Shown piece after piece: positions 1 to 64,000 of a DNA stretch of 64,000 bases. Source of the stretch: Thermoproteota archaeon. GTDB taxonomy: Archaea > Korarchaeota > JAOZGF01 > JAOZFZ01. Numbering within the stretch: the first letter of the stretch is position 1; each line of letters opens with the position of its first letter. The position numbers and the translations under genes are program-made. The stretch covers positions 372,001-436,000 of the forward strand of contig JAOZFT010000004.1 of NCBI GenBank assembly GCA_027492035.1, written 5' to 3'. The notes below the pieces were generated by a model, which searched no databases, was not told where the DNA came from, and worked only from the letters and a program-made list of their open reading frames with translations.

Positions 1-2
1 TC

Positions 3-170
3 CTTTTAATGATTGGGTTAATAATCTTAGGGTCTGCATTTACCTCCTACTTTTTACTCTTATTCACTGAAGACATAGCTAAACAAATATTCTATTTCGG
101 GTTGTTTATAATAGGTTTAGTGGTGGGGTTAGGTTTTTCGATATATGCTTTACACAAGGAAGAGTACTGA
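3..170 (+). CDS. C-terminal end of an unidentified membrane protein (partial)
   Basis: The first bases form an open reading frame in frame 3 that has no start inside the window and ends with TGA at 168-170. About 55 residues are visible. They contain two strongly hydrophobic stretches, separated by the short polar segment FTEDIAKQ, and end in a charged tail KEEY. This is the tail of an integral membrane protein with at least two membrane segments. It converges on the ECF transporter genes. I cannot assign a family from this fragment. Confidence 0.6.
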   Translation, partial: LLMIGLIILGSAFTSYFLLLFTEDIAKQIFYFGLFIIGLVVGLGFSIYALHKEEY

Positions 171-196
171 AGGTTTCTTCTTGAAGCCACTGCCCT

Positions 197-967
197 TTAA
201 AAAACCTTAATCAAACTATGTAAAGTAACTATTTCCTCTATTTTTAAGAAAGCAGCGGAATAAATCATTACCGCCAACGCTATACCCATCCCTATGGAGA
301 ATAAGTAATCCAATTTGCTAAATTTTAATTTCTTTGAATATGTTCTTTTGTTACTGGCGCCGAAAGCTCTTGATTCAAGGGATTCTGCCAACTCTAAACT
401 TCTTTGAACAGCGTTTACAATTAAAGGTATAAGGATAGGGATGTAGTTTTTTATTCTTTTAAGAAAACCCCCTTTATCAAGTTCAAGTCCCCTTGACCTC
501 TGTGCATCAATTATTTCTTGAGCTTCTAAAGCAATTGTTGGAATAAATCTGGAGGCGGTTTCTAAAGCGAATGATAAACTGTACGGTAACTTGAAATAGT
601 TAAAAATTAGCCCTAAATCTTCAGGAGGTGTTGAAGCAAAGAAAATAGAGGAAGAAACCATAAGAACCAAAAAACGTAAACCCATACCCAGTGACACATC
701 AACGTCGCTGTAATAAAAATAATTTATTACAACAATTAAGGATGTGAAAATTAAGCTTCCTTTAACCATATCCTTAATTTTCTCTTTAAATCCAGAAATT
801 AAACCTATCAAAACTAGGGAAGTGAAAAGGATAATTTGAATGATCATTCGGTTAAAGAGAAGCGTGGAAACCCAAAAGAAAGTAAGAAAAATAATTTTTG
901 TGCGTGGGTCAAGTTTTGAAAATGTTTTAGTTTCTGGTTCGAAAAGGAAGGCTTTAACAAATGACAT
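197..967 (-). CDS. ecfT: EcfT (CbiQ-type) transmembrane subunit of an ECF transporter
   Basis: This 256-residue membrane protein is the T component of an energy-coupling factor importer. It couples ATP hydrolysis to a vitamin- or metal-binding S component. It has several hydrophobic segments. The two small arginine motifs that contact the ATPases are visible as AQRSRG (155-160) and ESRAFG (198-203). It starts 9 bases after the upstream ATPase gene stops, so T and both ATPases form one minus-strand operon. No S component is evident beside them, so the substrate is unknown; this resembles a group II (shared) ECF module, which is inference. Confidence 0.9.
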   Translation of the reverse strand: MSFVKAFLFEPETKTFSKLDPRTKIIFLTFFWVSTLLFNRMIIQIILFTSLVLIGLISGFKEKIKDMVKGSLIFTSLIVVINYFYYSDVDVSLGMGLRFLVLMVSSSIFFASTPPEDLGLIFNYFKLPYSLSFALETASRFIPTIALEAQEIIDAQRSRGLELDKGGFLKRIKNYIPILIPLIVNAVQRSLELAESLESRAFGASNKRTYSKKLKFSKLDYLFSIGMGIALAVMIYSAAFLKIEEIVTLHSLIKVF

Positions 968-976
968 CTCCCCTCC

Positions 977-1798
977 TTACCCCCTGACTCCATTTATGAA
1001 TTTGCGGCCCAAATCTTCCACATTATTTACCCAAACAGGCCTCCCAAATACTTTAGTGGATATTTCAATTAGTTGAGGGAAAAGTAAAGATGCCTTGTTA
1101 AGTATTTCCTCTTGACAAAGAATATCTTCTCTGTTCCCTTCAGCTATTTTTATTCCGTTATGTAGCACCACTACTCTGCATGGGATATCCATTAAAAAAT
1201 CTAAATCGTGAGTAACTATCAAAACAGTTTTTCCCTCATTTTTCAGCCTCTTAATTAAATCAACTAATTTAAGGCGTTGTAAGTAATCTTGCCCTATTGT
1301 TGGTTCATCAAGAACCAAAATTTTTGGGTCCATAGCAACTACAGAGGCTATAGTTAACTTTTTCTTCTCTCCCCCACTTAAACTGTGAGGCGAAGTTGTT
1401 CTATAAACTTCTAGTTCGAATTCTTTCAAGATTCTGTCTACTACCTCATTTCTAGCTCTTTCATCTAGTCCCAAGTTTTCTAATCCGAAATTTATCTCTT
1501 TTTCGACTGTTTCAGCAAAAATTTGATGATCAGGGTTTTGGAAAACTAGTCCGACGATTTTGGAGAGTTCAGCTACAGAATGTTTCTCCGTATCTTTTCC
1601 ATATATGAACACTTTCCCTTTTGTCGGCTTTAAAAGCCCATTTAAATGTTTAATAAGCGTGGTTTTTCCAGCCCCATTAGAACCTATTATTGCTAATATT
1701 TCCCCCTCTTCAACCTCTAAATTTAACCCTTTAATTACTTCCCCTCCAAAAGAATATTTAAAATGTAAATTTATGACTTGGATAACTTTTCCCGGCAT
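977..1798 (-). CDS. ecfA: ECF transporter ATPase subunit EcfA (second in operon)
   Basis: ABC-type ATPase of 273 residues. Walker A GSNGAGKTT lies at 39-47, the Q-loop glutamine at about 87, the signature LSGGE at 140-144, and Walker B LVLDEPT at 161-167. It pairs with the neighbouring ATPase to drive EcfT. Its start overlaps the end of the upstream ATPase gene by 41 bases, which suggests translational coupling. The residue after the Walker B region is GQD rather than the usual NLD or GLD of a canonical D-loop; this is minor and may mark the less conserved of the two ATPases. Confidence 0.92.
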   Translation of the reverse strand: MPGKVIQVINLHFKYSFGGEVIKGLNLEVEEGEILAIIGSNGAGKTTLIKHLNGLLKPTKGKVFIYGKDTEKHSVAELSKIVGLVFQNPDHQIFAETVEKEINFGLENLGLDERARNEVVDRILKEFELEVYRTTSPHSLSGGEKKKLTIASVVAMDPKILVLDEPTIGQDYLQRLKLVDLIKRLKNEGKTVLIVTHDLDFLMDIPCRVVVLHNGIKIAEGNREDILCQEEILNKASLLFPQLIEISTKVFGRPVWVNNVEDLGRKFINGVRG

Positions 1799-2636
1799 CG
1801 TTGCTTCCTCTTAACAACTTAAAAGTTTCTTCTGCAGTAAGGGGTACAGTTGAGATGGGTTTCCAATTTAACGTTAGAAACTTATAAAGTTTCACGGGGA
1901 AGGGAACGAAAACACCAACCTCCTCTATTATTTCCTTCAGAAAAACTTCCCTCGGTGAGCCTTCAGAAATTTTTTCTCCCTTACTCATTACAACAACCCT
2001 GTTTGCATACCTTGCAGCGTAATATGTCCTATGCTCCACTAAAATAATTGTTTTTCCCTTCTCTTTATTGATAATATGAAGCAAATCAATTATTTTTCTT
2101 GCGTTGAATGGGTCTAGATTTGCTGTTGGTTCATCTAAAACTAGAATGTCCGGGTTCATTGCTAAAATAGCTGCTATTATAACTTTCTGTTTTTCTCCTC
2201 CTGAAAGTGCGTAGGGGGGTTTATCTTTGATCTTTTCAAGGTTGAACTCTTTTATGGTTTCCCTAACAATTCCCCTTATTTCTTCCTCGGCAAGTCCTAG
2301 GTTTTCAAGTCCAAAAGATATTTCCCTTTCCACATTGAGTGTTATGAATTGATTGTCAGGATTTTGGAAAACTAAACCCACTTTTTGAGCTAGTTCAGAT
2401 GTTTTTACGTCTTTTGTGTTTACCCCTTCCACGTAAACGTCTCCTGTCATGTCTCCTTCGTAAAAATGGGGGATTAATCCATTCATCGTCCTTAGCAACG
2501 TTGTTTTCCCGCATCCAGTTGGTCCAATTATTAAAACAAAATCTCCTCTTTTTACTTTCAAATCTATGTTTTTTAAACTGGGCTTCTTGCTGCCTTTATA
2601 TTTGAAAGTAACATTTCTTACTTCAATTTGTTCCAT
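1758..2636 (-). CDS. ecfA: ECF transporter ATPase subunit EcfA (first in operon)
   Basis: ABC ATPase of 292 residues. Walker A GPTGCGKTT is at 38-46, the Q-loop motif QNPDNQ near 91-96, signature LSGGE at 144-148, and Walker B LVLDEPTANLD from about 165. It is the first gene of the three-gene ECF operon and the likely partner of the following ATPase in a heterodimer, as is usual for EcfA1/EcfA2. The C-terminal 60 residues form the extra dimerisation tail common in this family. Prefoldin beta lies 31 bases upstream on the same strand, so read-through from the large superoperon is possible. Confidence 0.92.
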   Translation of the reverse strand: MEQIEVRNVTFKYKGSKKPSLKNIDLKVKRGDFVLIIGPTGCGKTTLLRTMNGLIPHFYEGDMTGDVYVEGVNTKDVKTSELAQKVGLVFQNPDNQFITLNVEREISFGLENLGLAEEEIRGIVRETIKEFNLEKIKDKPPYALSGGEKQKVIIAAILAMNPDILVLDEPTANLDPFNARKIIDLLHIINKEKGKTIILVEHRTYYAARYANRVVVMSKGEKISEGSPREVFLKEIIEEVGVFVPFPVKLYKFLTLNWKPISTVPLTAEETFKLLRGSNDAGKSYPSHKFTF

Positions 2637-2667
2637 TTCCTTCCACAGACTTGTCTTTTTTCAGTTC

Positions 2668-3054
2668 TTAAACAGGTTGAGGAGTTCTCATTCTCCTTTG
2701 CTCAGCCATTATTCTTTCTTCTAACTGTTTTATTCGTGTCTGTAATTTTTTTATTACTGACTCGTTTTCTTTGTGTCGGATTTTTAAGGCATGTATGCGG
2801 TCTTTTAACTCGTTTATAGTTTCCTCCTTCCCTTTCTTAACCATTATGTTTCCCACCACCTTATACACTGAACCTCCCTCTTCTAAGTTTTCGGTTTCCT
2901 CTATTGCGTTTTCAGTTTCCTTTATTTCCCTTTCAAGTTGAATCTTTGAAATTAACGCGTTTTCAAGTAGGTTCCTATTTTTCTCCAATTCGATAATTAA
3001 CTCCCTTAAAACCTGTGAAGCACTACCTTTATTTACTTGGTTAGGAATTGGCAT
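2668..3054 (-). CDS. pfdB: prefoldin beta subunit
   Basis: This 128-residue protein is almost entirely two long coiled-coil helices (about 15-60 and 78-120) joined by a beta-hairpin region containing GGSVYKVVGNIMV, the classic prefoldin beta layout. Prefoldin is a jellyfish-shaped hexamer that hands unfolded proteins to the thermosome, which is also encoded in this window (57106-58767). The start overlaps the stop of the Pcc1 gene by 14 bases. The order Brix, Pcc1, prefoldin beta is conserved in many archaea and supports the call. Confidence 0.93.
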   Translation of the reverse strand: MPIPNQVNKGSASQVLRELIIELEKNRNLLENALISKIQLEREIKETENAIEETENLEEGGSVYKVVGNIMVKKGKEETINELKDRIHALKIRHKENESVIKKLQTRIKQLEERIMAEQRRMRTPQPV

Positions 3055-3325
3055 TTAATTCATCCTCTATAACTTCCAAACAACTGTAAACAGTGTATAT
3101 GTACCTTAAAAAGGATAATGTGAAAGTTTGAAGCGAAACTAAATCCTTGGCTTCTACTCTCAAGAAAAATTTATTTTTCCTCTTCATTAATTTCACTTGA
3201 GCTCTTTTTGACCTATCAATATCTCCCTCTACGTTTAAAACTTCAAAAATGAGGGATATAATTTCCTCTTTATCAACGACTTCTATTTCACTGAAAAAAT
3301 TAGGTTTCATTTTTTCTTTTTCCAT
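3041..3325 (-). CDS. pcc1: KEOPS complex subunit Pcc1
   Basis: A 94-residue protein matching the small Pcc1 fold. The segment RSKRAQVKLMKRKNKFFLRV is followed by EAKDLVSLQ, corresponding to the family pattern of a basic strand followed by an A-D-L motif and a helix ending in LRYI. In the KEOPS complex Pcc1 dimerises and binds Kae1, supporting t6A37 synthesis on tRNAs that read ANN codons. Its partners Kae1-Bud32 and the upstream enzyme Sua5 are encoded at 16528-18815. It overlaps both neighbours (Brix and prefoldin), so the operon is tightly packed. Confidence 0.85.
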   Translation of the reverse strand: MEKEKMKPNFFSEIEVVDKEEIISLIFEVLNVEGDIDRSKRAQVKLMKRKNKFFLRVEAKDLVSLQTFTLSFLRYIYTVYSCLEVIEDELNANS

Positions 3326-3885
3326 TGAAGAATACCTTTAATTTTTATCCTAGGCCCTATCTCCTTTAAGGTTTCACTATCGTGAAAACTAATTCTAACC
3401 TCTGCATCCTTTTTCACTAATAAACATGACGTTCTAAAATCTAAATTTTTCAGTTCAGTTAATGACTCAATTACTTTGTAGGGTATATTAAAAGCTGTTG
3501 AAATAAGATTTAACTCCTCAAATAAACCCTGTTTTTTAAAGGAAAAAAGTAAAAAAGATTCAATCTCTTCTTTATCAATTTGAATTCTTCTACTAACAGG
3601 GATTTCCCTGTAAAGCTGAACTCCCTTCACTAAAATGGTGAAGGGTAAATAAGACAATTCTCCATTGCATAGTTTTAAGAAGTTTATTTTGCCAGGGTTC
3701 CCTTTGTACTTGCTTATAACCATTACACGCGATAAACCATATTTATAACTTAATTCAGTTAAGTCCTTAATTCCCTTTTTTCCTCTTGAAACCCTCACTG
3801 AAAAAGGGATTGCTTTGTTCAGGTCTTTGGTGAAGGAGCGAATTCTTCTAGTGGGGTAACGGGAAGTAGTAATTATGCAAACCAT
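3307..3885 (-). CDS. Brix-domain ribosome biogenesis protein (Imp4-like)
   Basis: A 192-residue protein with the N-terminal start ITTSRYPTRRIRSF and the basic, beta-rich body of the archaeal single-domain Brix family. Eukaryotic relatives (Imp4, Rpf1, Brx1) act in rRNA processing and bind RNA. It sits between the L37Ae and Pcc1 genes, the conserved position of this family in the exosome superoperon. Length agrees with other archaeal Brix proteins. The exact rRNA target cannot be told from sequence. Confidence 0.85.
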   Translation of the reverse strand: MVCIITTSRYPTRRIRSFTKDLNKAIPFSVRVSRGKKGIKDLTELSYKYGLSRVMVISKYKGNPGKINFLKLCNGELSYLPFTILVKGVQLYREIPVSRRIQIDKEEIESFLLFSFKKQGLFEELNLISTAFNIPYKVIESLTELKNLDFRTSCLLVKKDAEVRISFHDSETLKEIGPRIKIKGILQWKKKK

Positions 3886-3934
3886 GATCAGCTTTCTCTC
3901 GACAACACTTCCCTAAAGGAGAAAGAAAAATTCT

Positions 3935-4159
3935 CTATACTTCAGGGTTATAAGCTTCACCTGCAAAGGTGAAGTTGCATTTAGGGCATTTCCATATTCC
4001 TAAGGAGACTTTCTTCATTTTTGTTTTTTTTCCACAATTTGGGCACTCATATTTCTTTGTTTTGTACCTTAAAACCACTTCTCCATATTTTCTCCTCAGT
4101 TTAAACCCGTATCTTGGTCCAAAAGATTTTGTTATCCTTGAGCTTGATTTCTTTTTCAC
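3935..4159 (-). CDS. rpl37ae: large subunit ribosomal protein L37Ae (eL43)
   Basis: A 74-residue basic protein with a C4 zinc ribbon: CPNCGKKTK at about 39-47 and CPKC at about 58-61. The N-terminus (RITKSFGPRYGFKLRRK) is the typical eL43 start. The start overlaps the last base of the Rrp42 stop region, so the two are probably co-translated. RpoP, which often follows in other archaea, is not found here; the 49 bases to the Brix gene are too short for it. Confidence 0.93.
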   Translation of the reverse strand: MKKKSSSRITKSFGPRYGFKLRRKYGEVVLRYKTKKYECPNCGKKTKMKKVSLGIWKCPKCNFTFAGEAYNPEV

Positions 4160-4968
4160 TATTCATCCCCTCCCTTGGTAATTTCCAGTATTTCCTCCCT
4201 AATTTTTTTAGATTTCTTTTCAGCTAATGAAATTGCTTCCTCTATTTCTCGTTCCGTGAATAAGCCCATTACTTTCTGGATAGCGCAGATGTTGCCTTCC
4301 TCCTCAAAGGTTATGCAAATCTTTGCGTCTAATACGTTTTCTTCCTCTAAATTCGGGTCGATCAGCAGTTTATCTCCTATTTTACCTACTGTAACAGGGA
4401 TAGGGACTCTTTCAATGGGTAGGGGAGCCCATTCGTCAATTACTTCTATTTTCTCTTCATTAATTACTGCTTTAGGCATCTTCGCAGTTAAAAGAGCAGT
4501 GATTGCACCATAAGCTGATGCATCGATTAGGTTTCCGTCATGATCCAAAACATGGATATCTATAAAAACTATCCACACCGTTTCCCCTTCTTTCACCACT
4601 AACTTGCTTAGATTGATCGCTTCTGATTCCCTTATTCCCCTATCAACGAATCTAGCTAATTCTACTGAGTTTTCATCCGGTGGCCCTGGCTCAAATTCGG
4701 GAGAAGCTAAAGGAACAAGTTCAGCATTGGTTATTAAAACCCCTTTGTCCGGAGTATCTTTGAAAGGTTCCCCTAAATCTAGTTTCACACCTACAAGTAC
4801 TTTCGTTTTTCCAAGCTGAACCATTGCTGACCCTTCGGCCTTTGAAATAAAATTAGGGGTTATTTCGAGGTTTCTGTACTGATTCAATTTTCTCCCATCT
4901 ATTCTTTTGTTTTTCTCTGCTAAATTTCTAATATATACCTTTTGCAAGGTGGCAGCTATTCCTGACAT
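4159..4968 (-). CDS. rrp42: exosome subunit Rrp42 (inactive RNase PH-type ring subunit)
   Basis: RNase PH-fold protein of 269 residues. With Rrp41 it forms the hexameric ring of the archaeal exosome, which degrades RNA 3' to 5' with phosphate. The family features are LGKTKVLVGVKLDLGEPF near residue 50 and the segment FVDRGIRESEAINL near 110. Rrp42 contributes to RNA binding but normally lacks the phosphate-binding catalytic site that Rrp41 carries. It follows Rrp41 after 30 bases in the same operon. Confidence 0.93.
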   Translation of the reverse strand: MSGIAATLQKVYIRNLAEKNKRIDGRKLNQYRNLEITPNFISKAEGSAMVQLGKTKVLVGVKLDLGEPFKDTPDKGVLITNAELVPLASPEFEPGPPDENSVELARFVDRGIRESEAINLSKLVVKEGETVWIVFIDIHVLDHDGNLIDASAYGAITALLTAKMPKAVINEEKIEVIDEWAPLPIERVPIPVTVGKIGDKLLIDPNLEEENVLDAKICITFEEEGNICAIQKVMGLFTEREIEEAISLAEKKSKKIREEILEITKGGDE

Positions 4969-4998
4969 TTTCTTTTAACACCTTTCTTTTCCTTTAAA

Positions 4999-5739
4999 TT
5001 AAATTTTATATCTTTCCAGCAGCGCCCTTTTCTGCATTTCGTAAATCTGTTGACAAGCTTCTATTGCCTTGCCTAAAGCTAGTCTCAGCTCTTGGGGAGT
5101 CATTTTTCCATCCATTTGGATAAGTGTTATTTCTTTTCTTCTAGGCATTATTGCTATAGGCAAATCAGCTTCTCCGTACATGTCTTCAGCTGAGTCCAGG
5201 TCTAAAACAATTTTGCCGTCTATTTTGCCAGCTGCTACAGCTGTTACCAGATCTTTCATAGGTAACCCTGAATCTGCTAATGCTAACGAGGCAGCAGTTA
5301 TTGACGCTACCCTAGTTCCACCCTCTGACTCCAAAACCTCTATAAATACATCTATTACTGTTTTCGGGAATTTCTCAAGCAGTAAAGCAGGTACTAAAGC
5401 TTCTCTTATAACCTTTGAAAGCTCTATTGACCTTCTATCTGGGCCTGGCTTCTTCCTTTCAGATGTTGAGAAGGCAGCCATGTTGTATCTGCATCTTAAC
5501 CTAGCTTGGGTTGGAATAGCCATGTGTTTAGGATGTATCTCCCTAGGCCCGTAAACAGCTACTATTATTTTATTTTTTCCCCATTCAATAAATGCTGATC
5601 CATCCGCGTTTTCTAATATCCCTACTTTCATTTTTATTGGCCGTAATTCAAATAAATCTCGGCCGCTTAGTCTTTTACCATCGTCTCTAAATAATTTTTC
5701 AGGTTTCTTCTCCAGCATATAGCTCATTTCTTCATTCAC
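4999..5739 (-). CDS. rrp41: exosome catalytic subunit Rrp41
   Basis: Active RNase PH-type subunit of 246 residues. Visible family motifs are [21 protein letters not shown] (about 48-68), the arginine-rich [12 protein letters not shown] (about 80-91) and the catalytic-loop acids in [19 protein letters not shown] (about 177-195). It processively trims and also tails RNA in the exosome chamber. Its ATG overlaps the Rrp4 stop by 4 bases. Gene order Rrp4-Rrp41-Rrp42 is the standard archaeal one. Confidence 0.95.
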
Positions 5740-6443
5740 TTCATTTTCTCTTCTAAAAATGTATTTATTCTGTCAGTTAATCCTTTAATGTGGCTCTCCC
5801 TTTCAATCTTTTTCAAAGCCTCATAAACAATTAATTCTTTATTTGCGTCATTACAATTAACTAGAATAAATCCGTTCTTTCCAACAGTTACTTCACAATT
5901 GGTTTTCTTCATTATTAAACTTATCATTGACCCTTTTCTCCCAATCACTCTGGGAATTTTGGTTGGGTTTATAACTACAAGTCTGCCCCCTCTTTTCTTT
6001 CCTAAACCTGCACCTAAGGTTGTTAAGATAGGGTTTATTCCGTACTTAAAAATTTCAACTTTAGCAGCTATCAAATCTCCCACTTTGAACATTTTCTCTG
6101 TAATTATTTTTTCTGACTCGTTTCTTGTGGAGGTGGTTTTTGAAAATGGTAGAAGTGCTGTGTAGGGAGAATTAATGTCAACTACCCACGTCATAGGCAT
6201 TATATCCTTTATCACCCCTAAAACAACATCTCCTTCTTTAGGAAGATATTTCCCTTTTAAAGGTACAATCTCTACCTTATTATTTTCCACGTTTAAAAGC
6301 CCTATTCTTTCTGCGTAAATCTCCCCGTTTTCAATAAATAAGTTTTCATCTATTCTCCTTGCTTTCTGATTAATCTTCTGTCCAGGTATTACTATAACTC
6401 TGCTCTCTAACTCTATATTTTCTTTTAAAGTTTTTCTACTCAT
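5736..6443 (-). CDS. rrp4: exosome cap subunit Rrp4 (S1 and KH domains)
   Basis: A 235-residue RNA-binding cap protein that guides substrates into the Rrp41/Rrp42 ring. An N-terminal domain is followed by an S1 domain (about 65-140, beginning with [11 protein letters not shown]). The KH domain (about 150-220) carries the motif [13 protein letters not shown], which includes the GxxG loop. Four-base overlaps with SBDS upstream and Rrp41 downstream indicate coupled translation. Confidence 0.94.
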
Positions 6444-7150
6444 TTCTCACTCACTTTAACAGATCCTAACGTTCTTTTACTTATTTCAGCTATGAACTCC
6501 CCTTTCAAGGCTGTGTTAATCTGTATCTCAACCAGTAATGAACCGTCATTTAACCATTTTTCTGAAATTATTTCTGTTGAATTTTTCAGGTAGCCGTAAC
6601 TTTTCCCTACATACTTTGCAGGGATTGACAATACCAAATTCTTTTTTTCAGTTTTTAAAGGAATAACCCTTTTTAATTGTGAAACAATTTGTTTAACTTG
6701 CTCCTCAGGTTGTTTAAACGGGTCTATTCTAACCTTCGCTTCCTTTAAAGCTAATTCCACCCTTAAAGGTGGGTGGGGTCTACCAGTGCGTGGATCAACA
6801 TAGCTCCGAGAAATTATGTCAATTATTCGTCTTCTTTTACCTTCAATCATTTCCTTTCTTTGTTTTTCAGTTAACTGTATGTTTCCTTCCTTTAGTATCT
6901 TGTCAGCTATTTCTTCAAAGTTCGATGTTCCAAAAAATTCTTTTAAGTCCGATTCGGGTGGCTTTTCCCCTTTTCTGGCATCTGAAAAAACTTCCCTATA
7001 CCTCACAACTGATGTAATATCTTTTATTTTCCCATTTTTGTAGGCGTAAGCCTTAACTGGATCAATTATTATCTCGAATTTTTTCCCTTCCCTTTGCAAT
7101 CTAGCTAAAGATATTTCGCTTCTTTTCATTTTTAATAAACATCTCTTCAT
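6440..7150 (-). CDS. sbds: SBDS family ribosome maturation factor
   Basis: A 236-residue protein with the three SBDS domains. The N-terminal domain has [19 protein letters not shown] near residue 22, and the conserved motif [21 protein letters not shown] lies near 108-128. The third, ferredoxin-like domain is at the C-terminus. In eukaryotes SBDS with EFL1 removes eIF6 from the 60S subunit; archaeal SBDS is thought to act similarly in large-subunit maturation. It lies between proteasome alpha and Rrp4, its usual position. Confidence 0.95.
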
Positions 7151-7158
7151 GAACCTTT

Positions 7159-7932
7159 CTAATGTTTTGTTTCTCTTTCTTCTATTCTTTTCAGTAACGA
7201 AGCTAATTCTTTTATTTTTTTCTTTTCAGCATAGGTTAATATTTCTTCCACTTCACTCAAGGATAACTTAACAAATCTTTTACTTCTTTTGCTCACAATT
7301 CCCATTTCAATAGCTTCAGGTTGCAGCTCTTCTTTTTTATCAGTTTTTAGACATCGGACCCCAAGCTCTACTGCTTCAGGTAGAGACATGTTCCCTTTAT
7401 ATGTTTTCTCCAAGTAATCACGTATCGAATCACTTCTTTCACCAACTGCTACAGCTTTATAACCATAAAAGGCGCCGCTTGGGTGGGTAATATAAAGCTC
7501 TAACTTATTATCTATTCCTCCTATTATTAACATTACACCGAAAGGCCTAACTCCTCCTGTTTGAGTGTATAACTGAATATAGTCACATAATCTTTTAGTG
7601 AGTAATAAGGTACTAATCGGTTCACCAAAAGTTAACTTGTTGGATTGTGCTTCTTCCCTGGCTCTAGTAATTAGTGCTCTTGCATCACCATAAAGTCCGC
7701 ACATCACTGCACCGATATGGTCATCTATCACAAATATTTTTTCTATGCTTTCAGGCTCCATTAACTTATCTATTTGCTTTTCAGCCAATAACACGATCCC
7801 TTCTGGAGTTTTTATCCCAATTGCAGAGGGAGCTCTTTTAACAGCTTTTTCTGCATAATCAACTTGGTACAGTTTTCCCTCCGGACTGAAAATGGTTATT
7901 GCTCTATCATAACCTGTTTGAGCTGGGAACAT
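7159..7932 (-). CDS. psmA: 20S proteasome alpha subunit
   Basis: A 257-residue alpha-type subunit. The alpha signature with the gate-forming N-terminal region is clear: [13 protein letters not shown] followed by LYQVDYA from about residue 8. No propeptide and no N-terminal threonine nucleophile are present, as expected for alpha rather than beta. Seven copies form each outer ring of the proteasome and control entry of unfolded proteins. No beta subunit is encoded in the window. The gene is embedded in the exosome superoperon between SBDS and RNase P Pop5. Confidence 0.96.
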
Positions 7933-7952
7933 GGTACATTACCTCCTTTCCT

Positions 7953-8240
7953 TTATTTTTTTAACTTTTCCCTCAAGGACTTTATTGTCCCACTTAGTAG
8001 AAGAGGTATTAAGTTTATTCTTTTTCCTTTATAGGAGAAAATTAAGGATAGTACTCCCATTATTTGATATTTATATTTTGCGTTAAATTGAATTACTCCC
8101 AAGTTTTCCAGGTTATTCCATTCAATCAGCCACAAACCGGAGTCAGCTACTTTAATTTCTCCTAATAAATTGATGGCAGCTTCCCAAATTATTTTTTCAA
8201 CTTCTTTTTTAGTAAACTTAACAGGTTCTTGAGTTGCCAA
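7953..8240 (-). CDS. rnp2: RNase P protein component Pop5 (Rnp2)
   Basis: A short 95-residue protein with the Pop5 ending SGTIKSLREKLKK, which matches the family's conserved C-terminal helix, and the strand LGVIQFNAKYKYQIMGVLSLI in the RNA-binding sheet. Pop5 pairs with Rpp30 (next gene upstream) and supports catalysis by RNase P RNA in 5' maturation of tRNAs. The protein is at the short end for the family and the central part is divergent. Position beside Rpp30 and psmA supports the call. Confidence 0.82.
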   Translation of the reverse strand: MATQEPVKFTKKEVEKIIWEAAINLLGEIKVADSGLWLIEWNNLENLGVIQFNAKYKYQIMGVLSLIFSYKGKRINLIPLLLSGTIKSLREKLKK

Positions 8241-8310
8241 CTTGAATGCTAAATACCTCCTTCTTTCTCGGTACTTAATTGGGATTTTTATTTTAGGCAG
8301 AAAGAAACAC

Positions 8311-9027
8311 CTAACCGGATTTTTTCTTCGAGTTTTTGCTGATTATTTCAGCTGGGAAGAGGGAAACTGTTTTTTTTGCGTAGTTGTAATCTAAACCTAG
8401 TAAAACAGCCGTGGACATAAATTGCAAGGGTGTTTTCATTTCAATTAAATTTTTTGCATCGGAGGAGAAGATTATCTTGTTACCGTAATGTTTAACTATT
8501 TTCATTTCAAGCATCAGCCTCCTAAGCACAGTAGCTTTTCTCCTAGCCCTTAAGTAACCTAAGAAACTGGTTTTTACTTCGTAGGAGGTATCTCCTTCTA
8601 ACATGAACCTAGAAGTGATTTTGTCAACCATTACCTCTCTTTTCGTTGAAGTAATTGCTAATCCATCAATCAAAGGGGATTTAGCCGCCCATCTGGCAAC
8701 TGTTAAATTTTCTGTGGAAAGTGAAATATAATCGACGTGTCTTCTAACCCTCACCACCTCTCTTTTTGCCTCTTTTAAACTGTTTTCAAATAAGTCTGCT
8801 GCTAAATGGATTCGGTAATTTAAAACCTTTCTTTTGATCTTTATTTCCTTTTGAAGCTCTCCAGCCTTTTTTATGTTATCTTTAGTGACATCTGCTAGGG
8901 CTATGTTTGAAAAACCTAATTTTTTCGCGTTTTCAACAATTTCCTCCACGGTGTTTTCACCTACTGAAAGGTTTGAATGGATGTGTAGATCAATCCATGT
9001 AGATTTAATTGGTAGAGGTGTTTTCAT
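8311..9027 (-). CDS. rnp3: RNase P protein component Rpp30 (Rnp3)
   Basis: A 238-residue PHP-like TIM-barrel protein. The start WIDLHIHSNLSVGENTVEEIV resembles the PHP motif HxHS, and the later segment VDYISLSTENLTVARWAAKS is typical of the Rpp30 family. A motif KIIFSSDAKN near 195 completes the barrel. With Pop5 it forms the catalytic-domain-binding heterotetramer of archaeal RNase P. Its ATG overlaps the stop of the upstream gene by 4 bases. Confidence 0.9.
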   Translation of the reverse strand: MKTPLPIKSTWIDLHIHSNLSVGENTVEEIVENAKKLGFSNIALADVTKDNIKKAGELQKEIKIKRKVLNYRIHLAADLFENSLKEAKREVVRVRRHVDYISLSTENLTVARWAAKSPLIDGLAITSTKREVMVDKITSRFMLEGDTSYEVKTSFLGYLRARRKATVLRRLMLEMKIVKHYGNKIIFSSDAKNLIEMKTPLQFMSTAVLLGLDYNYAKKTVSLFPAEIISKNSKKKSG

Positions 9028-9455
9028 TTTCTGTTTAACCTCTCTTCAAGTTCTTTCCTGTTCAACTTATCATAGTGTATTTCAATTTTAACAGTATCCC
9101 CCTCCTCTCTTATAACGAATTCTTTTCTAAATGCTTTTTGCTTATCTAAACGTAAAAACAATGTATTATGGCTTACTCTTCTCGAAAGAGTATTTTTTAA
9201 TGTCTTAATACCACTGCTTCCTAATCTCCTGAACAAATTCTCCTCAATAGAAGCTAATTGTTCCTGTTGATCTCTATCCTTTATTTCCACTGTTAGAACT
9301 GTTATTGGGTTATGGTATAACCCGTAAACTCTTTCCTTTTTTGCTGGGAGAGACTGTTGAAAAGGTTGCAAAATATTCTTTAACGCCTGCAAAACTTTGT
9401 TCTCATCCTCTGTTGCATGGACGTGTGCTCTCACTCTAATTTTAACAGGTTTCAA
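9024..9455 (-). CDS. RNA-binding protein of the COG1325 type (predicted exosome-associated)
   Basis: A 143-residue protein with the pattern VRAHVHATEDENKVLQALKNI at the N-terminus, followed by YHNPITVLTVEIKD and a C-terminal basic segment KFEFV-like (RKEFVIREEGDTVKIEIHYD). This is the family found between L15e and Rpp30 in the archaeal exosome superoperon and predicted to be RNA-binding; its precise role is not established. It overlaps Rpp30 by 4 bases. Confidence 0.8.
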   Translation of the reverse strand: MKPVKIRVRAHVHATEDENKVLQALKNILQPFQQSLPAKKERVYGLYHNPITVLTVEIKDRDQQEQLASIEENLFRRLGSSGIKTLKNTLSRRVSHNTLFLRLDKQKAFRKEFVIREEGDTVKIEIHYDKLNRKELEERLNRK

Positions 9456-9463
9456 TTTAGCTC

Positions 9464-10048
9464 TTACTTCCCTTTATGGCTGTGGCTTCTTGTGCTAGGT
9501 CTTATTTTCTCGCTTCCTTTCCCCTTCCTCCTTAACCCCCTCATTTTCTTGCCTGCGCTAGTCAATCCTCTGTACACTCTCCCCTTGTGGCAAGGTCTAT
9601 TTATCCAATTAAAGCCTTTCTTACTTTTTATTACTGGATGATGAGGGTCTATGAGTATAACTTCATAGTACTTGTATTGGCCATCCTCACCAACCCAGTA
9701 GCTGTTTAACACTTCCAGATTGGGGTACTTTCTATTGGCTTTTTCTTCCGCTATCATTGCTAAGTTTTTCTTCGGCTTTATTTGTTTTATACCCATTCTT
9801 TTATTTTTTCTCCCCATTCTTGGCCTTGCTTTGCGCAGGTTGCCACGTCTAACCCGGACTCTCACTACCACTATTCCTTGAATGCTTTTGTATCCAAGTC
9901 TTCTCGCCCTGTCTATTCTTGTAGGCTTATCTAGCCGAGTAACTACAGGCTCTTTTCTCCATGCCCTAACTCTCTCTTTATAAAGATTTATCATAGGTTC
10001 TTCTTTGAAATTTTTCCATGCTTCATTTAAGTAACTATAGAAACCCAC
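9464..10048 (-). CDS. rpl15e: large subunit ribosomal protein L15e (eL15)
   Basis: A 194-residue, very basic ribosomal protein beginning [17 protein letters not shown], with the characteristic segments [20 protein letters not shown] and [20 protein letters not shown]. It is the first gene of the superoperon that runs leftward to prefoldin. The 156-base gap upstream holds divergent promoters shared with the YchF-type GTPase gene. Confidence 0.96.
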
Positions 10049-10158
10049 TTTTCCTCTCCTCTTTTCTTTTAGTGAAACTTTTATTGCTCTGAATTTTTCC
10101 TTTCTTCTCCTCCATCACTTTAAAGGAGAAACTTTTTCAATAATGTTGCCTCCTCTTC

Positions 10159-10198
10159 TAAATATAAATTTTTTTGTTAAGGAAATGAAAAGGGGAGG
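10159..10198 (+). promoter_or_regulatory. TATA box and Shine-Dalgarno of the YchF-type GTPase gene
   Basis: A TATA-like element TAAATATAAAT starts at 10159, and a strong ribosome-binding site AGGGGAGG ends seven bases before the ATG at 10205. The spacing predicts a leader of only about 15-20 nt. Confidence 0.6.
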
Positions 10199-10204
10199 TA
10201 ATTA

Positions 10205-11410
10205 ATGTTAGTGGGTTTATGTGGCAAAACAAACGTGGGAAAAACCACTTTTTTTAATGCTTTAACACTCGCAAATGCAAAGGTGGCTCCCCATCCATTC
10301 ACCACCATTAACGCAAATGAGGGGGTGGGGTATGTAAAAATAAAGTGCGTATGTAAAGAGTATGGTGTGAAATGTAACCCAAAAACAGGTTTCTGCTTAA
10401 ATAATTACAGGTTTATCCCTGTTAAAATCCTCGACGTGGCAGGGTTAGTAAGGGATGCTCATAAGGGCAGGGGATTGGGAAACAAGTTTCTTGATGACCT
10501 TCGAAAAGCTGACGTGAACATTTTAGTGGTGGATGCATCTGGCCGAACCGATGAAGAAGGAAAACCTTGTAAAAAAGGAACTTATGATCCTATTGAAGAT
10601 GTAAACTTAGTAATGAATGAGTTCACCTTCTGGATTAGGGATTTACTGATTAAAAACTGGAGGAAAATACTTGGGAAACTGCTTAAAGACCCAACTAAAT
10701 TTGAAGAAATCCTGTTACAGGAACTTTCAGGTTTAGGGTTGAAACGCGCCTCGCTTAAATCTAGTTTAGATGAAACAGGTTTAAGAAATAAGAAACCTAG
10801 GGACTGGACCTCCCAAGATCTAATGAATTTTGCACGGAAACTACTTGAACACGGGAAGCCTTTCATCGTAGCAGCTAACAAAATCGATGTGGAAAACTCC
10901 AGTGTGAACGTGGAAAAAATAATGGATAAAGGGTACACTGTCATCCCCACCTCAGCCGAAGCTGAGTTAGCTTTGAGAAAAGCCTCGGAGAAAGGGATAA
11001 TTTCCTATGTTCCAGGTGAGGAAAAGTTTAAGTTAATTAAACAAGAAGTTCCTACTGAAATAAAGAAAGCGTTAGAGTTGATAGATAAGAGGGTGCTGAG
11101 GAAATGGGGCAGTACAGGTGTTCAACAATGTTTAAACAAGGCAGTGTTTGAAACAGCCCACTACATAGCAATTTTTCCTGTAGAAAACGAAAAAACTTTA
11201 ACAGATCATCAAGGTAATGTTTTACCTGATGTATACTTGGTTCCAAAAGGTACAACAGTGAAACAGTTCGCAGGGTTAATCCATACTGACTTAGAAAAAA
11301 CGTTCCTTTTCGCTTTGCTGGTCAATGAGAATAACAAAAGAGTAGGAGCTGACTACGCTTTAAAGCACCGGGATATAGTAAAAATTGTCTCAGCTAAAGG
11401 GAGAAAATAG
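10205..11410 (+). CDS. YchF/Obg-family GTP-binding protein with C-terminal TGS domain
   Basis: A 401-residue P-loop GTPase/ATPase of the archaeal-eukaryotic YchF-like (Ygr210) group. G1 GKTNVGKTT starts at residue 7, the G3 segment is [14 protein letters not shown] near 78-91, and the nucleotide-specificity motif is ANKID near 222. A cysteine-rich insert ([18 protein letters not shown]) lies near 49-66, and a TGS domain (residues about 340-400) carries the motif [12 protein letters not shown]. YchF proteins associate with ribosomes; their exact role is unsettled. It is transcribed alone on plus from its own promoter. Confidence 0.9.
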
Positions 11411-11413
11411 ACT

Positions 11414-11431
11414 AAAAACTTTTCAGTTTTT
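11414..11431 (+). terminator. short hairpin with U-run after the YchF-type gene
   Basis: A perfect 7-bp inverted repeat AAAAACT/AGTTTTT with a TTTC loop starts four bases after the stop codon and ends in a T-run. It could end transcription of the GTPase gene. Archaeal termination needs mainly the T-run, so the role of the stem is uncertain. Confidence 0.4.
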
Positions 11432-11527
11432 CACAACTCTCTCTTTCCCTCGTAAATGAAGAACAAAGTTTAAAAGTGGAGAAGCTCTCTTTTTTAATCG
11501 TTCCCCCCATTTCCAAAAAGTTTGTTT

Positions 11528-11539
11528 AATTTATAAAGA
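11528..11539 (+). promoter_or_regulatory. TATA box for the lysyl-tRNA synthetase gene
   Basis: The element AATTTATAAAGA lies about 38 bases upstream of the ATG at 11573. A transcript starting about 25 bases downstream would have a leader of roughly 10 nt. Confidence 0.5.
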
Positions 11540-11572
11540 TTGCCTTCAAAACCTGAAACTTTCCTTGTGTGA

Positions 11573-13198
11573 ATGGGAATGACATCGGAGAAGAAATATT
11601 CCTTCTGGCTAGATAAAATAGCTGATGACATAATAACTAAAAGACATGACATTACTAGACTTAAAGTTTTACGGGTTGAATGTGGAATAGGAGCTTCAGG
11701 AATCCCTCACATAGGAAGTGTAAGCGATGCTTTGAGATCTTATGGTGTAAAACTGGCTTTGGAGGATAAAGGATACAAGTCTGAGTTGATAGTTTATGCT
11801 GATGATAGAGATGGGTTAAGGAAGGTTCCTTCTGGTTTGCCTTCCTCCCTAAACAAATATTTAGGTTTTCCAGTTACAGACATTCCTGACCCTTTCCATT
11901 GCCACGATTCCTTCGGGGAACATATAGAGAGTTTATTCTTGGATGCACTGGACAAGTTAGGTATAGAATATATCTTCAAGTCTGGGACAGCTGTTTACAA
12001 AAGCGGTTACCTAGATAAATTCATTGAGAAAATTTTGTTAAATGCGGAAAAAGTGAGAGAAATAGATGTAGCCTTAACAAAAGCTAAAAGAGAGAAAAAC
12101 TGGGTTTACTACTGGCCTGTTTGTGAAAACTGTGGAAGAATCTATACTACATTCGCCTATAAAGTTTTGCCGAAGGAGAAAAAGGTTCTTTACAGATGCA
12201 CAAATGAATTCAAAGGTGTAAAAGGTTGCGGTTATGAAGGAGAAGCTAGTTATGTTGAGGGAAATGGTAAATTAGCTTGGAAAAGTGAATTTGCGGCGCG
12301 ATGGGCTGCTTTCAACATAGTTTTCGAGGCTAGGGGGAAAGATATAGAGGACTCCTTTATCGTAAATCAAAAGATAGCTGAGGAAATCTTAGGAATAGAG
12401 CCTCCAAATTCGATAAGATATGAACTATTCCTTAGCAAATCCGGCCAAAAAATTTCTAAATCGATAGGTAATGTATTTACTCCACAAGTTTGGTTCAGGT
12501 ACGGTTCCCCTGAATCTTTAAGGCTCATTATGTTTAAACGCTATCAAGGAACCAGGAAACTAGGGATTGAAGACATCCCAACTTACATGGATGAATTTGA
12601 TGAATTAGAAGAACTGTATTTTAACCTTTCACAAATCAAAAATGAAAGAGAGAAGGTGAGAATAAAAAGACTTTATGAGTACACTAACCTTCTCAAACCT
12701 CCCCCTAAACAAAGGGTCCACATTCCCTATTTGACAGGAGTAGAACTAATTGCCTCTATACCCAGTGGACTAAGTCAAAAAAATAAATTTAAATTGTTCC
12801 TTCAATTAATTTCGTCACAATTCAATATAGAAATTTTTAGGCTTTATTCTAAAGAAAACCCTGAAATCAAAACTAGGTTCAATTTCTTCTTGAACTGGTA
12901 TGAAGACCTTGTAAGGAAAGAAGTTCCTCCAAAGAAGTTAAGTGAAACCGAAATAAATTTCTTAAAGGACCTGCTTCAAAGAATCAATGAAAGGGTTTCA
13001 CCAGAAAAGGTTCAAGAGTTAATTTTTGAAATTGCACGTCAATACAGTTTACAAATTTCTAAAGCTTTTAAGGTTATCTACATAGTTCTAATAGGTCGAA
13101 ATAGGGGACCTAAAATAAGCACCTACGTTAAAGTTTTAGGAGTTAAGGATTTTATTGAAATCCTGAAAAAGAATCTTAAACTTTATGAAGCAGCTTGA
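11573..13198 (+). CDS. lysS: class I lysyl-tRNA synthetase
   Basis: A 541-residue class I LysRS, the archaeal type unrelated to the class II bacterial enzyme. The HIGH-type motif is GIPHIGSVSDA near residues 43-53, and the KMSKS motif appears as KISKSIGN near 297-304. A zinc-like CENCGRIY...RCTNEF...GCGYEG module lies near 184-220. The C-terminal all-helical domain binds the anticodon. The ATG at 11573 could be replaced by the next ATG two codons later. The 3' end overlaps the S3Ae gene on the other strand by 16 bases. Confidence 0.95.
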   Translation: MGMTSEKKYSFWLDKIADDIITKRHDITRLKVLRVECGIGASGIPHIGSVSDALRSYGVKLALEDKGYKSELIVYADDRDGLRKVPSGLPSSLNKYLGFPVTDIPDPFHCHDSFGEHIESLFLDALDKLGIEYIFKSGTAVYKSGYLDKFIEKILLNAEKVREIDVALTKAKREKNWVYYWPVCENCGRIYTTFAYKVLPKEKKVLYRCTNEFKGVKGCGYEGEASYVEGNGKLAWKSEFAARWAAFNIVFEARGKDIEDSFIVNQKIAEEILGIEPPNSIRYELFLSKSGQKISKSIGNVFTPQVWFRYGSPESLRLIMFKRYQGTRKLGIEDIPTYMDEFDELEELYFNLSQIKNEREKVRIKRLYEYTNLLKPPPKQRVHIPYLTGVELIASIPSGLSQKNKFKLFLQLISSQFNIEIFRLYSKENPEIKTRFNFFLNWYEDLVRKEVPPKKLSETEINFLKDLLQRINERVSPEKVQELIFEIARQYSLQISKAFKVIYIVLIGRNRGPKISTYVKVLGVKDFIEILKKNLKLYEAA

Positions 13199-13791
13199 GT
13201 TTCTTCCTTTCCTAAAACAACTACCTTACGGATCTCAAACCTGTTCATCCTTGCTATCTTATCCACTTTCTTTCTTAACTCATTTATAAACGTGTCAGGT
13301 TCTTTTATGAAAAGCTGTGAAAAAACATCATTTATTGTTGAGTTTGAAACAAACTTTATTAATTCATCCTTCATCAGCATCCTAATAGCGTGTTTAATCG
13401 AGTTAATTACTCTCTTCTCTGTAAAAACCACCCCAAACATATGTAAAAAGTATCCATCTTTCGTTTTTGCCTTTATCTCAGCGTCTATTCTAGAAGTACC
13501 TCTCCTGACAAGGCTTTTAAGGTAAGCATTGGTTATGTATTCCTTGCTGAACTCTGTTTTAGCTTTACTGTCTAAAACATCTGTGATTTTGAAAATTATC
13601 TTTATTTGGTCGTGCTGGTAGTCCCCTGTTAATTCAAACAATGAGATCTCCACTCTTCTCCCTACAAGTTTCTCAGGTTTATCCGCTAAAGTTTCTCCTA
13701 TTTTCATATTTTTGAAAAGATTTTCAGGTGCGTAAATCTCATACCATTTCTTCAGTTTCCAAGTGTCAACTTTCCTTCTCCTGCCAGGCAT
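13183..13791 (-). CDS. rps3ae: small subunit ribosomal protein S3Ae (eS1)
   Basis: A 202-residue eS1 protein recognised by KLKKWYEIYAPENLFKNMKIGE near residue 12, by RRVEISLFELTGDYQHDQIKI near 45, and by the basic segment LVRRGTSRIDAEIKAKTKDG near 92. It directly abuts the Pcc1-like gene upstream. The order S15, DHH protein, Pcc1-like, S3Ae is conserved in many archaea. Confidence 0.94.
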   Translation of the reverse strand: MPGRRRKVDTWKLKKWYEIYAPENLFKNMKIGETLADKPEKLVGRRVEISLFELTGDYQHDQIKIIFKITDVLDSKAKTEFSKEYITNAYLKSLVRRGTSRIDAEIKAKTKDGYFLHMFGVVFTEKRVINSIKHAIRMLMKDELIKFVSNSTINDVFSQLFIKEPDTFINELRKKVDKIARMNRFEIRKVVVLGKEETQAAS

Positions 13792-14009
13792 TACTCCACC
13801 AACTCCTCCTTCTCTCTTAATGAAGTAAAGAAGTTATTTAAGAAAGTTATTGTTTCAGGTTCAATTTTTAGAAAATAAAGGTTTATTTCTGCGAATTCGG
13901 AAGTTTCCGAAAAATTTATTTCTATACCTTTAATCTTCTCTATATCAACCTTCTTCATCCGCTCTCCGCGTGGTAGAATTAACTTCACCCTTACCTTTCC
14001 TTTAACCAA
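13791..14009 (-). CDS. short Pcc1-like protein (second KEOPS Pcc1 homolog candidate)
   Basis: A 72-residue protein that starts with TTG. It has a beta-rich N-terminal half and a C-terminal helix (PETITFLNNFFTSLREKE) resembling the Pcc1 helix. In many archaea a Pcc1-like gene occupies exactly this place between the DHH phosphoesterase and S3Ae. Sequence support alone is weak: the A-D-L motif seen in the Pcc1 at 3041-3325 is not obvious. Function is inferred mainly from position. Confidence 0.55.
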   Translation of the reverse strand: MVKGKVRVKLILPRGERMKKVDIEKIKGIEINFSETSEFAEINLYFLKIEPETITFLNNFFTSLREKEELVE

Positions 14010-14027
14010 TTCTCTTTCCTCTTTTCC

Positions 14028-15434
14028 TTAAAAATGTTGGAATTGATTTATTTCCTTCATTAATTCGTTTAAAAAGATACCTATTTTCTCTTTCTTTATT
14101 TCTGCTCCTGCTGCTTTCCTGTGACCTCCTCCAAAGCAACTTATCTTTTTAGTAATTTCTCTCACAACTTTCCCGAGCTCCAATTTTTCTAGTTCAGGTT
14201 TAGCCCTAATTGAAACTTTATATGTTTCGTTATTCATTTCAGCTATACCTATTACAACTCCCTTATCCTTTAGGGAAGTTAAAAGAATGGATGAAACTGT
14301 GCCTATCATTGTATCCTTTATATTAGCTTGAGGTTTAATGACTGCTATTCCGTTTCTAGAATCCACTAATTTGCTATTTTTTAATTTGTTTAAGTAACCA
14401 GCTAATTCCTTCCTGTATTTAACCATTAACTTGTCTGCTTCCTCTAATACCTCCCTTTTTCTACTTAAACCAAGTAAAACCCCTATCTCAGGCTTGCCTA
14501 ATCTTCCACATCCATTCAAAATGGTTGAAAACTCCCTTGCATCCTTAAGTCTCTCTTCTTTCTCCACTAAATTTATGTAGTGGGTAGCTATTATATCTAA
14601 AGGTTTTGAAGGAGTTTCTCCTTCAGCAATCCTCCTTATTATCTCTTCAGTTAATTTTTTCTTTTCTTCAGCAGTTAAGTCCACTAACCTTCTCCAATTA
14701 CCCTCTTCATCTTTTAATCTGATCCCCAGCTTTTTTAATAAAGCCACAGCTTCTGTCTCATCTCCGGAAACACCAGGAATATAAGGGTGGAAAGTATATT
14801 CTAAAGACTTGTGCAAGGGTCGAGAGTATCTTCCGAATAGATTTAAATCCAGCTCTTCTTTTATTTTTCTGGTTTTTTCTCCTTGGCGTACAATTTCCCT
14901 GTTTAAACCGATTAAACTGTTTCTTTCTCCCTTATCCTGCCTGTCCCCTACTGCTCCAACCACTACTAGCCATTCATTACTGTTTTCAGGGGGAAGTAAT
15001 TCTTTTATTACAAAGTAAGTAACTCCTACTCCACTTATCTCCTTTTCTCCGTCTATTCCAAAAAAATGAGGATTCACTTGCCTAATTTTTTCACTTTCTT
15101 TTTCAGGAAGGTGGTGGTCTAAAACAAAAACTTTTTTCCCCTTAAGTCTCTCCTCTAATTGACTTATCTGTCCACTTCCTAAATCGGTGAAAATATATGT
15201 TTCGTATTTTTCCTTTGTAAGGGCACCTATTACTTCAATGCTTAACTGCTTCACAATTGAAAGGTGGAAGTCGGCTTTCTTATTAAGTAATGCATGAGAT
15301 AGTATACAAGCAGATGATAAACCGTCTGAATCTAGATGAGATACACACCTTACCATCTTCCCTTCTTCTATTTCCTCCTCTATCTCCTTTCTTACATCCC
15401 TAGAAAGAACTATGAAGTTTTTTCTATCGCTCAA
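14028..15434 (-). CDS. DHH-family phosphoesterase (archaeal RecJ-like)
   Basis: A 468-residue protein with the DHH catalytic motifs: HLDSDGLSSACIL near 33-45, the acidic strand TDLGSGQ near 84-90, and the DHH motif VLDHHLPE near 103-110. A C-terminal DHHA1 domain carries FGGGHRKAAGAEI near 437-449. These are manganese-dependent nucleases or nanoRNases. Archaeal members of this locus associate with S15 and S3Ae genes and some bind the replisome (GAN-like). Which substrate this one uses cannot be decided here. It overlaps S15 by 4 bases. Confidence 0.88.
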   Translation of the reverse strand: MSDRKNFIVLSRDVRKEIEEEIEEGKMVRCVSHLDSDGLSSACILSHALLNKKADFHLSIVKQLSIEVIGALTKEKYETYIFTDLGSGQISQLEERLKGKKVFVLDHHLPEKESEKIRQVNPHFFGIDGEKEISGVGVTYFVIKELLPPENSNEWLVVVGAVGDRQDKGERNSLIGLNREIVRQGEKTRKIKEELDLNLFGRYSRPLHKSLEYTFHPYIPGVSGDETEAVALLKKLGIRLKDEEGNWRRLVDLTAEEKKKLTEEIIRRIAEGETPSKPLDIIATHYINLVEKEERLKDAREFSTILNGCGRLGKPEIGVLLGLSRKREVLEEADKLMVKYRKELAGYLNKLKNSKLVDSRNGIAVIKPQANIKDTMIGTVSSILLTSLKDKGVVIGIAEMNNETYKVSIRAKPELEKLELGKVVREITKKISCFGGGHRKAAGAEIKKEKIGIFLNELMKEINQFQHF

Positions 15435-15901
15435 ATACGTGACACCATGACTGAAGCCTGCTCTCGGCTGTATCTCCAGTTAGCAGGTAGCACTCCTCTT
15501 CTTTTATAGTACTTGGCAAGTCTCTGTATTTTTGACTCTACAAGTTGAAGTCCCCTTTTGTTATGTAAGTCTTTCCTGTGCTTTTTTAAGTGGTCGTTTA
15601 AATGTACAGCTTTCTTTAATAGATTCATTAAGTCCTCCGGGATTTGAGGTGCTAAATTTTTCTCTTCCAGCACCTTTTTCAATTTCTTTCCATAAATAGC
15701 TCTAACTAAAGGCACACCATACTTGTCCCTAAGTATCAAGCCTATCTTGCTTGGGGGAGTGCCTTTTTTAGCAAGTTCTGTTATGATTTGGTCAATTTCC
15801 TCCTTTATGCCAGGTCTATCTTTTAACCATTTAGGTAAAGCAATATTTACTGGTCTTGTTGAATGAGATTTACCCTTCCTTCTTATATGCATCCTAGCCA
15901 T
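15431..15901 (-). CDS. rps15: small subunit ribosomal protein S15 (uS15)
   Basis: A 156-residue protein with the archaeal N-terminal extension MARMHIRRKGKSHSTRP. The S15 core follows: IGLILRDKYGVPLVRAIYGK near 57-76, the LNDHLKKHRKDLHNKRGLQL helix near 97-116, and RLAKYYKRRGVLP near 127. It binds 16S rRNA early in assembly. It begins a minus-strand operon ending with S3Ae. Confidence 0.96.
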   Translation of the reverse strand: MARMHIRRKGKSHSTRPVNIALPKWLKDRPGIKEEIDQIITELAKKGTPPSKIGLILRDKYGVPLVRAIYGKKLKKVLEEKNLAPQIPEDLMNLLKKAVHLNDHLKKHRKDLHNKRGLQLVESKIQRLAKYYKRRGVLPANWRYSREQASVMVSRI

Positions 15902-15964
15902 TTCTAATTTACCTCCTTGTCCCTCCGTTTAAACCTAACTTTAAGGGTGAAAAACGGAATTTTT

Positions 15965-16564
15965 TTAACTTCCCCTCTTCAGGTTTCTTTCTTCTCTTAA
16001 CCATTCAGCAAGTTTCCTTGCAGCTCTTCCTCGGTGGGAAAAAATATTCTTTTCATGTGTTGTCATTTCTCCATATGTTTTATCGGATTTTAAGGGTTTA
16101 AAAATGGGGTCGTAACCCCATCCTTTCCCTCTTATTTTAGTTGTTATTTCACCCTCCACTACCCCTTTAAAAAGCTTTATTTTAATTTGTTGATCCCAGT
16201 ACCCGATCACGGTAACGAATTTACTTCTCCTATTCTCTTTATTTTTTAACAACTTAAGTATTCCTTTTAAACCTATCTTCTGGAATACAAAGGATGCATA
16301 TGGGCCTGGGAAACCATTTAAACCTTCTATAAATAAACCTGTATCTTCTAGAAACCCAGGTTCCGGATGTTTCATCCTTGCTACTGCTACACAGTATTCA
16401 ACTATCTCTTCCAATTTTTCACTTTGAATTTCTTTTGGTTTTTCATTTATTTTGATAAGTTCTATACCGTAAGGAGCTAATACTTGCTTTATTTCAATAA
16501 ATTTCCCGTAGTTACTGGTGAAAAAATTTATTTTGTACGTTTTTGATATCTTCCCCGCCTCCAT
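15965..16564 (-). CDS. XTP/dITP (non-canonical purine NTP) pyrophosphatase
   Basis: A 199-residue HAM1/RdgB-type enzyme that removes deaminated purine nucleotides from the pool. The substrate-binding motif FFTSNYGKFIEI is near residues 14-25, the catalytic acid segment LEDTGLFIEGLNGFPGPYAS near 74-93, and the C-terminal SHRGRAARKL near 178-187. The start overlaps the 3' end of the Kae1-Bud32 gene by 37 bases, so a slightly later start is possible. Confidence 0.93.
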   Translation of the reverse strand: MEAGKISKTYKINFFTSNYGKFIEIKQVLAPYGIELIKINEKPKEIQSEKLEEIVEYCVAVARMKHPEPGFLEDTGLFIEGLNGFPGPYASFVFQKIGLKGILKLLKNKENRRSKFVTVIGYWDQQIKIKLFKGVVEGEITTKIRGKGWGYDPIFKPLKSDKTYGEMTTHEKNIFSHRGRAARKLAEWLREERNLKRGS

Positions 16565-18171
16565 ATTTTCTCCATTCCAAAAATGACTTTATCACCTTTT
16601 TTAAAACTCTTTTTATAACTTCCCATTATCTCTTTAAATGTTTCTTCAGAAATTTTCCAGTGGTTATTTTCCAAAGATTTCTTTAAAACAAAGAGGTCGG
16701 TTGAGAAATCCTCAATGTTGTTTGAGTGTTTACCTAAACCGAAATCTATCATAAAAATCGTTCCATTTTGCAAGATTACATTAGATGTAGTTAAATCACC
16801 ATGAATTAACCCTTTACTGTGAAGTTTAGCAACGTATTCCCCTAATTTTTTTGAAACTTTAGCTCTGGCTGTCCTATTTAACTGTTCTAAAACTTTACTT
16901 AGGGGAGGTCCCTCCAGATACTCCATTGTTAAAGTGCATCTCCTCAAATCTACGTCGTAAATGGTTGGTGTATGTATACCTAGAAGTTTGGCCTTATGGA
17001 GCAGAATGGCTTCTTCACGTGTCCTTGCTTTTCTCAGTTTCGCATCTAATGCTGAGTCTCTGTAATCTTTCTTCAACCTAACCTTCTTTATTGCTTCTAA
17101 ACCGAGCCATTTAGTCCGGTAAATAACCGCTTCTGCACCTACATCTATTATTTCTCCCTTTTTCTTTTTAAGCTGTGTTTCTCTTTCATTGCTCCACTTT
17201 ATTTCCACCTGATCTACTCTCCATTTTTGTTTTATTCTGCTTTTATCTAAGGTTATCCCCCCAGAAAATAAATATTTTAGTATTCCTGTCCAAGCTATCA
17301 TGGCGCCGTTGTCGACGCAATACTCTCTTTTCGGGACAAAGAAGCTGATTTCCCGTGCTTCACACATTTCTTTCAACATTTTCTGTAACCTTCTTGCTGA
17401 AGCTACTCCTCCGGTTAAGAGAAGTTCCTCCTTTTTTGTGTATGCTAATGCTCTTTCAGAAGCTTCTGTAACCATTGCGAAGCAGTTATGTTCGAAAGAG
17501 AAACATACATCGTGAACTTTTTCGCCATTCTTTATTTTTCTCTCAGCTTCTGTTAATAAACCGCTAAAGCTGAAATCCATCCCTTTTACAACATAAGGAA
17601 GATCAATCCATTTTCCTTTTTCTGCTAATTCATCTATCTTTGGCCCTGCTGGAAATTCTAGTCCTAAAATCCTGCCTAAACTGTCTATGGCATTCCCTAA
17701 AGCCACATCCAAAGTTTCACCAAAAACTTTGTATTTCCTTTCACTACAAGCTATTATTTGAGTGTTCCCTCCCGACACATAAACTATTAAAGGGTCTACG
17801 GCTCCAGTAGTTAACTTACCTATCTCTATGTGCGCTACTGCATGATTAACTCCAACTAGCGGCTTCTTTAGATTAGAGGCTAATGTCCTAGCAGCTATTG
17901 CCCCTATTCTTAAGCAGGGAGGAAGTCCTGGTCCCTGTGAAAATGCTATTAGGTCAATATCTTCAATTCCTTTCTTACTTACTTGCAAAGCTTTTTGCAG
18001 TAAAATTTTTAAATTTAACAAATGATTTTCAGCAGCTTTCCTGGGATGGATCCCCTCTCCCCTATAAGAAGTTTTCACATTTGCAAGTATTTTTCCTTGG
18101 GAGGACACTACCCCTATCCCTAGAGTGTGGGCAGTTGACTCTATACCTAGACAAGTTATTTCAGGTTTCAT
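16528..18171 (-). CDS. kae1-bud32: Kae1-Bud32 fusion (t6A synthase and kinase subunits of KEOPS)
   Basis: A 547-residue fusion. Residues 1 to about 325 are Kae1, the ASKHA-fold enzyme that transfers threonylcarbamoyl to A37, with metal-site motif HAVAHIEIG near 105-113 and the phosphate loop VSGGNTQ near 134. Residues from about 345 are Bud32, an atypical kinase/ATPase with GAEAVIYRTKW, a lysine in EAIKKVRLKKDYR, HGDLTTSNVI and IDFGLGK. Fusion of the two is known from several archaea. Its stop and start overlap neighbouring genes, linking it with Sua5, which makes its substrate. Confidence 0.97.
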   Translation of the reverse strand: MKPEITCLGIESTAHTLGIGVVSSQGKILANVKTSYRGEGIHPRKAAENHLLNLKILLQKALQVSKKGIEDIDLIAFSQGPGLPPCLRIGAIAARTLASNLKKPLVGVNHAVAHIEIGKLTTGAVDPLIVYVSGGNTQIIACSERKYKVFGETLDVALGNAIDSLGRILGLEFPAGPKIDELAEKGKWIDLPYVVKGMDFSFSGLLTEAERKIKNGEKVHDVCFSFEHNCFAMVTEASERALAYTKKEELLLTGGVASARRLQKMLKEMCEAREISFFVPKREYCVDNGAMIAWTGILKYLFSGGITLDKSRIKQKWRVDQVEIKWSNERETQLKKKKGEIIDVGAEAVIYRTKWLGLEAIKKVRLKKDYRDSALDAKLRKARTREEAILLHKAKLLGIHTPTIYDVDLRRCTLTMEYLEGPPLSKVLEQLNRTARAKVSKKLGEYVAKLHSKGLIHGDLTTSNVILQNGTIFMIDFGLGKHSNNIEDFSTDLFVLKKSLENNHWKISEETFKEIMGSYKKSFKKGDKVIFGMEKIWRRGRYQKRTK

Positions 18172-18815
18172 TCTGCATCCTCTTTGTTTAAAACCTTAAG
18201 AATATCCTCCTTCTTTATTATCCCCTCTCGAATAACTTTTATCTCTCCCTTTGTTAAATCTACCACTGTAGATGGTTTCTTAATTTTTGTTTCGCCTCCA
18301 TCAAGGATTAAACTTACCTCCCCCTTCAACATTTTAAATGCTGAATACGCGTCAGTGGGTGGAGGTTGTCCTGTGATGTTTGCACTTGTAATAATTAAGG
18401 GGGTTTTGGTCTTCTTTATTAAAAACAATGGAATCCAGTGATTAGGCACCCTCAAAGCGATGTTTGAAGGGTTCACGACATCTGGCACATTTTTCTTTTT
18501 CTTTACAATTATTGTGAGGGGACCTGGTTGAAACCTTCTGAAGAGGGTTTTTGCGGTTTCAGTTAAGTAAGAATACTTTTCAGCCATTTCCATGTTCAAA
18601 ACTCCTATTGGCAACCATTTATTCCTTGGTCTTTTCTTTACTTCATATATTTTCTCTACAGCTTCCTCATTTATGGCGTTTACACCTAAGCCGTACACTG
18701 TATCCGTAGGGAAAACTATTGGTTCCCCTTTTTTCAATAATTTAACAGCGTAATTTAATATCTTTTCATCCCTGCTTCCTACCCAGGCAACTATGGTGTC
18801 AATCCCCTTTTCCAT
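18168..18815 (-). CDS. sua5: threonylcarbamoyl-AMP synthase (Sua5/YrdC family)
   Basis: A 215-residue YrdC-domain protein that makes threonylcarbamoyl-AMP from threonine, bicarbonate and ATP for t6A. Motifs: KGEPIVFPTDTVYGLGVNA near 29-47, KKRPRNKWLPIGVL near 60-73, and SANITGQPPPT near 144-154. It is shorter than full Sua5 (about 340 residues) and lacks the C-terminal domain, so it is of the YrdC/TsaC length. It overlaps the Kae1-Bud32 start by 4 bases. Confidence 0.93.
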   Translation of the reverse strand: MEKGIDTIVAWVGSRDEKILNYAVKLLKKGEPIVFPTDTVYGLGVNAINEEAVEKIYEVKKRPRNKWLPIGVLNMEMAEKYSYLTETAKTLFRRFQPGPLTIIVKKKKNVPDVVNPSNIALRVPNHWIPLFLIKKTKTPLIITSANITGQPPPTDAYSAFKMLKGEVSLILDGGETKIKKPSTVVDLTKGEIKVIREGIIKKEDILKVLNKEDAE

Positions 18816-18842
18816 TCTTTTCTCCCTTTTATGTAAAGAAGG

Positions 18843-18853
18843 AAAATATATAA
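18843..18853 (-). promoter_or_regulatory. TATA box of the sua5 to rdgB-like operon
   Basis: The minus strand reads GGTTATATATTTTCC, ending about 28 bases before the sua5 ATG. This spacing predicts a very short leader, although a GGGAG ribosome-binding motif lies within it. Confidence 0.5.
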
Positions 18854-18888
18854 CCTTTCTTTGCTTTGGAGAAATACAAAGGAAAAAG

Positions 18889-18898
18889 TTTAAATAAT
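18889..18898 (+). promoter_or_regulatory. TATA box of the S27ae gene
   Basis: TTTAAATAAT lies about 75 bases upstream of the S27ae ATG, giving a leader near 45 nt that contains the ribosome-binding motifs AAGGAG and AAAGGGG. Confidence 0.5.
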
Positions 18899-18965
18899 TT
18901 ATTTCGTAAAGAAAGAGAAGTTATGGCAATGATTCTCTTACATATAAGGAGAAAGGGGTTTCTTA

Positions 18966-19127
18966 ATGGGTAAACATGAAAGTAAGGCATGGAAATTTTA
19001 TAAAATTAAAAATGGTGAAATAGTGAGAAGGAAACCGAAATGTCCCAGGTGTGGTTCCTTTATGGCTGAACATAAAAACCGTAGGCACTGTGGAAAATGC
19101 GGCTATACAGAATTCACTGTTTCTTAG
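18966..19127 (+). CDS. rps27ae: small subunit ribosomal protein S27ae (eS31)
   Basis: A 53-residue protein found by reading the gap between sua5 and S24e on the plus strand. It starts MGKHESKAWKFYKIKNGEIV and has a C4 zinc finger: CPRCGSF near 26-32 and CGKCGY near 42-47. It ends FTVS. This is the whole of archaeal eS31, which lacks the ubiquitin fusion of eukaryotes. Usually it lies on the same strand as S24e and Kae1; here it is inverted and its last 14 bases overlap the S24e 3' end on the other strand. Confidence 0.95.
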   Translation: MGKHESKAWKFYKIKNGEIVRRKPKCPRCGSFMAEHKNRRHCGKCGYTEFTVS

Positions 19128-19407
19128 GAGGAGCCTCGTTTCTTTTAATTATATGCTTCTTCTCTATCTTTAATGCATCCTCTGCGGAGTTATATACATG
19201 GGCTAACGCTTTTGTTTCATGTTTGCCATATTCTGTTCTCATTTTCACAATGTATACTTGCTTAATGTCTTTTTTCAATGTTTCAGAAAGCTTAACTCTA
19301 GTTTCTTGTCTCTTTGGAGTACCTCCTCCGGGGTGGTAGATAGTCACATAAATTGTTTCTCTCTTCAGCAAAGGCTCCTCTTTCCTATCCTTTATTTCTA
19401 GTTTCAA
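19114..19407 (-). CDS. rps24e: small subunit ribosomal protein S24e (eS24)
   Basis: A 97-residue protein with the eS24 start MKLEIKDRKEEPLLKRETIY, the PGGGTPKRQETRVKLSE segment, and MRTEYGKHETKALAHVYNS near 56-74. It ends the operon aIF2 gamma, PIN protein, RpoE, Spt4, S24e, an arrangement shared by many archaea. The 3' end collides with the plus-strand S27ae gene. Confidence 0.95.
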   Translation of the reverse strand: MKLEIKDRKEEPLLKRETIYVTIYHPGGGTPKRQETRVKLSETLKKDIKQVYIVKMRTEYGKHETKALAHVYNSAEDALKIEKKHIIKRNEAPPKKQ

Positions 19408-19414
19408 ACTGGTT

Positions 19415-19609
19415 TCACCTCACATGGATAGCGTAACACCCTGGAAATTTAATGTTTAACTGTTTAGCAGTTTCAGAATCTTCGATAGAAATCACAGCTA
19501 TAATTCCACTCCAGTTGTCAGTTAAGTCTGTCTTTCCACAATTAGGGCACCTATTGCCATTTATTAATGCATGGCAAGTACGGCAGGCTTTATATCTTGG
19601 CATTTTCAC
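19415..19609 (-). CDS. spt4: transcription elongation factor Spt4 (RpoE2)
   Basis: A 64-residue zinc protein with paired cysteines CRTCHAL (near 9-15) and CPNCGKTDL (near 22-30), followed by the strand WSGIIAVISIEDSETAKQL. Spt4 binds the NGN domain of Spt5 to form the processivity clamp of RNA polymerase. It overlaps the rpoE gene by 20 bases. Confidence 0.95.
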   Translation of the reverse strand: MKMPRYKACRTCHALINGNRCPNCGKTDLTDNWSGIIAVISIEDSETAKQLNIKFPGCYAIHVR

Positions 19610-20153
19610 TCTCCTCTTTCAACCAGTCAAGTTTACCTAAACCAGGTTGTCTCATTGTTAAGGCAACTTTTTGTTTGCTTAAGGTCATTAAACCTTTCAA
19701 TTTACCCACTGAAACAACTCTTACTCTCACGTTGTCTCCCATTTCAACTATTCTTCCTTTCTCTCTACCTATTAATGCTCCTCTGACTTTATCATAGTCC
19801 ACATAATCGTCCATTACCTGGCTTACATGTATTAACCCTTCTAAGGGCCCTACTCTCACGAAGACACCGAACTGCGTCACTTCAGTTACTTTACCATTTA
19901 TTACTTCCTGAACCTCCGGTATAAAGCTTAGGATCCTAAATTTAACAGGATGTATTGTTGAAGGGTTTCTTTTAACTATTTTGCCAAGTCCTACTTCCTC
20001 TATGCTAATTACGGCTATTACGTAACCTAACTTGTCATCAATCGAGTCTTCATAGATGGATTTCAAAACTTCTAAAGCTGCTTTTTCCAGTTTCATGCCG
20101 AAAAATTTAGGAGGTATTTCCACATAATCTTTTATGGTAAAAAGCTTAAACAA
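19590..20153 (-). CDS. rpoE: RNA polymerase subunit Rpo7 (RpoE1)
   Basis: A 187-residue stalk subunit. The N-terminal tip domain begins MFKLFTIKDYVEIPPKFFG, and a C-terminal S1 domain spans about 80-165 (INGKVTEVTQFGVFVRVGPL). With Rpo4 (not in this window) it forms the stalk that binds nascent RNA and aids open complex formation. The tail beyond the S1 domain (MRQPGLGKLDWLKEE) is typical of archaeal RpoE1. Confidence 0.95.
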   Translation of the reverse strand: MFKLFTIKDYVEIPPKFFGMKLEKAALEVLKSIYEDSIDDKLGYVIAVISIEEVGLGKIVKRNPSTIHPVKFRILSFIPEVQEVINGKVTEVTQFGVFVRVGPLEGLIHVSQVMDDYVDYDKVRGALIGREKGRIVEMGDNVRVRVVSVGKLKGLMTLSKQKVALTMRQPGLGKLDWLKEESENAKI

Positions 20154-20155
20154 AC

Positions 20156-20554
20156 TTATTCACCACAGTCAAGTTCAAGGTGGTCTCCTTCCCTAATAAA
20201 AATGGTTCTAAGATTTTTCTTTTTCAGTTTTTTCCTCAGCTCTTTGTCATTGGTTGCAACTATCCCCTTTAACTTTTCAGCTGCGTAAATTAATGAGTCA
20301 TCAGCTTTCCTTACATTTTCAACTCTAACTATTTCACATCTAGTTTTTACATACTCTAATCCTGCTTTAAATTTTTTCTTTTTCATCACTGTCCCCTTCG
20401 ATGACGCGATTCCCTCTAATTCCTTCAAAACTTGTTCTGTAACGATTAATGTATAAGTGTCATTTAATACTCTGCTTATCTCTTCTTCAAAAGGTATTCT
20501 AGGTCTCTCAAACATTGATAAAACAAAGTTAGTGTCCAGGAGAACTCTTTTCAT
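20156..20554 (-). CDS. PIN-domain nuclease (archaeal Fcf1/Utp24-like)
   Basis: The preferred start is the ATG at 20554, giving MKRVLLDTNFVLSMF; an upstream start would run into aIF2 gamma. About 132 residues hold the PIN fold with acids at LLDTNF, a glutamate in VLKELEGIA, and the pair in KADDSLIYAAE and ATNDKEL. The family gene next to aIF2 gamma is conserved in archaea and is related to eukaryotic Fcf1/Utp24, which cleaves pre-rRNA. A pre-rRNA role here is inference. Confidence 0.85.
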   Translation of the reverse strand: MKRVLLDTNFVLSMFERPRIPFEEEISRVLNDTYTLIVTEQVLKELEGIASSKGTVMKKKKFKAGLEYVKTRCEIVRVENVRKADDSLIYAAEKLKGIVATNDKELRKKLKKKNLRTIFIREGDHLELDCGE

Positions 20555-20556
20555 AC

Positions 20557-21792
20557 CTAACCCTTTATCCTTCCATACCCGATTAATCTCCACCTTCCCT
20601 TAACTTTTCTTCCTAAAGCAACTCTCTGTCCTATTTCTGCACAAACAGGTGAAACAAGTTTCATTTTTACATATTTCTTTTTCTTTTCTACAACTCTTCC
20701 CAATGTAGCAGAGGTTCCAACTGTTAACATGAGATTTTCATTTAGTTCTATAGATTTCACTTCAACCTTCTCCGCTAAACCAACTATCTCCCTGAATAAT
20801 TCGGTATCTATCTCTATTTCAAACCAGACAGGTGGTAACTTATTTTTTCTCCCTACAACATTACCCATTAAGTTATCTGCCTTAGTTAATGAAGGATCTA
20901 AACTTGTTTGAAAAGCTATTAATCCGCCAGGTTTAGCTTCAGTTATTTCTTCTCTTTCACTTCTTATTTTCCGTATAACTGAGTGGAGTACCGTGTATTT
21001 ACCTGAAATCTCTATGCCAGGTTTTATCTCTATTTCATCTCCAATTTTGAACCTTCCCCTTACAACGGATCCCCCAATAACTCCTCCCTGAAGTTTTTCT
21101 GGAGTCGTTCCGGGTTTGTTTATGTCGAAAGACCTTGCAATATAGAGAAGAGGATCTAAACTTAAGTCTCTTTCAGGTGTAGGAATAACTCTCTCTATAT
21201 GCTGGATAAGAACGTCTAGATTTGCTTTATGTAAAGCAGAAACAGGTATTATTGGAACATTTCCCAAATTGTTGTTTTCAAGAAATTGCTTTATCTCTTT
21301 AAAGTTTTCTACTGCTTCTTCATCATCTACTAACTCTATTTTATTCTGTACAACCACTATGTTTTTTATCCCTGAAATGAGTAGGGCTGCTAAGTGTTCT
21401 CGTGTCTGGGGTTGAGGACATGGTTCATCTGCAGCTATCACCAATATTGCACCATCCATTATTGTTGCACCTGCTAACATCACAGCCATTAAGCTTTCAT
21501 GGCCTGGACAGTCAACAAAAGAAACCTTCCTTAAAACTTGCGTTTCTGAACCGCAGATTGGGCATTTCTTCTTAACAGTGTATGCTTGAGGTTCAGGACA
21601 GTTGGGACATTTTCTGAAAGTTGCGTTAGCATATCCAAGCTTAATCGTTATCCCCCTTTTCAATTCTTCACTATGGGTAGCTGGCCATTTTCCAGTTAAG
21701 GCTTCAACTAACGTGGATTTACCATGATCTACATGACCTGTCAATCCTATGTTCACTTCAGGTTGTCCATGTTCTCTTCTTTCTTTATTCAC
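20557..21792 (-). CDS. eif2g: translation initiation factor aIF2 gamma
   Basis: A 411-residue GTPase that carries Met-tRNAi to the small subunit. G1 is GHVDHGKSTL near 19-28, G3 is DCPGHESL near 89-96, and G4 is VQNKIEL near 145. A knuckle of four cysteines (CPNCPEP and CPICGSE) lies between G2 and G3. Domains II and III follow. It is the first gene after S6e (6-base gap) in the operon that runs to S24e. Confidence 0.96.
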   Translation of the reverse strand: MNKERREHGQPEVNIGLTGHVDHGKSTLVEALTGKWPATHSEELKRGITIKLGYANATFRKCPNCPEPQAYTVKKKCPICGSETQVLRKVSFVDCPGHESLMAVMLAGATIMDGAILVIAADEPCPQPQTREHLAALLISGIKNIVVVQNKIELVDDEEAVENFKEIKQFLENNNLGNVPIIPVSALHKANLDVLIQHIERVIPTPERDLSLDPLLYIARSFDINKPGTTPEKLQGGVIGGSVVRGRFKIGDEIEIKPGIEISGKYTVLHSVIRKIRSEREEITEAKPGGLIAFQTSLDPSLTKADNLMGNVVGRKNKLPPVWFEIEIDTELFREIVGLAEKVEVKSIELNENLMLTVGTSATLGRVVEKKKKYVKMKLVSPVCAEIGQRVALGRKVKGRWRLIGYGRIKG

Positions 21793-21798
21793 AACAAC

Positions 21799-22215
21799 CT
21801 ACTCTCCCTTCTTCTTCCCCTTTTCTTCAAAAAATTTTGTGAACAGAGATTCAAACCCTTTCCTGTCCCTCTTTTCAATTATTTTAACATTGATTTGTTG
21901 AACATCCTCGCTTATAACGTCTCCCCTTACAGTTTTTTTCTTTCGGTGTCCTTTCTCCCTTGGCCTAAATCCAGGCCCGGAGGCTAACAGAATCCTCTTT
22001 CTTCCAGGTCCATGTATGTCTCCCCTCATCGGGAAGCCATCTCTATCTGTGCCCCCTGTTATTTGAAGCATGGAGTCCGGTAAACCTAATTCTGTGCCCC
22101 TTATCTGGTCTCCTATCCTCTTCCCGATTAAGTTTTTCGCTTTCATGTCTGAAATTTTTTTCTGGATAGCCTTCCTGGTTTCAGGGTCTGAAATAACAAG
22201 TGTAAATTCAACCAT
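21799..22215 (-). CDS. rps6e: small subunit ribosomal protein S6e (eS6)
   Basis: A 138-residue eS6 protein with the core LIGKRIGDQIRGTELGLPDS near 30-49, GGTDRDGFPMRGDIHGPGRK near 55-74 and GPGFRPREKGHRKKKTVRGD near 81-100. It sits between aIF5B and aIF2 gamma with gaps of 2 and 6 bases, so all three are probably translated from one message. Confidence 0.95.
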   Translation of the reverse strand: MVEFTLVISDPETRKAIQKKISDMKAKNLIGKRIGDQIRGTELGLPDSMLQITGGTDRDGFPMRGDIHGPGRKRILLASGPGFRPREKGHRKKKTVRGDVISEDVQQINVKIIEKRDRKGFESLFTKFFEEKGKKKGE

Positions 22216-22217
22216 TT

Positions 22218-23996
22218 TTAAGCCTCCTTTGTAAAAACTTTCTTTAATTTTATTTCTCTTATTTCACTTAAAACTTCTTTTTCCTCTGGTGTTAACTCCG
22301 TCTTTATTTCATTCTTTAAAACATATATCTTATTTAAAGGGATATCCGTATAAAGGATGTCTCCCTCCTTTATTTGTCTACCTACTGTTGGCCCCTTAAC
22401 GCTGATAGCTACCCTCTCTCCTCTGGAGGCTGAAGGTATAGGTTTTCCTTCCTTTTGTATCTGTAAAATTACCCCAACTCTACTGCCTTTTAAGTTCATT
22501 AGCGGTGTTTCCGGCTTAATTTTCCCAGCTAAAACCTCTACACCAAAGATAGCTGGTTTGCTTCTTCTGAAAACATATCCTTTCAAAAACTGTATCCTGG
22601 AAGGTGAAGGTATCTTCCCAATTTTTTCCTCTCTTTTCCTTTCCTCGATTTCCAAAGCCTTTTTCTCATATTCTTCAATCAATTGGTAAATTACTTTGCT
22701 TGTTATTACCGGTATGTTCTGTATTCTTGCTTCTTCTTCCGCGTCAGGTGAAATTTTTACATTAAAACCCAGGACAAAGGCATATTTCTCTTCCTTTTCC
22801 CGAACTATTGAGGCCTCAATTATATTTTTCCTGGATATCCTCCCTATCCCTGCAAAACGTATGGGGATCCCCTTATTTCTTAAGTAACTAATCAAAGCCT
22901 CCAATGTCCCTATTGAATCCGACTTCACTATAACCCCTACCTTGCCGGTTTTTATCAATACTTTACTTATCTCCTTCTCTATTTCCCTCTTAACTTCCTC
23001 TGCTTCTTCTATGTTTTCAACTACTTGGACAGGTGCTCCTGCTATTAGGCCCTCAGTTTCTTGCAGAAGCACTTTCACACCTGAAGCGCTTTCTACTTCA
23101 TTTACAGGTTCAAACTGGGCAGCCCCTCCCTTCTTAAATTGTTTAGGCAAGAAAAGGCCTTTCACTTTCGTAATTAATGCTTCTTTTAACCTACCCACTA
23201 CCACTAAATCATTCATCTTTAGTTTACCATCATAAAGAATAACATCGATTGTTGTCCCAAGTCCTGGCTCTTCCTTCACTTCTAAAACGGTGCCCTTACC
23301 TTTCTCTCCTGAAATCATTAACCTCTCCATTAAAAACCTTTGAGCCAAACCAAGCAAAACCACTATCAAGTCAGGTATCCCTTCACCTGTTTTAGCGCTT
23401 AAAGGAACTATAGCAACTTTCTCCCTGAAATTTTTTACTCTAAAATAGTAATCACTGTCAAATCCCAGCTCTGAAAGCTGAGATATTAATTCATAAATTT
23501 TCTGCTCTAACAAGTTTCTTGCTAAACTAGATTGCTTCTCTAAACTCTCAATAAACACGTTATTCTCTGTTTGCCTCCATCCTCTTACTAAATCAATTTT
23601 GTTAGCTGCCACTAAAAAAGGAGTCTTTTTTGTTTGTAAAATATGGATTGACTCCACCGTTTGAGGTTTCACTCCGCTCATCACATCAATAACCAGTATC
23701 GCTATGTCTGCAATTGCCCCTCCCCTTCTTCTCAAATTAGTAAACAATTCATGTCCCGGCGTGTCAATTACAAGGAAACCAGGTATCTTAATTTCTATGT
23801 TGAACTTTTTAATTAAAGGCCCAGCTATCTTTTCAAGAACCCCTAAAGGTATATATGTAGCCCCTATGTGTTGAGTTATTTGTCCAGGTTCTTTCAAAGC
23901 CACAGTTGTGCCTCTAATTTTGTCGAGTAAGGTTGTTTTTCCATGATCCACATGTCCTAACACTATCACAATTAAGCTTCTAATTCTGTTTTGCAT
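22218..23996 (-). CDS. infB: translation initiation factor aIF5B
   Basis: A 592-residue GTPase promoting subunit joining. G1 LGHVDHGKTTLLDKI is near 13-27, G3 DTPGHELF near 78-85, and G4 AANKIDLVRGW near 129-139. Four further domains follow, ending with domain IV helices at about 560-592. There is no intein at the usual P-loop insertion sites and no N-terminal eukaryotic extension. Length is standard for archaea. Confidence 0.96.
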   Translation of the reverse strand: MQNRIRSLIVIVLGHVDHGKTTLLDKIRGTTVALKEPGQITQHIGATYIPLGVLEKIAGPLIKKFNIEIKIPGFLVIDTPGHELFTNLRRRGGAIADIAILVIDVMSGVKPQTVESIHILQTKKTPFLVAANKIDLVRGWRQTENNVFIESLEKQSSLARNLLEQKIYELISQLSELGFDSDYYFRVKNFREKVAIVPLSAKTGEGIPDLIVVLLGLAQRFLMERLMISGEKGKGTVLEVKEEPGLGTTIDVILYDGKLKMNDLVVVGRLKEALITKVKGLFLPKQFKKGGAAQFEPVNEVESASGVKVLLQETEGLIAGAPVQVVENIEEAEEVKREIEKEISKVLIKTGKVGVIVKSDSIGTLEALISYLRNKGIPIRFAGIGRISRKNIIEASIVREKEEKYAFVLGFNVKISPDAEEEARIQNIPVITSKVIYQLIEEYEKKALEIEERKREEKIGKIPSPSRIQFLKGYVFRRSKPAIFGVEVLAGKIKPETPLMNLKGSRVGVILQIQKEGKPIPSASRGERVAISVKGPTVGRQIKEGDILYTDIPLNKIYVLKNEIKTELTPEEKEVLSEIREIKLKKVFTKEA

Positions 23997-24046
23997 TTCT
24001 CAGTTTACCAGTTTCCTTTTATTAAAAACGTAGAGAGGTGTTTACT

Positions 24047-24481
24047 TTAACTTTCTCCAACTTCTGGGAAAATTATTTTCTTTTCCCTTAAATAATTTTC
24101 TTTACTGTCAGAAGCATGTATAACGTTATCTGTTAAATCTAAACCCAAGTCTCCTCTAATCGTCCCAGGCTGCGCCTTAACTGGGTCTGTAGCACCAATC
24201 ATTCTCCTTACCACATTAACGGCGTCCCTTCCCTCCACAATTGCCGCAACAATTGGTCCTGAAGTGACGTAATTCACTAATTCCTTAAAGAACTTCTTTC
24301 CCTTATGAACGGAGTAAAGTTCTTCCGCTTCCTTTTGTGTCAATTCCACCATTTTTAAAGCAACTATTTTCAGTCCTTTCTTTTCTATTCTGGAGATTAC
24401 TTCACCAACCAACTGCCTCTTAACAGCTCCTGGTTTAATAAAAAAGAACGTCCTCCCCATTTCAGATCTGTTCCTTACCAT
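24047..24481 (-). CDS. ndk: nucleoside diphosphate kinase
   Basis: A 144-residue NDK that balances NTP pools by a phosphohistidine mechanism. The active-site histidine lies in NVIHASDS near residues 115-122; the Kpn-loop region is in [17 protein letters not shown]-like sequence ([20 protein letters not shown]). The start [20 protein letters not shown] contains a second methionine at residue 8 that gives the normal length, and the first seven codons overlap L24e; the later start at 24460 is likely. Confidence 0.95.
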
Positions 24482-24656
24482 ATTTCAAAGTCCATTTCAA
24501 TTTTCTAGGATCTCTTTTCAGTTTTAAAGCGTTTTTTCGACATTTTGATGAACAAAAAAAGAGAACCTTGCCAGTTTTATCCACATACATTATTCCTGAA
24601 CCTGGTTTAATTTTTCCGCCGCAAAAGAAACAAGTATACTCCTTAGGCATAGGCAC
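24462..24656 (-). CDS. rpl24e: large subunit ribosomal protein L24e (eL24)
   Basis: A 64-residue zinc protein: [17 protein letters not shown] near 9-25 and [20 protein letters not shown] near 33-52, giving the CxxC...CxxxC pattern of archaeal eL24. It lies one base downstream of S28e. L7Ae, S28e, L24e, Ndk and aIF5B in this order form a widely conserved archaeal cluster. Confidence 0.95.
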
Positions 24657-24657
24657 C

Positions 24658-24909
24658 TTACCTGGCAGATATTTCTCTGTCCTCCCTCTCAGGGTTTCTT
24701 AGAACCAAAATATCCCCTACTCTAACAGGGCCTTTAACATTCCTTCTAATTACTCTTCCCTTGTCACGTCCAACAAGTATTCTTGCTCTCACCTGAATAA
24801 CTTCACCAGTAACTCCTGTTCTGCCCCTAACTTCAACCACTTCGGCTGGGTAACCATATTTAGAAATTATTTCTTCCCCTTTTTCAAATATAGTTTTTCT
24901 TTTACTCAA
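24658..24909 (-). CDS. rps28e: small subunit ribosomal protein S28e (eS28)
   Basis: An 83-residue OB-fold protein with the eS28 core [20 protein letters not shown] near 21-40 and the ending [20 protein letters not shown]-like segment (70-78 [15 protein letters not shown]). The conserved C-terminal REARRL of eS28 is here REISAR, a small variation. It lies between L7Ae and L24e. Confidence 0.94.
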
Positions 24910-24928
24910 CCTTTAAGCACCTTTCCCT

Positions 24929-25351
24929 TCAAGTCCCTCTTTTTTCTTTTCTCAGTTTTTGTTCTGCTTCCTCACTCACCTTTTCTCCCCTGATTCTTTT
25001 CAGTTCCTCAATTATCTCCCTTAAAAGATTTTTCCCTTCACCCTCATCCTCTATACATGCTGAAGCAGCATTAACGTTTATACCTGAGGCTTCTCCCAAC
25101 TCTTTCTTTGTTGAAACGTAAGTATAAGGAATTTTCTTTTCGTCACAAAGAATAGGTAAGTGCATAACTATTTCAGGAGGGTCTACATCCAGAGCTATTG
25201 CAACAAGTTTAGCTTTTTCCCTTTCGACAGATTTAGTTACTTCATTTGTTCCTCTTCTGACTTTACCAGAGTCTTTAGCTATTCTAAACAAATCTAAAGT
25301 TTTCTTCATAAGTTCTTCAGGAACTTCAAACTTGACATAAACTGACGTCAT
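24929..25351 (-). CDS. rpl7ae: ribosomal protein L7Ae (eL8), K-turn binding protein
   Basis: I place the start at the ATG at 25351 ([19 protein letters not shown]): a Shine-Dalgarno GAGGTGA lies six bases before it and homologs start there. The 140-residue protein contains [19 protein letters not shown], the RNA-binding signature, and [12 protein letters not shown]. The C-terminal tail rich in E and K is about 15 residues longer than usual. L7Ae binds K-turns in rRNA, RNase P RNA and C/D and H/ACA sRNAs such as the sRNA at 52832. Confidence 0.95.
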
Positions 25352-25410
25352 CCCATTCACCTCATCATTATGGTCATTGAAAATAAAGGCACTCAATTGA
25401 CATTTAAAAA

Positions 25411-25422
25411 CCTATTTAAATT
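25411..25422 (-). promoter_or_regulatory. TATA box of the L7Ae-S28e-L24e-Ndk-aIF5B operon
   Basis: The minus strand reads AAATTTAAATAGG about 60 bases before the L7Ae ATG, at the left end of a 285-base gap. Apart from this promoter the gap 25423-25683 is AT-rich and shows no gene. Confidence 0.5.
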
Positions 25423-25683
25423 TTTTTCATTAAAAAAATCCAGAAGAAACAGCGCTCCTTTTAGAAACCAGGAAGTAATTTAAAAAGTTTTTTGTTAAAA
25501 TCTAAAAATAATCCAGGAAAAATATGCAAAAATGCTTCAAATTTTCAGTATTATCAACCATAAAATCCTTAAATGTTTAAGCTGTTTAAGTTTAGTGTTT
25601 GTAATAGACCTTTTTTCAAATACTTTTTTGGCAAAAAGGCATAATTACATGCTATTGTTGAGTCATATGCATATAATTATGCT

Positions 25684-26238
25684 TCACTTTTGCTGTTTTC
25701 TTTTTCTAAAGATCCTTGGGATAAAGAAGGGTGTACTCTTCTTATATTTTATGTACTCATCTCTAAACCTTTCCTCAAGCTCTTTTTCCTCCACTTTCTT
25801 AATATATACCAGGAGCACCATTACAAGCAGGGATACTAACATGACAAATGAGAAGGAACCAATTATAATGCCAATACCCACGTAATAAATAAAGGTTCCG
25901 AAAGCCATTGGATTTCGGCAGTAAGAGTAAGGACCGTTGGTTACCAGCTTCTGTGTGGCCATTATGGGGGCGGGTGTTCCCTTTCCTTCTGTAAATTGGA
26001 TAATGACACTCCATAACCCAAATAAGAGGCCGCAAATCCCTAATAAGCTGCCAAAAACAAGAGTGAGAAAACTGTACGGAAAATAGGAAAAATGCAGAAA
26101 ATCATCTATTAATTTAGACAAAAGGAATAGGGTGTAAGGAATAATAAACACAAAAATAATAAAGAGAGGTGTCAAAAAAATTATTCTTTGTTTAATTGTA
26201 TGTTTCCTCCTTGACAACTTAACCACTTTATCTTTCAT
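25684..26238 (-). CDS. isoprenylcysteine carboxyl methyltransferase (ICMT/PEMT) family membrane protein
   Basis: A 184-residue membrane protein with four to five hydrophobic segments and the family's SAM-binding signature TNGPYSYCRNPMAFG (near 105-119) and the later E-E..RF.DEYIKYKK motif (near 152-166). Family members methylate prenylcysteine or lipids; in archaea the substrate is mostly unknown. It stands alone between L7Ae and the tRNA-Leu gene. Confidence 0.82.
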   Translation of the reverse strand: MKDKVVKLSRRKHTIKQRIIFLTPLFIIFVFIIPYTLFLLSKLIDDFLHFSYFPYSFLTLVFGSLLGICGLLFGLWSVIIQFTEGKGTPAPIMATQKLVTNGPYSYCRNPMAFGTFIYYVGIGIIIGSFSFVMLVSLLVMVLLVYIKKVEEKELEERFRDEYIKYKKSTPFFIPRIFRKRKQQK

Positions 26239-26486
26239 ACCTAATCCCTCTCTATCCCCCCCATTTCATAAACATCGTCTAACAACAAGTACTTTTATTT
26301 TTTTAATTTTTCAACTACATACCTACTTATAACCTGTAAATAGGGTACTTGTTTTTTAGTATAGTCCATATGCTTTTTTTAGTTTCCACTTCACGCTTAG
26401 GCAAGTATGAATGGGAATACAAGCACTAAATTCAGAAATTGATGCGGGGGGTGGGATTTGAACCCACGCAGAGCTTCTCACCAGGT

Positions 26487-26498
26487 TTCTAATGCCAT
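26487..26498 (-). other. 12-nt tRNA-Leu intron at position 37/38
   Basis: The anticodon loop is 19 nt long and a 7-nt loop ATGAGGA is recovered by removing ATGGCATTAGAA. Three-nt bulges (GGA and AAA) flank a short helix, and a 5-nt inner hairpin T-GGC-A closes the motif. Confidence 0.85.
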
Positions 26499-26514
26499 CC
26501 TCATCCTGGCGCCT

Positions 26515-26534
26515 TTGGTCGTGCAATTTCCCCT
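26515..26534 (-). other. 20-nt non-canonical intron in the D-arm of tRNA-Leu
   Basis: Removing 20 nt restores the standard leucine D-arm ending GGTCAAAGGCG. The insert is flanked by the direct repeat CAAAGG, so cut sites are ambiguous by a few bases, but the 4-bp helix GGTC/GACC between two AAA bulges predicts cleavage inside those bulges. Confidence 0.85.
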
Positions 26535-26582
26535 TTGACCTGGCTCGGCAACCCCCGCAGCTTCAAACTTTGTCTGAAGTTG

Positions 26583-26592
26583 TATTTAAAAA
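26583..26592 (-). promoter_or_regulatory. TATA box of tRNA-Leu
   Basis: On the minus strand TTTTTAAATA ends 24 bases before the tRNA 5' end, the expected archaeal distance for transcription starting at or just before the tRNA. Confidence 0.6.
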
Positions 26593-26620
26593 TATTTTTT
26601 AAAGGGTTATTTTTAAAGGT

Positions 26621-27412
26621 TTATTTCTCCAGTTGTTCTTTAAATGTTGCAAGTTTATTTTTCAGTATCTTTATTGCTTCTTCAATTATTTCTTTTGGGG
26701 GTAAAGCGCCTGTGGATTCTATGTTGAAAACAAAGGATTTTTTGTCATAAGTTATTTGGATGCTTTTTTCTGGACATGTTTCAATACATAATTTGCACAT
26801 GTTGCAATCTGAGGGGGTTTCAACTTTTACTTCTCCGTTTTGTTTAAACACGTGAAAAGGGCAGTTTTTTATGCATTCACCGCACCCGTTACATGTTTCT
26901 TCATTTATTTCTATTATTGGGAGGTAGCCGTAGGAGACTGTTGAAACCGGTTGCCATTTAGCATGTTCTTTGCCTTTACCTAACCGTGCTATTGCTTCTA
27001 AAACCAATTTTTGGTTTTTTATGACTTTAACTATTGGTATTTTAGGGTTCACTGGCTTTATTTCTGGGTCTATTGGTTTTAGGTCTCCTGAATAAATGAT
27101 ATCCTCTCCTCTTTGGCATGTGAAGTCCAATGTCAGCCGTGCAGTGTTCATTACTCTTTCCTCTTCGCTTGTCTCTTGAGTTATGTATTTATATCTTTTT
27201 AAGTCGGTTTTTAAAGGTATCAAACCTAATCTGTGTGCTATGTATTCGTCATAGAATGAAGTTGTGTTTTCTACAATTATTACTTCATCTATAGCCATTG
27301 TGGGCACTTCTGAAAGGATTGTGCGCCTAAGAGAGTTCACGAATGCAGGTGTAACTCCTGAAATTATAAATCTCAACAAGTTATCCTTTTCTTCGATAAT
27401 TTTTATTTCCAA
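26621..27412 (-). CDS. rpoD: RNA polymerase subunit Rpo3 (RpoD) with two 4Fe-4S sites
   Basis: A 263-residue alpha-like subunit that forms the Rpo3-Rpo11 assembly platform. The N-terminal dimerisation region has GVTPAFVNSLRRTILSEVPT near 19-38. A ferredoxin-like insert carries two complete C-x2-C-x2-C-x3-C-P motifs, CNGCGECIKNCP (near 174) and CNMCKLCIETCP (near 203). Many archaeal RpoD proteins keep one or none, so full retention of both is notable. Unlike many archaea it is not next to L18e and L13 (52427); here it is paired with GluRS. Confidence 0.96.
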   Translation of the reverse strand: MEIKIIEEKDNLLRFIISGVTPAFVNSLRRTILSEVPTMAIDEVIIVENTTSFYDEYIAHRLGLIPLKTDLKRYKYITQETSEEERVMNTARLTLDFTCQRGEDIIYSGDLKPIDPEIKPVNPKIPIVKVIKNQKLVLEAIARLGKGKEHAKWQPVSTVSYGYLPIIEINEETCNGCGECIKNCPFHVFKQNGEVKVETPSDCNMCKLCIETCPEKSIQITYDKKSFVFNIESTGALPPKEIIEEAIKILKNKLATFKEQLEK

Positions 27413-27445
27413 TTTAGTTGCTCCTCCTTTTTTCGAAAAAGCCTT

Positions 27446-29191
27446 TTACAAGTGAGTGAAGAAAAACTTTATTTCAGATTCTTTTTCAACCAATTTTGCG
27501 AAACAGAACCTTTCAAATTGAACAGTTTGACCTTTTTCAGCCTTTTCTATGTTTTTCTCACCGTAACACTCAATTGTTTCCCCGTCTACATTTATTAGTT
27601 TAAATTTAATGTTTTGGGTAGCAGGAACCCAACTTATCTTTTTTATGTTTTTTGGTGCTGCATCTATGCTGAAACTATGGAACGTTGCTGTAGCGTGACC
27701 TATTCCCTTCTCTTTTATTGAAACATTCATTAAATCCTTCAATCTAATTGTCTCGTTAGGTTTCGTTCCTTCTAAATCCCTTTTTTCAATTAATAACTTA
27801 ACTTTTCCATCCTTAACTTTTACCTTTATTTTCCTTTTTCCAAGTTCAGGTTTGCTTGGGTTTATTAGTGGTTGGGCCTCAACTTTTTCTTGAGGTATAT
27901 TTTTTACAAGTAAGGTTGCTGGTTTGGATACTGCAAAAAATCTTTGTGAGTGCGGGTCAATTAGCCTCCTGTTTATGGCGTAAAGGTTCTCGGGACTGTA
28001 CTCCACATCTGTTAAACTTAAACCTAAGCTAAGAATTGCTTCTCTTATTGCCTCCGGCTTTATTCCCCTCATCATTAATGATTGTAAACTCCACGTCCTT
28101 GGGTCATACCAACCCATATAAACTCCTTTCTCTATCATTTTCCTTGCTTCGGTTTTACTTAATTTTAAACCTCGGAATTTAATCATTCCATAATGTATGA
28201 ATTCTGCCTCTTCCCAGTTCATTATTTTCCAAACAAAACTTTCTATTTTGTCCTCTTTTATTAAATCTTTTCCTCTTAAAATGTGGGTTATTCCCAGGTA
28301 GTGGTCGTCTACCGCCCAAGAAAACTCAAGTAAAGGCCATACAATATATTTACTGCCTACGCGGGGGTGTTCTTTTTCACTCACCCTCATTAACACAGGA
28401 TCCCTAAGTGCAGGGTCTTTCTGTTGCATGCTTGTTTTCAAACGGGCAACAGCTTCTCCCTCCCTAAATTTTCCCTCCAACATTTCATTCCATAATTCCA
28501 TGTTCTTTTCCACTGAGGCATCTCTATGGGGGCAGTTCCTTCTTTTTAGCTTGTATTTTTCCCTAAAAACTTTTTTTGGACATAAACAGATGTATGCAGC
28601 ATTTTTTTCTATCAGTTCTTTTGTTACTTGGTAAAAAAGAGGCAGTCTATCCGATTTATAAACTTCTTTGTGCCATTTGACTCCTAGCCACTGTAAACCC
28701 TCCTTTATCAGGTCATATGCTTCTGGAAGCAAAACTTTTTCTTGAGACCCTATAGTGTCGTCGAAAACAAGCAGTAAAGAACCCTTATACCTCTTTACAT
28801 ACTCATCGTTTAGTATAACCATTCTTGCGTTGCCTATGTGGAGAGGACCTGAAGGGAAGGGTGCAAGCCTCATCACTACTCTACTGTACTTTTCTACATT
28901 AGGTAACTCAGGTAACTTTTTCTCTTCCTTTCTTTTTTCTACTAATTTTGAGAAAAGTTCAGGATCTATCTTTTCAAGTTCTTCCCTTTGCTGGTCTATA
29001 GTCATTTCATTAACTTCGTCAACTATTTTTTGGACCAGTTGCAGAATTTTTCTTGGGTCAATCTCTGTTTTTCCTTTGCTAACTACTTTTTTCATGACAA
29101 ATTTAGCTGCTGCCTTACCTTTATGCTTTAAGGCGTTAAATAAAGCATTTTTCTTTATTAATTTCTCTAGTTCATCTACTTTTTTAGCCAT
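27446..29191 (-). CDS. gltX: glutamyl-tRNA synthetase (archaeal type)
   Basis: A 581-residue class I synthetase of the archaeal-eukaryotic GlxRS branch. The HIGH motif appears as FPSGPLHIGNARM near 114-126 and KMSKS as KLSKTEARKM near 345. A helical N-terminal extension precedes the catalytic core. A beta-barrel anticodon-binding domain forms the C-terminal third. In archaea this enzyme usually charges tRNA-Glu only, with Gln made by GatDE; no GatDE gene is in the window. Confidence 0.95.
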   Translation of the reverse strand: MAKKVDELEKLIKKNALFNALKHKGKAAAKFVMKKVVSKGKTEIDPRKILQLVQKIVDEVNEMTIDQQREELEKIDPELFSKLVEKRKEEKKLPELPNVEKYSRVVMRLAPFPSGPLHIGNARMVILNDEYVKRYKGSLLLVFDDTIGSQEKVLLPEAYDLIKEGLQWLGVKWHKEVYKSDRLPLFYQVTKELIEKNAAYICLCPKKVFREKYKLKRRNCPHRDASVEKNMELWNEMLEGKFREGEAVARLKTSMQQKDPALRDPVLMRVSEKEHPRVGSKYIVWPLLEFSWAVDDHYLGITHILRGKDLIKEDKIESFVWKIMNWEEAEFIHYGMIKFRGLKLSKTEARKMIEKGVYMGWYDPRTWSLQSLMMRGIKPEAIREAILSLGLSLTDVEYSPENLYAINRRLIDPHSQRFFAVSKPATLLVKNIPQEKVEAQPLINPSKPELGKRKIKVKVKDGKVKLLIEKRDLEGTKPNETIRLKDLMNVSIKEKGIGHATATFHSFSIDAAPKNIKKISWVPATQNIKFKLINVDGETIECYGEKNIEKAEKGQTVQFERFCFAKLVEKESEIKFFFTHL

Positions 29192-29218
29192 TTCTCTAAA
29201 TCCTTTCCTAAATAAATG

Positions 29219-30211
29219 TTAGGTAATTTCTTCCTTTAATATCCCTAACGACTCATTTGTTCTTTTGATTGATTCCTGTTTAGATGCTTTTTTGAGGGAG
29301 GCTCTTATAGCATCTATGTTTTCAGGTATAACTATTGCCTCTTGGTGGATACCTAACGTAAGATACACTGTTTTTTTGTTCAGCATAGTTAACGACTCTT
29401 TCCAGATTACTGTCTCATAAATGTCGTTTCTTAGTCTTCCTAGGTCGCGTGCAGCTTCAATGAGTTGTGATGTTGAATTAAATCCCTTTTCTGAAGATGC
29501 AAAAATGACTCTGGGTTCTTTTATTAATGTTTCAGTTATTTCCTCTTTACTTGCTTCTCTTTCTAAGCTAACTCTTAATGAATGAACATGCATGAGAGTT
29601 GTAGGTATTTTAAAAGCTACGGTTGTGATGTTTAATCCTTTAATTACTGTTTTCACATCTTCACTGTGGTGTGAAGGGAGGGTTACAGGGTCAAGAACTA
29701 TTGAGTTTATTGGCCCCCTTTTGGTTTCTTTAGGATCTGCTGCTCTTCGAATGACAACTGCAAAGGCTTCTCTTATTCCAAAATCCCTATTTAGAGGATG
29801 TAGAACCCTTACTAAACCTGTAGTGTTGCAAGAAACGACTCTTATATAGTTTTTACCGTAAGCTTCGCCGTAGTTGCATGAAGCAGTAAAGGATACTTCA
29901 GCAACTGACGCCTTCTCTCCACCCTCAAAAATAGCCTTCTTTTTATTTTTTAAGTATATCTCCTTATTTTTTTCACCTATTCCACCTGGGGAGGCATCAA
30001 CTATTATGTCTGCTTTTTTAACTAACTCTTCAAGTCCTCCTCTTTGTTCATTTAAGGCAACGACGTTTAAGCCCCTTTTTAAACCTATTTCCAAAGAATA
30101 ATCTTTTGATTTTTTCACAACCCCAACCACCTTCATATCCCCTTGTAAATTAACTGCGTCAGCCACTCTTTTGCCAATAGTGCCGTAACCAATGATTCCA
30201 ACCTTAATCAT
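29219..30211 (-). CDS. gap: archaeal glyceraldehyde-3-phosphate dehydrogenase (phosphorylating, type II)
   Basis: I prefer the ATG at 30211 (MIKVGIIGYGTIGKRVADAV), which has a GGTG ribosome-binding site, to the GTG three codons upstream. The 330-residue protein has an N-terminal Rossmann motif GYGTIGKR, the catalytic cysteine in SCNTTGLVRVL near 137, and the HHSEDVKTV segment near 190. With FBP aldolase/phosphatase (52926) it suggests active gluconeogenesis. Its neighbour GluRS starts 27 bases downstream. Confidence 0.95.
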   Translation of the reverse strand: MIKVGIIGYGTIGKRVADAVNLQGDMKVVGVVKKSKDYSLEIGLKRGLNVVALNEQRGGLEELVKKADIIVDASPGGIGEKNKEIYLKNKKKAIFEGGEKASVAEVSFTASCNYGEAYGKNYIRVVSCNTTGLVRVLHPLNRDFGIREAFAVVIRRAADPKETKRGPINSIVLDPVTLPSHHSEDVKTVIKGLNITTVAFKIPTTLMHVHSLRVSLEREASKEEITETLIKEPRVIFASSEKGFNSTSQLIEAARDLGRLRNDIYETVIWKESLTMLNKKTVYLTLGIHQEAIVIPENIDAIRASLKKASKQESIKRTNESLGILKEEIT

Positions 30212-30313
30212 TCCTTTCACCCTTTTCTTTCTTAAAGATAGGAAGGGAGTAATTATCTTTGTAGAAAGTTAAAAAATAAAAATTTTCTTCCTTTTAAAAA
30301 AGGGAAGGAAAAA

Positions 30314-30322
30314 GTTTAAAAG
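30314..30322 (+). promoter_or_regulatory. TATA box upstream of the cyclophilin-like gene
   Basis: GTTTAAAAG at this site predicts a transcript start near 30345, about nine bases before a small ORF at 30354 and 173 before the cyclophilin-like start. Confidence 0.45.
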
Positions 30323-30353
30323 AGAGAAATACTTATTATATTTGTTGTAAAAA

Positions 30354-30488
30354 ATGAATCAAATTGTGCAAAGAAGTTCTCTCTATTTCAATAAAGCCTG
30401 CAGAAACTATGAACCCTCTTATTCTTTTTTAGAGAAGGGACATTTTCTCCTTCATAGTCTTTATTTTACAAAGTTAAAAGGGTGCTGA
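30354..30488 (+). CDS. possible 44-residue leader peptide
   Basis: The frame from ATG 30354 to TGA 30488 encodes 44 residues starting MNQIVQRSSLYFNK. It begins almost at the predicted transcript start, as leaderless archaeal genes do, and ends 30 bases before the cyclophilin-like start. No family is recognised and the composition (rich in S, Y, F, L) does not resemble the neighbouring genes. It could be a chance frame in a 5' leader. Confidence 0.25.
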   Translation: MNQIVQRSSLYFNKACRNYEPSYSFLEKGHFLLHSLYFTKLKGC

Positions 30489-30517
30489 ACCTTCCTTCTC
30501 TTTAGGGGTTGGGAAAG

Positions 30518-30883
30518 ATGTATTTAGAAGTTACGGTTTCTGGAAAAGGTAAAATGTTTTTTAAATTAAACACTGTTCGTTCCCCTCGGACTTTAAGGAA
30601 ATTTCTTATACACTTGCCTTTCTCCAGCGTGTTATATGAATCCAGTCCTCTCCTCTTCTGTGAGATGGATTTAAGTATAGCCCCTGAAAAGGCAGTTAAT
30701 GAAGTTAGGAAGGGATATTTTGGTTACTGGCCCATGAATAAAGCATTATTTATTGCTAAGAATAATGGTTCAGTAAATTTCCCCCTGAATGTGCTTGGAC
30801 ACATAGAGAAAGGAGTAAATGTCCTGAATAAATTAAGTAAATATGATGTGGTTCATCTTAAAACTACAAATCGTATTTTTTAA
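30518..30883 (+). CDS. cyclophilin-like fold protein (COG2164-type)
   Basis: About 121 residues from ATG 30518 (MYLEVTVSGKGKMFFKL), preceded by GGGGTT. The segment YFGYWPMNKALFIAKN (near 69-84), followed by NVLGHIEKG, matches the small archaeal and bacterial cyclophilin-like proteins (GYWP motif). The prolyl isomerase active site of true cyclophilins is not evident, and the function is unknown. Its stop overlaps the S25e stop region on the opposite strand by 4 bases. Confidence 0.65.
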   Translation: MYLEVTVSGKGKMFFKLNTVRSPRTLRKFLIHLPFSSVLYESSPLLFCEMDLSIAPEKAVNEVRKGYFGYWPMNKALFIAKNNGSVNFPLNVLGHIEKGVNVLNKLSKYDVVHLKTTNRIF

Positions 30884-31185
30884 GTGCCTTTTGTAGGTAC
30901 GTAAATTTTAAGTTTGGAAGATGAAAATATTCTAGTTATCCTTTTTTTATTCTCCAGTTCTCTCAGAATCTTCTTAGCTTCACTTACCTTTATTCCATAC
31001 TGTTTGGAAACAGAGGTTGGCGTAATTACCTTCTGTTGCATAATACTTTGCCTTAAATCTTCACCAGGGGCAACTATTTGTTCCTTTTTCTCTTTATTAT
31101 AAACTTTCTTTTTTGTTTTCTCTTTTTTCTGGGCTTCAAGTCTCTTTAACACTCTTGAAATTGGTTTTTTCTTCTGTCCACCCAA
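30880..31185 (-). CDS. rps25e: small subunit ribosomal protein S25e (eS25)
   Basis: A 101-residue protein: a lysine-rich N-terminal tail followed by the winged-helix core with VITPTSVSKQYGIKVSEAKK (near 55-74) and LRELENKKRI. S25e is found in Crenarchaeota, Thaumarchaeota and related lineages and in eukaryotes but not generally in Euryarchaeota, which makes it a useful lineage marker here. The gene follows the coiled-coil protein at 31227 on the minus strand. Confidence 0.9.
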   Translation of the reverse strand: MGGQKKKPISRVLKRLEAQKKEKTKKKVYNKEKKEQIVAPGEDLRQSIMQQKVITPTSVSKQYGIKVSEAKKILRELENKKRITRIFSSSKLKIYVPTKGT

Positions 31186-31226
31186 TACTTCCCACCTCCT
31201 TAAAAAGGGATCATCTATTTCCTTTT

Positions 31227-32045
31227 TTATGTTTCATTTTTCTTCTTTTTTAATATTTCCATCCAAGGGTTTGATTGTGCAAAGTCTGGTATTTCAGGGT
31301 TCTTTATCCATTTTTCCCAATTAAAGTCTTCTCTGTTAACTTCCTTTTGAGTTCTCTCCTCAACTTCTCTCTTCAAAAACTCTTTTTTTGAAGAAGTAAC
31401 CCCTTCTTCCTTTACCAAGTTTTCAGTTGCTTTTCTCATCAATTCTTTTTTCAATGTCTCTATTTCCCTTTTTAAACTTGAAATTTGGCTTTTTAACTTC
31501 ATTATTTCTAAATTAAGTTTGTTTTTTTCCTCGGTTCCATAAATGATGGGTGAAGAAATTTTTTCCTTCCTTTCTTCCTTACTTTCAATTAAGAGGTTTA
31601 TTTTTTCCATTAAATTGCTCATTTGACGGGTTAACTCTGATATTTGTTTCTCCAAGTAAGTGTGGTCTCTTAAAGTTTTTTCCCTCATTTTAGCTAAAGA
31701 AATTTTTCTTTTAGGTCTTATGGATTCATGGACAAAGGAGTTATCGTAAACTAAAAATAAACCTATTCCCATTGTCCTTATCAAGTATAGGTTCAGCAAT
31801 CCATAAAATTTGTCAGGTGTAGCTACGTAAAAGTAGTTCCCCTCCATCTTTTGAATTAATTCAGTTAAGTTTTCTTTTATGTTCCTTACATCCTCCAAAT
31901 CAGTCACTACTTCCACAACTAGTGTTTCATCGCTACGGCGAAACGTGAGGATGTTATCAATTCTTTCCTGCAATATCCAGTCTCTTATTTTTAAGAAATG
32001 TTCAATGTTGGTGACTATTTCTTCTTTTTCTGAGAAAAGATCCAC
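31227..32045 (-). CDS. uncharacterised protein with an N-terminal globular domain and a long coiled coil
   Basis: A 272-residue protein that I do not recognise. Residues 1-115 are globular with alternating strands (TLVVEVVTDLEDV, NYFYVATPDKFYGLL, GIGLFLVYDN) that resemble a restriction-endonuclease-like core, but no convincing catalytic D-ExK set is seen. Residues about 120-225 are heptad-rich coiled coil. The tail ends with an aromatic-acidic segment (DFNWEKWIKNPEIPDF) that looks like a peptide ligand for a partner. It lies between histone and S25e genes on the same strand. Confidence 0.7.
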   Translation of the reverse strand: MDLFSEKEEIVTNIEHFLKIRDWILQERIDNILTFRRSDETLVVEVVTDLEDVRNIKENLTELIQKMEGNYFYVATPDKFYGLLNLYLIRTMGIGLFLVYDNSFVHESIRPKRKISLAKMREKTLRDHTYLEKQISELTRQMSNLMEKINLLIESKEERKEKISSPIIYGTEEKNKLNLEIMKLKSQISSLKREIETLKKELMRKATENLVKEEGVTSSKKEFLKREVEERTQKEVNREDFNWEKWIKNPEIPDFAQSNPWMEILKKKKNET

Positions 32046-32119
32046 GTTATTTTTTCCTCCAAAGATGCAATTAAACAGAAAAAGGGGAGGGGTTGGAAGA
32101 AGCTGATGCTGCTCGGTTC

Positions 32120-32326
32120 TTAAACTCCCTTGGCTGCTAGCTTTACGTCTTCTTCTAAAACTGTTTTTCTGCCAGCGTGTTTAGCCAAATCTACAGCTCT
32201 CCGGCTTATTTTTTCTGCATAATCCTCTATGGCGTCTCTCAAGACAGTTTTAGCGGTTTCACTGACTCTTTCTGCACCAGCCTTCCTCATGATTCTATCA
32301 AGTGGTGCTAAAGGTAGAACTGCCAT
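32120..32326 (-). CDS. archaeal histone
   Basis: The preferred ATG at 32326 has a GGTGA ribosome-binding site six bases upstream and gives a 68-residue protein MAVLPLAPLDRIMRKAGAER. The histone fold is complete: helix 1 APLDRIMRKAG, helix 2 TAKTVLRDAIEDYAEKISRR, loop KHAGRKTV and helix 3 EEDVKLAAKG. There are no N- or C-terminal tails. It packages DNA as dimers or longer hypernucleosomes. TATA ATTTAAATAG lies about 40 bases upstream. Confidence 0.96.
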   Translation of the reverse strand: MAVLPLAPLDRIMRKAGAERVSETAKTVLRDAIEDYAEKISRRAVDLAKHAGRKTVLEEDVKLAAKGV

Positions 32327-32363
32327 TTGAATCACCTGTTTAAGTACGTAATGTGTCCATTTA

Positions 32364-32373
32364 CTATTTAAAT
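32364..32373 (-). promoter_or_regulatory. TATA box of the histone gene
   Basis: Minus strand ATTTAAATAG, 38 bases before the histone ATG, giving a leader of about 15-20 nt that holds the GGTGA motif. Confidence 0.55.
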
Positions 32374-32470
32374 CTTTCTATTTAAAGAAGGCAATAAATA
32401 AAAAAATGTTTTTTACTGATTTGAAATGAGGGTTTCGTTGCTATTGAATCTGCCAAAAATAAGTAAGGAT

Positions 32471-32480
32471 TTATATTTAA
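32471..32480 (+). promoter_or_regulatory. TATA box of the HIT-family gene
   Basis: TTATATTTAA precedes the HIT gene start region by about 70 bases. It is back to back with the histone promoter in a 200-base divergent spacer. Confidence 0.45.
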
Positions 32481-32552
32481 TTTGACATTTTAGATGTTCT
32501 CTGTAAAAAACTTTGCAAAATCTTTTTTTTGTCTTGCATGGGGTTGGTTGTA

Positions 32553-33041
32553 ATGGAGAGAATCTGGGCTCCTTGGAGGGAAAAATATGTTTCGTCGCCT
32601 TCAGATAAATGCATTTTTTGCTCTTACAAGGAAAAAATCCCTGAAGAGAGAGATTTATCCATCCATTATGGAAAATTTTCCTTCATTATCCTAAACAAAT
32701 ATCCATATAATGGTGGCCATCTTTTAATTGCTCCTTATCGGCATATTACAGATTTCTTATCCCTTAGAAAGGAGGAAATAACTGAAATATTCTCTTTAAT
32801 CCGTTTATCAGTTACTGTATTGAATAAAGTAATGAAACCTCAAGGTTATAATTTGGGGGCTAACATTGGGAAAGTGGCTGGTGCAGGTTTTGAGCATTTT
32901 CATTTCCACATTGTACCTCGATGGAAAGGAGACACGAATTTTCTGCCTGTCATTTCCGACACGAAAGTAGTTTCTGTAAACCTTTTTGCTTTAAGGGATA
33001 AATTGAGGAAGGAATTTAACAGGGTATTGAAGAAGGAATGA
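32553..33041 (+). CDS. HIT-family nucleotide hydrolase/transferase
   Basis: From ATG 32553 the protein starts MERIWAPWREKYV, the usual start of this group, and is 162 residues long; ATG 32538 is an alternative. A zinc-like CIFC occurs near residue 20, NKYPYNGGHLLIAPYRHI near 50-67, and the HIT triad as HFHFHIVPRW near 121-130. Members hydrolyse dinucleotides or nucleotide conjugates (Ap4A type). It converges on the S19 gene. Confidence 0.92.
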   Translation: MERIWAPWREKYVSSPSDKCIFCSYKEKIPEERDLSIHYGKFSFIILNKYPYNGGHLLIAPYRHITDFLSLRKEEITEIFSLIRLSVTVLNKVMKPQGYNLGANIGKVAGAGFEHFHFHIVPRWKGDTNFLPVISDTKVVSVNLFALRDKLRKEFNRVLKKE

Positions 33042-33057
33042 AGTGGAAAATTCTTTG

Positions 33058-33462
33058 TCACTTAAGCGGGACATACATCGAACTCTTGGTTGCACCTACC
33101 CCCGGTTTTCCATGTTTCACTATTTTATTGGTGATAGCGAACTCACCTAACCTGTGCCCTATCATCTGCGGCTTAATTTTTACGGGAACAAACTCTTTTC
33201 CGTTATGGATATGGATTGTTAACCCTACAAACTCAGGCAGAATAATCAATCCTCGACAATGTGTTTTTATTGTTTTCTTAGGTATTTTACCTTGAGTTAT
33301 CTTTCTTATTTTTTCATAGAGCTTCCTTTCTTGAAGAGTTAAACCGTTCGATCTGCTTAACTTCCTTCTTGCCCGTGAAGGAAGCAAATCTATAAGGGTG
33401 TCCATAGGCATTTTCTTTAGTTCTTCAAGCGTATATCCCCTATATTTAAACTCTCTAACCAT
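33058..33462 (-). CDS. rpsS: small subunit ribosomal protein S19 (uS19)
   Basis: A 134-residue archaeal S19 with [15 protein letters not shown] at the start and the core [20 protein letters not shown] followed by GHRLGEFA. It follows L2 by three bases. In most archaea L22, S3, L29 and the rest of the S10-spc cluster follow; here the operon stops at S19 and the next gene is the opposing HIT gene. Confidence 0.96.
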
Positions 33463-33465
33463 CTC

Positions 33466-34215
33466 TTATCTCTTCCTCCCAGTTCTACGGGCAGCTATAT
33501 GCCCAACCTTTCTCCCTGGAGGGGTTCCTCTTGAAACAGTTGTTGAGGAACCCGGATGTTGATGAGAGCCTCCCCCATGGGGATGGTCAACAGGATTCAT
33601 TGCAACTCCTCTCACTACTGGCCATTTCTTCCTTCTGCTTCTAGCATAATATTTCTTTGTTCCTGCTTTCAAGAAAGGTTTCTCTTTCACTCCTCCCGCA
33701 GCTGCTACCCCAACTGTAGCTAAACAATTTGCATTAAAAGTTTTTTCCTTTCCAGAGGGCAGCTTCACTCTAACCCAGTTTCCATCTTTACTTACAATTA
33801 TTCCACAAGCACCTGCGCTTTTCGCAAATTTTCCCCCGTCAAAAGGTTCCTTTTCTATGTTAAAAACCCTCATTCCTTCAGGAATTTTAGCAAGGGGTAA
33901 AATATTCCCCACTTTAGGCTCTGCTTCATTCCCTATCTTTAATTGCTGCCCTACATAAGCCCCTTTAGGAGGTAAGTAAAGAATTTTTGGGCCAGTTTCT
34001 AATTTCACAATAGCCAAAGGGGCGCTCCTACCTCTTTCATGCCTAAATTCAATTATTTTACCTATTAAAACCTTGCTTTGCCTTAAGTAAGTACGAAATT
34101 GATTGTAGGTTATATCCCCTATTTTAAAATGTTTACAGGATTTATAAATAGGTCCTCCTTTACCTATCCTTTGTGCCCTAATTATTTTTCCCATTTCCTT
34201 CCTCTCTTTAATCAA
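33466..34215 (-). CDS. rpl2: large subunit ribosomal protein L2 (uL2)
   Basis: A 249-residue protein of the peptidyl-transferase neighbourhood. Family motifs: GRGSAPLAIVKLE near 60-72, the RNA-binding VRGVAMNPVDHPHGGGSHQH near 200-219 with the conserved HPHGGG, and a basic tail. The first methionine is followed by RKEMGKIIRAQR, and a start at residue 8 (34194) would give the usual MGKIIRAQR. Confidence 0.96.
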   Translation of the reverse strand: MIKERKEMGKIIRAQRIGKGGPIYKSCKHFKIGDITYNQFRTYLRQSKVLIGKIIEFRHERGRSAPLAIVKLETGPKILYLPPKGAYVGQQLKIGNEAEPKVGNILPLAKIPEGMRVFNIEKEPFDGGKFAKSAGACGIIVSKDGNWVRVKLPSGKEKTFNANCLATVGVAAAGGVKEKPFLKAGTKKYYARSRRKKWPVVRGVAMNPVDHPHGGGSHQHPGSSTTVSRGTPPGRKVGHIAARRTGRKR

Positions 34216-34237
34216 ACTTCAATAAAAAATAAAATTT

Positions 34238-34501
34238 TTAGTAAATGCCTAGTTTTGAAGCTAAATCTGATGCATTATACTCTTTTTTAAGTTTTATATA
34301 AGCTTTCTTCTTCCCACCTTTAACTATTAAAGTATTAATCTTTTCAATTTTTACTTTAAAATGGTTTTCAAAAAGAGTTTTTAACTGTTTCTTAGTTGTT
34401 TTTCGGTGGACAATGAATGTTAATTTGTTTTCGTTTTCAATCATCTTAATAGTTTTTTCAGAAACCACCGGATAAAGTATCACGTCAAATATTGTTGGCA
34501 C
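34238..34501 (-). CDS. rpl23: large subunit ribosomal protein L23 (uL23)
   Basis: An 87-residue protein with the archaeal L23 features: ILYPVVSEKTIKMIENENKL near 8-27 and FENHFKVKIEKINTLIVKGG near 44-63. L23 forms part of the polypeptide exit site and docks SRP. The start overlaps the L4 end by 17 bases. Confidence 0.95.
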   Translation of the reverse strand: MPTIFDVILYPVVSEKTIKMIENENKLTFIVHRKTTKKQLKTLFENHFKVKIEKINTLIVKGGKKKAYIKLKKEYNASDLASKLGIY

Positions 34502-35276
34502 TTCTTTCTCCCTCCCTACTTTTTAACCAATTAATAGCTGATTCAGACCAGACTGTAAGCCTTCCGGGTTTGCCTCCGGGTGCCAATTGTTCGCAGCTTA
34601 AATCCTTAGCTAACGTTACATCTACACCTGGAAGACATCTAGCACCTATCTTTATTCCTAAATCTTTATTAACAACTATCAAAGGACCTTTTGCATGTTT
34701 CCTTCTTCTCCCTCTCATTTTCCCTTTTCCAGCTCTCTCCTTTCGCCATCTTTTCTTACATCTTAAAACATCATCCCATAGCCCCAGTTTCTTAAATATC
34801 TCCCTTACTTCTGAAGTCTCCTTTACTTCCTGTATCTTATCCTCCACAACCAAAGGAAGAGACTTTTTTGGGTCCAGTAGATGTCCCCTCCCTGTTACTA
34901 GTTCTTTGGAGGCTGTTGCAGCTATGGCTGATTTTATGGCTTCCCTCCTTTCTTTTTTATTAATTTTTTCCCTTATCACCTTTTCTGGTTTAGGGGGATG
35001 AGCTCTTCTTCCACCTACGGCTCCAGGCACTTTAGCTGCCCTTGTTGAATTTTTTAACCTAGGTACTCTCGCCATCCCCCTTCCTGTACCTAAAGATTCA
35101 GCTATTCTTCTGTTACCCGCTAACGGGTTTCTTCCTTGGGGTTGTTTCTTTGCAGCTTGATGCGAAATGAAAGCTCTTAAAACAAGATGCTCTTTAATTT
35201 TAGTCTCAAAAACTGCCGGTAGATTTATTTCTTTTATTTTTTCACCCTCTAATGAATAAACATTGGTTTTTCTCAT
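34485..35276 (-). CDS. rpl4: large subunit ribosomal protein L4 (uL4)
   Basis: A 263-residue L4. The rRNA-binding loop contains the arginine-rich GRGMARVPRLKNSTRAAKVP and GGRRAHPPKPEK near 73-105, which reaches the exit tunnel. The end has the archaeal type II ribonuclease-like fold (DLGIKIGARCLPGVDV). Operon order L3, L4, L23, L2, S19 is standard. Confidence 0.95.
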   Translation of the reverse strand: MRKTNVYSLEGEKIKEINLPAVFETKIKEHLVLRAFISHQAAKKQPQGRNPLAGNRRIAESLGTGRGMARVPRLKNSTRAAKVPGAVGGRRAHPPKPEKVIREKINKKERREAIKSAIAATASKELVTGRGHLLDPKKSLPLVVEDKIQEVKETSEVREIFKKLGLWDDVLRCKKRWRKERAGKGKMRGRRRKHAKGPLIVVNKDLGIKIGARCLPGVDVTLAKDLSCEQLAPGGKPGRLTVWSESAINWLKSREGERSANNI

Positions 35277-35290
35277 TTTTCTTCCCTTCC

Positions 35291-36292
35291 TTAATGCCCA
35301 TGAACTATTTGAGTTAATTGTATGTTCTCCTTCCTACCTCCTCTTATGGCTCCTCTTAAAACAACCAATCTTTTAGGAGGTCCTTGAACAGACCCCTTAA
35401 TTAGTACAAAGTCACTTTTCACTATTCCATAGTGTGGGAACCCTCCACTTGGGGTTATAGGCTGCTCTTCCCCAGAGTCTAAGACATACTCCCCCTCTTT
35501 GCCTATTAATAGAAGTAAATTATTGTATTGGGTTCGTTGATGGAAACCTGTTTGTCCAGGCCTAGGAACTGTCCAAAGCACTCTTGAAGGGTGCCAGGGA
35601 CCAAGTGAACCTACTTCCCTTCTCCTCTTTCCAGCTTTATGGGGAAGTAACTTCACTCCCCATCTCTTTATTACTCCTTGAAACCCTTTACCTTTAGTTA
35701 TGCCTATTACATCGATTTTCTGGTTTGGTTTAAATACTTCACTTATTCCTATTGTTTTCCCGAATTTCTCTTCAACATAGTTTCTTTGATCTTCTATGTT
35801 CCCCCCTCTAATAGGAATTTCAAGTATTTCAGGTTTTTTCTTATGTATTCCAGCTATTCTGGGTAGTGTATGAATAAGTAGCCTCAACTCTGCTTTTTCA
35901 TCTAAATCCTGAAGCAGTTTATCTAATGAATGATTTATCCCCCTCTTTATTGTTAGTTTCCTCTTTAAGTCTTTATTTACTTCAGGTGTCCAACATTCCC
36001 CCTTACACATTAAACCATAAGGAGTTTTTTCATACCTTCTAACTCCAAAAACAGTTACTGGGGGTGTTTCTACAACTGTAGCAGCGGAAACGATTTCCTT
36101 TCCAAAATTCGGGCTATTCTTTGTTTGGTTTACATATAACACGGTTACCATTCCAACCTTGTACCCTGGAAAACCTGGAATCATCATTTCTTGGCTGCAA
36201 TTCCAGCTTCTTATTCTCGGAACTAACCTACTTGCCCTTTTTCTTGGTGCATACCCTAAAGATCCCTTTCTGGGTCTGTGAGTTCTCCCCAT
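35291..36292 (-). CDS. rpl3: large subunit ribosomal protein L3 (uL3)
   Basis: A 333-residue archaeal/eukaryotic L3. The start MGRTHRPRKGSLGYAPRKRA, the central KGKGFQGVIKRWGVKLLPHK (near 212-231) and the segment GFPHYGIVKSDFVLIKG near 286 are diagnostic. It is the first ribosomal gene of the shortened S10 operon and follows archease. Confidence 0.95.
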   Translation of the reverse strand: MGRTHRPRKGSLGYAPRKRASRLVPRIRSWNCSQEMMIPGFPGYKVGMVTVLYVNQTKNSPNFGKEIVSAATVVETPPVTVFGVRRYEKTPYGLMCKGECWTPEVNKDLKRKLTIKRGINHSLDKLLQDLDEKAELRLLIHTLPRIAGIHKKKPEILEIPIRGGNIEDQRNYVEEKFGKTIGISEVFKPNQKIDVIGITKGKGFQGVIKRWGVKLLPHKAGKRRREVGSLGPWHPSRVLWTVPRPGQTGFHQRTQYNNLLLLIGKEGEYVLDSGEEQPITPSGGFPHYGIVKSDFVLIKGSVQGPPKRLVVLRGAIRGGRKENIQLTQIVHGH

Positions 36293-36310
36293 TTTGTACC
36301 CCCTTCACTT

Positions 36311-36733
36311 TCAAATATCCAATAACACATTGGCAACATATTTCTGGCCTGTTTTTTCCACTTTAAAATTGTGATAAGTTATTGCCTTAACTTCATTCCC
36401 TATTTCATGCTTCTTAAGGTTTACTTTTTCTCCCCTAATAACTCCCTTTAAAAAATATTTCCCTTTCCTTCTTTTTATTTCTATTTGGAAATCCTTAAAA
36501 AAACAGTTAAGGGTTTCAAAGAGATAAATTAACTCATTTAACCAGTTGTAAAGCAAATCCTCTACATTGTCTCCTTCTATTTCAATTTTAGTTTCCGTCT
36601 CGGTACCGACCTTGCTTAGGTTCGTCATAACCCCAAAAAGAGCTTTACCTGAATTAATGAAGAGCTGGGTTAAGTTTTTCCCGTAAGCTCTGAACCCCAC
36701 ATCTGCTGTGTGTCCAAAGTATTCGTAATTCAT
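36311..36733 (-). CDS. archease
   Basis: A 140-residue protein with the archease signature YEYFGHTADVGFRAYGKNL near residues 3-21 and LYNWLNELIYLFE near 70-82. Archease activates the RtcB tRNA ligase, which joins exons after splicing. Its place directly downstream of the intron-bearing tRNA-Ser is suggestive in a genome with so many introns, although RtcB itself is not in this window. Confidence 0.94.
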   Translation of the reverse strand: MNYEYFGHTADVGFRAYGKNLTQLFINSGKALFGVMTNLSKVGTETETKIEIEGDNVEDLLYNWLNELIYLFETLNCFFKDFQIEIKRRKGKYFLKGVIRGEKVNLKKHEIGNEVKAITYHNFKVEKTGQKYVANVLLDI

Positions 36734-36760
36734 TCCTTCAAATTCACCATGTGAAACCTA

Positions 36761-36790
36761 GCCTGCAGTTCTCAGGTCATCTGAAAAGGC
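36761..36790 (-). terminator. hairpin between tRNA-Ser and archease
   Basis: A 7-bp stem TTTTCAG/CTGAGAA with a 5-nt loop ATGAC, extended by an outer GCC/GGC helix, lies directly downstream of tRNA-Ser. It may mark the 3' processing or termination point of the tRNA transcript. Confidence 0.35.
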
Positions 36791-36811
36791 TAAAAAACGC
36801 CGGGGGTGGGA

Positions 36812-36832
36812 TTTTCCCCACGTGATTATGGA
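36812..36832 (-). other. 21-nt non-canonical intron in the T-loop of tRNA-Ser
   Basis: Without this insert the T-arm reads GTGGG-TTCAAAT-CCCAC. Predicted cleavage falls between the second and third base of the bulges AAT and AAT, leaving exact joining at 59/60. Confidence 0.87.
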
Positions 36833-36865
36833 TTTGAACCCACGCGGCTCCAAGAGCCACGGGCT

Positions 36866-36877
36866 TTCATTTTTAGA
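36866..36877 (-). other. 12-nt tRNA-Ser intron at position 37/38
   Basis: The anticodon loop of 19 nt reduces to CTTGAGA when TCTAAAAATGAA is removed. The central helix is weak here, so the exact cut may shift by a base or two; the anticodon stays TGA. Confidence 0.75.
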
Positions 36878-36921
36878 CTCAAGGCCCGCGCCTTAATCCT
36901 GGCTCGGCAACCCCGGCTTCT

Positions 36922-37230
36922 TCAGGATAGCTCTATTTCGACCTTAACCTCAGCAGGTATTTGTATTCTTATTATTTGCCTTAAAGTTCTTTGTTCAGCG
37001 TCAATATCTATTATTCTTTTATGGATTCTTAATTCCCATTTATCCCAAGTATCTGTGCCTTCTCCACAAGGAGTTTTCCTTGTGACAATCTTCATTTTCT
37101 TTGTTGGTAAAGGAATGGGGCCTCTTATATGGGCCCCTGTTTTTTTAGCTATTTCTTTAATTTTCCTGCAAACCTCATCTAATTTCCTATGGTCTATACT
37201 TGCCAGTTTTATCCTTGCTTTGTTCACCAT
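36922..37230 (-). CDS. rpsJ: small subunit ribosomal protein S10 (uS10)
   Basis: A 102-residue S10 with ARIKLASIDHRKLDEVCRKI near 5-24, GAHIRGPIPLPTKKMKIVTR near 32-51 and WELRIHKRIIDI near 65-76. It follows EF-1A by 16 bases, the conserved end of the archaeal str operon. The tRNA-Ser gene begins 4 bases after its stop and is probably cotranscribed. Confidence 0.96.
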   Translation of the reverse strand: MVNKARIKLASIDHRKLDEVCRKIKEIAKKTGAHIRGPIPLPTKKMKIVTRKTPCGEGTDTWDKWELRIHKRIIDIDAEQRTLRQIIRIQIPAEVKVEIELS

Positions 37231-37246
37231 TACTTTTTCTCTCTCC

Positions 37247-38509
37247 TTACTTCTCCTTTGGTACGAAGTCTACAACTACTCCTGCGGCTATGGTTTTACC
37301 CATATCCCTTATTGCAAACCTTCCTAATGCAGGGATGAAACTGTATTTCTCTAAGCATATTGGTTGAACGGGTACAAACTTAACAACAGCTATATCCCCT
37401 GTTTTAAGGTACTTCGGGTTCTCTTCAACCACTGCCCCAGTTTTTGGGTCTAGTTTTTGCATTAATTTATCAAATTTGCATGCTGCATGAGCTGTATGGG
37501 CATGTAAAACTGGAGTGTATCCTTCAGCTATTGCTGTAGGGTGGCTTAAAATAGCTATTCTACCTGTAAACTCACTTACTACTTGAGGAGGAGTATCTAA
37601 GTGCCCTGCTACGTCACCCCTCTTTAGTTTCTTTATTGATACTCCTTTGACGTTGAAGCCTATGTTGTCTCCAGGTTCAGCTTTCTCCAGTCTTTCGTGG
37701 TGCATTTCAATTGATTTCACTTCACCTACTTCATCGATTGGTTTAAAAACTATTTTGTCTCCAGGTTTGAGTATCCCTGACTCAACCCTCCCCACAGGAA
37801 CTACTCCAACTCCTCTAATATTGAAAACATCCTGGACAGGTATCCTGAGAGGCTTATCTGTTGGTTTAGGTGGTAGTTCAAACATGTCCAATGCTTCGAA
37901 AAGAGTTGGTCCATCATACCAAGGGGTTTTGTCACTTTTCTTCAGTAAATTGTCCCCCATCCATCCTGAAGTTGGGATAAAAGGTATCTTTTTAACATCG
38001 AATTTTAACTTTGTAAGCAAGTCTTCAACTTCCTTCTTCACTTCTTCGTATCTTTCCTTGCTGTAATTCACTGTTGAGTCATCCATTTTATTAATTGTCA
38101 CAATTAGCTGTTTCACTCCAAGTATCCACAAGAGATATGCATGTTCTCTTGTTTGAGCCTGTACACCCTCACCTTTCTTGGCAGACACTACTAATATTGC
38201 TCCATCTGCTTGCGACGCCCCTGTTATCATATTTTTTACAAAGTCTCTATGTCCCGGTGCATCTATTACTGTAATATAATACTTCTTTGTTTCTATTTTT
38301 TCATGAAATAAATCAATTGTTAACCCCCTCTCTCTTTCTTCTTTTAACCTATCCATTAACCACGCAAATTTGAACGTTCCTGCTTCTTCAGGTATGTCTC
38401 TGTCACTGAATTTGCCTAATTCATAGAATAACCTTCCAAGTGTGGTGCTTTTTCCGTGATCCACATGCCCTACGAAAATAATATTCAAGTGTGGTTTTTT
38501 AGCTGACAT
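37247..38509 (-). CDS. tuf: translation elongation factor 1 alpha (aEF-1A)
   Basis: A 420-residue GTPase that delivers aminoacyl-tRNA. G1 is GHVDHGKSTT near 13-22, G3 DAPGHRDF near 88-95, and G4 TINKMD near 143-148. Domains II and III follow, ending in IRDMGKTIAAGVVVDF. It has a purine-rich 5' leader of up to about 100 bases (38510-38684 region). EF-2, often the next str operon member, is absent between S7 and EF-1A. Confidence 0.97.
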   Translation of the reverse strand: MSAKKPHLNIIFVGHVDHGKSTTLGRLFYELGKFSDRDIPEEAGTFKFAWLMDRLKEERERGLTIDLFHEKIETKKYYITVIDAPGHRDFVKNMITGASQADGAILVVSAKKGEGVQAQTREHAYLLWILGVKQLIVTINKMDDSTVNYSKERYEEVKKEVEDLLTKLKFDVKKIPFIPTSGWMGDNLLKKSDKTPWYDGPTLFEALDMFELPPKPTDKPLRIPVQDVFNIRGVGVVPVGRVESGILKPGDKIVFKPIDEVGEVKSIEMHHERLEKAEPGDNIGFNVKGVSIKKLKRGDVAGHLDTPPQVVSEFTGRIAILSHPTAIAEGYTPVLHAHTAHAACKFDKLMQKLDPKTGAVVEENPKYLKTGDIAVVKFVPVQPICLEKYSFIPALGRFAIRDMGKTIAAGVVVDFVPKEK

Positions 38510-38684
38510 ATTTCTCCCTCTTTTCCTCCTTTTTATCCTCTATATCTCTCCTCTATTTCTTGACACTTCTAAAGGTTACTTTTTTTCTCTTTTTTATTTT
38601 TTTCTTTTTCTTTTAAAACTTAATGGTTATTTTTGATTTTCTTTTCAGGACTTAAATAATTTTCTTGGAAGCATTTTTCCTTGT

Positions 38685-39254
38685 TTATGCTGCAGAGTAG
38701 GCCCTCCTTTCTATTTCTGCTTTCTTCTTTACAGCTAAACTTCTTGAAGGGTCATTGCGGTATGTAGCTATTAAGACGTCAGCTAATATTTCTTCCATGT
38801 TTTTTATGTTATTAAAGGTTTCTTTTTTTACAGCTTCAACAATAAACCTCAAAGCTAAATCTACTCTTCTTAAGGGGGCTACATCTACAGCTTTGTGGTA
38901 AACAATTCCTCCATACATTATCCCCGTAACTTCTTCCCTTGGTGCAGCATTTTCAACTGCTCTCACGAGTACTTCTATGGGATTTTTTCCTGTTTTCAGG
39001 TGCACTATCTCAAAAGCCTTTCTAACTATATTTATTGCCCTTTGTTTTTTACCTGTCCCTTTTCTTGTCCTCATTAAATTATTTACAAGCCTCTCTACTA
39101 ATGAAACTTTACTTTTACCGAATCTTTTCGAAGCATGCCTCCCTTTACTGTGGGGGATGAAGACAGGTTTTAAACTTATGACATTTTTTAATCCAGGGTC
39201 TTTTATTTCTATTCCTTCAAACCCCCATTTACCGAATAATTTTATTTCTGGCAT
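38685..39254 (-). CDS. rpsG: small subunit ribosomal protein S7 (uS7)
   Basis: Start set at the ATG at 39254, 14 bases after the S12 stop; a longer frame upstream would run into S12. The 189-residue protein begins MPEIKLFGKWGFEGIEIKDP, the usual archaeal start. It has VERLVNNLMRTRKGTGKKQR, ENAAPREEVTGIMYGGI and the ending KKKAEIERRAYSAA. S7 organises the 30S head. Confidence 0.95.
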   Translation of the reverse strand: MPEIKLFGKWGFEGIEIKDPGLKNVISLKPVFIPHSKGRHASKRFGKSKVSLVERLVNNLMRTRKGTGKKQRAINIVRKAFEIVHLKTGKNPIEVLVRAVENAAPREEVTGIMYGGIVYHKAVDVAPLRRVDLALRFIVEAVKKETFNNIKNMEEILADVLIATYRNDPSRSLAVKKKAEIERRAYSAA

Positions 39255-39268
39255 TTTTCTCTTCTCTT

Positions 39269-39706
39269 TTAACGGAGAGGTTTCTCTTTCTTCCCTAGCC
39301 ACAGCGCCTTTAAAGAAACACCATTTACTTGTATAACTCTCCATCTAACAGTTGGAATGTCTCCTAAAGATCTTCCTTTGCTTCCTCCTATCCCCTCTAC
39401 CAATACTTCGTCATGTTCCTCTATAAAGTTTAGACCTCCATCAAGGGGAACATAGGCAGTGATTGTTTTACCATTTTTTATTAATTGGATTTTTACACAT
39501 TTCCTTATGCTTGAATGTGGCTGCTTGGCTTCAAGCGCAACTTTCTCTAGTACTATCCCTCTTGCTTGAGGGGCTCCCTCTAGAGGGTCTGTTTTTTCTT
39601 TAAGCTTCAAAACCCTTCTTTTATAGCGTGTATCTTTCCATCTGAATTTTTTTCTCTTCTTAATTAGTTGCCTTGCCCCAAAAATTCCTCTCGGTGTCAA
39701 GCCCAT
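39269..39706 (-). CDS. rpsL: small subunit ribosomal protein S12 (uS12)
   Basis: A 145-residue S12 with [20 protein letters not shown] near 40-59, [20 protein letters not shown] near 61-80 and [20 protein letters not shown] near 101-120. The decoding-site loop lysine/proline context is present. It follows the NusA-like gene by 11 bases in the rpoH-rpoB-rpoA-L30e-nusA-S12-S7 operon. Confidence 0.96.
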
Positions 39707-39717
39707 TCTTCATCCCC

Positions 39718-40146
39718 CTATGTTATTCTAACATTTTTTACTCCAAAGTACCTTTTAAGCAGCAGCCTCATTTTCTTTATTTTCCTTCCTTTTTTACCTA
39801 TAGCTATTCCTTTATCTTCGTAGTTCACTTCCACTATTACCGAATTTGACTGGTTCAATTTCCTAATTGCCTTAACTCTTGCGGGGAACAAAATGTTCCT
39901 TATAAATTCCTCTATGTTGTCAGAGTATTCATTTATTTCTATGTTTATGTTCATTACTTTTTTAAGTTTTCTTATGAGCTTTCCCCCTCTTCCCACTATT
40001 TTATATATTTCTCCCTTAGGAACAATCACTATCTCTCTTTGAAACTCGTCATCCCTTATACAATCCATCACATCTACTCCTGTAATGGAGGAAATTAAGC
40101 TGACCTTTTTTATTGTTTCGTTGTTCAAAGAAATTTTCCTATGCAT
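39718..40146 (-). CDS. nusA: NusA-like transcription factor (two KH domains)
   Basis: A 142-residue protein made of two KH domains: the GxxG motifs are in IYKIVGRGGKLIRKLKK (near 47-63) and GIAIGKKGRKIKKMRLL (near 113-129). Archaeal NusA lacks the N-terminal polymerase-binding and S1 domains of bacterial NusA. It abuts L30e and S12, its conserved location. Confidence 0.93.
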   Translation of the reverse strand: MHRKISLNNETIKKVSLISSITGVDVMDCIRDDEFQREIVIVPKGEIYKIVGRGGKLIRKLKKVMNINIEINEYSDNIEEFIRNILFPARVKAIRKLNQSNSVIVEVNYEDKGIAIGKKGRKIKKMRLLLKRYFGVKNVRIT

Positions 40147-40464
40147 TTACCCTTCTCCTTTTCCTTCATTAATCTTTAAAATTTCAGATAAGCCTGGGTC
40201 GATAACGCCTAAAGTTGAAATTCCATGTTGACGCCCACAATCTCTACCTAACTCTACATTATTTCCTTTATAAGTGTAAACTTTCGTTCCAGTTAATTTT
40301 GAGTAATACTTAACGTCTTCTCTGATTGATTCTGGACAGTTGCTTGCTAAAATGACAAGCTTCAATTTTCCTTTCTTTAAACTCTCTAAAGTTTTTTTTG
40401 CACCTAAAATTATTTTTCCAGTTTCTATTGTTAACCTTAAGTTATCTTTTAACTCTTTTGACAT
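40147..40464 (-). CDS. rpl30e: large subunit ribosomal protein L30e (eL30)
   Basis: A 105-residue L7Ae-fold protein: NLRLTIETGKIILGAKKTLE near 8-27, LVILASNCPESIREDVKYYS near 36-55 and the ending LGRDCGRQHGISTLGVIDPG. In archaea it is encoded between rpoA and nusA, as here. Confidence 0.94.
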   Translation of the reverse strand: MSKELKDNLRLTIETGKIILGAKKTLESLKKGKLKLVILASNCPESIREDVKYYSKLTGTKVYTYKGNNVELGRDCGRQHGISTLGVIDPGLSEILKINEGKGEG

Positions 40465-40477
40465 TTTTTTTCACTCC

Positions 40478-43400
40478 TCAGAAAGCTGCGTATAATTCAA
40501 CAGCCCCTGTGCCAACCTGTATGGGAACACCTGCTATAACTCTCTCTACCACACCAGGTAATTCATCCTCTTCGCCTTTTATAGCCGCCTCTGCCAAGGT
40601 CTTTACGGTTATTTCATAACTTGCTCTTGCTAAGAAGCTCCCCTTCTCTCCGGTAACTCCGTACCTGCCAACTTGTTTAAGGTCCCCTGTAAAGGTTAAA
40701 GTGTCAGCTGCTAGCAAAATATGTCTGATGTTTATTTTTATTCCTTGATTTTCTAAAACTGACTTTATTTCGTTTATGATAGCTGCTCTAGCCGCCTCTA
40801 TCCCAAGTTCGTTGTAGATTTCCAATATGTCATTAGTTGTTGTTCTATTCCTATCTACTCCTTCCATTTTTAAAACAACTTTTAAGTTTGATCCTTCGGT
40901 TTCGATCACATATTCTCCTGCCTTCTCTTTTATTAATGTTTTGGTTATTCCTTTGACACCGTAAACTGTTGTGTCTAAAAGTTTTGTGTAGGCTTCTTTA
41001 AATTTCCTATATGAATCTATTCCTGATTGTACAATTAACGAATTTCTTTCTTCTTTAACTTCTCCTTTCATTTTCTTAGAAATCATACTTTTTACTTTTT
41101 TCAAGTCTATTCCTTTTTGGTTGATTAACTCCTCTTTCAAGGTTAGAACCATTTCTCTACTCAAAGGTTCTATTTCGATTTTCTCTATTATATCCTTTAA
41201 TGTTAAAGATCTTATCTTCTCTGCTATCTTTAAAGCTTTATCTCGACTTTTTCTGTGCTCTTCATCCAAGTAAATAGTCATTGAAGGAGTGCTTGGTTTC
41301 TTTCTCATGTCAAGGACTTCTTTCAGCCTTGGAAAGCCTAATGTTATGTTTTTTTCTGCCACTCCTGCAAAGTGGAAGGTTCTTAGGGTTAGTTGAGTAC
41401 TGGGTTCTCCTATCGATTGGGCAGTTACTACTCCTATGGGTTCGAAGGGATCAACTAAGGCATGTAAGTAACTGTTTTTCACTGTTTTAAGGATTTTGGT
41501 TAATGTTTCTTTATTGATTTTGTGTTTGGTAACAATTTTTAGAGTTTCATTTCTTATTCTTTCCGGTAGATCTTTAAGCTCCTTTTCAACCAGTTTTTGT
41601 TTATTTTTGTTACTCATTCCCTTTTTCACTTTGTTTTCATCGTTTGCAATAGTTTCCTCTAATTCATTGAAAAGTACTGGTTCACCGTGGTAAGTTTTTG
41701 TCACATCCACTCCGTCGTCACCATAGAGGAAAGATATTATTTTTCCTTCTGAATCTCTTACTGTACCGTCATTTTCTATTCTTAAATCTTGGAAAGCATT
41801 CATCAACCTTCTTTGCAGGTATCCACTATCAGCAGTCCTTATCGCTTTGTCAACTAAACTTTCTCTTCCAGCCATGGCATGGAAATACAGTTCCGTAGGT
41901 GTTAATCCTCTTTTGTAGCTTGATTCAACAAAACCTCTGCTTTTTGCTCTCTTTTCGCCTTTTTTGAAGTGTGGAAGAGCTCTTCTGATATATCCTTCAG
42001 AGATACGTCTACCCCTTAACGATTGCTGCCCAACGCTTCCAGCCATTTGCCCTATATTTATAGCGCTTCCTTTAGCTTTTGTGGATGTCATTACAACTAT
42101 TGAGTTATCCACATCTAAACTTTTCGACACCTCCTTACCTATTTTTTCACGGCAATTGGAAAGTATTCCTCCAACTTTAATCTCCAACGTTTCTTCTTTT
42201 GTCCTTCCAGGCAGAGGCTGAAATTCTCCTTTATTGAACAATTCTAGCAATTTCTCTATTTCTCTGTAACCCTCAAGAATTATTTCTTTAACTTTTTCTT
42301 TGATTTCAGGTGGCAAGTCTTCTTCATCAAGTCCTAAAGTGAATCCTCTTCCACTTAAAAACCTTAAAGTAACTTTTGTGTATTTATTTAGGAATTCTCT
42401 AGCTCTTTCTCCTCCATATTTGTTGGCTATCACATCCAGCAGTGTCAATCCACTTTCGACTATCGCCCCTATAGCTGCTGTGTCTATTACACCTGTCAAT
42501 AATTCACCGTTCTTAACAATAACTACAGTATCCTCAATAAATTCTTCCCCTTCCTTTCCGGTTTCAGTTTTCGGGATGTAAACTGAAGCTTTAAGTTTAA
42601 AGTTTAAATCCTTTGGAAGAAGCAAGCTAAAGACTTGTTTACCTGTCCAATATTCTTTAGGCTCTAAAATGGCAGGTTCAGGTATTTCATCATAATCCAC
42701 AAGGGATGAAAGGAGGAGCCCCAGCTCCTTTTTGGAGAGAAGAGTATCCCTCCTTGTTAGTAGGTAAGATCCTGTGATATGATCTAGAATTCCCCCTACT
42801 AATGCCCCTCCGAACCTTGGAGAAATTATGTTTTTTTCAACAAGCATTAATTCTTCTGCTTCCACTCTTGAATCTAAAGTTTGAAGAGCATGGAGGTTCA
42901 TTTCATCTCCGTCGAAGTCTGCGTTGTAAGGTGGACAGACAGCAAGATTAAGTCTGAAAGTTTTATAGGGTAATACTTTAACTCGGTGACCCATCATCGA
43001 TATTCTATGGAGAGAGGGTTGTCTATTGAACAAAACCACGTCTCCATCCATTAAATACCTTCCTATTTTGTAACCTGGGGAAATATTTTCTGCGAAGGCT
43101 GCCAGATCTGAAATAAACCGTAAATCCACCTTCGTCCCATCTGTCCTCTCTACATATTTGGCTCCTGGATGGTTTTTTGGCCCTAAAGCAACTAAAGTTT
43201 TAGCTTCTTCAATATTTAACTCGCTTACTGTCACAGGGATAGTCAATGTTTTAGCTATTTCAAAAGGGACCCCTACTTCATTTATGTCAAGTAGAGGGTC
43301 TGGAGAAATAACTGTTCTAGCGGAAAAGTCCACTCTCTTGGCTGCCAAATTAGATCTGAATCTTCCTTCTTTGCCCTCAAGTCTTTGAGCTATCCCTTTT

Positions 43401-44287
43401 ATAGGTCTTTTTGTTCTATGCTTGGCTGACGGCACTCCTGAAAGATTGTTATCGAAATAAGTTGCTACATGGTACTGTAAAAGGTTCCATAAATCATCAA
43501 TTATGTGCTGAGGTGTTCCACTGTCTATTGATTCCCTTAAGTTGTTGTTAACCCTTACTATGTCCACCAGTTTATGTGTTAAATCATCTTCTGCTCTTCC
43601 TCCTTTTTCAAGCACTATTGAGGGCCTAACGGGGAGCGGAGGAACTGGTAAATCTGTCAGAACCATCCACTCAGGCCGGTTGTTTTCGATGTCAAACCCT
43701 AACAAGTAAGCGTCTTCATCAGGTATTTCTTCCAGTCTTTCTCTCACATCTGAGGCAGTTAGGTTTATTGGCCCCTGCGGCGTAATTTCTCTGTAATGGT
43801 AAGGTGGAATAAACTTAATTTTGTTTTGTTTAGCTCCACAGTTTGGGCATTTCTGGGTTTTACTTACTGCCTTACTTTTTATTTCCTTTATTATTTCGTC
43901 CCTTTTATTCTGGTTTTTTGTAGTCTGCAACAACTTCAAATACTTTTCTCTTTCCTCCTTAGGTATCTTTACTTTATGGCATTCCTTGCAAGTAGCCTTT
44001 AAAATATTAGCTATTTCTCTTGCAAAAAGTACGTTTATGACGGGTTTCGCAAGCTCTATATACCCAAAATGACCTGGACATTTCTCTATTGACCCACCGC
44101 ATGTTCTACATAAATATCTAGGCTCCAAGACCCCTAGTCTTGGATCCATTACACCTGATTCAACAGGCAAGCCGTCAGTGTCATATGTTTTCGGCAAAAC
44201 AATTTTTGTTGCAGCCATTTTTCTTATATCTGTGGGGCTCAATAAACTTAACTTCAGCGATTTTATGTGCCGCTTGTGCAAAATCAA
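40478..44287 (-). CDS. rpoA: RNA polymerase largest subunit Rpo1, A' and A'' in one gene
   Basis: One continuous 1269-codon frame covers both halves that most archaea encode as separate A' and A'' genes. A'-type features: zinc site CRTCGGSIEKCPGHFGYIEL near 61-80, and the catalytic NADFDGDEMNLH near 455-466. A''-type features follow without a break: GVVTAQSIGEPSTQLTLRTF near 950, where the trigger loop lies, and the C-terminal jaw/cleft ending GVPIQVGTGAVELYAAF. It starts four bases after rpoB ends. Unsplit Rpo1 is known in Thaumarchaeota and some relatives. Confidence 0.96.
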   Translation of the reverse strand: MILHKRHIKSLKLSLLSPTDIRKMAATKIVLPKTYDTDGLPVESGVMDPRLGVLEPRYLCRTCGGSIEKCPGHFGYIELAKPVINVLFAREIANILKATCKECHKVKIPKEEREKYLKLLQTTKNQNKRDEIIKEIKSKAVSKTQKCPNCGAKQNKIKFIPPYHYREITPQGPINLTASDVRERLEEIPDEDAYLLGFDIENNRPEWMVLTDLPVPPLPVRPSIVLEKGGRAEDDLTHKLVDIVRVNNNLRESIDSGTPQHIIDDLWNLLQYHVATYFDNNLSGVPSAKHRTKRPIKGIAQRLEGKEGRFRSNLAAKRVDFSARTVISPDPLLDINEVGVPFEIAKTLTIPVTVSELNIEEAKTLVALGPKNHPGAKYVERTDGTKVDLRFISDLAAFAENISPGYKIGRYLMDGDVVLFNRQPSLHRISMMGHRVKVLPYKTFRLNLAVCPPYNADFDGDEMNLHALQTLDSRVEAEELMLVEKNIISPRFGGALVGGILDHITGSYLLTRRDTLLSKKELGLLLSSLVDYDEIPEPAILEPKEYWTGKQVFSLLLPKDLNFKLKASVYIPKTETGKEGEEFIEDTVVIVKNGELLTGVIDTAAIGAIVESGLTLLDVIANKYGGERAREFLNKYTKVTLRFLSGRGFTLGLDEEDLPPEIKEKVKEIILEGYREIEKLLELFNKGEFQPLPGRTKEETLEIKVGGILSNCREKIGKEVSKSLDVDNSIVVMTSTKAKGSAINIGQMAGSVGQQSLRGRRISEGYIRRALPHFKKGEKRAKSRGFVESSYKRGLTPTELYFHAMAGRESLVDKAIRTADSGYLQRRLMNAFQDLRIENDGTVRDSEGKIISFLYGDDGVDVTKTYHGEPVLFNELEETIANDENKVKKGMSNKNKQKLVEKELKDLPERIRNETLKIVTKHKINKETLTKILKTVKNSYLHALVDPFEPIGVVTAQSIGEPSTQLTLRTFHFAGVAEKNITLGFPRLKEVLDMRKKPSTPSMTIYLDEEHRKSRDKALKIAEKIRSLTLKDIIEKIEIEPLSREMVLTLKEELINQKGIDLKKVKSMISKKMKGEVKEERNSLIVQSGIDSYRKFKEAYTKLLDTTVYGVKGITKTLIKEKAGEYVIETEGSNLKVVLKMEGVDRNRTTTNDILEIYNELGIEAARAAIINEIKSVLENQGIKINIRHILLAADTLTFTGDLKQVGRYGVTGEKGSFLARASYEITVKTLAEAAIKGEEDELPGVVERVIAGVPIQVGTGAVELYAAF

Positions 44288-44290
44288 GTT

Positions 44291-47200
44291 TTACTCCCCC
44301 TCTTCACTTTTAATTTGGGGTTTTAACCCTAAACTCATTATTTCTTGTAAAAACAGCTTGAAAGCGTATGATGTTTCAATTAATACAACATCTGCATCTT
44401 TTCCATGGATTGGGCAAACAAATGACTTAGACTTCCTATCGTAATAACTCAGCATTCCGCATTTCTTGCAAACATAAATGTCGTACTTGTCTGAAGACTC
44501 CTGCAACCTTTCTAACAGAGTTGCAGAGGCACCATGGCCGACGATAGCGTCTTTTTCCATTTCACCTATTCTTAAACCCCCCTCCCTAGCTTTTCCCTCT
44601 GTTGGCTGCCGCACTAACATATTCACTGGACCTATTGCCCTAGCATGCATTTTATCTGCAACCATGTGGTAAAGACGCTGATAATAACTAATACCTATGA
44701 ATATTTCAGCCTCCATTATTTCCCCTGTTTTTCCATTGTACATTACCTCTTTCCCTGTTGGTTTAAATCCTAACTTTTGGAGTTGTTTTCTTAATTCTTC
44801 CTCTTTCTCTCCCTCGAAAGGGGTTGCATTCACTCTTTCTCCTCTTAAAGCACCTACTTTACCGGCTAAGATTTCAAGTAACTGGCCCACTGTCATTCTG
44901 CTGGGTATGCTATGGGGGTTCATTATGATGTCTGGCGTTATTCCATCCTTTGTGAAAGGCATGTCTTCCTGGGGAACTATCAACCCTATGACTCCCTTTT
45001 GGCCATGTCTAGATGTGAATTTATCTCCTATTTCTGGGATCCTTAAATCCCTAACCTTTACCTTAACTATTCTGTTTCCTTCGTTATCAACTCCTATAAG
45101 TACTTTGTCAACATACCCTTTTTCCCCATATCTTAGCCTGACGGAAGCATCCTTTCTTTCCATCTCCCCCCCAAACCTTAACCGTGTATACGATGAAATA
45201 AATCTTGGAGGACTTGTTTTCCCTATCACTACTTCATCGTTTTCTAGATATATTTCAGGTTCAACTATTCCATCTTCTCCTATTTTATTATAGGCTTCAG
45301 GTGCAAATCTTCCCTTCACTTCTTCTCCGGGTATTTCTATTTTGTCCTCTTGCCCTCCAGCGTATCTTGCCTCAACAGTTTCATATCTTCGGTAAAAATA
45401 ACTTCTCCCAAGTCCTCTTTCAATTGCTGCTTTATTAATTATTAATGCATCATGCATGTTGTATCCTTCATAAGTTAACACTGCTACTACAAGGTTTTGA
45501 CCTGCAGGTCTTAAGTCGTAGTTTACAAGTTTCGAGATTTCTGTATAAACCATGGGGCGTTGAGGATAGAACAGAATGTAACTTCTGCTATCTACTCTCT
45601 CCCTGAAATTGGTCAAATATATCCCTAGCGCTTGCTTGACCATGTTAGCACCTATATTGTTTCTAGGGGCAGCATTGTATTCAATGAAAGGGATTATCCC
45701 TGCAGAAACACCGAAAATAGCACTTGGAGAAACTTCTAAATGTGTTGTTTCCTCTGTTACTTTATCTAAGGTTTCAGCGATTAAGGTCATTTCTTCTTCG
45801 TCAGCATCTAAAAATTCAAGAACTCCCTCTTTTGTCAGTGTTTCCCAGGTTATCTCTCCTTTCTTAAGTTTCTCAATATGTCTTTTTGTTAATTTAGGTT
45901 TTCCGTCTTCAACCACAATTAAAGGTCTTCTTGCTCTTCCTGGGTCGCAGTTTATTCTCACTTCCTCCCTGTCTTCGAAGTATACTGTATTGACTTCCTG
46001 TGAAACAAGGCCTTTCCTTCTTAATCTAATAATTCTTCTAACTAACTCAGTAGGTTGTTCAGTGTAGCCGATAAGTATATTATTAACGTAAACTCCTGCA
46101 TAATTTTCATTCCTTACCTTAACTCTTTCAAGAGGGATAACTCCAAGTTCATAACATTTTGATTTTACGCTTTCTGGGTTTGTACCAACTGACACCTGGC
46201 ATAAAATAGCCATGTTCTTAACTAATCCGCAATTCGGTCCTTCAGGCGTCTCAAAGACACAGATGCGACCGAAATTTGTTCCGTGAAGTGCTCTGGCTTC
46301 GAATTGGGGATAGCTTCTGCTGAGGGGAGAAACAACTCTTCTTATATTGGAGAGGGCGGCTAAATAATTTGCTCGTTCCAGTATCCTTGTTACACCAACT
46401 TGTGTACTGGTCCATTGGCCAGTTGCCATTGCACTCATTATTTTTGTCGTTATGATTGCTGGTTGAATTATTCTCTCAGTTTTTTCTTTCTCTATCTCTA
46501 CCTGCTTTAAAGGTAGTTTTTCAAGTTGATAAAGGATATCTTTTACCATAGATGCGAAAGCCATTCGGAAAAGGTTTTCCAGTCTAGGCCCTACCAGCAA
46601 CAGCCTTTTGTTTCCATAATGGTCCCTATCTATGGTTACAAATTTGCCTCTTTCGAAATTAATCATTTGTCTAATTATTTCCAACACAAATTTAGCCTTT
46701 TTTACTCTATCCTTAACCTCTACACCAACATCTGGCAAGAAATTCCGGTCTAAAGTTAATTCAGCTCTATTTATCCTTTGTTCTCTTGGATAAGCAGGAA
46801 CTATCCTTCTCCCTATATAATCTAAAGCTTCTTCTTGATCCATGACGCCGGCTTCCGAGGCTTCCTCAATGCTTGGGAGAAGCTCGATGGCATACATTTC
46901 ATCTGTACCTATCCCTTGAACTATTTCACGATCGCTTTTCAACCCTAAAGCTCTTAATAGAATAACAACTGGAATAGGGCCCCTCACTCCCAAGATATTA
47001 GTTAAGAACGTTCCATCTCTTTTCCTGTTTATTTCCAGTGAACTGTTAATTCCTTCTCTTCTGTAATACCTTTCAGCTTTAACCTTTTCCGATCCTTTAC
47101 TTTGGAAGTTTATCACTAATTGCCCTGGTGCCCTATCCTCCTGGGCAGGTATCACTCTCTCAGATCCATTAATTATGAAGTACCCTCCTGGATCTAAGGG

Positions 47201-47683
47201 GTCTTCTTTAAGTTTTATAAGTTCTTCCCTGCTTTTGTCTTTAAGCACACAGAGTTTTGATTTCACCATTATTGGGATATCGCATAAATGAATTTCCTTC
47301 CTTTCAGTAGGGGAACCGTCCACTAGTTTTATAACTTCCACATAAACAGGAGCTGTGTAAGTTAAGTTTCTTTCTCTGCACTCATGAGGAGTTATTGGAT
47401 GATAAGATCCATCTACTTCGACAAATTCAGGTTTACCTACTCTCACTTCTCCAAATTCCAAGGATAAATTTGTTGAAGAGGCTGTGATGCGTTTAGTTTG
47501 ATTCATAACCCTTTGGATTCCCTCTTCAACGAATCTATTATAGGAATCAAGTTGTTGCTTAACTAATCCTTGGCTTTTAACTAAGACTTCCATTAAAGTT
47601 CTCAAGTCCTCGTTATCAATTTCTCCACTACTCCCCCTTTTCATTTTTCCTTCTCCATTCTTTTTCATGGGAAAACTACTCAA
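44291..47683 (-). CDS. rpoB: RNA polymerase second largest subunit Rpo2
   Basis: An 1130-residue, unsplit Rpo2. Features include the fork region DRAPGQLVINFQSKG near 185, ARALHGTNFGRICVFETPEG near 480-499, GDKFTSRHGQKGVIGLIVPQ near 895-914, and a C-terminal zinc ribbon CKKCGMLSYYDRKSKSFVCP near 1075-1094. It overlaps rpoH by 8 bases. Many euryarchaea split this gene into B' and B''; here it is whole. Confidence 0.97.
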   Translation of the reverse strand: MSSFPMKKNGEGKMKRGSSGEIDNEDLRTLMEVLVKSQGLVKQQLDSYNRFVEEGIQRVMNQTKRITASSTNLSLEFGEVRVGKPEFVEVDGSYHPITPHECRERNLTYTAPVYVEVIKLVDGSPTERKEIHLCDIPIMVKSKLCVLKDKSREELIKLKEDPLDPGGYFIINGSERVIPAQEDRAPGQLVINFQSKGSEKVKAERYYRREGINSSLEINRKRDGTFLTNILGVRGPIPVVILLRALGLKSDREIVQGIGTDEMYAIELLPSIEEASEAGVMDQEEALDYIGRRIVPAYPREQRINRAELTLDRNFLPDVGVEVKDRVKKAKFVLEIIRQMINFERGKFVTIDRDHYGNKRLLLVGPRLENLFRMAFASMVKDILYQLEKLPLKQVEIEKEKTERIIQPAIITTKIMSAMATGQWTSTQVGVTRILERANYLAALSNIRRVVSPLSRSYPQFEARALHGTNFGRICVFETPEGPNCGLVKNMAILCQVSVGTNPESVKSKCYELGVIPLERVKVRNENYAGVYVNNILIGYTEQPTELVRRIIRLRRKGLVSQEVNTVYFEDREEVRINCDPGRARRPLIVVEDGKPKLTKRHIEKLKKGEITWETLTKEGVLEFLDADEEEMTLIAETLDKVTEETTHLEVSPSAIFGVSAGIIPFIEYNAAPRNNIGANMVKQALGIYLTNFRERVDSRSYILFYPQRPMVYTEISKLVNYDLRPAGQNLVVAVLTYEGYNMHDALIINKAAIERGLGRSYFYRRYETVEARYAGGQEDKIEIPGEEVKGRFAPEAYNKIGEDGIVEPEIYLENDEVVIGKTSPPRFISSYTRLRFGGEMERKDASVRLRYGEKGYVDKVLIGVDNEGNRIVKVKVRDLRIPEIGDKFTSRHGQKGVIGLIVPQEDMPFTKDGITPDIIMNPHSIPSRMTVGQLLEILAGKVGALRGERVNATPFEGEKEEELRKQLQKLGFKPTGKEVMYNGKTGEIMEAEIFIGISYYQRLYHMVADKMHARAIGPVNMLVRQPTEGKAREGGLRIGEMEKDAIVGHGASATLLERLQESSDKYDIYVCKKCGMLSYYDRKSKSFVCPIHGKDADVVLIETSYAFKLFLQEIMSLGLKPQIKSEEGE

Positions 47684-47921
47684 TAACTACTCTATAAGAT
47701 ATTGCTTTTCCAGAAACAGGGCTTCGACGGGTAATTTTAATGATGTCTCCCTTCTTTACATTCATACCCCTCAAGGCAGGATCATCTACTCTTATTTTAG
47801 GCAATTTCTCTTTATCTGTATGAAATCTTTTAAGTACTTCTTTTGCTTCCCTTTCAGTAAGTACTTCATGTAAAGGAACAAGGACATGTTTAGAGATGAT
47901 GCTACTTTCCTTTTTCTTCAT
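47676..47921 (-). CDS. rpoH: RNA polymerase subunit Rpo5 (RpoH)
   Basis: An 81-residue protein matching the C-terminal domain of eukaryotic Rpb5: HVLVPLHEVLTEREAKEVLK near 12-31, LPKIRVDDPALRGMNVKKGD near 40-59 and RRSPVSGKAISYRVV. It opens the rpoH-rpoB-rpoA operon. The tRNA-Lys gene is 42 bases upstream. Confidence 0.95.
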   Translation of the reverse strand: MKKKESSIISKHVLVPLHEVLTEREAKEVLKRFHTDKEKLPKIRVDDPALRGMNVKKGDIIKITRRSPVSGKAISYRVVIE

Positions 47922-47963
47922 TTTACACCCTTTTCTCTTACATCCTCTAAAACATATGGGAAA

Positions 47964-48054
47964 TGGGCCCGGCGGGATTTTCAGATTCCTCCCTTTGAAC
48001 CCGCGACACCCGGGTTAAAAGCCCGGTGCTCTAGCCTTGCTGAGCTACGGGCCC
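47964..48054 (-). tRNA. tRNA-Lys(TTT) with a T-loop intron
   Basis: A 91-nt gene maturing to 75 nt. Acceptor GGGCCCG/CGGGCCC, discriminator A; D-stem GCTC/GAGC; anticodon stem CCGGG/CCCGG with loop CTTTTAA (anticodon at 48017-48019) and no intron at 37/38; T-stem GCGGG/CCCGC. A 16-nt intron (47978-47993) splits the T-loop at 59/60. The BHB is clean: outer GGG/CCC, 3-nt bulge AAG, central TTCA/TGAA, bulge AAT. Confidence 0.95.
47978..47993 (-). other. 16-nt non-canonical intron in the T-loop of tRNA-Lys
   Basis: Excision restores TTCAAAT. The central helix TTCA/TGAA is a full 4 bp between 3-nt bulges and the outer helix is part of the T-stem. The position equals that of the tRNA-Ser T-loop intron. 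Confidence 0.9.
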
Positions 48055-48118
48055 TAGCAAAGTATTCTCCTGCTCTTTTTTTTCTAGTTCATCGTAGTCA
48101 TTGAAAAATAGGAAAAAA

Positions 48119-48237
48119 TCCCGTCGGCAGGATTTGAACCTGCGAACCTGCCGGTTTCTGCATGGGCGACTGCTGTCGAAACCTCCTCCTCTAGAGGTTT
48201 CTACAGCCGGCCGCTCTACCAACTGAGCTACGACGGG
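48119..48237 (-). tRNA. tRNA-Tyr(GTA) with a 45-nt intron
   Basis: A 119-nt gene maturing to 74 nt. Acceptor CCCGTCG/CGACGGG with C1, as in archaeal tyrosine tRNAs, and discriminator A. Anticodon stem GCCGG/CCGGC, loop CTGTAGA, anticodon GTA at 48202-48204. The intron (48156-48200) is at the canonical 37/38 site with a perfect central helix CTGT/GCAG between bulges AGA and AAA, and it contains an inner 7-bp hairpin AAACCTC/GAGGTTT. It is probably cotranscribed with tRNA-Lys, 64 bases downstream. Confidence 0.95.
48156..48200 (-). other. 45-nt tRNA-Tyr intron at position 37/38
   Basis: This is the longest intron in the window. It has an inner hairpin and a single-stranded tail of about 20 nt before the 3' splice bulge. 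Confidence 0.88.
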
Positions 48238-48344
48238 GCTGAATTTACCTCTATTCCACCTATTACTTTCACTTATTTTTCCCTTTATATTCTTATTCGA
48301 CTTGACTTTAAGGTAATGAATGTTTTTTTAAATTTTTCTCCATG

Positions 48345-49475
48345 TTACATAAGTTTTATATTCCTTTTTAAGGTTAGGTTTCTTGCCTGGATCCATTTGG
48401 CTAATTTATCCTTTATAATTACTTCTGTTTCTTTTAACTCCTTTATGCTTTTGCTTCCAGTCAAAAACATAACAGCTTTTAATTCATTTTTTAATTGTTC
48501 CATTTTTTTAATTACTTCCTCTCTTTTTAAGTTATATATCCATCTTAAAACAGGTAAAGCGGTGCCTGCTAGATCTGAACCTATAGCTAGAACCTTAGCT
48601 ATTTCTAAACCTGTTCTTATCCCTCCACTTCCAATTATTTCTATTTTATCCTTTACAGCTGATTTCACTTCAAGCAACGTCGCAGCTGTAGGTATTCCCC
48701 AGTCCCATAGGAGGGAACCTAATTGCTCTTTCTCCCTTTCTCCATGTAATGTAGCTCTTACTTTTTCTACTGCACTCCAACTTGTTCCACCTGCGCCGGA
48801 AATATCTATTGCACTGACTCCTGCTTTTAAAAGTTTTTCAGCTAATTCTTTAGTTATTCCTGCTCCTGTCTCCTTTATAATAACTGGAACAGGTGAATAG
48901 CTGCAAACTTCCTCTATTTTCTTAAGTGCATATTTAAAATTAAGGGATCCTTTCATTTGAAGAATTTCTTGTAAGGGGTTTAAGTGAATAGCTAAGGCAT
49001 CTGCCTCCACCATGTTAATGATTTCCTCTAATTCTTTACTGCCAAAGCCATTCAGAAACTGCGTTATCCCTATATTAGCCATTATAAAACTGTCTGGTGC
49101 CTCCCTTCTGATAACTTTGAAACTTTCTATATCTCCATTTTTTTCTAAAGCTGCTCTTTGGCTACCTACCCCTGCACCCACCCCGACCTCCTGGATTATT
49201 TCCCCTATTCTTGCGTTTATTTTCTTTGAGTAGGGATGTCCCCCAGTTATCCCTGTTATAACGAGTGGGAAACTGAATTTATAACCTAAAAAGGTTGTTT
49301 CTGTTTCTATTTCGTCGAAAGAAACTTCAGGCAGTGCTTGATGCAAAAACAGAACATCCTCTAGCCAAGTGGTTTTTTTTATTGCTTCAATATTGTACCC
49401 AACACATATTTGGAGATGTTCAAGTTTCCTGCTGGCTGTTTCAGATTCAAAAACTTTTTTTTCTGAAAAATTCAA
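48345..49475 (-). CDS. fni: isopentenyl-diphosphate delta-isomerase, type 2 (FMN-dependent)
   Basis: A 376-residue TIM-barrel flavoprotein that interconverts IPP and DMAPP for archaeal lipid synthesis. Motifs: ITGITGGHPYSKKINARIGE near 74-93, SQRAALEKNGDIESFKVIRR near 104-123, LAIHLNPLQEI near 161-171, and the FMN phosphate loop IGSGGIRTGLEIAKVLAIGSD near 285-305. It lies near the MEMO gene, as in many archaea with mevalonate-pathway clusters. Confidence 0.95.
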   Translation of the reverse strand: MNFSEKKVFESETASRKLEHLQICVGYNIEAIKKTTWLEDVLFLHQALPEVSFDEIETETTFLGYKFSFPLVITGITGGHPYSKKINARIGEIIQEVGVGAGVGSQRAALEKNGDIESFKVIRREAPDSFIMANIGITQFLNGFGSKELEEIINMVEADALAIHLNPLQEILQMKGSLNFKYALKKIEEVCSYSPVPVIIKETGAGITKELAEKLLKAGVSAIDISGAGGTSWSAVEKVRATLHGEREKEQLGSLLWDWGIPTAATLLEVKSAVKDKIEIIGSGGIRTGLEIAKVLAIGSDLAGTALPVLRWIYNLKREEVIKKMEQLKNELKAVMFLTGSKSIKELKETEVIIKDKLAKWIQARNLTLKRNIKLM

Positions 49476-49510
49476 TTTTCCACCTTCCTTATCTCCTTTT
49501 AAAGCTTTAT

Positions 49511-50389
49511 TTAACTTATTTCAATGGCAGCATAACCCACTATTGCTTCTGGATTTCTTGATATTTCATAGGATGTGTAGTATTTCAGTAACTTAACTTC
49601 TTTATAATTAAGTTTTTCAGCTAAGTTAAGTAAAGCAGAGACAGGTGAATAGCCACACATGGTTGTTCCTGTTTCCATAACTGTAGTTAATAGTTTCTCA
49701 CCGTCTAAGTTGCGGATTATATTTATTAATTTCATATCGTTCTCTTTAATCCATTCTAGAATACTCTCTACATTTTCTGTTCCAGCTGGGCAATAGCCAT
49801 ACATTACACCATAATGGGTGAAATCAGAAGAGGCTATTACCGCAATTTCTTTTACCTCATCTTTCAAAACATCGGCTAAAGACTCAGCAAACTTTTTTAT
49901 TTTAGGGTATGAGGTTTCAGAAACTATTACAGGAACTATCTTCACTTCAGGGTTTACGTACTGCAGAAAAGGGAGCTGGACTTCAATGGAGTGCTCATAT
50001 AAATGTGGATTATTGCTAACCTTAGCAACTTCTACCTCCCCAACTATTTCTTCCCTTAACTCATTGTTAACTTCTATTTCACCTAAAGGTGTCTTCCAGT
50101 GGCTGAAGGAGTCTAAGAAAAACCCTCTATATCCTTCATGACTTGTGCCAAAAATTATTGCGGTATCAATATCTTCCTGCGTTGAAATAATTTTGTAAAC
50201 CCATGCTGCAGCAGGGCCTGAGTATACATAGCCTGCATGTGGAGTCACAAAACCAAAACTTTTCCTCCTCTTCTCAATTTTTGCACCCCTAGGTCCCAAG
50301 GACGAATTGAAACATTCTTCTATTGTTTCAATTAAAGTTTTTTTTGATGCGGGGTAGAAGCCGATGGCTATAGGCTGTCTTACTTTCAA
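49511..50389 (-). CDS. MEMO1 family protein
   Basis: A 292-residue protein starting with TTG at 50389. MEMO proteins resemble class III extradiol dioxygenases. Here the metal-site histidines occur in TPHAGYVYSGPAAAWVYK near 49-66, and other conserved blocks are FGTSHEGYRGFFLDSF near 79-94, EHSIEVQLPFLQYVNPEVKI near 130-149 and SSDFTHYG near 188-195. The enzymatic role of archaeal members is not settled. The gene usually lies near S2 and isoprenoid genes, as here. Confidence 0.92.
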   Translation of the reverse strand: MKVRQPIAIGFYPASKKTLIETIEECFNSSLGPRGAKIEKRRKSFGFVTPHAGYVYSGPAAAWVYKIISTQEDIDTAIIFGTSHEGYRGFFLDSFSHWKTPLGEIEVNNELREEIVGEVEVAKVSNNPHLYEHSIEVQLPFLQYVNPEVKIVPVIVSETSYPKIKKFAESLADVLKDEVKEIAVIASSDFTHYGVMYGYCPAGTENVESILEWIKENDMKLINIIRNLDGEKLLTTVMETGTTMCGYSPVSALLNLAEKLNYKEVKLLKYYTSYEISRNPEAIVGYAAIEIS

Positions 50390-50404
50390 AATCTTCTCAT
50401 CTCT

Positions 50405-50658
50405 CTAGCTCTCTCGTTGAGGAGTTCCCCTCGGGAGGATGTGATCATGAGGGGTGAGAAATTTTAATTCTTCTTCTGTTGGGTAAGTTTGTGTAGGGCT
50501 GGGGTAGTCCAAAACCGCTCCTGTGGAGGCTGAAATCTCTACGGCCCGCCTTCCACACAGGTTGTAGAGAAGGAGTTCCACTTGCTGAAACCTCCATTGT
50601 GAATGGAGGAAAATCATGCTTGGTTGCTGAAGTAGAAAACCTTCTATGAAGGTTGGGT
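50405..50658. other. GC-rich segment with several tight hairpins (possible structured RNA)
   Basis: Perfect short inverted repeats with 3-nt loops are clustered: AACCTTC/GAAGGTT at about 50638-50654 and CCTCCATT/AATGGAGG at 50591-50609. A weaker CTCC/GGAG is near 50518-50528, and a 7-bp TCTCTAC/GTAGAGA pairing spans about 50536-50570. The motif GCTGAA occurs three times on plus. Base composition is clearly richer in G and C than the surroundings. No RNase P, SRP or rRNA signature was found. Confidence 0.4.
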
Positions 50659-50665
50659 AATTCAT
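50405..50665 (-). CDS. possible 86-residue protein in a structured segment
   Basis: The ATG at 50665 overlaps the S2 stop as ATGA, and the frame ends 15 bases before MEMO, an operon-like placement. The product (MNYPTFIEGFLLQQPSMIFL onward) has only one lysine and favours codons such as CTC and CAG, unlike all neighbours. I recognise no family. A second, overlapping frame of 74 codons (50445-50669, GTG start) is equally open. The segment may be RNA rather than coding. Confidence 0.3.
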   Translation of the reverse strand: MNYPTFIEGFLLQQPSMIFLHSQWRFQQVELLLYNLCGRRAVEISASTGAVLDYPSPTQTYPTEEELKFLTPHDHILPRGTPQRES

Positions 50666-51294
50666 ACACTTACACCTACTTCTGTTTCAAAATCTTTGGC
50701 TGTTAAGTTAATCTCTCCATCGGGCGGTATCTCCCCTCTCTCCCTTAAAATTTGCCGCGCTAAAACCCAGTAAATTAATGCTAAAGATTTTCTGCCTTTG
50801 TTGTTAGCTGGAATTATGAAATCAACAAAAGTTGTTTGATTATTTGTGTCACAAAGGGCTATAACCATTATCCCTTCCTTAGCCGCTTCAATCATTACTC
50901 TTTTATCGAGTTTTGGATCTGAAATAAACACAACTTCTGGTTCTATGTAGTCCTCTGAAAGATAGTTAGTGAATTTTCCAGGTGGAGTTCTGCCAGCTAC
51001 AGCTTGGAAACCTGTTATTTCACTGAATTTCTTCACAGGTTTTAAAGCATAAATTCTGGAGGAAGTTACAAATACTTCTCCTGGTTTAAATCTTGCTAAA
51101 TATTTTGCAGCCACTCTAATTCTTTCATCTATCTTCCTTATATTTAAAACATAAAGGCCGTCTGGTCTTAAAGAGTAAATGAATTTTCGCATGGGTTTAG
51201 TAGCTATCTTTGTCCCTATATGTACCCCTGCCTTTAAATAAACACTTCTTTCCACTAAAAAGGTGTATCTTTCCTTTCTGCTTTCTGTAGGCAT
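50662..51294 (-). CDS. rpsB: small subunit ribosomal protein S2 (uS2)
   Basis: A 210-residue S2. Recognised by LKAGVHIGTKIATKPMRKFI near 21-40, LYVLNIRKIDERIRVAAKYL and VAGRTPPGKFTNY with the P-G-T-F type motif, and IALCDTNNQTTFVDFIIPAN near 149-168. It starts immediately after the rpoN stop (TAA ATG adjacent). Gene order S9, RpoN, S2 is conserved except that RpoK has moved to 56765. Confidence 0.96.
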   Translation of the reverse strand: MPTESRKERYTFLVERSVYLKAGVHIGTKIATKPMRKFIYSLRPDGLYVLNIRKIDERIRVAAKYLARFKPGEVFVTSSRIYALKPVKKFSEITGFQAVAGRTPPGKFTNYLSEDYIEPEVVFISDPKLDKRVMIEAAKEGIMVIALCDTNNQTTFVDFIIPANNKGRKSLALIYWVLARQILRERGEIPPDGEINLTAKDFETEVGVSV

Positions 51295-51532
51295 TTATTC
51301 ACCTTCGTTTTCTTCTCTTTTTTCGTAGGCTAATATTTCATCTGCCAAGTCTAAATGTGTCAAAAACATCCTTCTGCAGCAGTATCTTTTTATTCCTAAT
51401 TCATCTAAGGCTTCTTTTTTACTTTTCCCTTGCTTAAGTAATTTAAGGTAATCCTCCCAAAGATGACCTATAAGTTTTCCACAGGTGAAGCACCTTCCGC
51501 GTCATTCAACATGACTTTACGGGTATATGCAT
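51295..51532 (-). CDS. rpoN: RNA polymerase subunit Rpo10 (RpoN), interrupted by a 22-nt intron
   Basis: The reading frame of RpoN is open from CFTCGKLIGHLWEDYL to the TAA at 51295 and ends LAYEKREENEGE, but no in-frame start exists: a TGA lies just before it. The correct start MHIPV is in another frame, from ATG 51532, with a Shine-Dalgarno AGGGGG upstream. Exon 1 is 51517-51532, intron 51495-51516, exon 2 51295-51494. Joining gives 71 residues starting MHIPVRCFTCGKLI, with the zinc site CFTCG and RYCCRRM. The intron shows a full bulge-helix-bulge. Confidence 0.9.
51495..51516 (-). other. 22-nt BHB intron in the rpoN coding sequence
   Basis: On the minus strand the fold is: outer helix TAC/GTG (two Watson-Crick pairs plus T-G), 3-nt bulge AAG, central 4-bp helix CCGT/GCGG (last pair T-G), 3-nt bulge AAA, inner helix GTCAT/ATGAC with a 5-nt loop GTTGA. 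Cleavage after the second base of each bulge removes exactly 22 nt and restores the frame. Confidence 0.85.
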
Positions 51533-51548
51533 CCCTAAACCCCCTTTT

Positions 51549-51971
51549 TTATCTTTTCGATTTCTGGAACCTCGCTCTTGCTCCTCTCCCTCCGAATTTC
51601 TTGCTTTCTTTCAATCTTGCATCTTCAACTAACATAAACCTGTCATATTCTAAGAATTTATTTTTTAAGGTTTCTCTCGTTTTTTCATCCTTAATCCATT
51701 TAAGAAGAGCTCTTGAAATAGCTACTTGAACTGCTTCAGCTTGTCCCATGTAACCTCCCCCCTTGGCTTTAGCCTTTATGTCTATATTCTTTGTAATTTC
51801 CTCCCCAGCTAATAAAAGGGGCTCCATTATTTTCCATTTCGCAATTTCAGGTTGAAATATCTCAAGTGGGATATTGTTTATTTTTACCTTCCCTTTCCCT
51901 TTTTTAATCGTAACAGAAGCTCTTGCTGTCTTTCTTTTTGCACTTGCGAAAACAAATTCTCCGTTTACCAT
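51549..51971 (-). CDS. rpsI: small subunit ribosomal protein S9 (uS9)
   Basis: A 140-residue S9 with FASAKRKTARASVTIKKGKG near 8-27, AKGGGYMGQAEAVQVAISRA near 69-88 and the ending KKFGGRGARARFQKSKR that reaches the P-site tRNA. It follows L13 by three bases and precedes rpoN by 16. Confidence 0.96.
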   Translation of the reverse strand: MVNGEFVFASAKRKTARASVTIKKGKGKVKINNIPLEIFQPEIAKWKIMEPLLLAGEEITKNIDIKAKAKGGGYMGQAEAVQVAISRALLKWIKDEKTRETLKNKFLEYDRFMLVEDARLKESKKFGGRGARARFQKSKR

Positions 51972-51974
51972 TCC

Positions 51975-52430
51975 TTAACTCATCCTCCAATCGCTCGTTA
52001 GCTCCGCTATCTCCCTTAAAGTTATCGTAGAACTTCTTACACTTAATTTTGAACTGGTTAATGAATCCACTTTCTCTTTTTTAACATTTTCAAGTTCTGC
52101 AGGTACCCCTAAAAAAACTCTTAACATTTTGTATGCCTGTCTCCCCTTCCCCTTTTTGTAAGGAAGCATTCCTCTAACTGTTCTCTTAAACAACCTATCT
52201 GGTCTTGCATAGTAAAATGGCCCTTTTCGAGGGTTAGCGAGGTTTTTTCTCCATTTCCTCTTTAAATACTCCCTTAAAACCTTTTGCCTCTTTCCACTCA
52301 CTACTATTTTTTCTGCATTAACTACAGCCACTTTTTTACCGTTTAACAACTTTTTTGCTACATATGAAGCCAATCTGCCCAGTATTGTTTGCTCTCCATC
52401 CAGTACAATGTCGAAATTCACTTTGTTCAC
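51975..52430 (-). CDS. rplM: large subunit ribosomal protein L13 (uL13)
   Basis: A 151-residue L13 with LDGEQTILGRLASYVAKKLL near 10-29, VVNAEKIVVSGKR near 36-48, and TVRGMLPYKKGKGRQAYKML near 88-107. It overlaps L18e by 4 bases. The L18e-L13-S9-RpoN-S2 order is standard. Confidence 0.96.
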   Translation of the reverse strand: MNKVNFDIVLDGEQTILGRLASYVAKKLLNGKKVAVVNAEKIVVSGKRQKVLREYLKRKWRKNLANPRKGPFYYARPDRLFKRTVRGMLPYKKGKGRQAYKMLRVFLGVPAELENVKKEKVDSLTSSKLSVRSSTITLREIAELTSDWRMS

Positions 52431-52789
52431 CTTAAAATTTTAATATTTGATCCCTTAGGGTTTAATTCGGCAATTTCTGTCAGTTTTAAAGCTCTTCCTT
52501 TTGCCTCCACTATTTTCTCAACTGCCCTTTTTGAGAAGGAGTAAGCTGCTACATTCACTTCATGTTTCAGGGTTCCCCCACCAAGTACCTTACCAGGCAC
52601 TATCACATATTCTCCTTTACCAGTTAATCTATCTATTTTACTTAAGTTCACCACTATCCTCTTTCTTTTGCTCCTTGAAAGGAGTTCAGCTACTCTTCTC
52701 CAGATCTTAGCCTTTTCTTCCCTTGATTTCATTTTAAGGAATGTTATCAACTCTTTCAGTTCTTCACTGGCAGGTTCTTTCTTTACCAA
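52427..52789 (-). CDS. rpl18e: large subunit ribosomal protein L18e (eL18)
   Basis: A 120-residue eL18 starting with TTG at 52789 (Shine-Dalgarno GAGGAGG eight bases upstream). Motifs: WRRVAELLSRSKRKRIVVNL near 30-49 and VPGKVLGGGTLKHEVNVAAY near 63-82 with ending ELNPKGSNIKILR. In many archaea rpoD precedes it; here the upstream position is taken by a C/D-box sRNA. Confidence 0.95.
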   Translation of the reverse strand: MVKKEPASEELKELITFLKMKSREEKAKIWRRVAELLSRSKRKRIVVNLSKIDRLTGKGEYVIVPGKVLGGGTLKHEVNVAAYSFSKRAVEKIVEAKGRALKLTEIAELNPKGSNIKILR

Positions 52790-52831
52790 TTTCAGTTCCT
52801 CCTCTAAGTTTTTAGGGGGAAGAGGCTAGGC

Positions 52832-52894
52832 GAGGCTCAGTTTTCCAGGTTCTCATCATTTTTTTCAAGCTCTGCGTAGGTACTTCACAGCCTC
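52832..52894 (-). ncRNA. C/D-box small RNA (2'-O-methylation guide)
   Basis: A 63-nt RNA closed by the terminal stem GAGGC/GCCTC. Order: box C GTGAAGT (degenerate), guide ACCTACGCAGAGC, box D' TTGA (one mismatch), 5-nt A spacer, box C' ATGATGA (perfect), 12-nt guide GAACCTGGAAAA, box D CTGA (perfect). Sizes match archaeal C/D sRNAs. The D' guide (with the TT of D') can pair over 15 nt, one G-U, with tRNA-Leu at 26462-26476. A TATA box lies 25 bases upstream. Confidence 0.72.
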
Positions 52895-52909
52895 CCCTTA
52901 CAATGAAGA

Positions 52910-52919
52910 TTTTATAAAA
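52910..52919 (-). promoter_or_regulatory. TATA box of the C/D sRNA gene
   Basis: Minus strand TTTTATAAAA is centred about 25 bases before the sRNA terminal stem, which is the ideal archaeal distance, so the sRNA appears to have its own promoter. Confidence 0.6.
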
Positions 52920-52925
52920 CCTTAC

Positions 52926-54020
52926 CTATTTTTCATTTATAAACCTATCCTTTAACTTTTTGAGAACCTGGGGTAATGTTGTGTATTCCATTTCGTGGGC
53001 GCTTAATCTGTGGGGCATAAAGGGGCCGTGTTTCCTTAAGTAGTCGCTGACAAAATTGGCCATATCTCTCGCGTTGTTAAAAGCTGGATCATCAAATAAA
53101 TCAGCCGGGCCTATTAGTAAACCATTTGAAACTTGGAAACCCAATGCAACTATTCGTGGGGGGCCGTCAAATCTAGTGCATTTGGCATCTTTTAGCCCCA
53201 CAGGCATTAAGGGACCTATATGGCTTCCTCGCATCCATCCAGCCACTAGATGGGGGAAACTGAAACCCTCCAGTATTTCCCCAATGGCTGGCAATCCATG
53301 CTGAGCCCTAACTATCGCTACTGGGTCATCTTTACCCACGTATTTCCCCGCTATCAAATTCACTTTATCTGTACTCACCGATGCAGCTACTGTTCCATCC
53401 TTCTTTGAAACCTCCTTTATAACATATTTACCTGTTGTTCCTATTAAAGCCAAAATGTCGTACATTTCCTCTGGACTGCTTAACTGAAGCATATCACCTG
53501 TGTAAACATCAGTTATTTTGAAATTGAAGCCCTCATGCATTTTTGGGTCTATAACCAAGCCTGCTGTACAGAAAGGGTCTGAAAAAATTCTGAAAAGAGG
53601 TAAATTGAAAGCTCCAGGTTCTGTTTTGTCAGCCATTAAAACTACGACAGGTTCTGATTTCCTCTCTTCAAATTCCAGCTCGGCTACACCTGGACCCATA
53701 CCTCTGACGTTACCTGAAAAGGCTTCTTTGAGAATATCTTGCCCAGCAGCATAAAGGTGCATCTCTTGAGCTTTTTGTTTACATTTATTAAATGCTTCCC
53801 AGGCTAGGCTGTGCACTTCACTGCTATTTTTTCCTTTTCTATGACTCATCACCAGCTCTAAGTCGTCTCCGCAATTAGTTACAAAAAAATCTTTTATTAT
53901 CCCCTCCTCTTTCCCCCTCTTTAAGTTCTCCTTAGCTGTGTCAAGCAGTGGCTTTGGCACTATGTGATGTCCTGCTAGTGACCCTACATCAGCCTTTATT
54001 ACCGAAATTGTAACCTTCAA
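52926..54020 (-). CDS. fbp: fructose-1,6-bisphosphate aldolase/phosphatase (bifunctional, type V)
   Basis: A 364-residue bifunctional gluconeogenic enzyme that both condenses triose phosphates and dephosphorylates FBP. Signatures: SVIKADVGSLAGHHIVPKPL near 6-25, NCGDDLELVMSHRKGKNSSE near 49-68, VLMADKTEPGAFNLPLFRIF near 126-145 and GSHIGPLMPVGLKDAKCTRF near 270-289. It is widespread in thermophilic archaea. With GAPDH it indicates sugar synthesis from triose phosphates. Confidence 0.96.
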   Translation of the reverse strand: MKVTISVIKADVGSLAGHHIVPKPLLDTAKENLKRGKEEGIIKDFFVTNCGDDLELVMSHRKGKNSSEVHSLAWEAFNKCKQKAQEMHLYAAGQDILKEAFSGNVRGMGPGVAELEFEERKSEPVVVLMADKTEPGAFNLPLFRIFSDPFCTAGLVIDPKMHEGFNFKITDVYTGDMLQLSSPEEMYDILALIGTTGKYVIKEVSKKDGTVAASVSTDKVNLIAGKYVGKDDPVAIVRAQHGLPAIGEILEGFSFPHLVAGWMRGSHIGPLMPVGLKDAKCTRFDGPPRIVALGFQVSNGLLIGPADLFDDPAFNNARDMANFVSDYLRKHGPFMPHRLSAHEMEYTTLPQVLKKLKDRFINEK

Positions 54021-54076
54021 TTATTTCCCCTCGACCAAATGCTTAAAATTGTTTTCTTAAATTGGTAAAAGGGACA

Positions 54077-56593
54077 TTAGTTAAAAAAACTTTCTAAAGT
54101 TTTAGACCCTATTATTTCGTCGAAATCTAGGTTAAGGGCATCAAGTACTTGTTCAAAAGTTGTTTTTAATGTTTCAACATATTTATCAATGTCTATTTCG
54201 CTTTTCTTTGTGAGACTTAACGGTTTAACTCCTATTTTGCCTTTTGTTTTGATGAAATTTATTGTGTCTCCTGGTTCTATGTTTACTCCCTTCTTTTCAA
54301 GCATTCTTGCAGCTTTAACATGTTGAGGAGTTGTTTTAGTGTACCTGTTTAATGGCTTTGTCAAAGAAACTTTAAAGGAGAGATCCTCCAGGTTAAATGT
54401 TTTGTTTTTAAGTGCAAGATACTTTTCCTTAATTATTTTCTGTATTTCCTTCTTGGCTTCTTTAAATTCTTGTTCAGTTTTCACTTTCCCTAAAATCTCA
54501 ACCATTTCATAAAAAGCGGTCTTTATGAAGGGGGGAGTGTTCTTCTTTTTCCCTATAAGACCCTTTATATCCACTGTGCCGTCAAGATAAACCCCTATGT
54601 AATTCTTTTTCCTTTTCGATAAGGCAACATATCGATAAATCTTGTCTATATCCATATCTATGCTGAATTTCTCCTCAACCCATCTCATAAGTTCCTCTAT
54701 AACTTTTTTAGGTGGTTTTTCAAGAAAAACAGAATCTGTGTCACCATAAATTACTTTTATTCCCCTTCTTTGAGATTCCTTCATGACTTCTATGATCAAA
54801 TGTCTACCATAAGCTGTTATGCTTTCTGCCACAGGTGGACAGTAGTAGCTGAATGTTTCAGCACCTAAAACACCATAAGATGCGTTCAATATGACCTTAA
54901 GAGCTTGCTGTATGACTTTATTTTTTTCTCTTTCTTTTACAGGTAAATCCTTGGCTTTGGATTTTGGTTTGAACCACCTCACTCTTACATCCCTTAAAGA
55001 TCCCATCAAAACAGAAATTAAGCCTCTTCGCCTCGTACAAACCCAATGAGGTGTGTCAGGAACTTTGTTTCCTCTACACCCCGGATCGTTACAGTTAATT
55101 GTTTCGTAACTTAAGTTTCTACTTTTTATTAAGCTTGGATAAAGACTGGCGAAATCTAGCACTGTGACGTTGAAATGAACTCCTTCAGCCGGTGGAATAA
55201 TCACAGCCCCCTTGTACTTTTTTCCCTGAATTACAGACTTTGTTTTTGCTTCTCCCTTCTTTTCAATAATGTCCTCAGAGTTTGGAATCAATAACCCCCT
55301 TTTTCGGTGTTCGTAGTTTAAAAGGTTTCTTATCCAAGCTGAAACTCCTGTCCTTGTCACATCTTCTAAACTTAATCTAGAAATTTTACTGATCAAAATG
55401 ATTAAGTTCATAACTAGGCCGTCATTGAAAGTTGTTAACTCCATTGTCAATTCGGAATCTCTAAGACAGTATTTGGCGAGTTGCTCCAAAGTCAACTGTG
55501 AAATCTCTTCTTCTAATTCTATTTTCCCTTTAGAGAGTAAAGCTGTTGACACTTCATCAAGAGTTGCGTTTCTGTATCTTTCAGAGAAAGCGTAAACTTG
55601 GATTGACCTGTTATGAAAGAATTTATAAAGGTCTAAATGAAGCCCAGGCTCTATTTTAAACGAATCTTTTCCTTCCTTTAAAGGAATCTCCTTCCGGTTT
55701 ATTCCAAGTTTTTCAGCTCTATGAGCCAAGTAGGGTAAATCAAAGTTGTCTCCGTTAAAAGTAACCAGTAAAGGAATATTTTTTATTTCATTAAATATCT
55801 CCCTGATCATTTCTTGTTCAGAATTGAAAAAGTAAACCTTCGCCCTCTCTTTCAAACTTTCCAAATTCCCCTCTTTTACAGAAACTCTCTTCAGTAGAAA
55901 TATTTTCCGTTCTGACTTATTACTGACTAGAGTTGCAGCTATTACTGGGTAATTAGCTTCTTTTGCGTAAGGTATCCTCCCAACTTTTGGAGAGAAAACT
56001 TCTATGTCTAAAGCTGTTCTGGTGATATTAGGTATGGTAGCTGATAACAACTTAAACCAGTTAGCTGTTTCTTTATAAACTTCTGGGTCGAAAAGGAGCT
56101 CCTCCCTGAATAAGTTTTTCCATTTTTCATTTTTCCCGTTTTCTTTTTCAACCCTTTTTAAGGAGCCGCTTTCACTGATGAGATATTCCTCCCCAATTAT
56201 AAGCTTATGATCATAAATATAATTGTTCCTGTATTTTATTTTATCCTCCCATAAGTGAGCGCTTAACTTTTTTCTTTCGAAAACTTCTCTTATGCTGTTT
56301 CTCCTTCCACTTATCCATAAAGGATCTTCAACCTCTATTTTTGTAAATTTCCTTTTCTTGTTTAGTAATGTATCGAAAAGAGTTACTTCTTTAAAGCTAA
56401 GAACAGCTTGTTGTATTTCTTTATCTAACACTTTCTGTACTTCTTCTTTGGTTAAATCCGTTAAACAATAAGGTCTATGACCGGTTGAATCAGCTACTTT
56501 CAAAATTATTTCTTTTTCAGGGTTATAGAATTTCATTATTGCCTTCTTTTCTTTTCCATCATAATTTACGCCAAGTAAAAAGCCTCTTTCCAT
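54077..56593 (-). CDS. polB: family B DNA polymerase
   Basis: An 838-residue replicative-type polymerase with proofreading. The exonuclease motif I is TRALDIEVFSPK near 192-203 and motif II has VTFNGDNFDLPYLAHRA near 281-297. Polymerase motif A is DFASLYPSLI near 490-499, motif B KVILNASYGVLGAE near 576-589 and motif C YGDTDSVFLE near 620-629. All catalytic acids are visible, and there is no intein at motifs A or C. A hairpin at 56624-56645 lies in its leader. Confidence 0.95.
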   Translation of the reverse strand: MERGFLLGVNYDGKEKKAIMKFYNPEKEIILKVADSTGHRPYCLTDLTKEEVQKVLDKEIQQAVLSFKEVTLFDTLLNKKRKFTKIEVEDPLWISGRRNSIREVFERKKLSAHLWEDKIKYRNNYIYDHKLIIGEEYLISESGSLKRVEKENGKNEKWKNLFREELLFDPEVYKETANWFKLLSATIPNITRTALDIEVFSPKVGRIPYAKEANYPVIAATLVSNKSERKIFLLKRVSVKEGNLESLKERAKVYFFNSEQEMIREIFNEIKNIPLLVTFNGDNFDLPYLAHRAEKLGINRKEIPLKEGKDSFKIEPGLHLDLYKFFHNRSIQVYAFSERYRNATLDEVSTALLSKGKIELEEEISQLTLEQLAKYCLRDSELTMELTTFNDGLVMNLIILISKISRLSLEDVTRTGVSAWIRNLLNYEHRKRGLLIPNSEDIIEKKGEAKTKSVIQGKKYKGAVIIPPAEGVHFNVTVLDFASLYPSLIKSRNLSYETINCNDPGCRGNKVPDTPHWVCTRRRGLISVLMGSLRDVRVRWFKPKSKAKDLPVKEREKNKVIQQALKVILNASYGVLGAETFSYYCPPVAESITAYGRHLIIEVMKESQRRGIKVIYGDTDSVFLEKPPKKVIEELMRWVEEKFSIDMDIDKIYRYVALSKRKKNYIGVYLDGTVDIKGLIGKKKNTPPFIKTAFYEMVEILGKVKTEQEFKEAKKEIQKIIKEKYLALKNKTFNLEDLSFKVSLTKPLNRYTKTTPQHVKAARMLEKKGVNIEPGDTINFIKTKGKIGVKPLSLTKKSEIDIDKYVETLKTTFEQVLDALNLDFDEIIGSKTLESFFN

Positions 56594-56623
56594 TTATTTA
56601 CCACTATAAAGGTTTTTGATTCC

Positions 56624-56645
56624 CTCTTTTCTTAGAAAAAGAGGA
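56624..56645 (-). terminator. 8-bp hairpin upstream of polB
   Basis: CCTCTTTT/AAAAGAGG with a six-base loop lies 30 bases before the polB start. It may be part of the polB 5' leader or end a transcript coming from rpoK; the sequence does not decide. Confidence 0.3.
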
Positions 56646-56764
56646 AACTTAAAAATTTTGGTGATCTTTCTTGTCAGCCCTTCTTTCTATGATAAAAGGA
56701 AGAATTTTTTAAATCTATTTTTGTGTATGAAGAGGGTATAGAAGAAATGAAAAGCAATGAAGGG

Positions 56765-57043
56765 TTAATTTCTTATTTCAAGCCATTCTAAAGGTATATC
56801 CTGATATACTCCACTTCCTCTTATCCTTCTTCTAATGATTAAAGGCAGGACTTTCTTTTTCAATTCAAGTTTGGCGATTTCAACGGGGTCAATTAAATTA
56901 GGAGGCAGTTCAATTAAAATAGGTGCTCCTACTTCAATCTGTAAAGCTCTAGCAGAAATTATTGCTACTCTTTCATATTTAGTTAAAAAGGGAGGTCCTA
57001 TTTTCACCTTCCCGCTTAAGTTGGAAGAGTTTTTTTTAGGCAA
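56765..57043 (-). CDS. rpoK: RNA polymerase subunit Rpo6 (RpoK)
   Basis: A 92-residue Rpb6/omega homolog: PPFLTKYERVAIISARALQIEVGAPILIEL-type core at about 18-47, of which LTKYERVAIISARALQI is the diagnostic part, then KLELKKKVLPLIIRRRIRGS near 59-78. The N-terminal 15 residues are disordered and basic. RpoK usually lies next to RpoN and S2; here it is next to the thermosome, 5.5 kb away. Confidence 0.93.
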   Translation of the reverse strand: MPKKNSSNLSGKVKIGPPFLTKYERVAIISARALQIEVGAPILIELPPNLIDPVEIAKLELKKKVLPLIIRRRIRGSGVYQDIPLEWLEIRN

Positions 57044-57105
57044 AGATGATTAACCTCAAAAAATGAGGGAAGGTTTTTGTTTTTCACCTCTCAATAACTT
57101 ATCCT

Positions 57106-58767
57106 TTAATAAGGTGGAGCTCCCCCTGGATAACTTTGAGGTAACGGCTGTGCACCTGCTCCCTTCCCTTTCTCCATTTTACCTGCAGCTATTACATCGT
57201 CTATTCTCAATATCATTTCTGCAGCTTCAGTAGCTGAAGCAATGGCTTGTTTTTTGACTCTGGTGGGTTCAATTACTCCTTCCTTTATCATATCCTTTAT
57301 TTCTCCTGTATTTACTTCAAAACCTGTAGTGAGGTTACCTTGTTTATGTGCAGCTCTTAGCTCGGCTATTTTGTCTATTTGATCAAATCCCGCATTTGTA
57401 ATTAGAACCTTAGGTATTACTTCCACTACGTCCGCAAATGCTTTTACTGCAAATTGTTCCCTTCCACCAAGAGTTTCTGCATATTCCCTTAATTTCCTTG
57501 ACACCTCTATTTCTACTGCTCCCCCACCTGGCACAACTTTTCTGTCTTCCATCACATTTCTCACAACAGCTATCGCATCATGTATGCTTCTTTCAGCTTC
57601 CTCTACTACATGTTTTGCAGCTCCTCTGATAAGTATGGTTACGGCCTTCGGGTTTTTACAGTTTTCAACGAAGACCATTTTATCCTCTCCTACCTTCCTT
57701 TCTTCAACTAGCCCTGCATAGCCTAAATCTCCTTCTGAAAGTTCTTCTATATTGGTTATTATTCTTGCACCTGTTGCTTTAGCTAATTTTCCCATATCTG
57801 ATTTCTTAACCCTTCTCACTGCTAAAATATCTGCTTTTGCAAGGAAGTGTTGGGCTACTTCATCTATCCCTTTTTGGCAAAAGACAACGTTTGCCTTTGC
57901 TTCTTTAATTTTGTCCACCATTTCTCTCAACAACTCTACTTCTTGGTCGAGAAATGCTTTCATTTGTTCAGGGTTTGAAATTCTGATTTTTGCATCTATT
58001 TCTGTTTTCTCTATCTCTAACGGGTTCTGGATTAAAGCTATCCTTGCATTCTCCACTTTTTTTGGCATATCTGAATGGACAACTTCTTTATCAATAACCA
58101 TCCCCCTTATTAACTGCGTTTCAGCTATTGACTTACCTTCTTTCTTCTCAACTTTTATATTATCTATGTCAACTTTGACTTTTCCGTTCTGTTTTGTTTT
58201 TACTATGTCTGCTGCTTGCACTATTAGTTCAGCAAGTTCTTTTCTTGATCCTGCCACATCCTTTGAAGCCAAAGCCGTTTCAGCAACTTTCTTCAGGGTC
58301 TCCACATCTCCCTCTTTAACCTCTATTGCTAAACTGTCAATTATTTCAGCTGCTTTTCTAGCTGCCTTTTTGTATCCTTCAATTATCACTGTAGGATGTA
58401 TCTCTTGGTCGACTAATTCTTCAGCTACTTTTAAGAGTTCACCTGCTAACACCACCACACTTGTAGTGCCGTCTCCTGTTTCGTCATCCTGAGCTTTAGC
58501 CACTTCAACCATCATTTTAGCTGCAGGATGTTCAACATCCATTTCTTTCAGCATAGTTGCTCCGTCACTAGTTATTACAATGTCCCCCAGTGAATCCACC
58601 AGCATTTTATCCATCCCCATTGGGCCAAGTGAGGTTTTCAAGGATTCAGCTATGGTTTTAGCCACTTCTATGTTTATTCTTAAAGCACTTCTTCCAACTT
58701 CTCTAGTCGTTCCTTCCTTAAGAATTAAAATAGGCTGACCACTTGGCGTCTGAGCTGCAATAGCCAA
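57106..58767 (-). CDS. thsA: thermosome (group II chaperonin) subunit
   Basis: A 553-residue chaperonin. The start codon is TTG at 58767 with a Shine-Dalgarno AGGTGAT. ATP-binding features: [20 protein letters not shown] near 44-63, and [15 protein letters not shown] near 98-112. [17 protein letters not shown] near 413 and the [20 protein letters not shown] segment near 508 are conserved. The glycine-rich tail ends in PGGAPPY. With prefoldin beta (2668) it forms the folding pathway. The 269-base upstream gap holds only AT-rich sequence and promoters. Confidence 0.96.
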
Positions 58768-59036
58768 TTAAATCACCTCAGAAAATGTGAAAGAAATTAT
58801 TTCATCAAACAACAAAAGTGAAGAGTTAAATGTGTTTATGAAGATGCTTCTTCAGGGAAATTATTTTCTGGAAAGAAACACCTTAAAAATTTGTCCCACA
58901 TTTATTCATATCTTTTTTAAAAATCCAATTTAAAAGTTTCGTTTTATAATGTTTCAGAAATACATTACTGGTTTATGTTTTTAAATTATTTGCCTCGAAA
59001 GAAATTGCTTTTTTTCAAAAATAAGTATCTGTTATT

Positions 59037-59768
59037 TTAATTTTTTAGAAACAGCAATCTTATAGTAAATAAAGCAGCAGCTACACTGAAGGGTACTGTA
59101 AAATTGTCGAAGGGTTTAGCTGGACCTACACTTATGAATTCAACCACTGTAGCTATAACCGACACAGCTAAAGAAATAATTAGTAATGTAGGTACAGAAA
59201 ACTGGGTTGCTTGAAAGCTCTTAACCAATAATTCACCAGCCAATGCACCTATAAAACCAAAAATAAACATGGCTAGACTTCCTTCTAAACTCTTATCTTT
59301 ACTTATCAACGTATGCCTCTTTTTCGCTCTTTTCCCAATTATTGCAGCGGCACCGTCACCCCAAGCCATTACAAAAGTTGAAACGATTGCTACATCTTTA
59401 TAGGAGCTAAAAAACAATAGGACAAGAAGGAATATTGACACTATGTAGTAAAGGGGGCCATAAGCGTGGAGTTTACTTTTGCCATATTCTTCGCCGATCA
59501 TGGCTTGAGAGAATATTCCCCTCTCTTTCTTAAGAAACTGGTAAGCTGTTAATAACCCTAACCCTCCTGCAACAACCAAGGGATAAACGACGTGGCTGAA
59601 CCAAAGAATGAAAATCACACTCAATCCTGCAAACAAATGAATAGATTTACGAGTTATCTCTGTACTGAGTCCAAGTTTCCTCCTTAACCCTTCAGAAATC
59701 AAAATGATGAAAAATACATATAAATAAGCTAAAGCAACTAAAAAAATGTCCATCCACATAGACATCAC
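59037..59768 (-). CDS. dolichol/phytol kinase-like membrane protein (SEC59/COG0170 family)
   Basis: A 243-residue protein with six or seven membrane segments. The family motif is present as TRKSIHLFAGLSVIFI near 39-54, the acidic WGDGAAAIIGKR near 137-148, and KSLEGSLAMFIFG near 161-173, together with EFISVGPAKPFDNFTVPF near 210. Members use CTP to phosphorylate polyprenols or act as phosphatidate cytidylyltransferase relatives; the archaeal substrate is probably a dolichol or geranylgeraniol, which is inference. Confidence 0.85.
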   Translation of the reverse strand: MMSMWMDIFLVALAYLYVFFIILISEGLRRKLGLSTEITRKSIHLFAGLSVIFILWFSHVVYPLVVAGGLGLLTAYQFLKKERGIFSQAMIGEEYGKSKLHAYGPLYYIVSIFLLVLLFFSSYKDVAIVSTFVMAWGDGAAAIIGKRAKKRHTLISKDKSLEGSLAMFIFGFIGALAGELLVKSFQATQFSVPTLLIISLAVSVIATVVEFISVGPAKPFDNFTVPFSVAAALFTIRLLFLKN

Positions 59769-59860
59769 TTAAAAAAGAAACATTTTCAAGTACACTTTCC
59801 CTAAAAAACTCCTTGTTCTTTAAAAAAGAATGCTTTTTTTAAAAACTAGGAGTTAGGAAA

Positions 59861-61114
59861 ATGTTATATAGAAGAGTCCCAGAAACTTTGAGAAGGATGA
59901 ACTCTTTAAAAAGCCACATTCATAAAGTAAGGGTTTTAACCGGTCTTTTTAGGGAAGCAAAACCTACTGAACTTCCCTGCCTGATTTCTCTCCTATCAAG
60001 GCAATTCTTCTTTCCTTGGGACACTAAGCGTTTTAGGCTCGGTATCTACCATCTTTCTAAGGCAGTAACTGAAATTTCAGTTGCTAACTTAGTTATGAGA
60101 GAGTTACAGGTCTCTAAGGAACTAATACATCTTTTCATTAAAGATTTCAATAAATTAAAGAAGCAAACTTCTCTAATTGGGGAACAGCCTTTGTCCATAA
60201 CTGAAGTTTGTTCTCACTTAAAAAAAATACTTGAACTAAAGGGAAAAGGTAGTTTAAGGCAGAAAAAAAGTTTCCTGCAGGCTCTTTTTTTAAGGGCTAG
60301 TAAGGAAGAAGTTGAAAATTTGGTTAAAATAATCTTTCAGCAACCCATATCTATAAAACAGGAAGAACTAATGCTCTCAGCCCTTTCAAACTTTTTCTCC
60401 ATGCCCCTCTCAACCATCAAAGAACTTTATTTCTATAATCCCCACTTCAAGAAATTAACAGAGGCCCTTATCCTCTTAAAAAACTCAGAAATGAAAGGAG
60501 TCCTTGGCATTACTCTTTTTAAACCTTTAAAACCTATGAACATGGTTACAGTTAAAGAAATAAATGAGGTTACAAAGAAAATTTCTAACCCTGCCTTCCT
60601 TAACTTCCTAAAAGGATTGGAAGTTCAAATTCATTGTTTAAAAAACAAGGAAATTAATTTCAAAATATATACGCATAACCTTGTCGATTTCTCCAACAGG
60701 TTAAAAAAAATCAAAGAAATATTACCGGCAATCAACCATAAAAACTTCATTTTAGAAGCTGAACTCTTAAGTAACGGGAAGCATCCTCTCAGAAGAAAAA
60801 ATCAACCCTCCAAAGAATTAGCTTCAAAGATAAGTAATAAATCTGTTTCCAAAATCGAAATTCAACTGTTATTGGTTGACATTCTCTTTCTTGATGGATT
60901 AAACCTTGCTAAAGAACCAGGAGATATAAGGCTTTCCACTTTACAAAGACTAAAAGTTAAAGAAGGCTATGGAATCATTAAGCCAACAGTTTATTCTCTT
61001 CAAGAGTTCAAAAAAATGGATATAGGATTTGGGGACTACTTAGTAAAGGATAAAAATGCACCATATTACTTAAGCAATAAACTCCTCATTAGAGGAAAAA
61101 GAGGAAATTGTTAA
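59861..61114 (+). CDS. ATP-dependent DNA ligase homolog lacking the catalytic lysine (probably inactive)
   Basis: A 417-residue protein aligned by eye with archaeal LigI. An N-terminal DNA-binding domain (about 1-215) is followed by PLKPMNMV (PIKPML in ligases). The adenylation site should read KYDGERVQIH but here is FLKGLEVQIH near 260: K becomes F, D becomes K and R becomes E. Later blocks persist, as NFILEAEL near 300 and LVDILFLDG near 346. The motif near LVKDKNAPYY is altered, and the OB domain is missing. A strong AGGAG and promoter suggest it is expressed. Confidence 0.75.
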   Translation: MLYRRVPETLRRMNSLKSHIHKVRVLTGLFREAKPTELPCLISLLSRQFFFPWDTKRFRLGIYHLSKAVTEISVANLVMRELQVSKELIHLFIKDFNKLKKQTSLIGEQPLSITEVCSHLKKILELKGKGSLRQKKSFLQALFLRASKEEVENLVKIIFQQPISIKQEELMLSALSNFFSMPLSTIKELYFYNPHFKKLTEALILLKNSEMKGVLGITLFKPLKPMNMVTVKEINEVTKKISNPAFLNFLKGLEVQIHCLKNKEINFKIYTHNLVDFSNRLKKIKEILPAINHKNFILEAELLSNGKHPLRRKNQPSKELASKISNKSVSKIEIQLLLVDILFLDGLNLAKEPGDIRLSTLQRLKVKEGYGIIKPTVYSLQEFKKMDIGFGDYLVKDKNAPYYLSNKLLIRGKRGNC

Positions 61115-61275
61115 ACCGTATAGATTTCACTCTCCATGTGTCTTTGCGCCATGTAAAGATACAAAGGCTGTTTCATGAGGTGCATGTTGAAAAGGCTGAG
61201 GAAGTTGTTGAAAGAAAAACAAAAATCAAGGAAACGGTGAAAAACATAATTGGGAGGGTGGCATGCTATCTGTAG
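61108..61275 (+). CDS. possible 55-residue charged protein
   Basis: The frame opens at TTG 61108, overlapping the ligase-like stop, and ends at TAG 61275. The predicted product is rich in charge, with the segment VEKAEEVVERKTKIKETVKN. No family is recognised. Overlap with both neighbours gives an operon-like look, but a start at TTG is weak evidence. Confidence 0.22.
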   Translation: MLNRIDFTLHVSLRHVKIQRLFHEVHVEKAEEVVERKTKIKETVKNIIGRVACYL

Positions 61276-61421
61276 AATCTCCTGAAAAGGTTACGTTAAA
61301 AAATGAAAGAATCCGTGAGCAAAGAAGGGTCCACAGCCCTTTATCATATTTTAAAAGAATGAAAGTTATGTCAAAACACAATTTCTCATTACGCAAAAAA
61401 GGGTGTAATGAAGAAAGTTAA
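61263..61421 (+). CDS. possible 52-residue basic protein
   Basis: ATG 61263 is preceded at good distance by GGGAGG, and the frame runs to TAA 61421 (MLSVESPEKVTLKNERIREQ onward). The product is basic and hydrophilic. No family is recognised. Together with the preceding frame it fills most of the 343-base space between the ligase-like gene and tRNA-Asp. Otherwise that space has no clear feature. Confidence 0.35.
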   Translation: MLSVESPEKVTLKNERIREQRRVHSPLSYFKRMKVMSKHNFSLRKKGCNEES

Positions 61422-61457
61422 GTAATGCGTTAGACAAGCCTAATTATATAAGGAGGA

Positions 61458-61549
61458 CGCCCCGGGCGGGATTTGAACCCACGTCAATGGCTCGACAGGC
61501 CATTATGCTCTCCGTTTTCGGTTTTAAAGCCGGGCTACACCACCGGGGC
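61458..61549 (-). tRNA. tRNA-Asp(GTC) with a D-loop intron
   Basis: A 92-nt gene maturing to 74 nt. Acceptor GCCCCGG/CCGGGGC, discriminator G; D-stem GTGT/GCAT; anticodon stem ATGGC/GCCAT with loop CTGTCGA (anticodon at 61494-61496) and no intron at 37/38; T-stem GTGGG/CCCGC. The D-loop is 28 nt instead of 10; an 18-nt insert (61512-61529) explains this. It has a relaxed BHB: central CCG/CGG with an inner TTT/AAA helix. A TATA-like ATATTTTAAAA lies about 28 bases upstream. Confidence 0.93.
61512..61529 (-). other. 18-nt non-canonical intron in the D-loop of tRNA-Asp
   Basis: Removing 18 nt leaves D-loop AGCCCGGAGA with the invariant GG. The insert ends in CGG, which repeats the bases before it, so the cut points are ambiguous by up to three bases. 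Confidence 0.8.
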
Positions 61550-61714
61550 ATTTAAGTAAGTAATGTGCTGTTTTTTAAAATATTCCCTTTTACCCCCTTA
61601 ATAAATATTTCTCTTCTCTTTCTTATCATACTTTAATTTGTTTTTAGTTTTGTTTTTTAATGGGTTTAAGGAGTGAATATTATTTTTTACTTTTGTTGGT
61701 TAAAATGTTTTACT

Positions 61715-62644
61715 TTACCAGTTAATTCTTCCAGTTTCCCTTTTCCTGAAGTGGTAAGCAATTCTGTAAGCTTTAGATATTAAGTAATTGTATTTAAATT
61801 TACGTTTGACAGAGTCCAGGTCCTCTCCAACTATCTCATAATCCATTCTCCCCACCCCCTTATGGGAAGCTTTCCTTATGTGTCCTATCAAGTAGGGATG
61901 GAAGCCCATTACTTTTGCTGCGACAGTGTCTGTGGCTACAGGATCCTTGCCTCCAATTAATAAATTTAGGTGGAGGGGTTGACCATAGGTTGGCCCTCTT
62001 TCGCTTTCCATGGCTATTACTCCATCTATCAAACCGAAGTCAGGCTTCATAGCTATGTTTGCATCTACAATTGCCTCATCTAACTTGTCATGGAAATGTA
62101 TTTTCATTCGGTATGGTATTGCTCCAAATTGGTTTTTTAATACACCTGTAACTTTAGTTAACAAGTGGGTTTTTAATTTTGCAAGTGAAATAAAGTAATT
62201 CGCTTCAGCTAAGGTTTTTGAAACTTTGATTTCCTTAAACCTTAACCCATCTATTTTCTTCTTAACAAGTTCGTCTTTTGACAGGTTCAGGAAAGATGCA
62301 TTCCATTTCTCAATTACTTCAGGGTACCCTAACCATTTAAAGTAAAGGGTCGCATCTGTACCTGTGGCATTGCTTTCAGCCACTATAATTTTTAGGTTAC
62401 GGTAATTTATTCTTAAATATTTCAGTAAAGCATTTAAAACCCTTCTGTCAGTTATTGAACCTGTTTCCTCTGTTCTTAAACTGTTAATATTTATTTTAAT
62501 TAGGACTGTGTCATTGTCGTCGATTCCTAAACCGTTAACTAACTCTATAACTTTGGTTACACCTTTGAAAATAGAGGCAGGGTTGCCATGTTTAATTTTA
62601 ACAATTGCAACCTTCTCTCTTCCTTGTCTACTGCTCCAATTCAT
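61715..62644 (-). CDS. DUF362 domain protein
   Basis: A 309-residue soluble protein of the DUF362 family. Typical blocks are VLIKINININSLR-like KININSLRTEETGSITD near 48-64, ANYFISLAKLKTHLLTKVTG near 148-167 with GVLKNQFGA, and LNLLIGGKDPVATDTVAAKV near 225-244. Some family members carry ferredoxin domains; this one has none. The biochemical function is unknown. It is divergent from the Gfo/Idh/MocA gene. Confidence 0.85.
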   Translation of the reverse strand: MNWSSRQGREKVAIVKIKHGNPASIFKGVTKVIELVNGLGIDDNDTVLIKININSLRTEETGSITDRRVLNALLKYLRINYRNLKIIVAESNATGTDATLYFKWLGYPEVIEKWNASFLNLSKDELVKKKIDGLRFKEIKVSKTLAEANYFISLAKLKTHLLTKVTGVLKNQFGAIPYRMKIHFHDKLDEAIVDANIAMKPDFGLIDGVIAMESERGPTYGQPLHLNLLIGGKDPVATDTVAAKVMGFHPYLIGHIRKASHKGVGRMDYEIVGEDLDSVKRKFKYNYLISKAYRIAYHFRKRETGRINW

Positions 62645-62806
62645 TTTTCTCCACTCTCTTTTTTAAGGAAATATTTAAAGCCTTCCACAAACACTTCAAA
62701 ACAATAGGTTTTACTATGTTTCTTTGAAAAATATTTTTGATTTAAAAGGTGAATGTATTAAAAAATCCCTGTAGAAACCTTAAAAACAGGTTTTAGGTGT
62801 CTCTCT

Positions 62807-63856
62807 TTGCAAAAACTGAAGGTAGGAATAGTAGGGTGTGGGGTTGTTTCTAGACGGGCTCACATTCCCGCTTGGTTGAATGAACCCAGGGTTAAAATTA
62901 AGGCATTGGCTGATGTTAATGAGAGGGCATTAATTAAAGCTAAAAAGTTAGTAGGTGAAGTAAAAACATATTCAAATTATTTTGAGCTTTTAAAGGAAGA
63001 TTTGGACATTATAGATATTGCTACTCCTCCGGAAACACATAAAAAAATAATTCTTGATTCTTTAAAGGAAGGGAAACATGTGTTGGTTGAGAAACCTGCT
63101 GTTTTGGAAAGCAGAACCTGTAACTTAATTAATGAATTGGCTCAAAAGAAGGGGTTAGTTGTTGGGGTGATTCAGAATCACCGTTACATACCTGCCGTAA
63201 TCAATGCAAAGGAAACCATAAAGGGGGGGTTAATAGGTAAACCTGTCAGTTTTAATGTTCAACTTTTTCAAGCAATACCGGGAAGCTGGGCTCATTCACT
63301 TTGGCAGTTCTCTTCAGAAAAAGGTGGAGGTTTACTTTTCAACACAGTAATACATGTAATTGATCTACTGATTTGGTTTTTCGGGGAAGTGACTGAGGTT
63401 TACTGCTTAGGAGGTAAATTCTTTGAAGGGCTAGATACTGAAATGTTTATTGAAGCCTTGGTTAAAACTGAAAAAACAGTGGGTTCAATAGAATCAGCAT
63501 TAATAACTGGTTCTTTTTATCATTCAATGGATATAAGAGGCACAGCTGGTTCAATTAACATAGATTTGAGAAACAATTATTTAAGGGTTTCCCATTCCCA
63601 CGTTACACCCTTAGAAGACTTTATACATAGCTCAAAAAAACTGTTTCAAACATTTTACTCATTGGTTAAAGGGAAATATATGGGAGGGTACCTAATTTTT
63701 CATCAACCTTTAATTAAAGATTTTGTTTCCTCTGTCATAGAAAGAAGTGAACCTCCAGTATCTATTCTGGAAGCAAAAAAATCTTTGAAAGCAATAGAAG
63801 CCATGTTCGCTTCACTAACTAAAGGTGAACCTGTTAAATTAAAAGATGAAACTTAA
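62807..63856 (+). CDS. Gfo/Idh/MocA family NAD(P)-dependent oxidoreductase
   Basis: A 349-residue sugar-dehydrogenase-type enzyme starting with TTG 62807 (AGGTG six bases upstream). The Rossmann motif is VGIVGCGVVSRRAHIPAW near 6-23, followed by the acid of KALADVNERAL. The diagnostic EKPAVL (EKP motif) is near 93-98. GGGLLFNTVIHVIDLLIWFF near 173-192 includes the second conserved histidine block. The substrate is unknown. It overlaps the putative upstream thyX frame by a few bases. Confidence 0.9.
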   Translation: MQKLKVGIVGCGVVSRRAHIPAWLNEPRVKIKALADVNERALIKAKKLVGEVKTYSNYFELLKEDLDIIDIATPPETHKKIILDSLKEGKHVLVEKPAVLESRTCNLINELAQKKGLVVGVIQNHRYIPAVINAKETIKGGLIGKPVSFNVQLFQAIPGSWAHSLWQFSSEKGGGLLFNTVIHVIDLLIWFFGEVTEVYCLGGKFFEGLDTEMFIEALVKTEKTVGSIESALITGSFYHSMDIRGTAGSINIDLRNNYLRVSHSHVTPLEDFIHSSKKLFQTFYSLVKGKYMGGYLIFHQPLIKDFVSSVIERSEPPVSILEAKKSLKAIEAMFASLTKGEPVKLKDET

Positions 63857-63872
63857 CAGGTGGTGTTTAACT

Positions 63873-64000
63873 TTGGAAATCCGAATTTTATCCCATACGC
63901 CAAACCCTGAATTAATAGTTGCTTTGGCTGCGCGTCAAAGCTGGTCTTCAAAAAAAGTAGAGGATTTGAAAAAGGAGTTGACACCTGAAAAAGTTTCCAG
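63873..64000 (+). CDS. thyX: flavin-dependent thymidylate synthase ThyX (N-terminal part)
   Basis: The frame runs off the window. A start at TTG 63873 with AGGTGG eight bases upstream gives LEIRILSHTPNPELIVALAA followed by RQSWSS, which matches the ThyX N-terminus (LLSHTPNPE and AARLCYS in relatives). About 42 residues are visible, ending in LKKELTPEKVS. ATG 63846 is an alternative start in the same frame. ThyX makes dTMP using FAD and NADPH; the flavin motif lies outside the window. Confidence 0.75.
   Translation, partial: MEIRILSHTPNPELIVALAARQSWSSKKVEDLKKELTPEKVS

Follow-up and report, generated by a model that had tools for sequence, protein, structure and literature searches.

How is RNA polymerase subunit N (RpoN) made from a gene whose first codons are split between two reading frames? 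The question is raised by the rpoN gene of an archaeon that appears to represent a deep Korarchaeota lineage. Its phylum also includes G017, in which the place of cbf5 is identical to that in the genome with locus L050 (isolate B14_G2), and this isolate is assigned to the Korarchaeota in PMC10469681. The rpoN gene lies on the minus strand of the window (the whole stretch of 64,000 nucleotides analysed here) in the order rps9-rpoN-rps2, in which the neighbours were named from their translations. From the ATG at 51532, the minus strand reads ATGCATATACCCGTAA - AGTCATGTTGAATGACGCGGAA - GGTGCTTCACCTGTGGAAAA (exon 1 - insert - exon 2). The unspliced frame encodes an 8-residue peptide, MHIPVKSC, and then runs into a TGA. 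The exon-2 frame (RCFTCGK) has a TGA just upstream and contains no ATG, GTG, or TTG until the codon of a late Met. Excision of 22 nt (51516-51495, minus strand) yields MHIPVRCFTCGK, and the joined 71-aa protein matches the NCBIfam family 'RNA polymerase subunit N' above its curated cut-off. The restored start is the expected one, as [IF]P[VI]RCF[TS]CG is conserved in almost all archaeal rpoN genes inspected. The original prediction held that the RpoN N-terminus is split between two frames with a stop between them, and that removal of these 22 nt rebuilds MHIPVRCFTCG. The minus-strand sequence agrees with the split, and the joined sequence confirms the position, the length, and the protein. The insert is very probably an archaeal bulge-helix-bulge (BHB) pre-mRNA intron that is cut by the splicing endonuclease EndA and joined by the ligase RtcB. 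The features of the locus are listed in Table 1.

Table 1. Features of the interrupted rpoN gene and its neighbours, with positions in the window.
Feature	Position	Strand	Description	Basis
Ribosomal protein S9 gene	51549..51971	-	upstream of rpoN	translation read
rpoN exon 1	51517..51532	-	ATG CAT ATA CCC GTA A; MHIPV and base 1 of the Arg codon	sequence
BHB central helix, 5' strand	51519..51522	-	CCGT, in exon 1	sequence, fold
5' bulge	51516..51518	-	AAA, predicted cut after the second A	sequence, fold
Putative 22-nt BHB intron of rpoN	51495..51516	-	predicted cuts 51517/51516 and 51495/51494	sequence, fold, conservation in G001
Inner hairpin	51501..51515	-	GTCAT-GTTGA-ATGAC, 5 bp and 5-nt loop; G001 equivalent GCCGT-TTTAA-ACGGC	fold
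BHB central helix, 3' strand	51497..51500	-	GCGG, in the intron	sequence, fold
3' bulge	51494..51496	-	AAG, predicted cut after the second A; AGG in G001	sequence, fold
Outer helix, 3' strand	51491..51493	-	GTG, pairs with TAC 51525-51523; 3 bp, one G-U; weak	sequence
rpoN exon 2	51295..51494	-	stop TAA 51297-51295; abuts rps2	sequence, NCBIfam match
Ribosomal protein S2 gene	50662..51294	-	downstream of rpoN	translation read

Structure of the insert

The insert and its flanks display the two 3-nt bulges (AAA and AAG) around a 4-bp central helix (CCGT/GCGG) that characterize a BHB. The canonical cut, which falls between nucleotides 2 and 3 of both bulges, yields mature rpoN exactly in both genomes that carry the insert. 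The strict outer helix consists of just 3 bp (C-G, A-U, and U-G). In the minimum-energy fold of the host genome (G000), the core is kept and the outer helix is shifted and longer; the z-score of the whole-region fold is a modest -1.58. The fold agrees with the structure described earlier (outer helix, AAG and AAA bulges, CCGT/GCGG, and a GTCAT/ATGAC hairpin with a 5-nt loop), with the outer helix being its weak element.

How often does such a structure occur by itself? A 456-kb sample from contig C9, amounting to 24% of the genome, was scanned for the strict geometry, defined as a 22-nt spacing, a 4-bp core with at least three G-C pairs, an outer helix of at least 3 bp, and an inner helix of at least 5 bp. 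At canonical cut sites, it occurred once in 911,200 strand positions, in a sample to which rpoN itself belongs. In the same 456 kb, loosely defined BHB-like motifs that join open reading frames (ORFs) were not more frequent than controls with bulges of other sizes. As a result, the case for rpoN rests on reading frame, homology, and conservation, and not on the motif alone. No Rfam model matched at the insert. A group I or group II self-splicing intron was rejected because the catalytic core of these introns takes hundreds of nucleotides as opposed to 22, and because of this lack of an Rfam match.

When the exon-2 frame was required to lack an early start codon, 43 candidate introns were left in the 456 kb. 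Judged from translations, two of the 43 were credible by homology, namely those in cbf5 and rpoN. An 11-nt insert that would join an ORF of 682 codons to one of >500 codons was rejected as a chance product of the overlap between an MCM gene and a Hel308-like helicase gene. The latter gene (G000:C9, about 166,990-169,550; L203), which overlaps the MCM end, contains an apparent intein (QMCLPYDTLILTEEGEIEIGEIV...).

Conservation of the insert in a related genus

The decisive evidence comes from G001, a separately assembled genome of the same family and another genus. Its rpoN reads ATACCCGTAA-AGCCGTTTTAAACGGCGCGGAG-GGTGTTTCACC, and its 22-nt insert agrees with that of G000 in site and phase. The two inserts differ at 7 of 22 bases. 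Four of these differences constitute two compensatory pair swaps in the inner helix (U-A to C-G and A-U to G-C, from G000 to G001) and the other three lie in the loop or a bulge. All nine base pairs are kept, two of them through changes on both sides. Seven randomly placed substitutions keep all nine pairs in only 0.73% of trials (probability 0.0073). Despite the changed 3' bulge, the canonical cut in G001 produces IPVRCFTCGK, with AGG as the Arg codon. Exon 2 of the two genomes displays 83% amino-acid identity and 47% identity at third positions.

In G001, a rival fold with the helix TACCC/GGGTG and a symmetric internal loop is predicted to be better than the BHB-constrained fold by 4.8 kcal/mol at 37 C and by 1.5 kcal/mol at 75 C. 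Endonuclease binding could shift the balance toward the BHB. Exon 1 of the G001 gene lacks an ATG and must open at an upstream GTG. In this region (L112:1950-1985), the GTG overlaps the rps9 stop codon (GTGA) and gives a longer N-terminus, VKKTIIPVRC.

Distribution and origin of the probable rpoN intron

The intron appears to be confined to one family. Among 41 genomes around the host and 29 of its phylum, only in G000 and G001 did the rpoN match start at family position 5 or 6; these two carriers are both multi-contig assemblies. In G002, which belongs to the nearest other family of the same order, rpoN is uninterrupted (ATGCTCATACCGGTAAGATGCTTC). The N-terminus was also unbroken in ~100 further archaeal rpoN genes that were read individually and in 149 of 150 matched genomes of another archaeal phylum; besides G002, rpoN is intact in about 250 other archaeal genomes checked. 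An apparent truncation in G180 was rejected because it reflects a run of N in the sequence. A pattern made from the two intron copies found no similar other stretch among 219 loci. Because rpoN is intact in G002 and elsewhere, the intron was presumably either gained in the ancestor of the family of G000 and G001, or retained only by that family and lost in its sister.

Splicing machinery and cbf5 intron of the host

Does the host possess the means to remove such an intron? Its genome encodes a splicing endonuclease and the ligase RtcB and contains numerous tRNA genes with introns; the putative BHB intron in rpoN occurs in a host that has both enzymes and other BHB introns. The EndA (L161:397-1530; G000:C9 near 443-444 kb) is a single chain of 378 aa with two tRNA_int_endo domains. 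The C-terminal half most resembles catalytic subunits from Crenarchaeota, the N-terminal half in addition matches the structural subunit of Pyrobaculum, and the protein looks like a fused alpha-beta enzyme. Two adjacent tRNA genes on the minus strand of the window (48119-48237 and 47964-48054) were found by the Rfam model and missed by default ARAGORN; with introns permitted, the former is read as a tRNA-Tyr that contains an intron of 45 nt.

The host cbf5 gene serves as an internal positive control. It carries a 23-nt BHB intron (L158:480-560; G000:C9 near 310,000) at the catalytic-Asp codon, the position that defines the cbf5 type and that the rpoN intron does not share. The site is exactly the one known from Crenarchaeota. 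The sequence is TTAGGA-A-CCCT-AG^A-CCCC-TACATAAA-GGGG-AGGG-AA^A-TCCTAA, and excision of the 23 nt restores GTLDPNVTG. In G001 and G002, cbf5 contains 15-nt versions in the same place (L159 and L160, near 595 and 545), one base under the shortest intron tabulated previously (16; PMC2738675). The same position of the gene is interrupted in G008 and G017, as well as in G009 and G011, the latter two with an in-frame stop. It is intact in the genomes checked from genera g4 and g7 of family f3. A split of cbf5 at family position 70 is also seen in G045:C108 (labelled Bathyarchaeota ex4484_205), where the two pieces are separated by a short gap, which suggests the same intron. A published survey placed the cbf5 intron solely in the Desulfurococcales and Sulfolobales (PMC2738675). 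Its presence in a Korarchaeota-like order, outside the published range, indicates that it is either older or was gained more than once.

Other explanations for the broken frame

One alternative is that the ribosome reads past the insert by programmed frameshifting or bypassing, as in phage T4 gene 60, given that a hairpin and a stop codon both lie between the two rpoN frames. This explanation is very improbable. GTA, the final codon read in frame, finds no counterpart to land on ahead of the exon-2 frame (GGA in G000 and GGG in G001), and a ribosome that hopped from AAG to the AAG downstream of it would arrive out of frame. Furthermore, bypassing does not predict a conserved central helix, 3-nt bulges on both sides, or an Arg codon rebuilt in both species, and the host cbf5 intron sits at a site with published splicing.

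An assembly or sequencing error, or a chimeric insertion, might be suspected since the host genome is a draft of 42 contigs. It is barely conceivable, because G001 has an insert of the same length at the same site with a different sequence and two compensatory pairs. The original prediction had called for a look at the rpoN of close relatives, and the covariation found there argues against an error as well as against a pseudogene. It had also named an RpoN gene elsewhere in the genome as a sign that this one is a pseudogene; no second rpoN was found in the draft genome (1.87 Mb, 93% complete, 42 contigs), in which the present copy is the sole one. A pseudogene whose product is replaced by another subunit would account for the broken frame, but it hardly deserves credence given the lack of another RpoN in a 93%-complete genome, an intact exon 2 that is under purifying selection between genera, the preserved order rps9-rpoN-rps2, and a break repeated at the same phase in G001.

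A proposed model for rpoN splicing

The reading frame, the BHB geometry, the covariation in G001, the enzymes, and the cbf5 intron converge on an mRNA intron of the tRNA-splicing type as the almost certain identity of the insert. In the proposed model, the rpoN transcript would fold into a BHB that spans codon 3 to just beyond the splice site. EndA would then cut both bulges after the second nucleotide, and RtcB would join the exons to create the continuous frame MHIPVRCFTCG... Cutting and joining of the rpoN RNA in the cell are inferred here from sequence.

With the intron beginning 16 nt downstream of the start codon, splicing would compete with the loading of ribosomes for the same stretch of RNA. 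Through this competition the efficiency of splicing may, with less certainty, set the level of RpoN. A further idea, which is rather unlikely, is that the intron acts as a regulatory switch between EndA and the initiating ribosome, in which the supply of RpoN is set by a splicing capacity that tRNA introns also draw on. If this were true, tRNA maturation would be linked to transcription capacity, and unspliced rpoN would yield a dead 8-residue peptide.

Relation to known systems and implications

In the papers found, cbf5 is the sole protein gene of archaea described with an intron removed by the endonuclease (PMC2738675; PMC6379350 cites the same work). No report of an rpoN intron was found in the literature searched, with subscription papers and preprints being outside its reach, and to that extent the earlier statement that cbf5 is the known case stands. 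Like the cbf5 intron of the Desulfurococcales and Sulfolobales, the rpoN intron is short (22 nt versus 16-44 bp), is of the BHB type with predicted cuts between bulge nucleotides 2 and 3, and lies in an essential protein gene whose functional product would require its removal (PMC2738675). Unlike the cbf5 intron, it is located near the N-terminus, in the codon that precedes the first zinc-binding Cys and 16 nt past the start codon, and is found in only one family of a Korarchaeota-like phylum. The enzymes also differ, as the cbf5 system uses a hetero-oligomeric endonuclease whereas the host EndA is one chain with two domains.

With archaeal tRNA introns, which have hBHBh' geometry, the rpoN intron shares the 4-bp central helix, the 3-nt bulges, the size range, and an inner helix, its outer helix being weak in strict register; it resides in an mRNA and is not surrounded by a tRNA body. 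In eukaryotes, IRE1/RtcB splicing of HAC1/XBP1 mRNA employs an endonuclease and a ligase related to tRNA splicing. This is likewise splicing of an mRNA by protein enzymes, although the endonuclease, the recognition structure, and the gene are different and the process is stress-regulated. The mechanism is already known, and the gene is new.

The location of the intron raises the question of how the transcript could be spliced despite ribosomes that initiate 16 nt upstream. Because the nearest family of the same order lacks the intron, the gain can be dated. Short archaeal genes annotated as broken or missing may likewise be spliced. The rpoN gene would join cbf5 as one of just two kinds of archaeal protein gene for which a need for tRNA-type splicing is known. 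As an independent second case, in a core RNA polymerase subunit and conserved across genera, it would mean that mRNA splicing of this type is able to spread into essential genes.

Follow-up and report, generated by a model that had tools for sequence, protein, structure and literature searches.

The gene at positions 59861 to 61114 (+) of the window, that is, of the whole 64,000-nucleotide stretch of DNA analysed, which comes from a deep-branching archaeon, appears to encode a paralogue of the large ATP-dependent DNA ligase of archaea that has become inactive, and we consider it fairly likely that this paralogue has been retained as a pseudoenzyme that docks on PCNA or on an active ligase. The catalytic residues are missing from the window copy and from an orthologue in a second genus, and the two genes bear the marks of purifying selection.

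Domain composition of the pseudo-ligase

The open reading frame described in the preliminary description is real, with 417 codons and an ATG start preceded by GGAG. The features discussed below are the following:

59861 to 61114, plus strand: pseudo-ligase gene (417 aa; ligase DNA-binding domain, DBD, and inactivated nucleotidyltransferase, NTase or adenylation, domain, without OB domain)
59867 to 60352, plus strand: N-terminal DNA-binding domain (PF04675, residues 3-164)
60164 to 60178, plus strand: PIP-box-like strip QTSLI of predicted function (residues 102-106), aligned with QKSFF of the Pyrococcus furiosus ligase
60347 to 60355, plus strand: degenerate LRxG loop in the DBD (I163 and I165 stand where ligases have an invariant R and G)
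60533 to 60955, plus strand: inactivated adenylation domain (PF01068, residues 225-365)
60599 to 60634, plus strand: former motif I, LNFLKGLEVQIH (residues 247-258), with K replaced by F249, D by K251 and R by E254
60746 to 60763, plus strand: former motif III, FILEAE (residues 296-301; Glu301 kept)
61025 to 61081, plus strand: former motif IV with the residual stretch preceding motif V, GFGDYLVKDKNAPYYLSNK (residues 389-407)

The ligase homology claimed earlier over the DNA-binding and adenylation domains was borne out by both domain models and by a profile-profile match. On the 417-aa protein, PF04675 (DNA_ligase_A_N) scored 45.1 bits (1.7e-11) against a curated cut-off of 24.6, and PF01068 (DNA_ligase_A_M) scored 35.5 bits (1e-8) against a cut-off of 26.2, so that the predicted product is a homologue of ATP-dependent DNA ligases as judged by its DBD and NTase models. 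Archaeal ligase structures were matched at 3.7e-19 with the single sequence and at 3.3e-32 with a two-sequence profile, the best solved relatives by sequence being the archaeal DNA ligases 4eq5, 2cfm and 3rr5, and a profile-profile match to the ligases found in the phylum reached a probability of 99.8% across 392 columns. The OB domain, said at the outset to be absent, was indeed lacking: PF04679 gave no match on the 417-aa protein, and tblastn with the OB regions of seven ligases as queries detected no trace of such a domain in the DNA 3' of the gene. Codon usage and codon-position GC were inside, or near, the range of the neighbouring genes, and the protein is basic, with a pI of 9.5 to 10.1 per domain.

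Loss of the catalytic residues

The motif I signature KxDGxR was present in all fetched ligases covering the site, and its K, D and R were kept in 61 of 61 aligned ligases; the corresponding stretch is FLKGLE in the window copy and LFNGVIE in the orthologue. Independent alignments placed F249, K251 and E254 at the three positions, in agreement with the first reading of the sequence. A lysine at the catalytic place, which that reading had left to be checked, was absent in every alignment, and the orthologue has no lysine across motif I either (SPVALLFNGVIEVQVH / VALLFNGVIEVQVH). A lysine misplaced through misalignment was thus rejected, as the orthologue has none there.

The losses went beyond those described earlier. 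The RR of motif III is H272/N273, the F of motif IIIa is V339, the E and G of motif IV are G391 and D392, and motif V (KxK) is entirely gone. Residues kept in the window copy comprised G252, Q256, H258, E301 of motif III, D340, R357, K396 of motif IV and Y402, and a pseudo-ligase-specific PYYLSxK in the region of residues 389-407 was common to the window copy and the orthologue. Judged by their motifs, the two proteins would therefore not qualify as ATP-dependent DNA ligase enzymes, either by motif I, which has no nucleophilic lysine, or by motif V and the OB domain (PF04679), both of which are missing. On the established ligase mechanism, a protein that lacks the nucleophile, motif V and the OB domain would be expected neither to load AMP nor to close around a nick.

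Of 92 alignment columns with a hydrophobic residue in 95% or more of the ligases, 80 stayed hydrophobic in the window copy and 75 in the orthologue, whereas only 6 of the 22 near-invariant polar residues of ligases survive in both pseudo-ligases, a pattern that suggests a fold retained and a chemistry discarded. AlphaFold2 run on the two pseudo-ligase sequences gave a pLDDT of 38, the number of sequences being too low.

Orthologue and evidence of selection

The orthologue, recovered by a whole-genome search of relatives, is a protein of 407 aa encoded on contig JAOZFL010000057.1, from a MAG that bears the label Thermoproteota archaeon isolate Flange_M5_B4 and belongs to the same family but to a different genus. 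It begins with the same MLYR as the window copy and shares its end point and truncation. Both copies were 30.5% identical (7% if shuffled) and formed a clade with a support of 100/100. They have in common 32 residues that are each present in at most ~10% of ligases, among them E in place of the motif I arginine, N in place of a motif III arginine, and S in place of the glycine directly before motif V. Separate decay would not yield these residues, which thus point to a single, already inactive ancestor of both copies.

Differences between the copies at codon positions 1, 2 and 3 were 0.557, 0.415 and 0.667, respectively, versus 0.727, 0.713 and 0.734 when shuffled, position 2 being the most conserved. 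Synonymous sites were saturated between the two genes and both frames were open, the probability of a stop-free frame through drift at equilibrium being about 1e-14. Retention for a function rather than decay into a pseudogene, as had been proposed for the window copy, is consistent with the sole relative found being unbroken and with a codon-position pattern that indicates purifying selection. A pseudogene, a frameshift or an assembly error was accordingly rejected on the basis of the two open frames and the codon-position constraint. With an orthologue that also lacks the active site, an intact frame and the signature of purifying selection, the protein would be a conserved pseudoenzyme.

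Distribution and origin

No further members besides the two were found in the 29 genomes of the phylum, among about 790 sampled archaeal genomes (394 across the domain and 398 of another phylum), in the genomes of named species covered by pattern scans or in viral contigs, searches that more divergent members could escape. Two members are thus known, from two genera of one family in a small archaeal phylum. A viral or mobile origin was rejected, as no viral relative was found and the contig of the orthologue shares only the pseudo-ligase gene with the window; the eight viral ligases found matched the query only from its adenylation region onward, leaving the DBD uncovered. No gene neighbourhood was conserved between the window copy and the orthologue. 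A TnpB/IS605-like gene (L006 263-1069, +) lies upstream of the orthologue, and none adjoins the window copy.

As for the source paralogue, neither type 2 (p 0.38) nor type 1 (p 0.28) of the phylum was rejected in AU tests. In the free tree, the pseudo-ligase clade was placed next to another archaeal group, a position that is weakly supported (55/89) and involves long branches.

Other ligases in the same genomes

A search for an intact ligase in the window genome (93% complete), advised in the preliminary description, retrieved three full-length ligases with all domains, of 592, 566 and 574 aa (L001, L002 and L003; G000:C9 and G000:C19). The genome of the sister genus likewise has three other ligases, one of them incomplete as read (487 aa). 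Paralogues with a predicted intact site thus accompany the pseudo-ligase in both genomes, three in each. The active ligases were 71, 53 and 70% identical between the two genomes, versus 30.5% for the pseudo-ligase, which is therefore the fastest evolving of the four. The type-2 ligase, L002, evolves faster than both other active copies. Elsewhere in the phylum, a type-2-like ligase (L049; G016:C40) was split across two frames (305 and 257 aa), indicating a frameshift or an assembly error.

Proposed role and alternatives

In the ligase of P. furiosus, the DBD and NTase domains touch two adjacent PCNA subunits, and QKSFF (residues 103-107) constitutes the PIP-box (PMC6212441). The strip at this position is QTSLI in the window copy and QISIA in the orthologue, with Q and S in both and the aromatic pair replaced; the ligase of a relative of the same phylum (G004) has QTALL. 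The absence of the aromatic pair leaves PCNA binding weakly supported. Conservation of Q and S at the PCNA-binding strip of a DBD-NTase body favours docking on PCNA or on an active ligase, the role that we prefer with moderate confidence, and, with the LRxG loop and the OB domain gone, ligase-like encircling of nicks is somewhat disfavoured relative to protein docking. The pseudo-ligase would probably function, then, without catalysis, by docking on the clamp or on DNA. The DBD-NTase body would fold and serve as a docking module, which would sit on PCNA via its PIP-like strip, on an active ligase, or on both, and would, with no sealing of its own, occupy or organise a site for ligase on the clamp. 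More tentatively, the two proteins may represent the first natural dead-ligase family, a non-catalytic subunit on the sliding clamp or paired with an active ligase that times nick sealing.

The main rival to docking is binding to DNA or nicks, in which the DBD would still grip DNA and the pseudo-ligase would shield or mark nicks or DNA ends without sealing them. The net charge of the DBD (+19 and +10, versus a ligase mean of +1.3) is in accordance with it, as is the retention of a GxGS segment with basic residues behind it. However, the active type-2 ligase of the same genome also has a basic DBD (net +11), the invariant LRxG loop is gone (R replaced by I or S), and the OB domain for encircling DNA is absent; we therefore regard nick binding as rather unlikely. 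A recently dead pseudogene, still drifting with its frame open, would be in line with the fast evolution, the loss of most catalytic residues and a partner that is not known. Against it, the inactivation is ancestral and common to two genera, codon positions 1 and 2 are constrained, and two frames of more than 400 codons have stayed open at saturating synonymous divergence, which makes it highly improbable. Equally improbable is that the protein is still an active nucleotidyltransferase whose lysine has moved or whose substrate differs: although E301, D340 and K396 are kept and K251 of the window copy lies two residues off the old lysine position, the orthologue stretch SPVALLFNGVIEVQVH has no lysine, and both copies have lost motif V, the Arg of motif I and the aromatic residue of motif IIIa.

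Relation to known systems

In concordance with the earlier statement that no archaeal pseudo-ligase is known to have been described, the open full-text literature searched yielded no naturally inactive DNA ligase. With the large archaeal/eukaryotic ATP-dependent ligase (PF04675-PF01068-PF04679; P. furiosus Lig, 2cfm and 4eq5), the pseudo-ligase shares the DBD-NTase order, the hydrophobic core and several structural motif residues, but it lacks the Lys, Asp and Arg of motif I, motif V, the OB domain and the LRxG loop. Like the inactivated archaeal PolB, a conserved dead paralogue found beside active copies and for which a structural role was proposed in 2008 (PMC2527604), it is a dead paralogue of a replication enzyme next to active ones; PolB, however, belongs to another enzyme family and its inactivated form is widespread, whereas the pseudo-ligase is known from two genera. 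Catalytically dead LIG4 supports end joining through a structural role (PMC9638927, PMC11754673) and is evidence that repair can be served by a ligase devoid of catalysis, but it is an engineered, full-length mutant and not a natural paralogue. A conserved pseudo-ligase would mean that the ligase body is useful beyond sealing, as engineered dead LIG4 suggests, and would be a candidate non-catalytic factor for repair or for the maturation of Okazaki fragments in a lineage of uncultured archaea whose complement of four ligase genes is unusual.

tRNA genes in the window

A likely tRNA-Asp gene was observed at 61459-61551 (-), with anticodon GTC by eye and, in the region of the D-arm, an insertion of ~17-20 nt that may be an intron in an atypical place; it was missed by ARAGORN and fell under the Rfam cut-off (24.2 bits). 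Two further tRNA genes, at 47964-48054 and 48119-48237 (-), were detected by Rfam and missed by ARAGORN, the latter spanning 119 nt and probably containing an intron.
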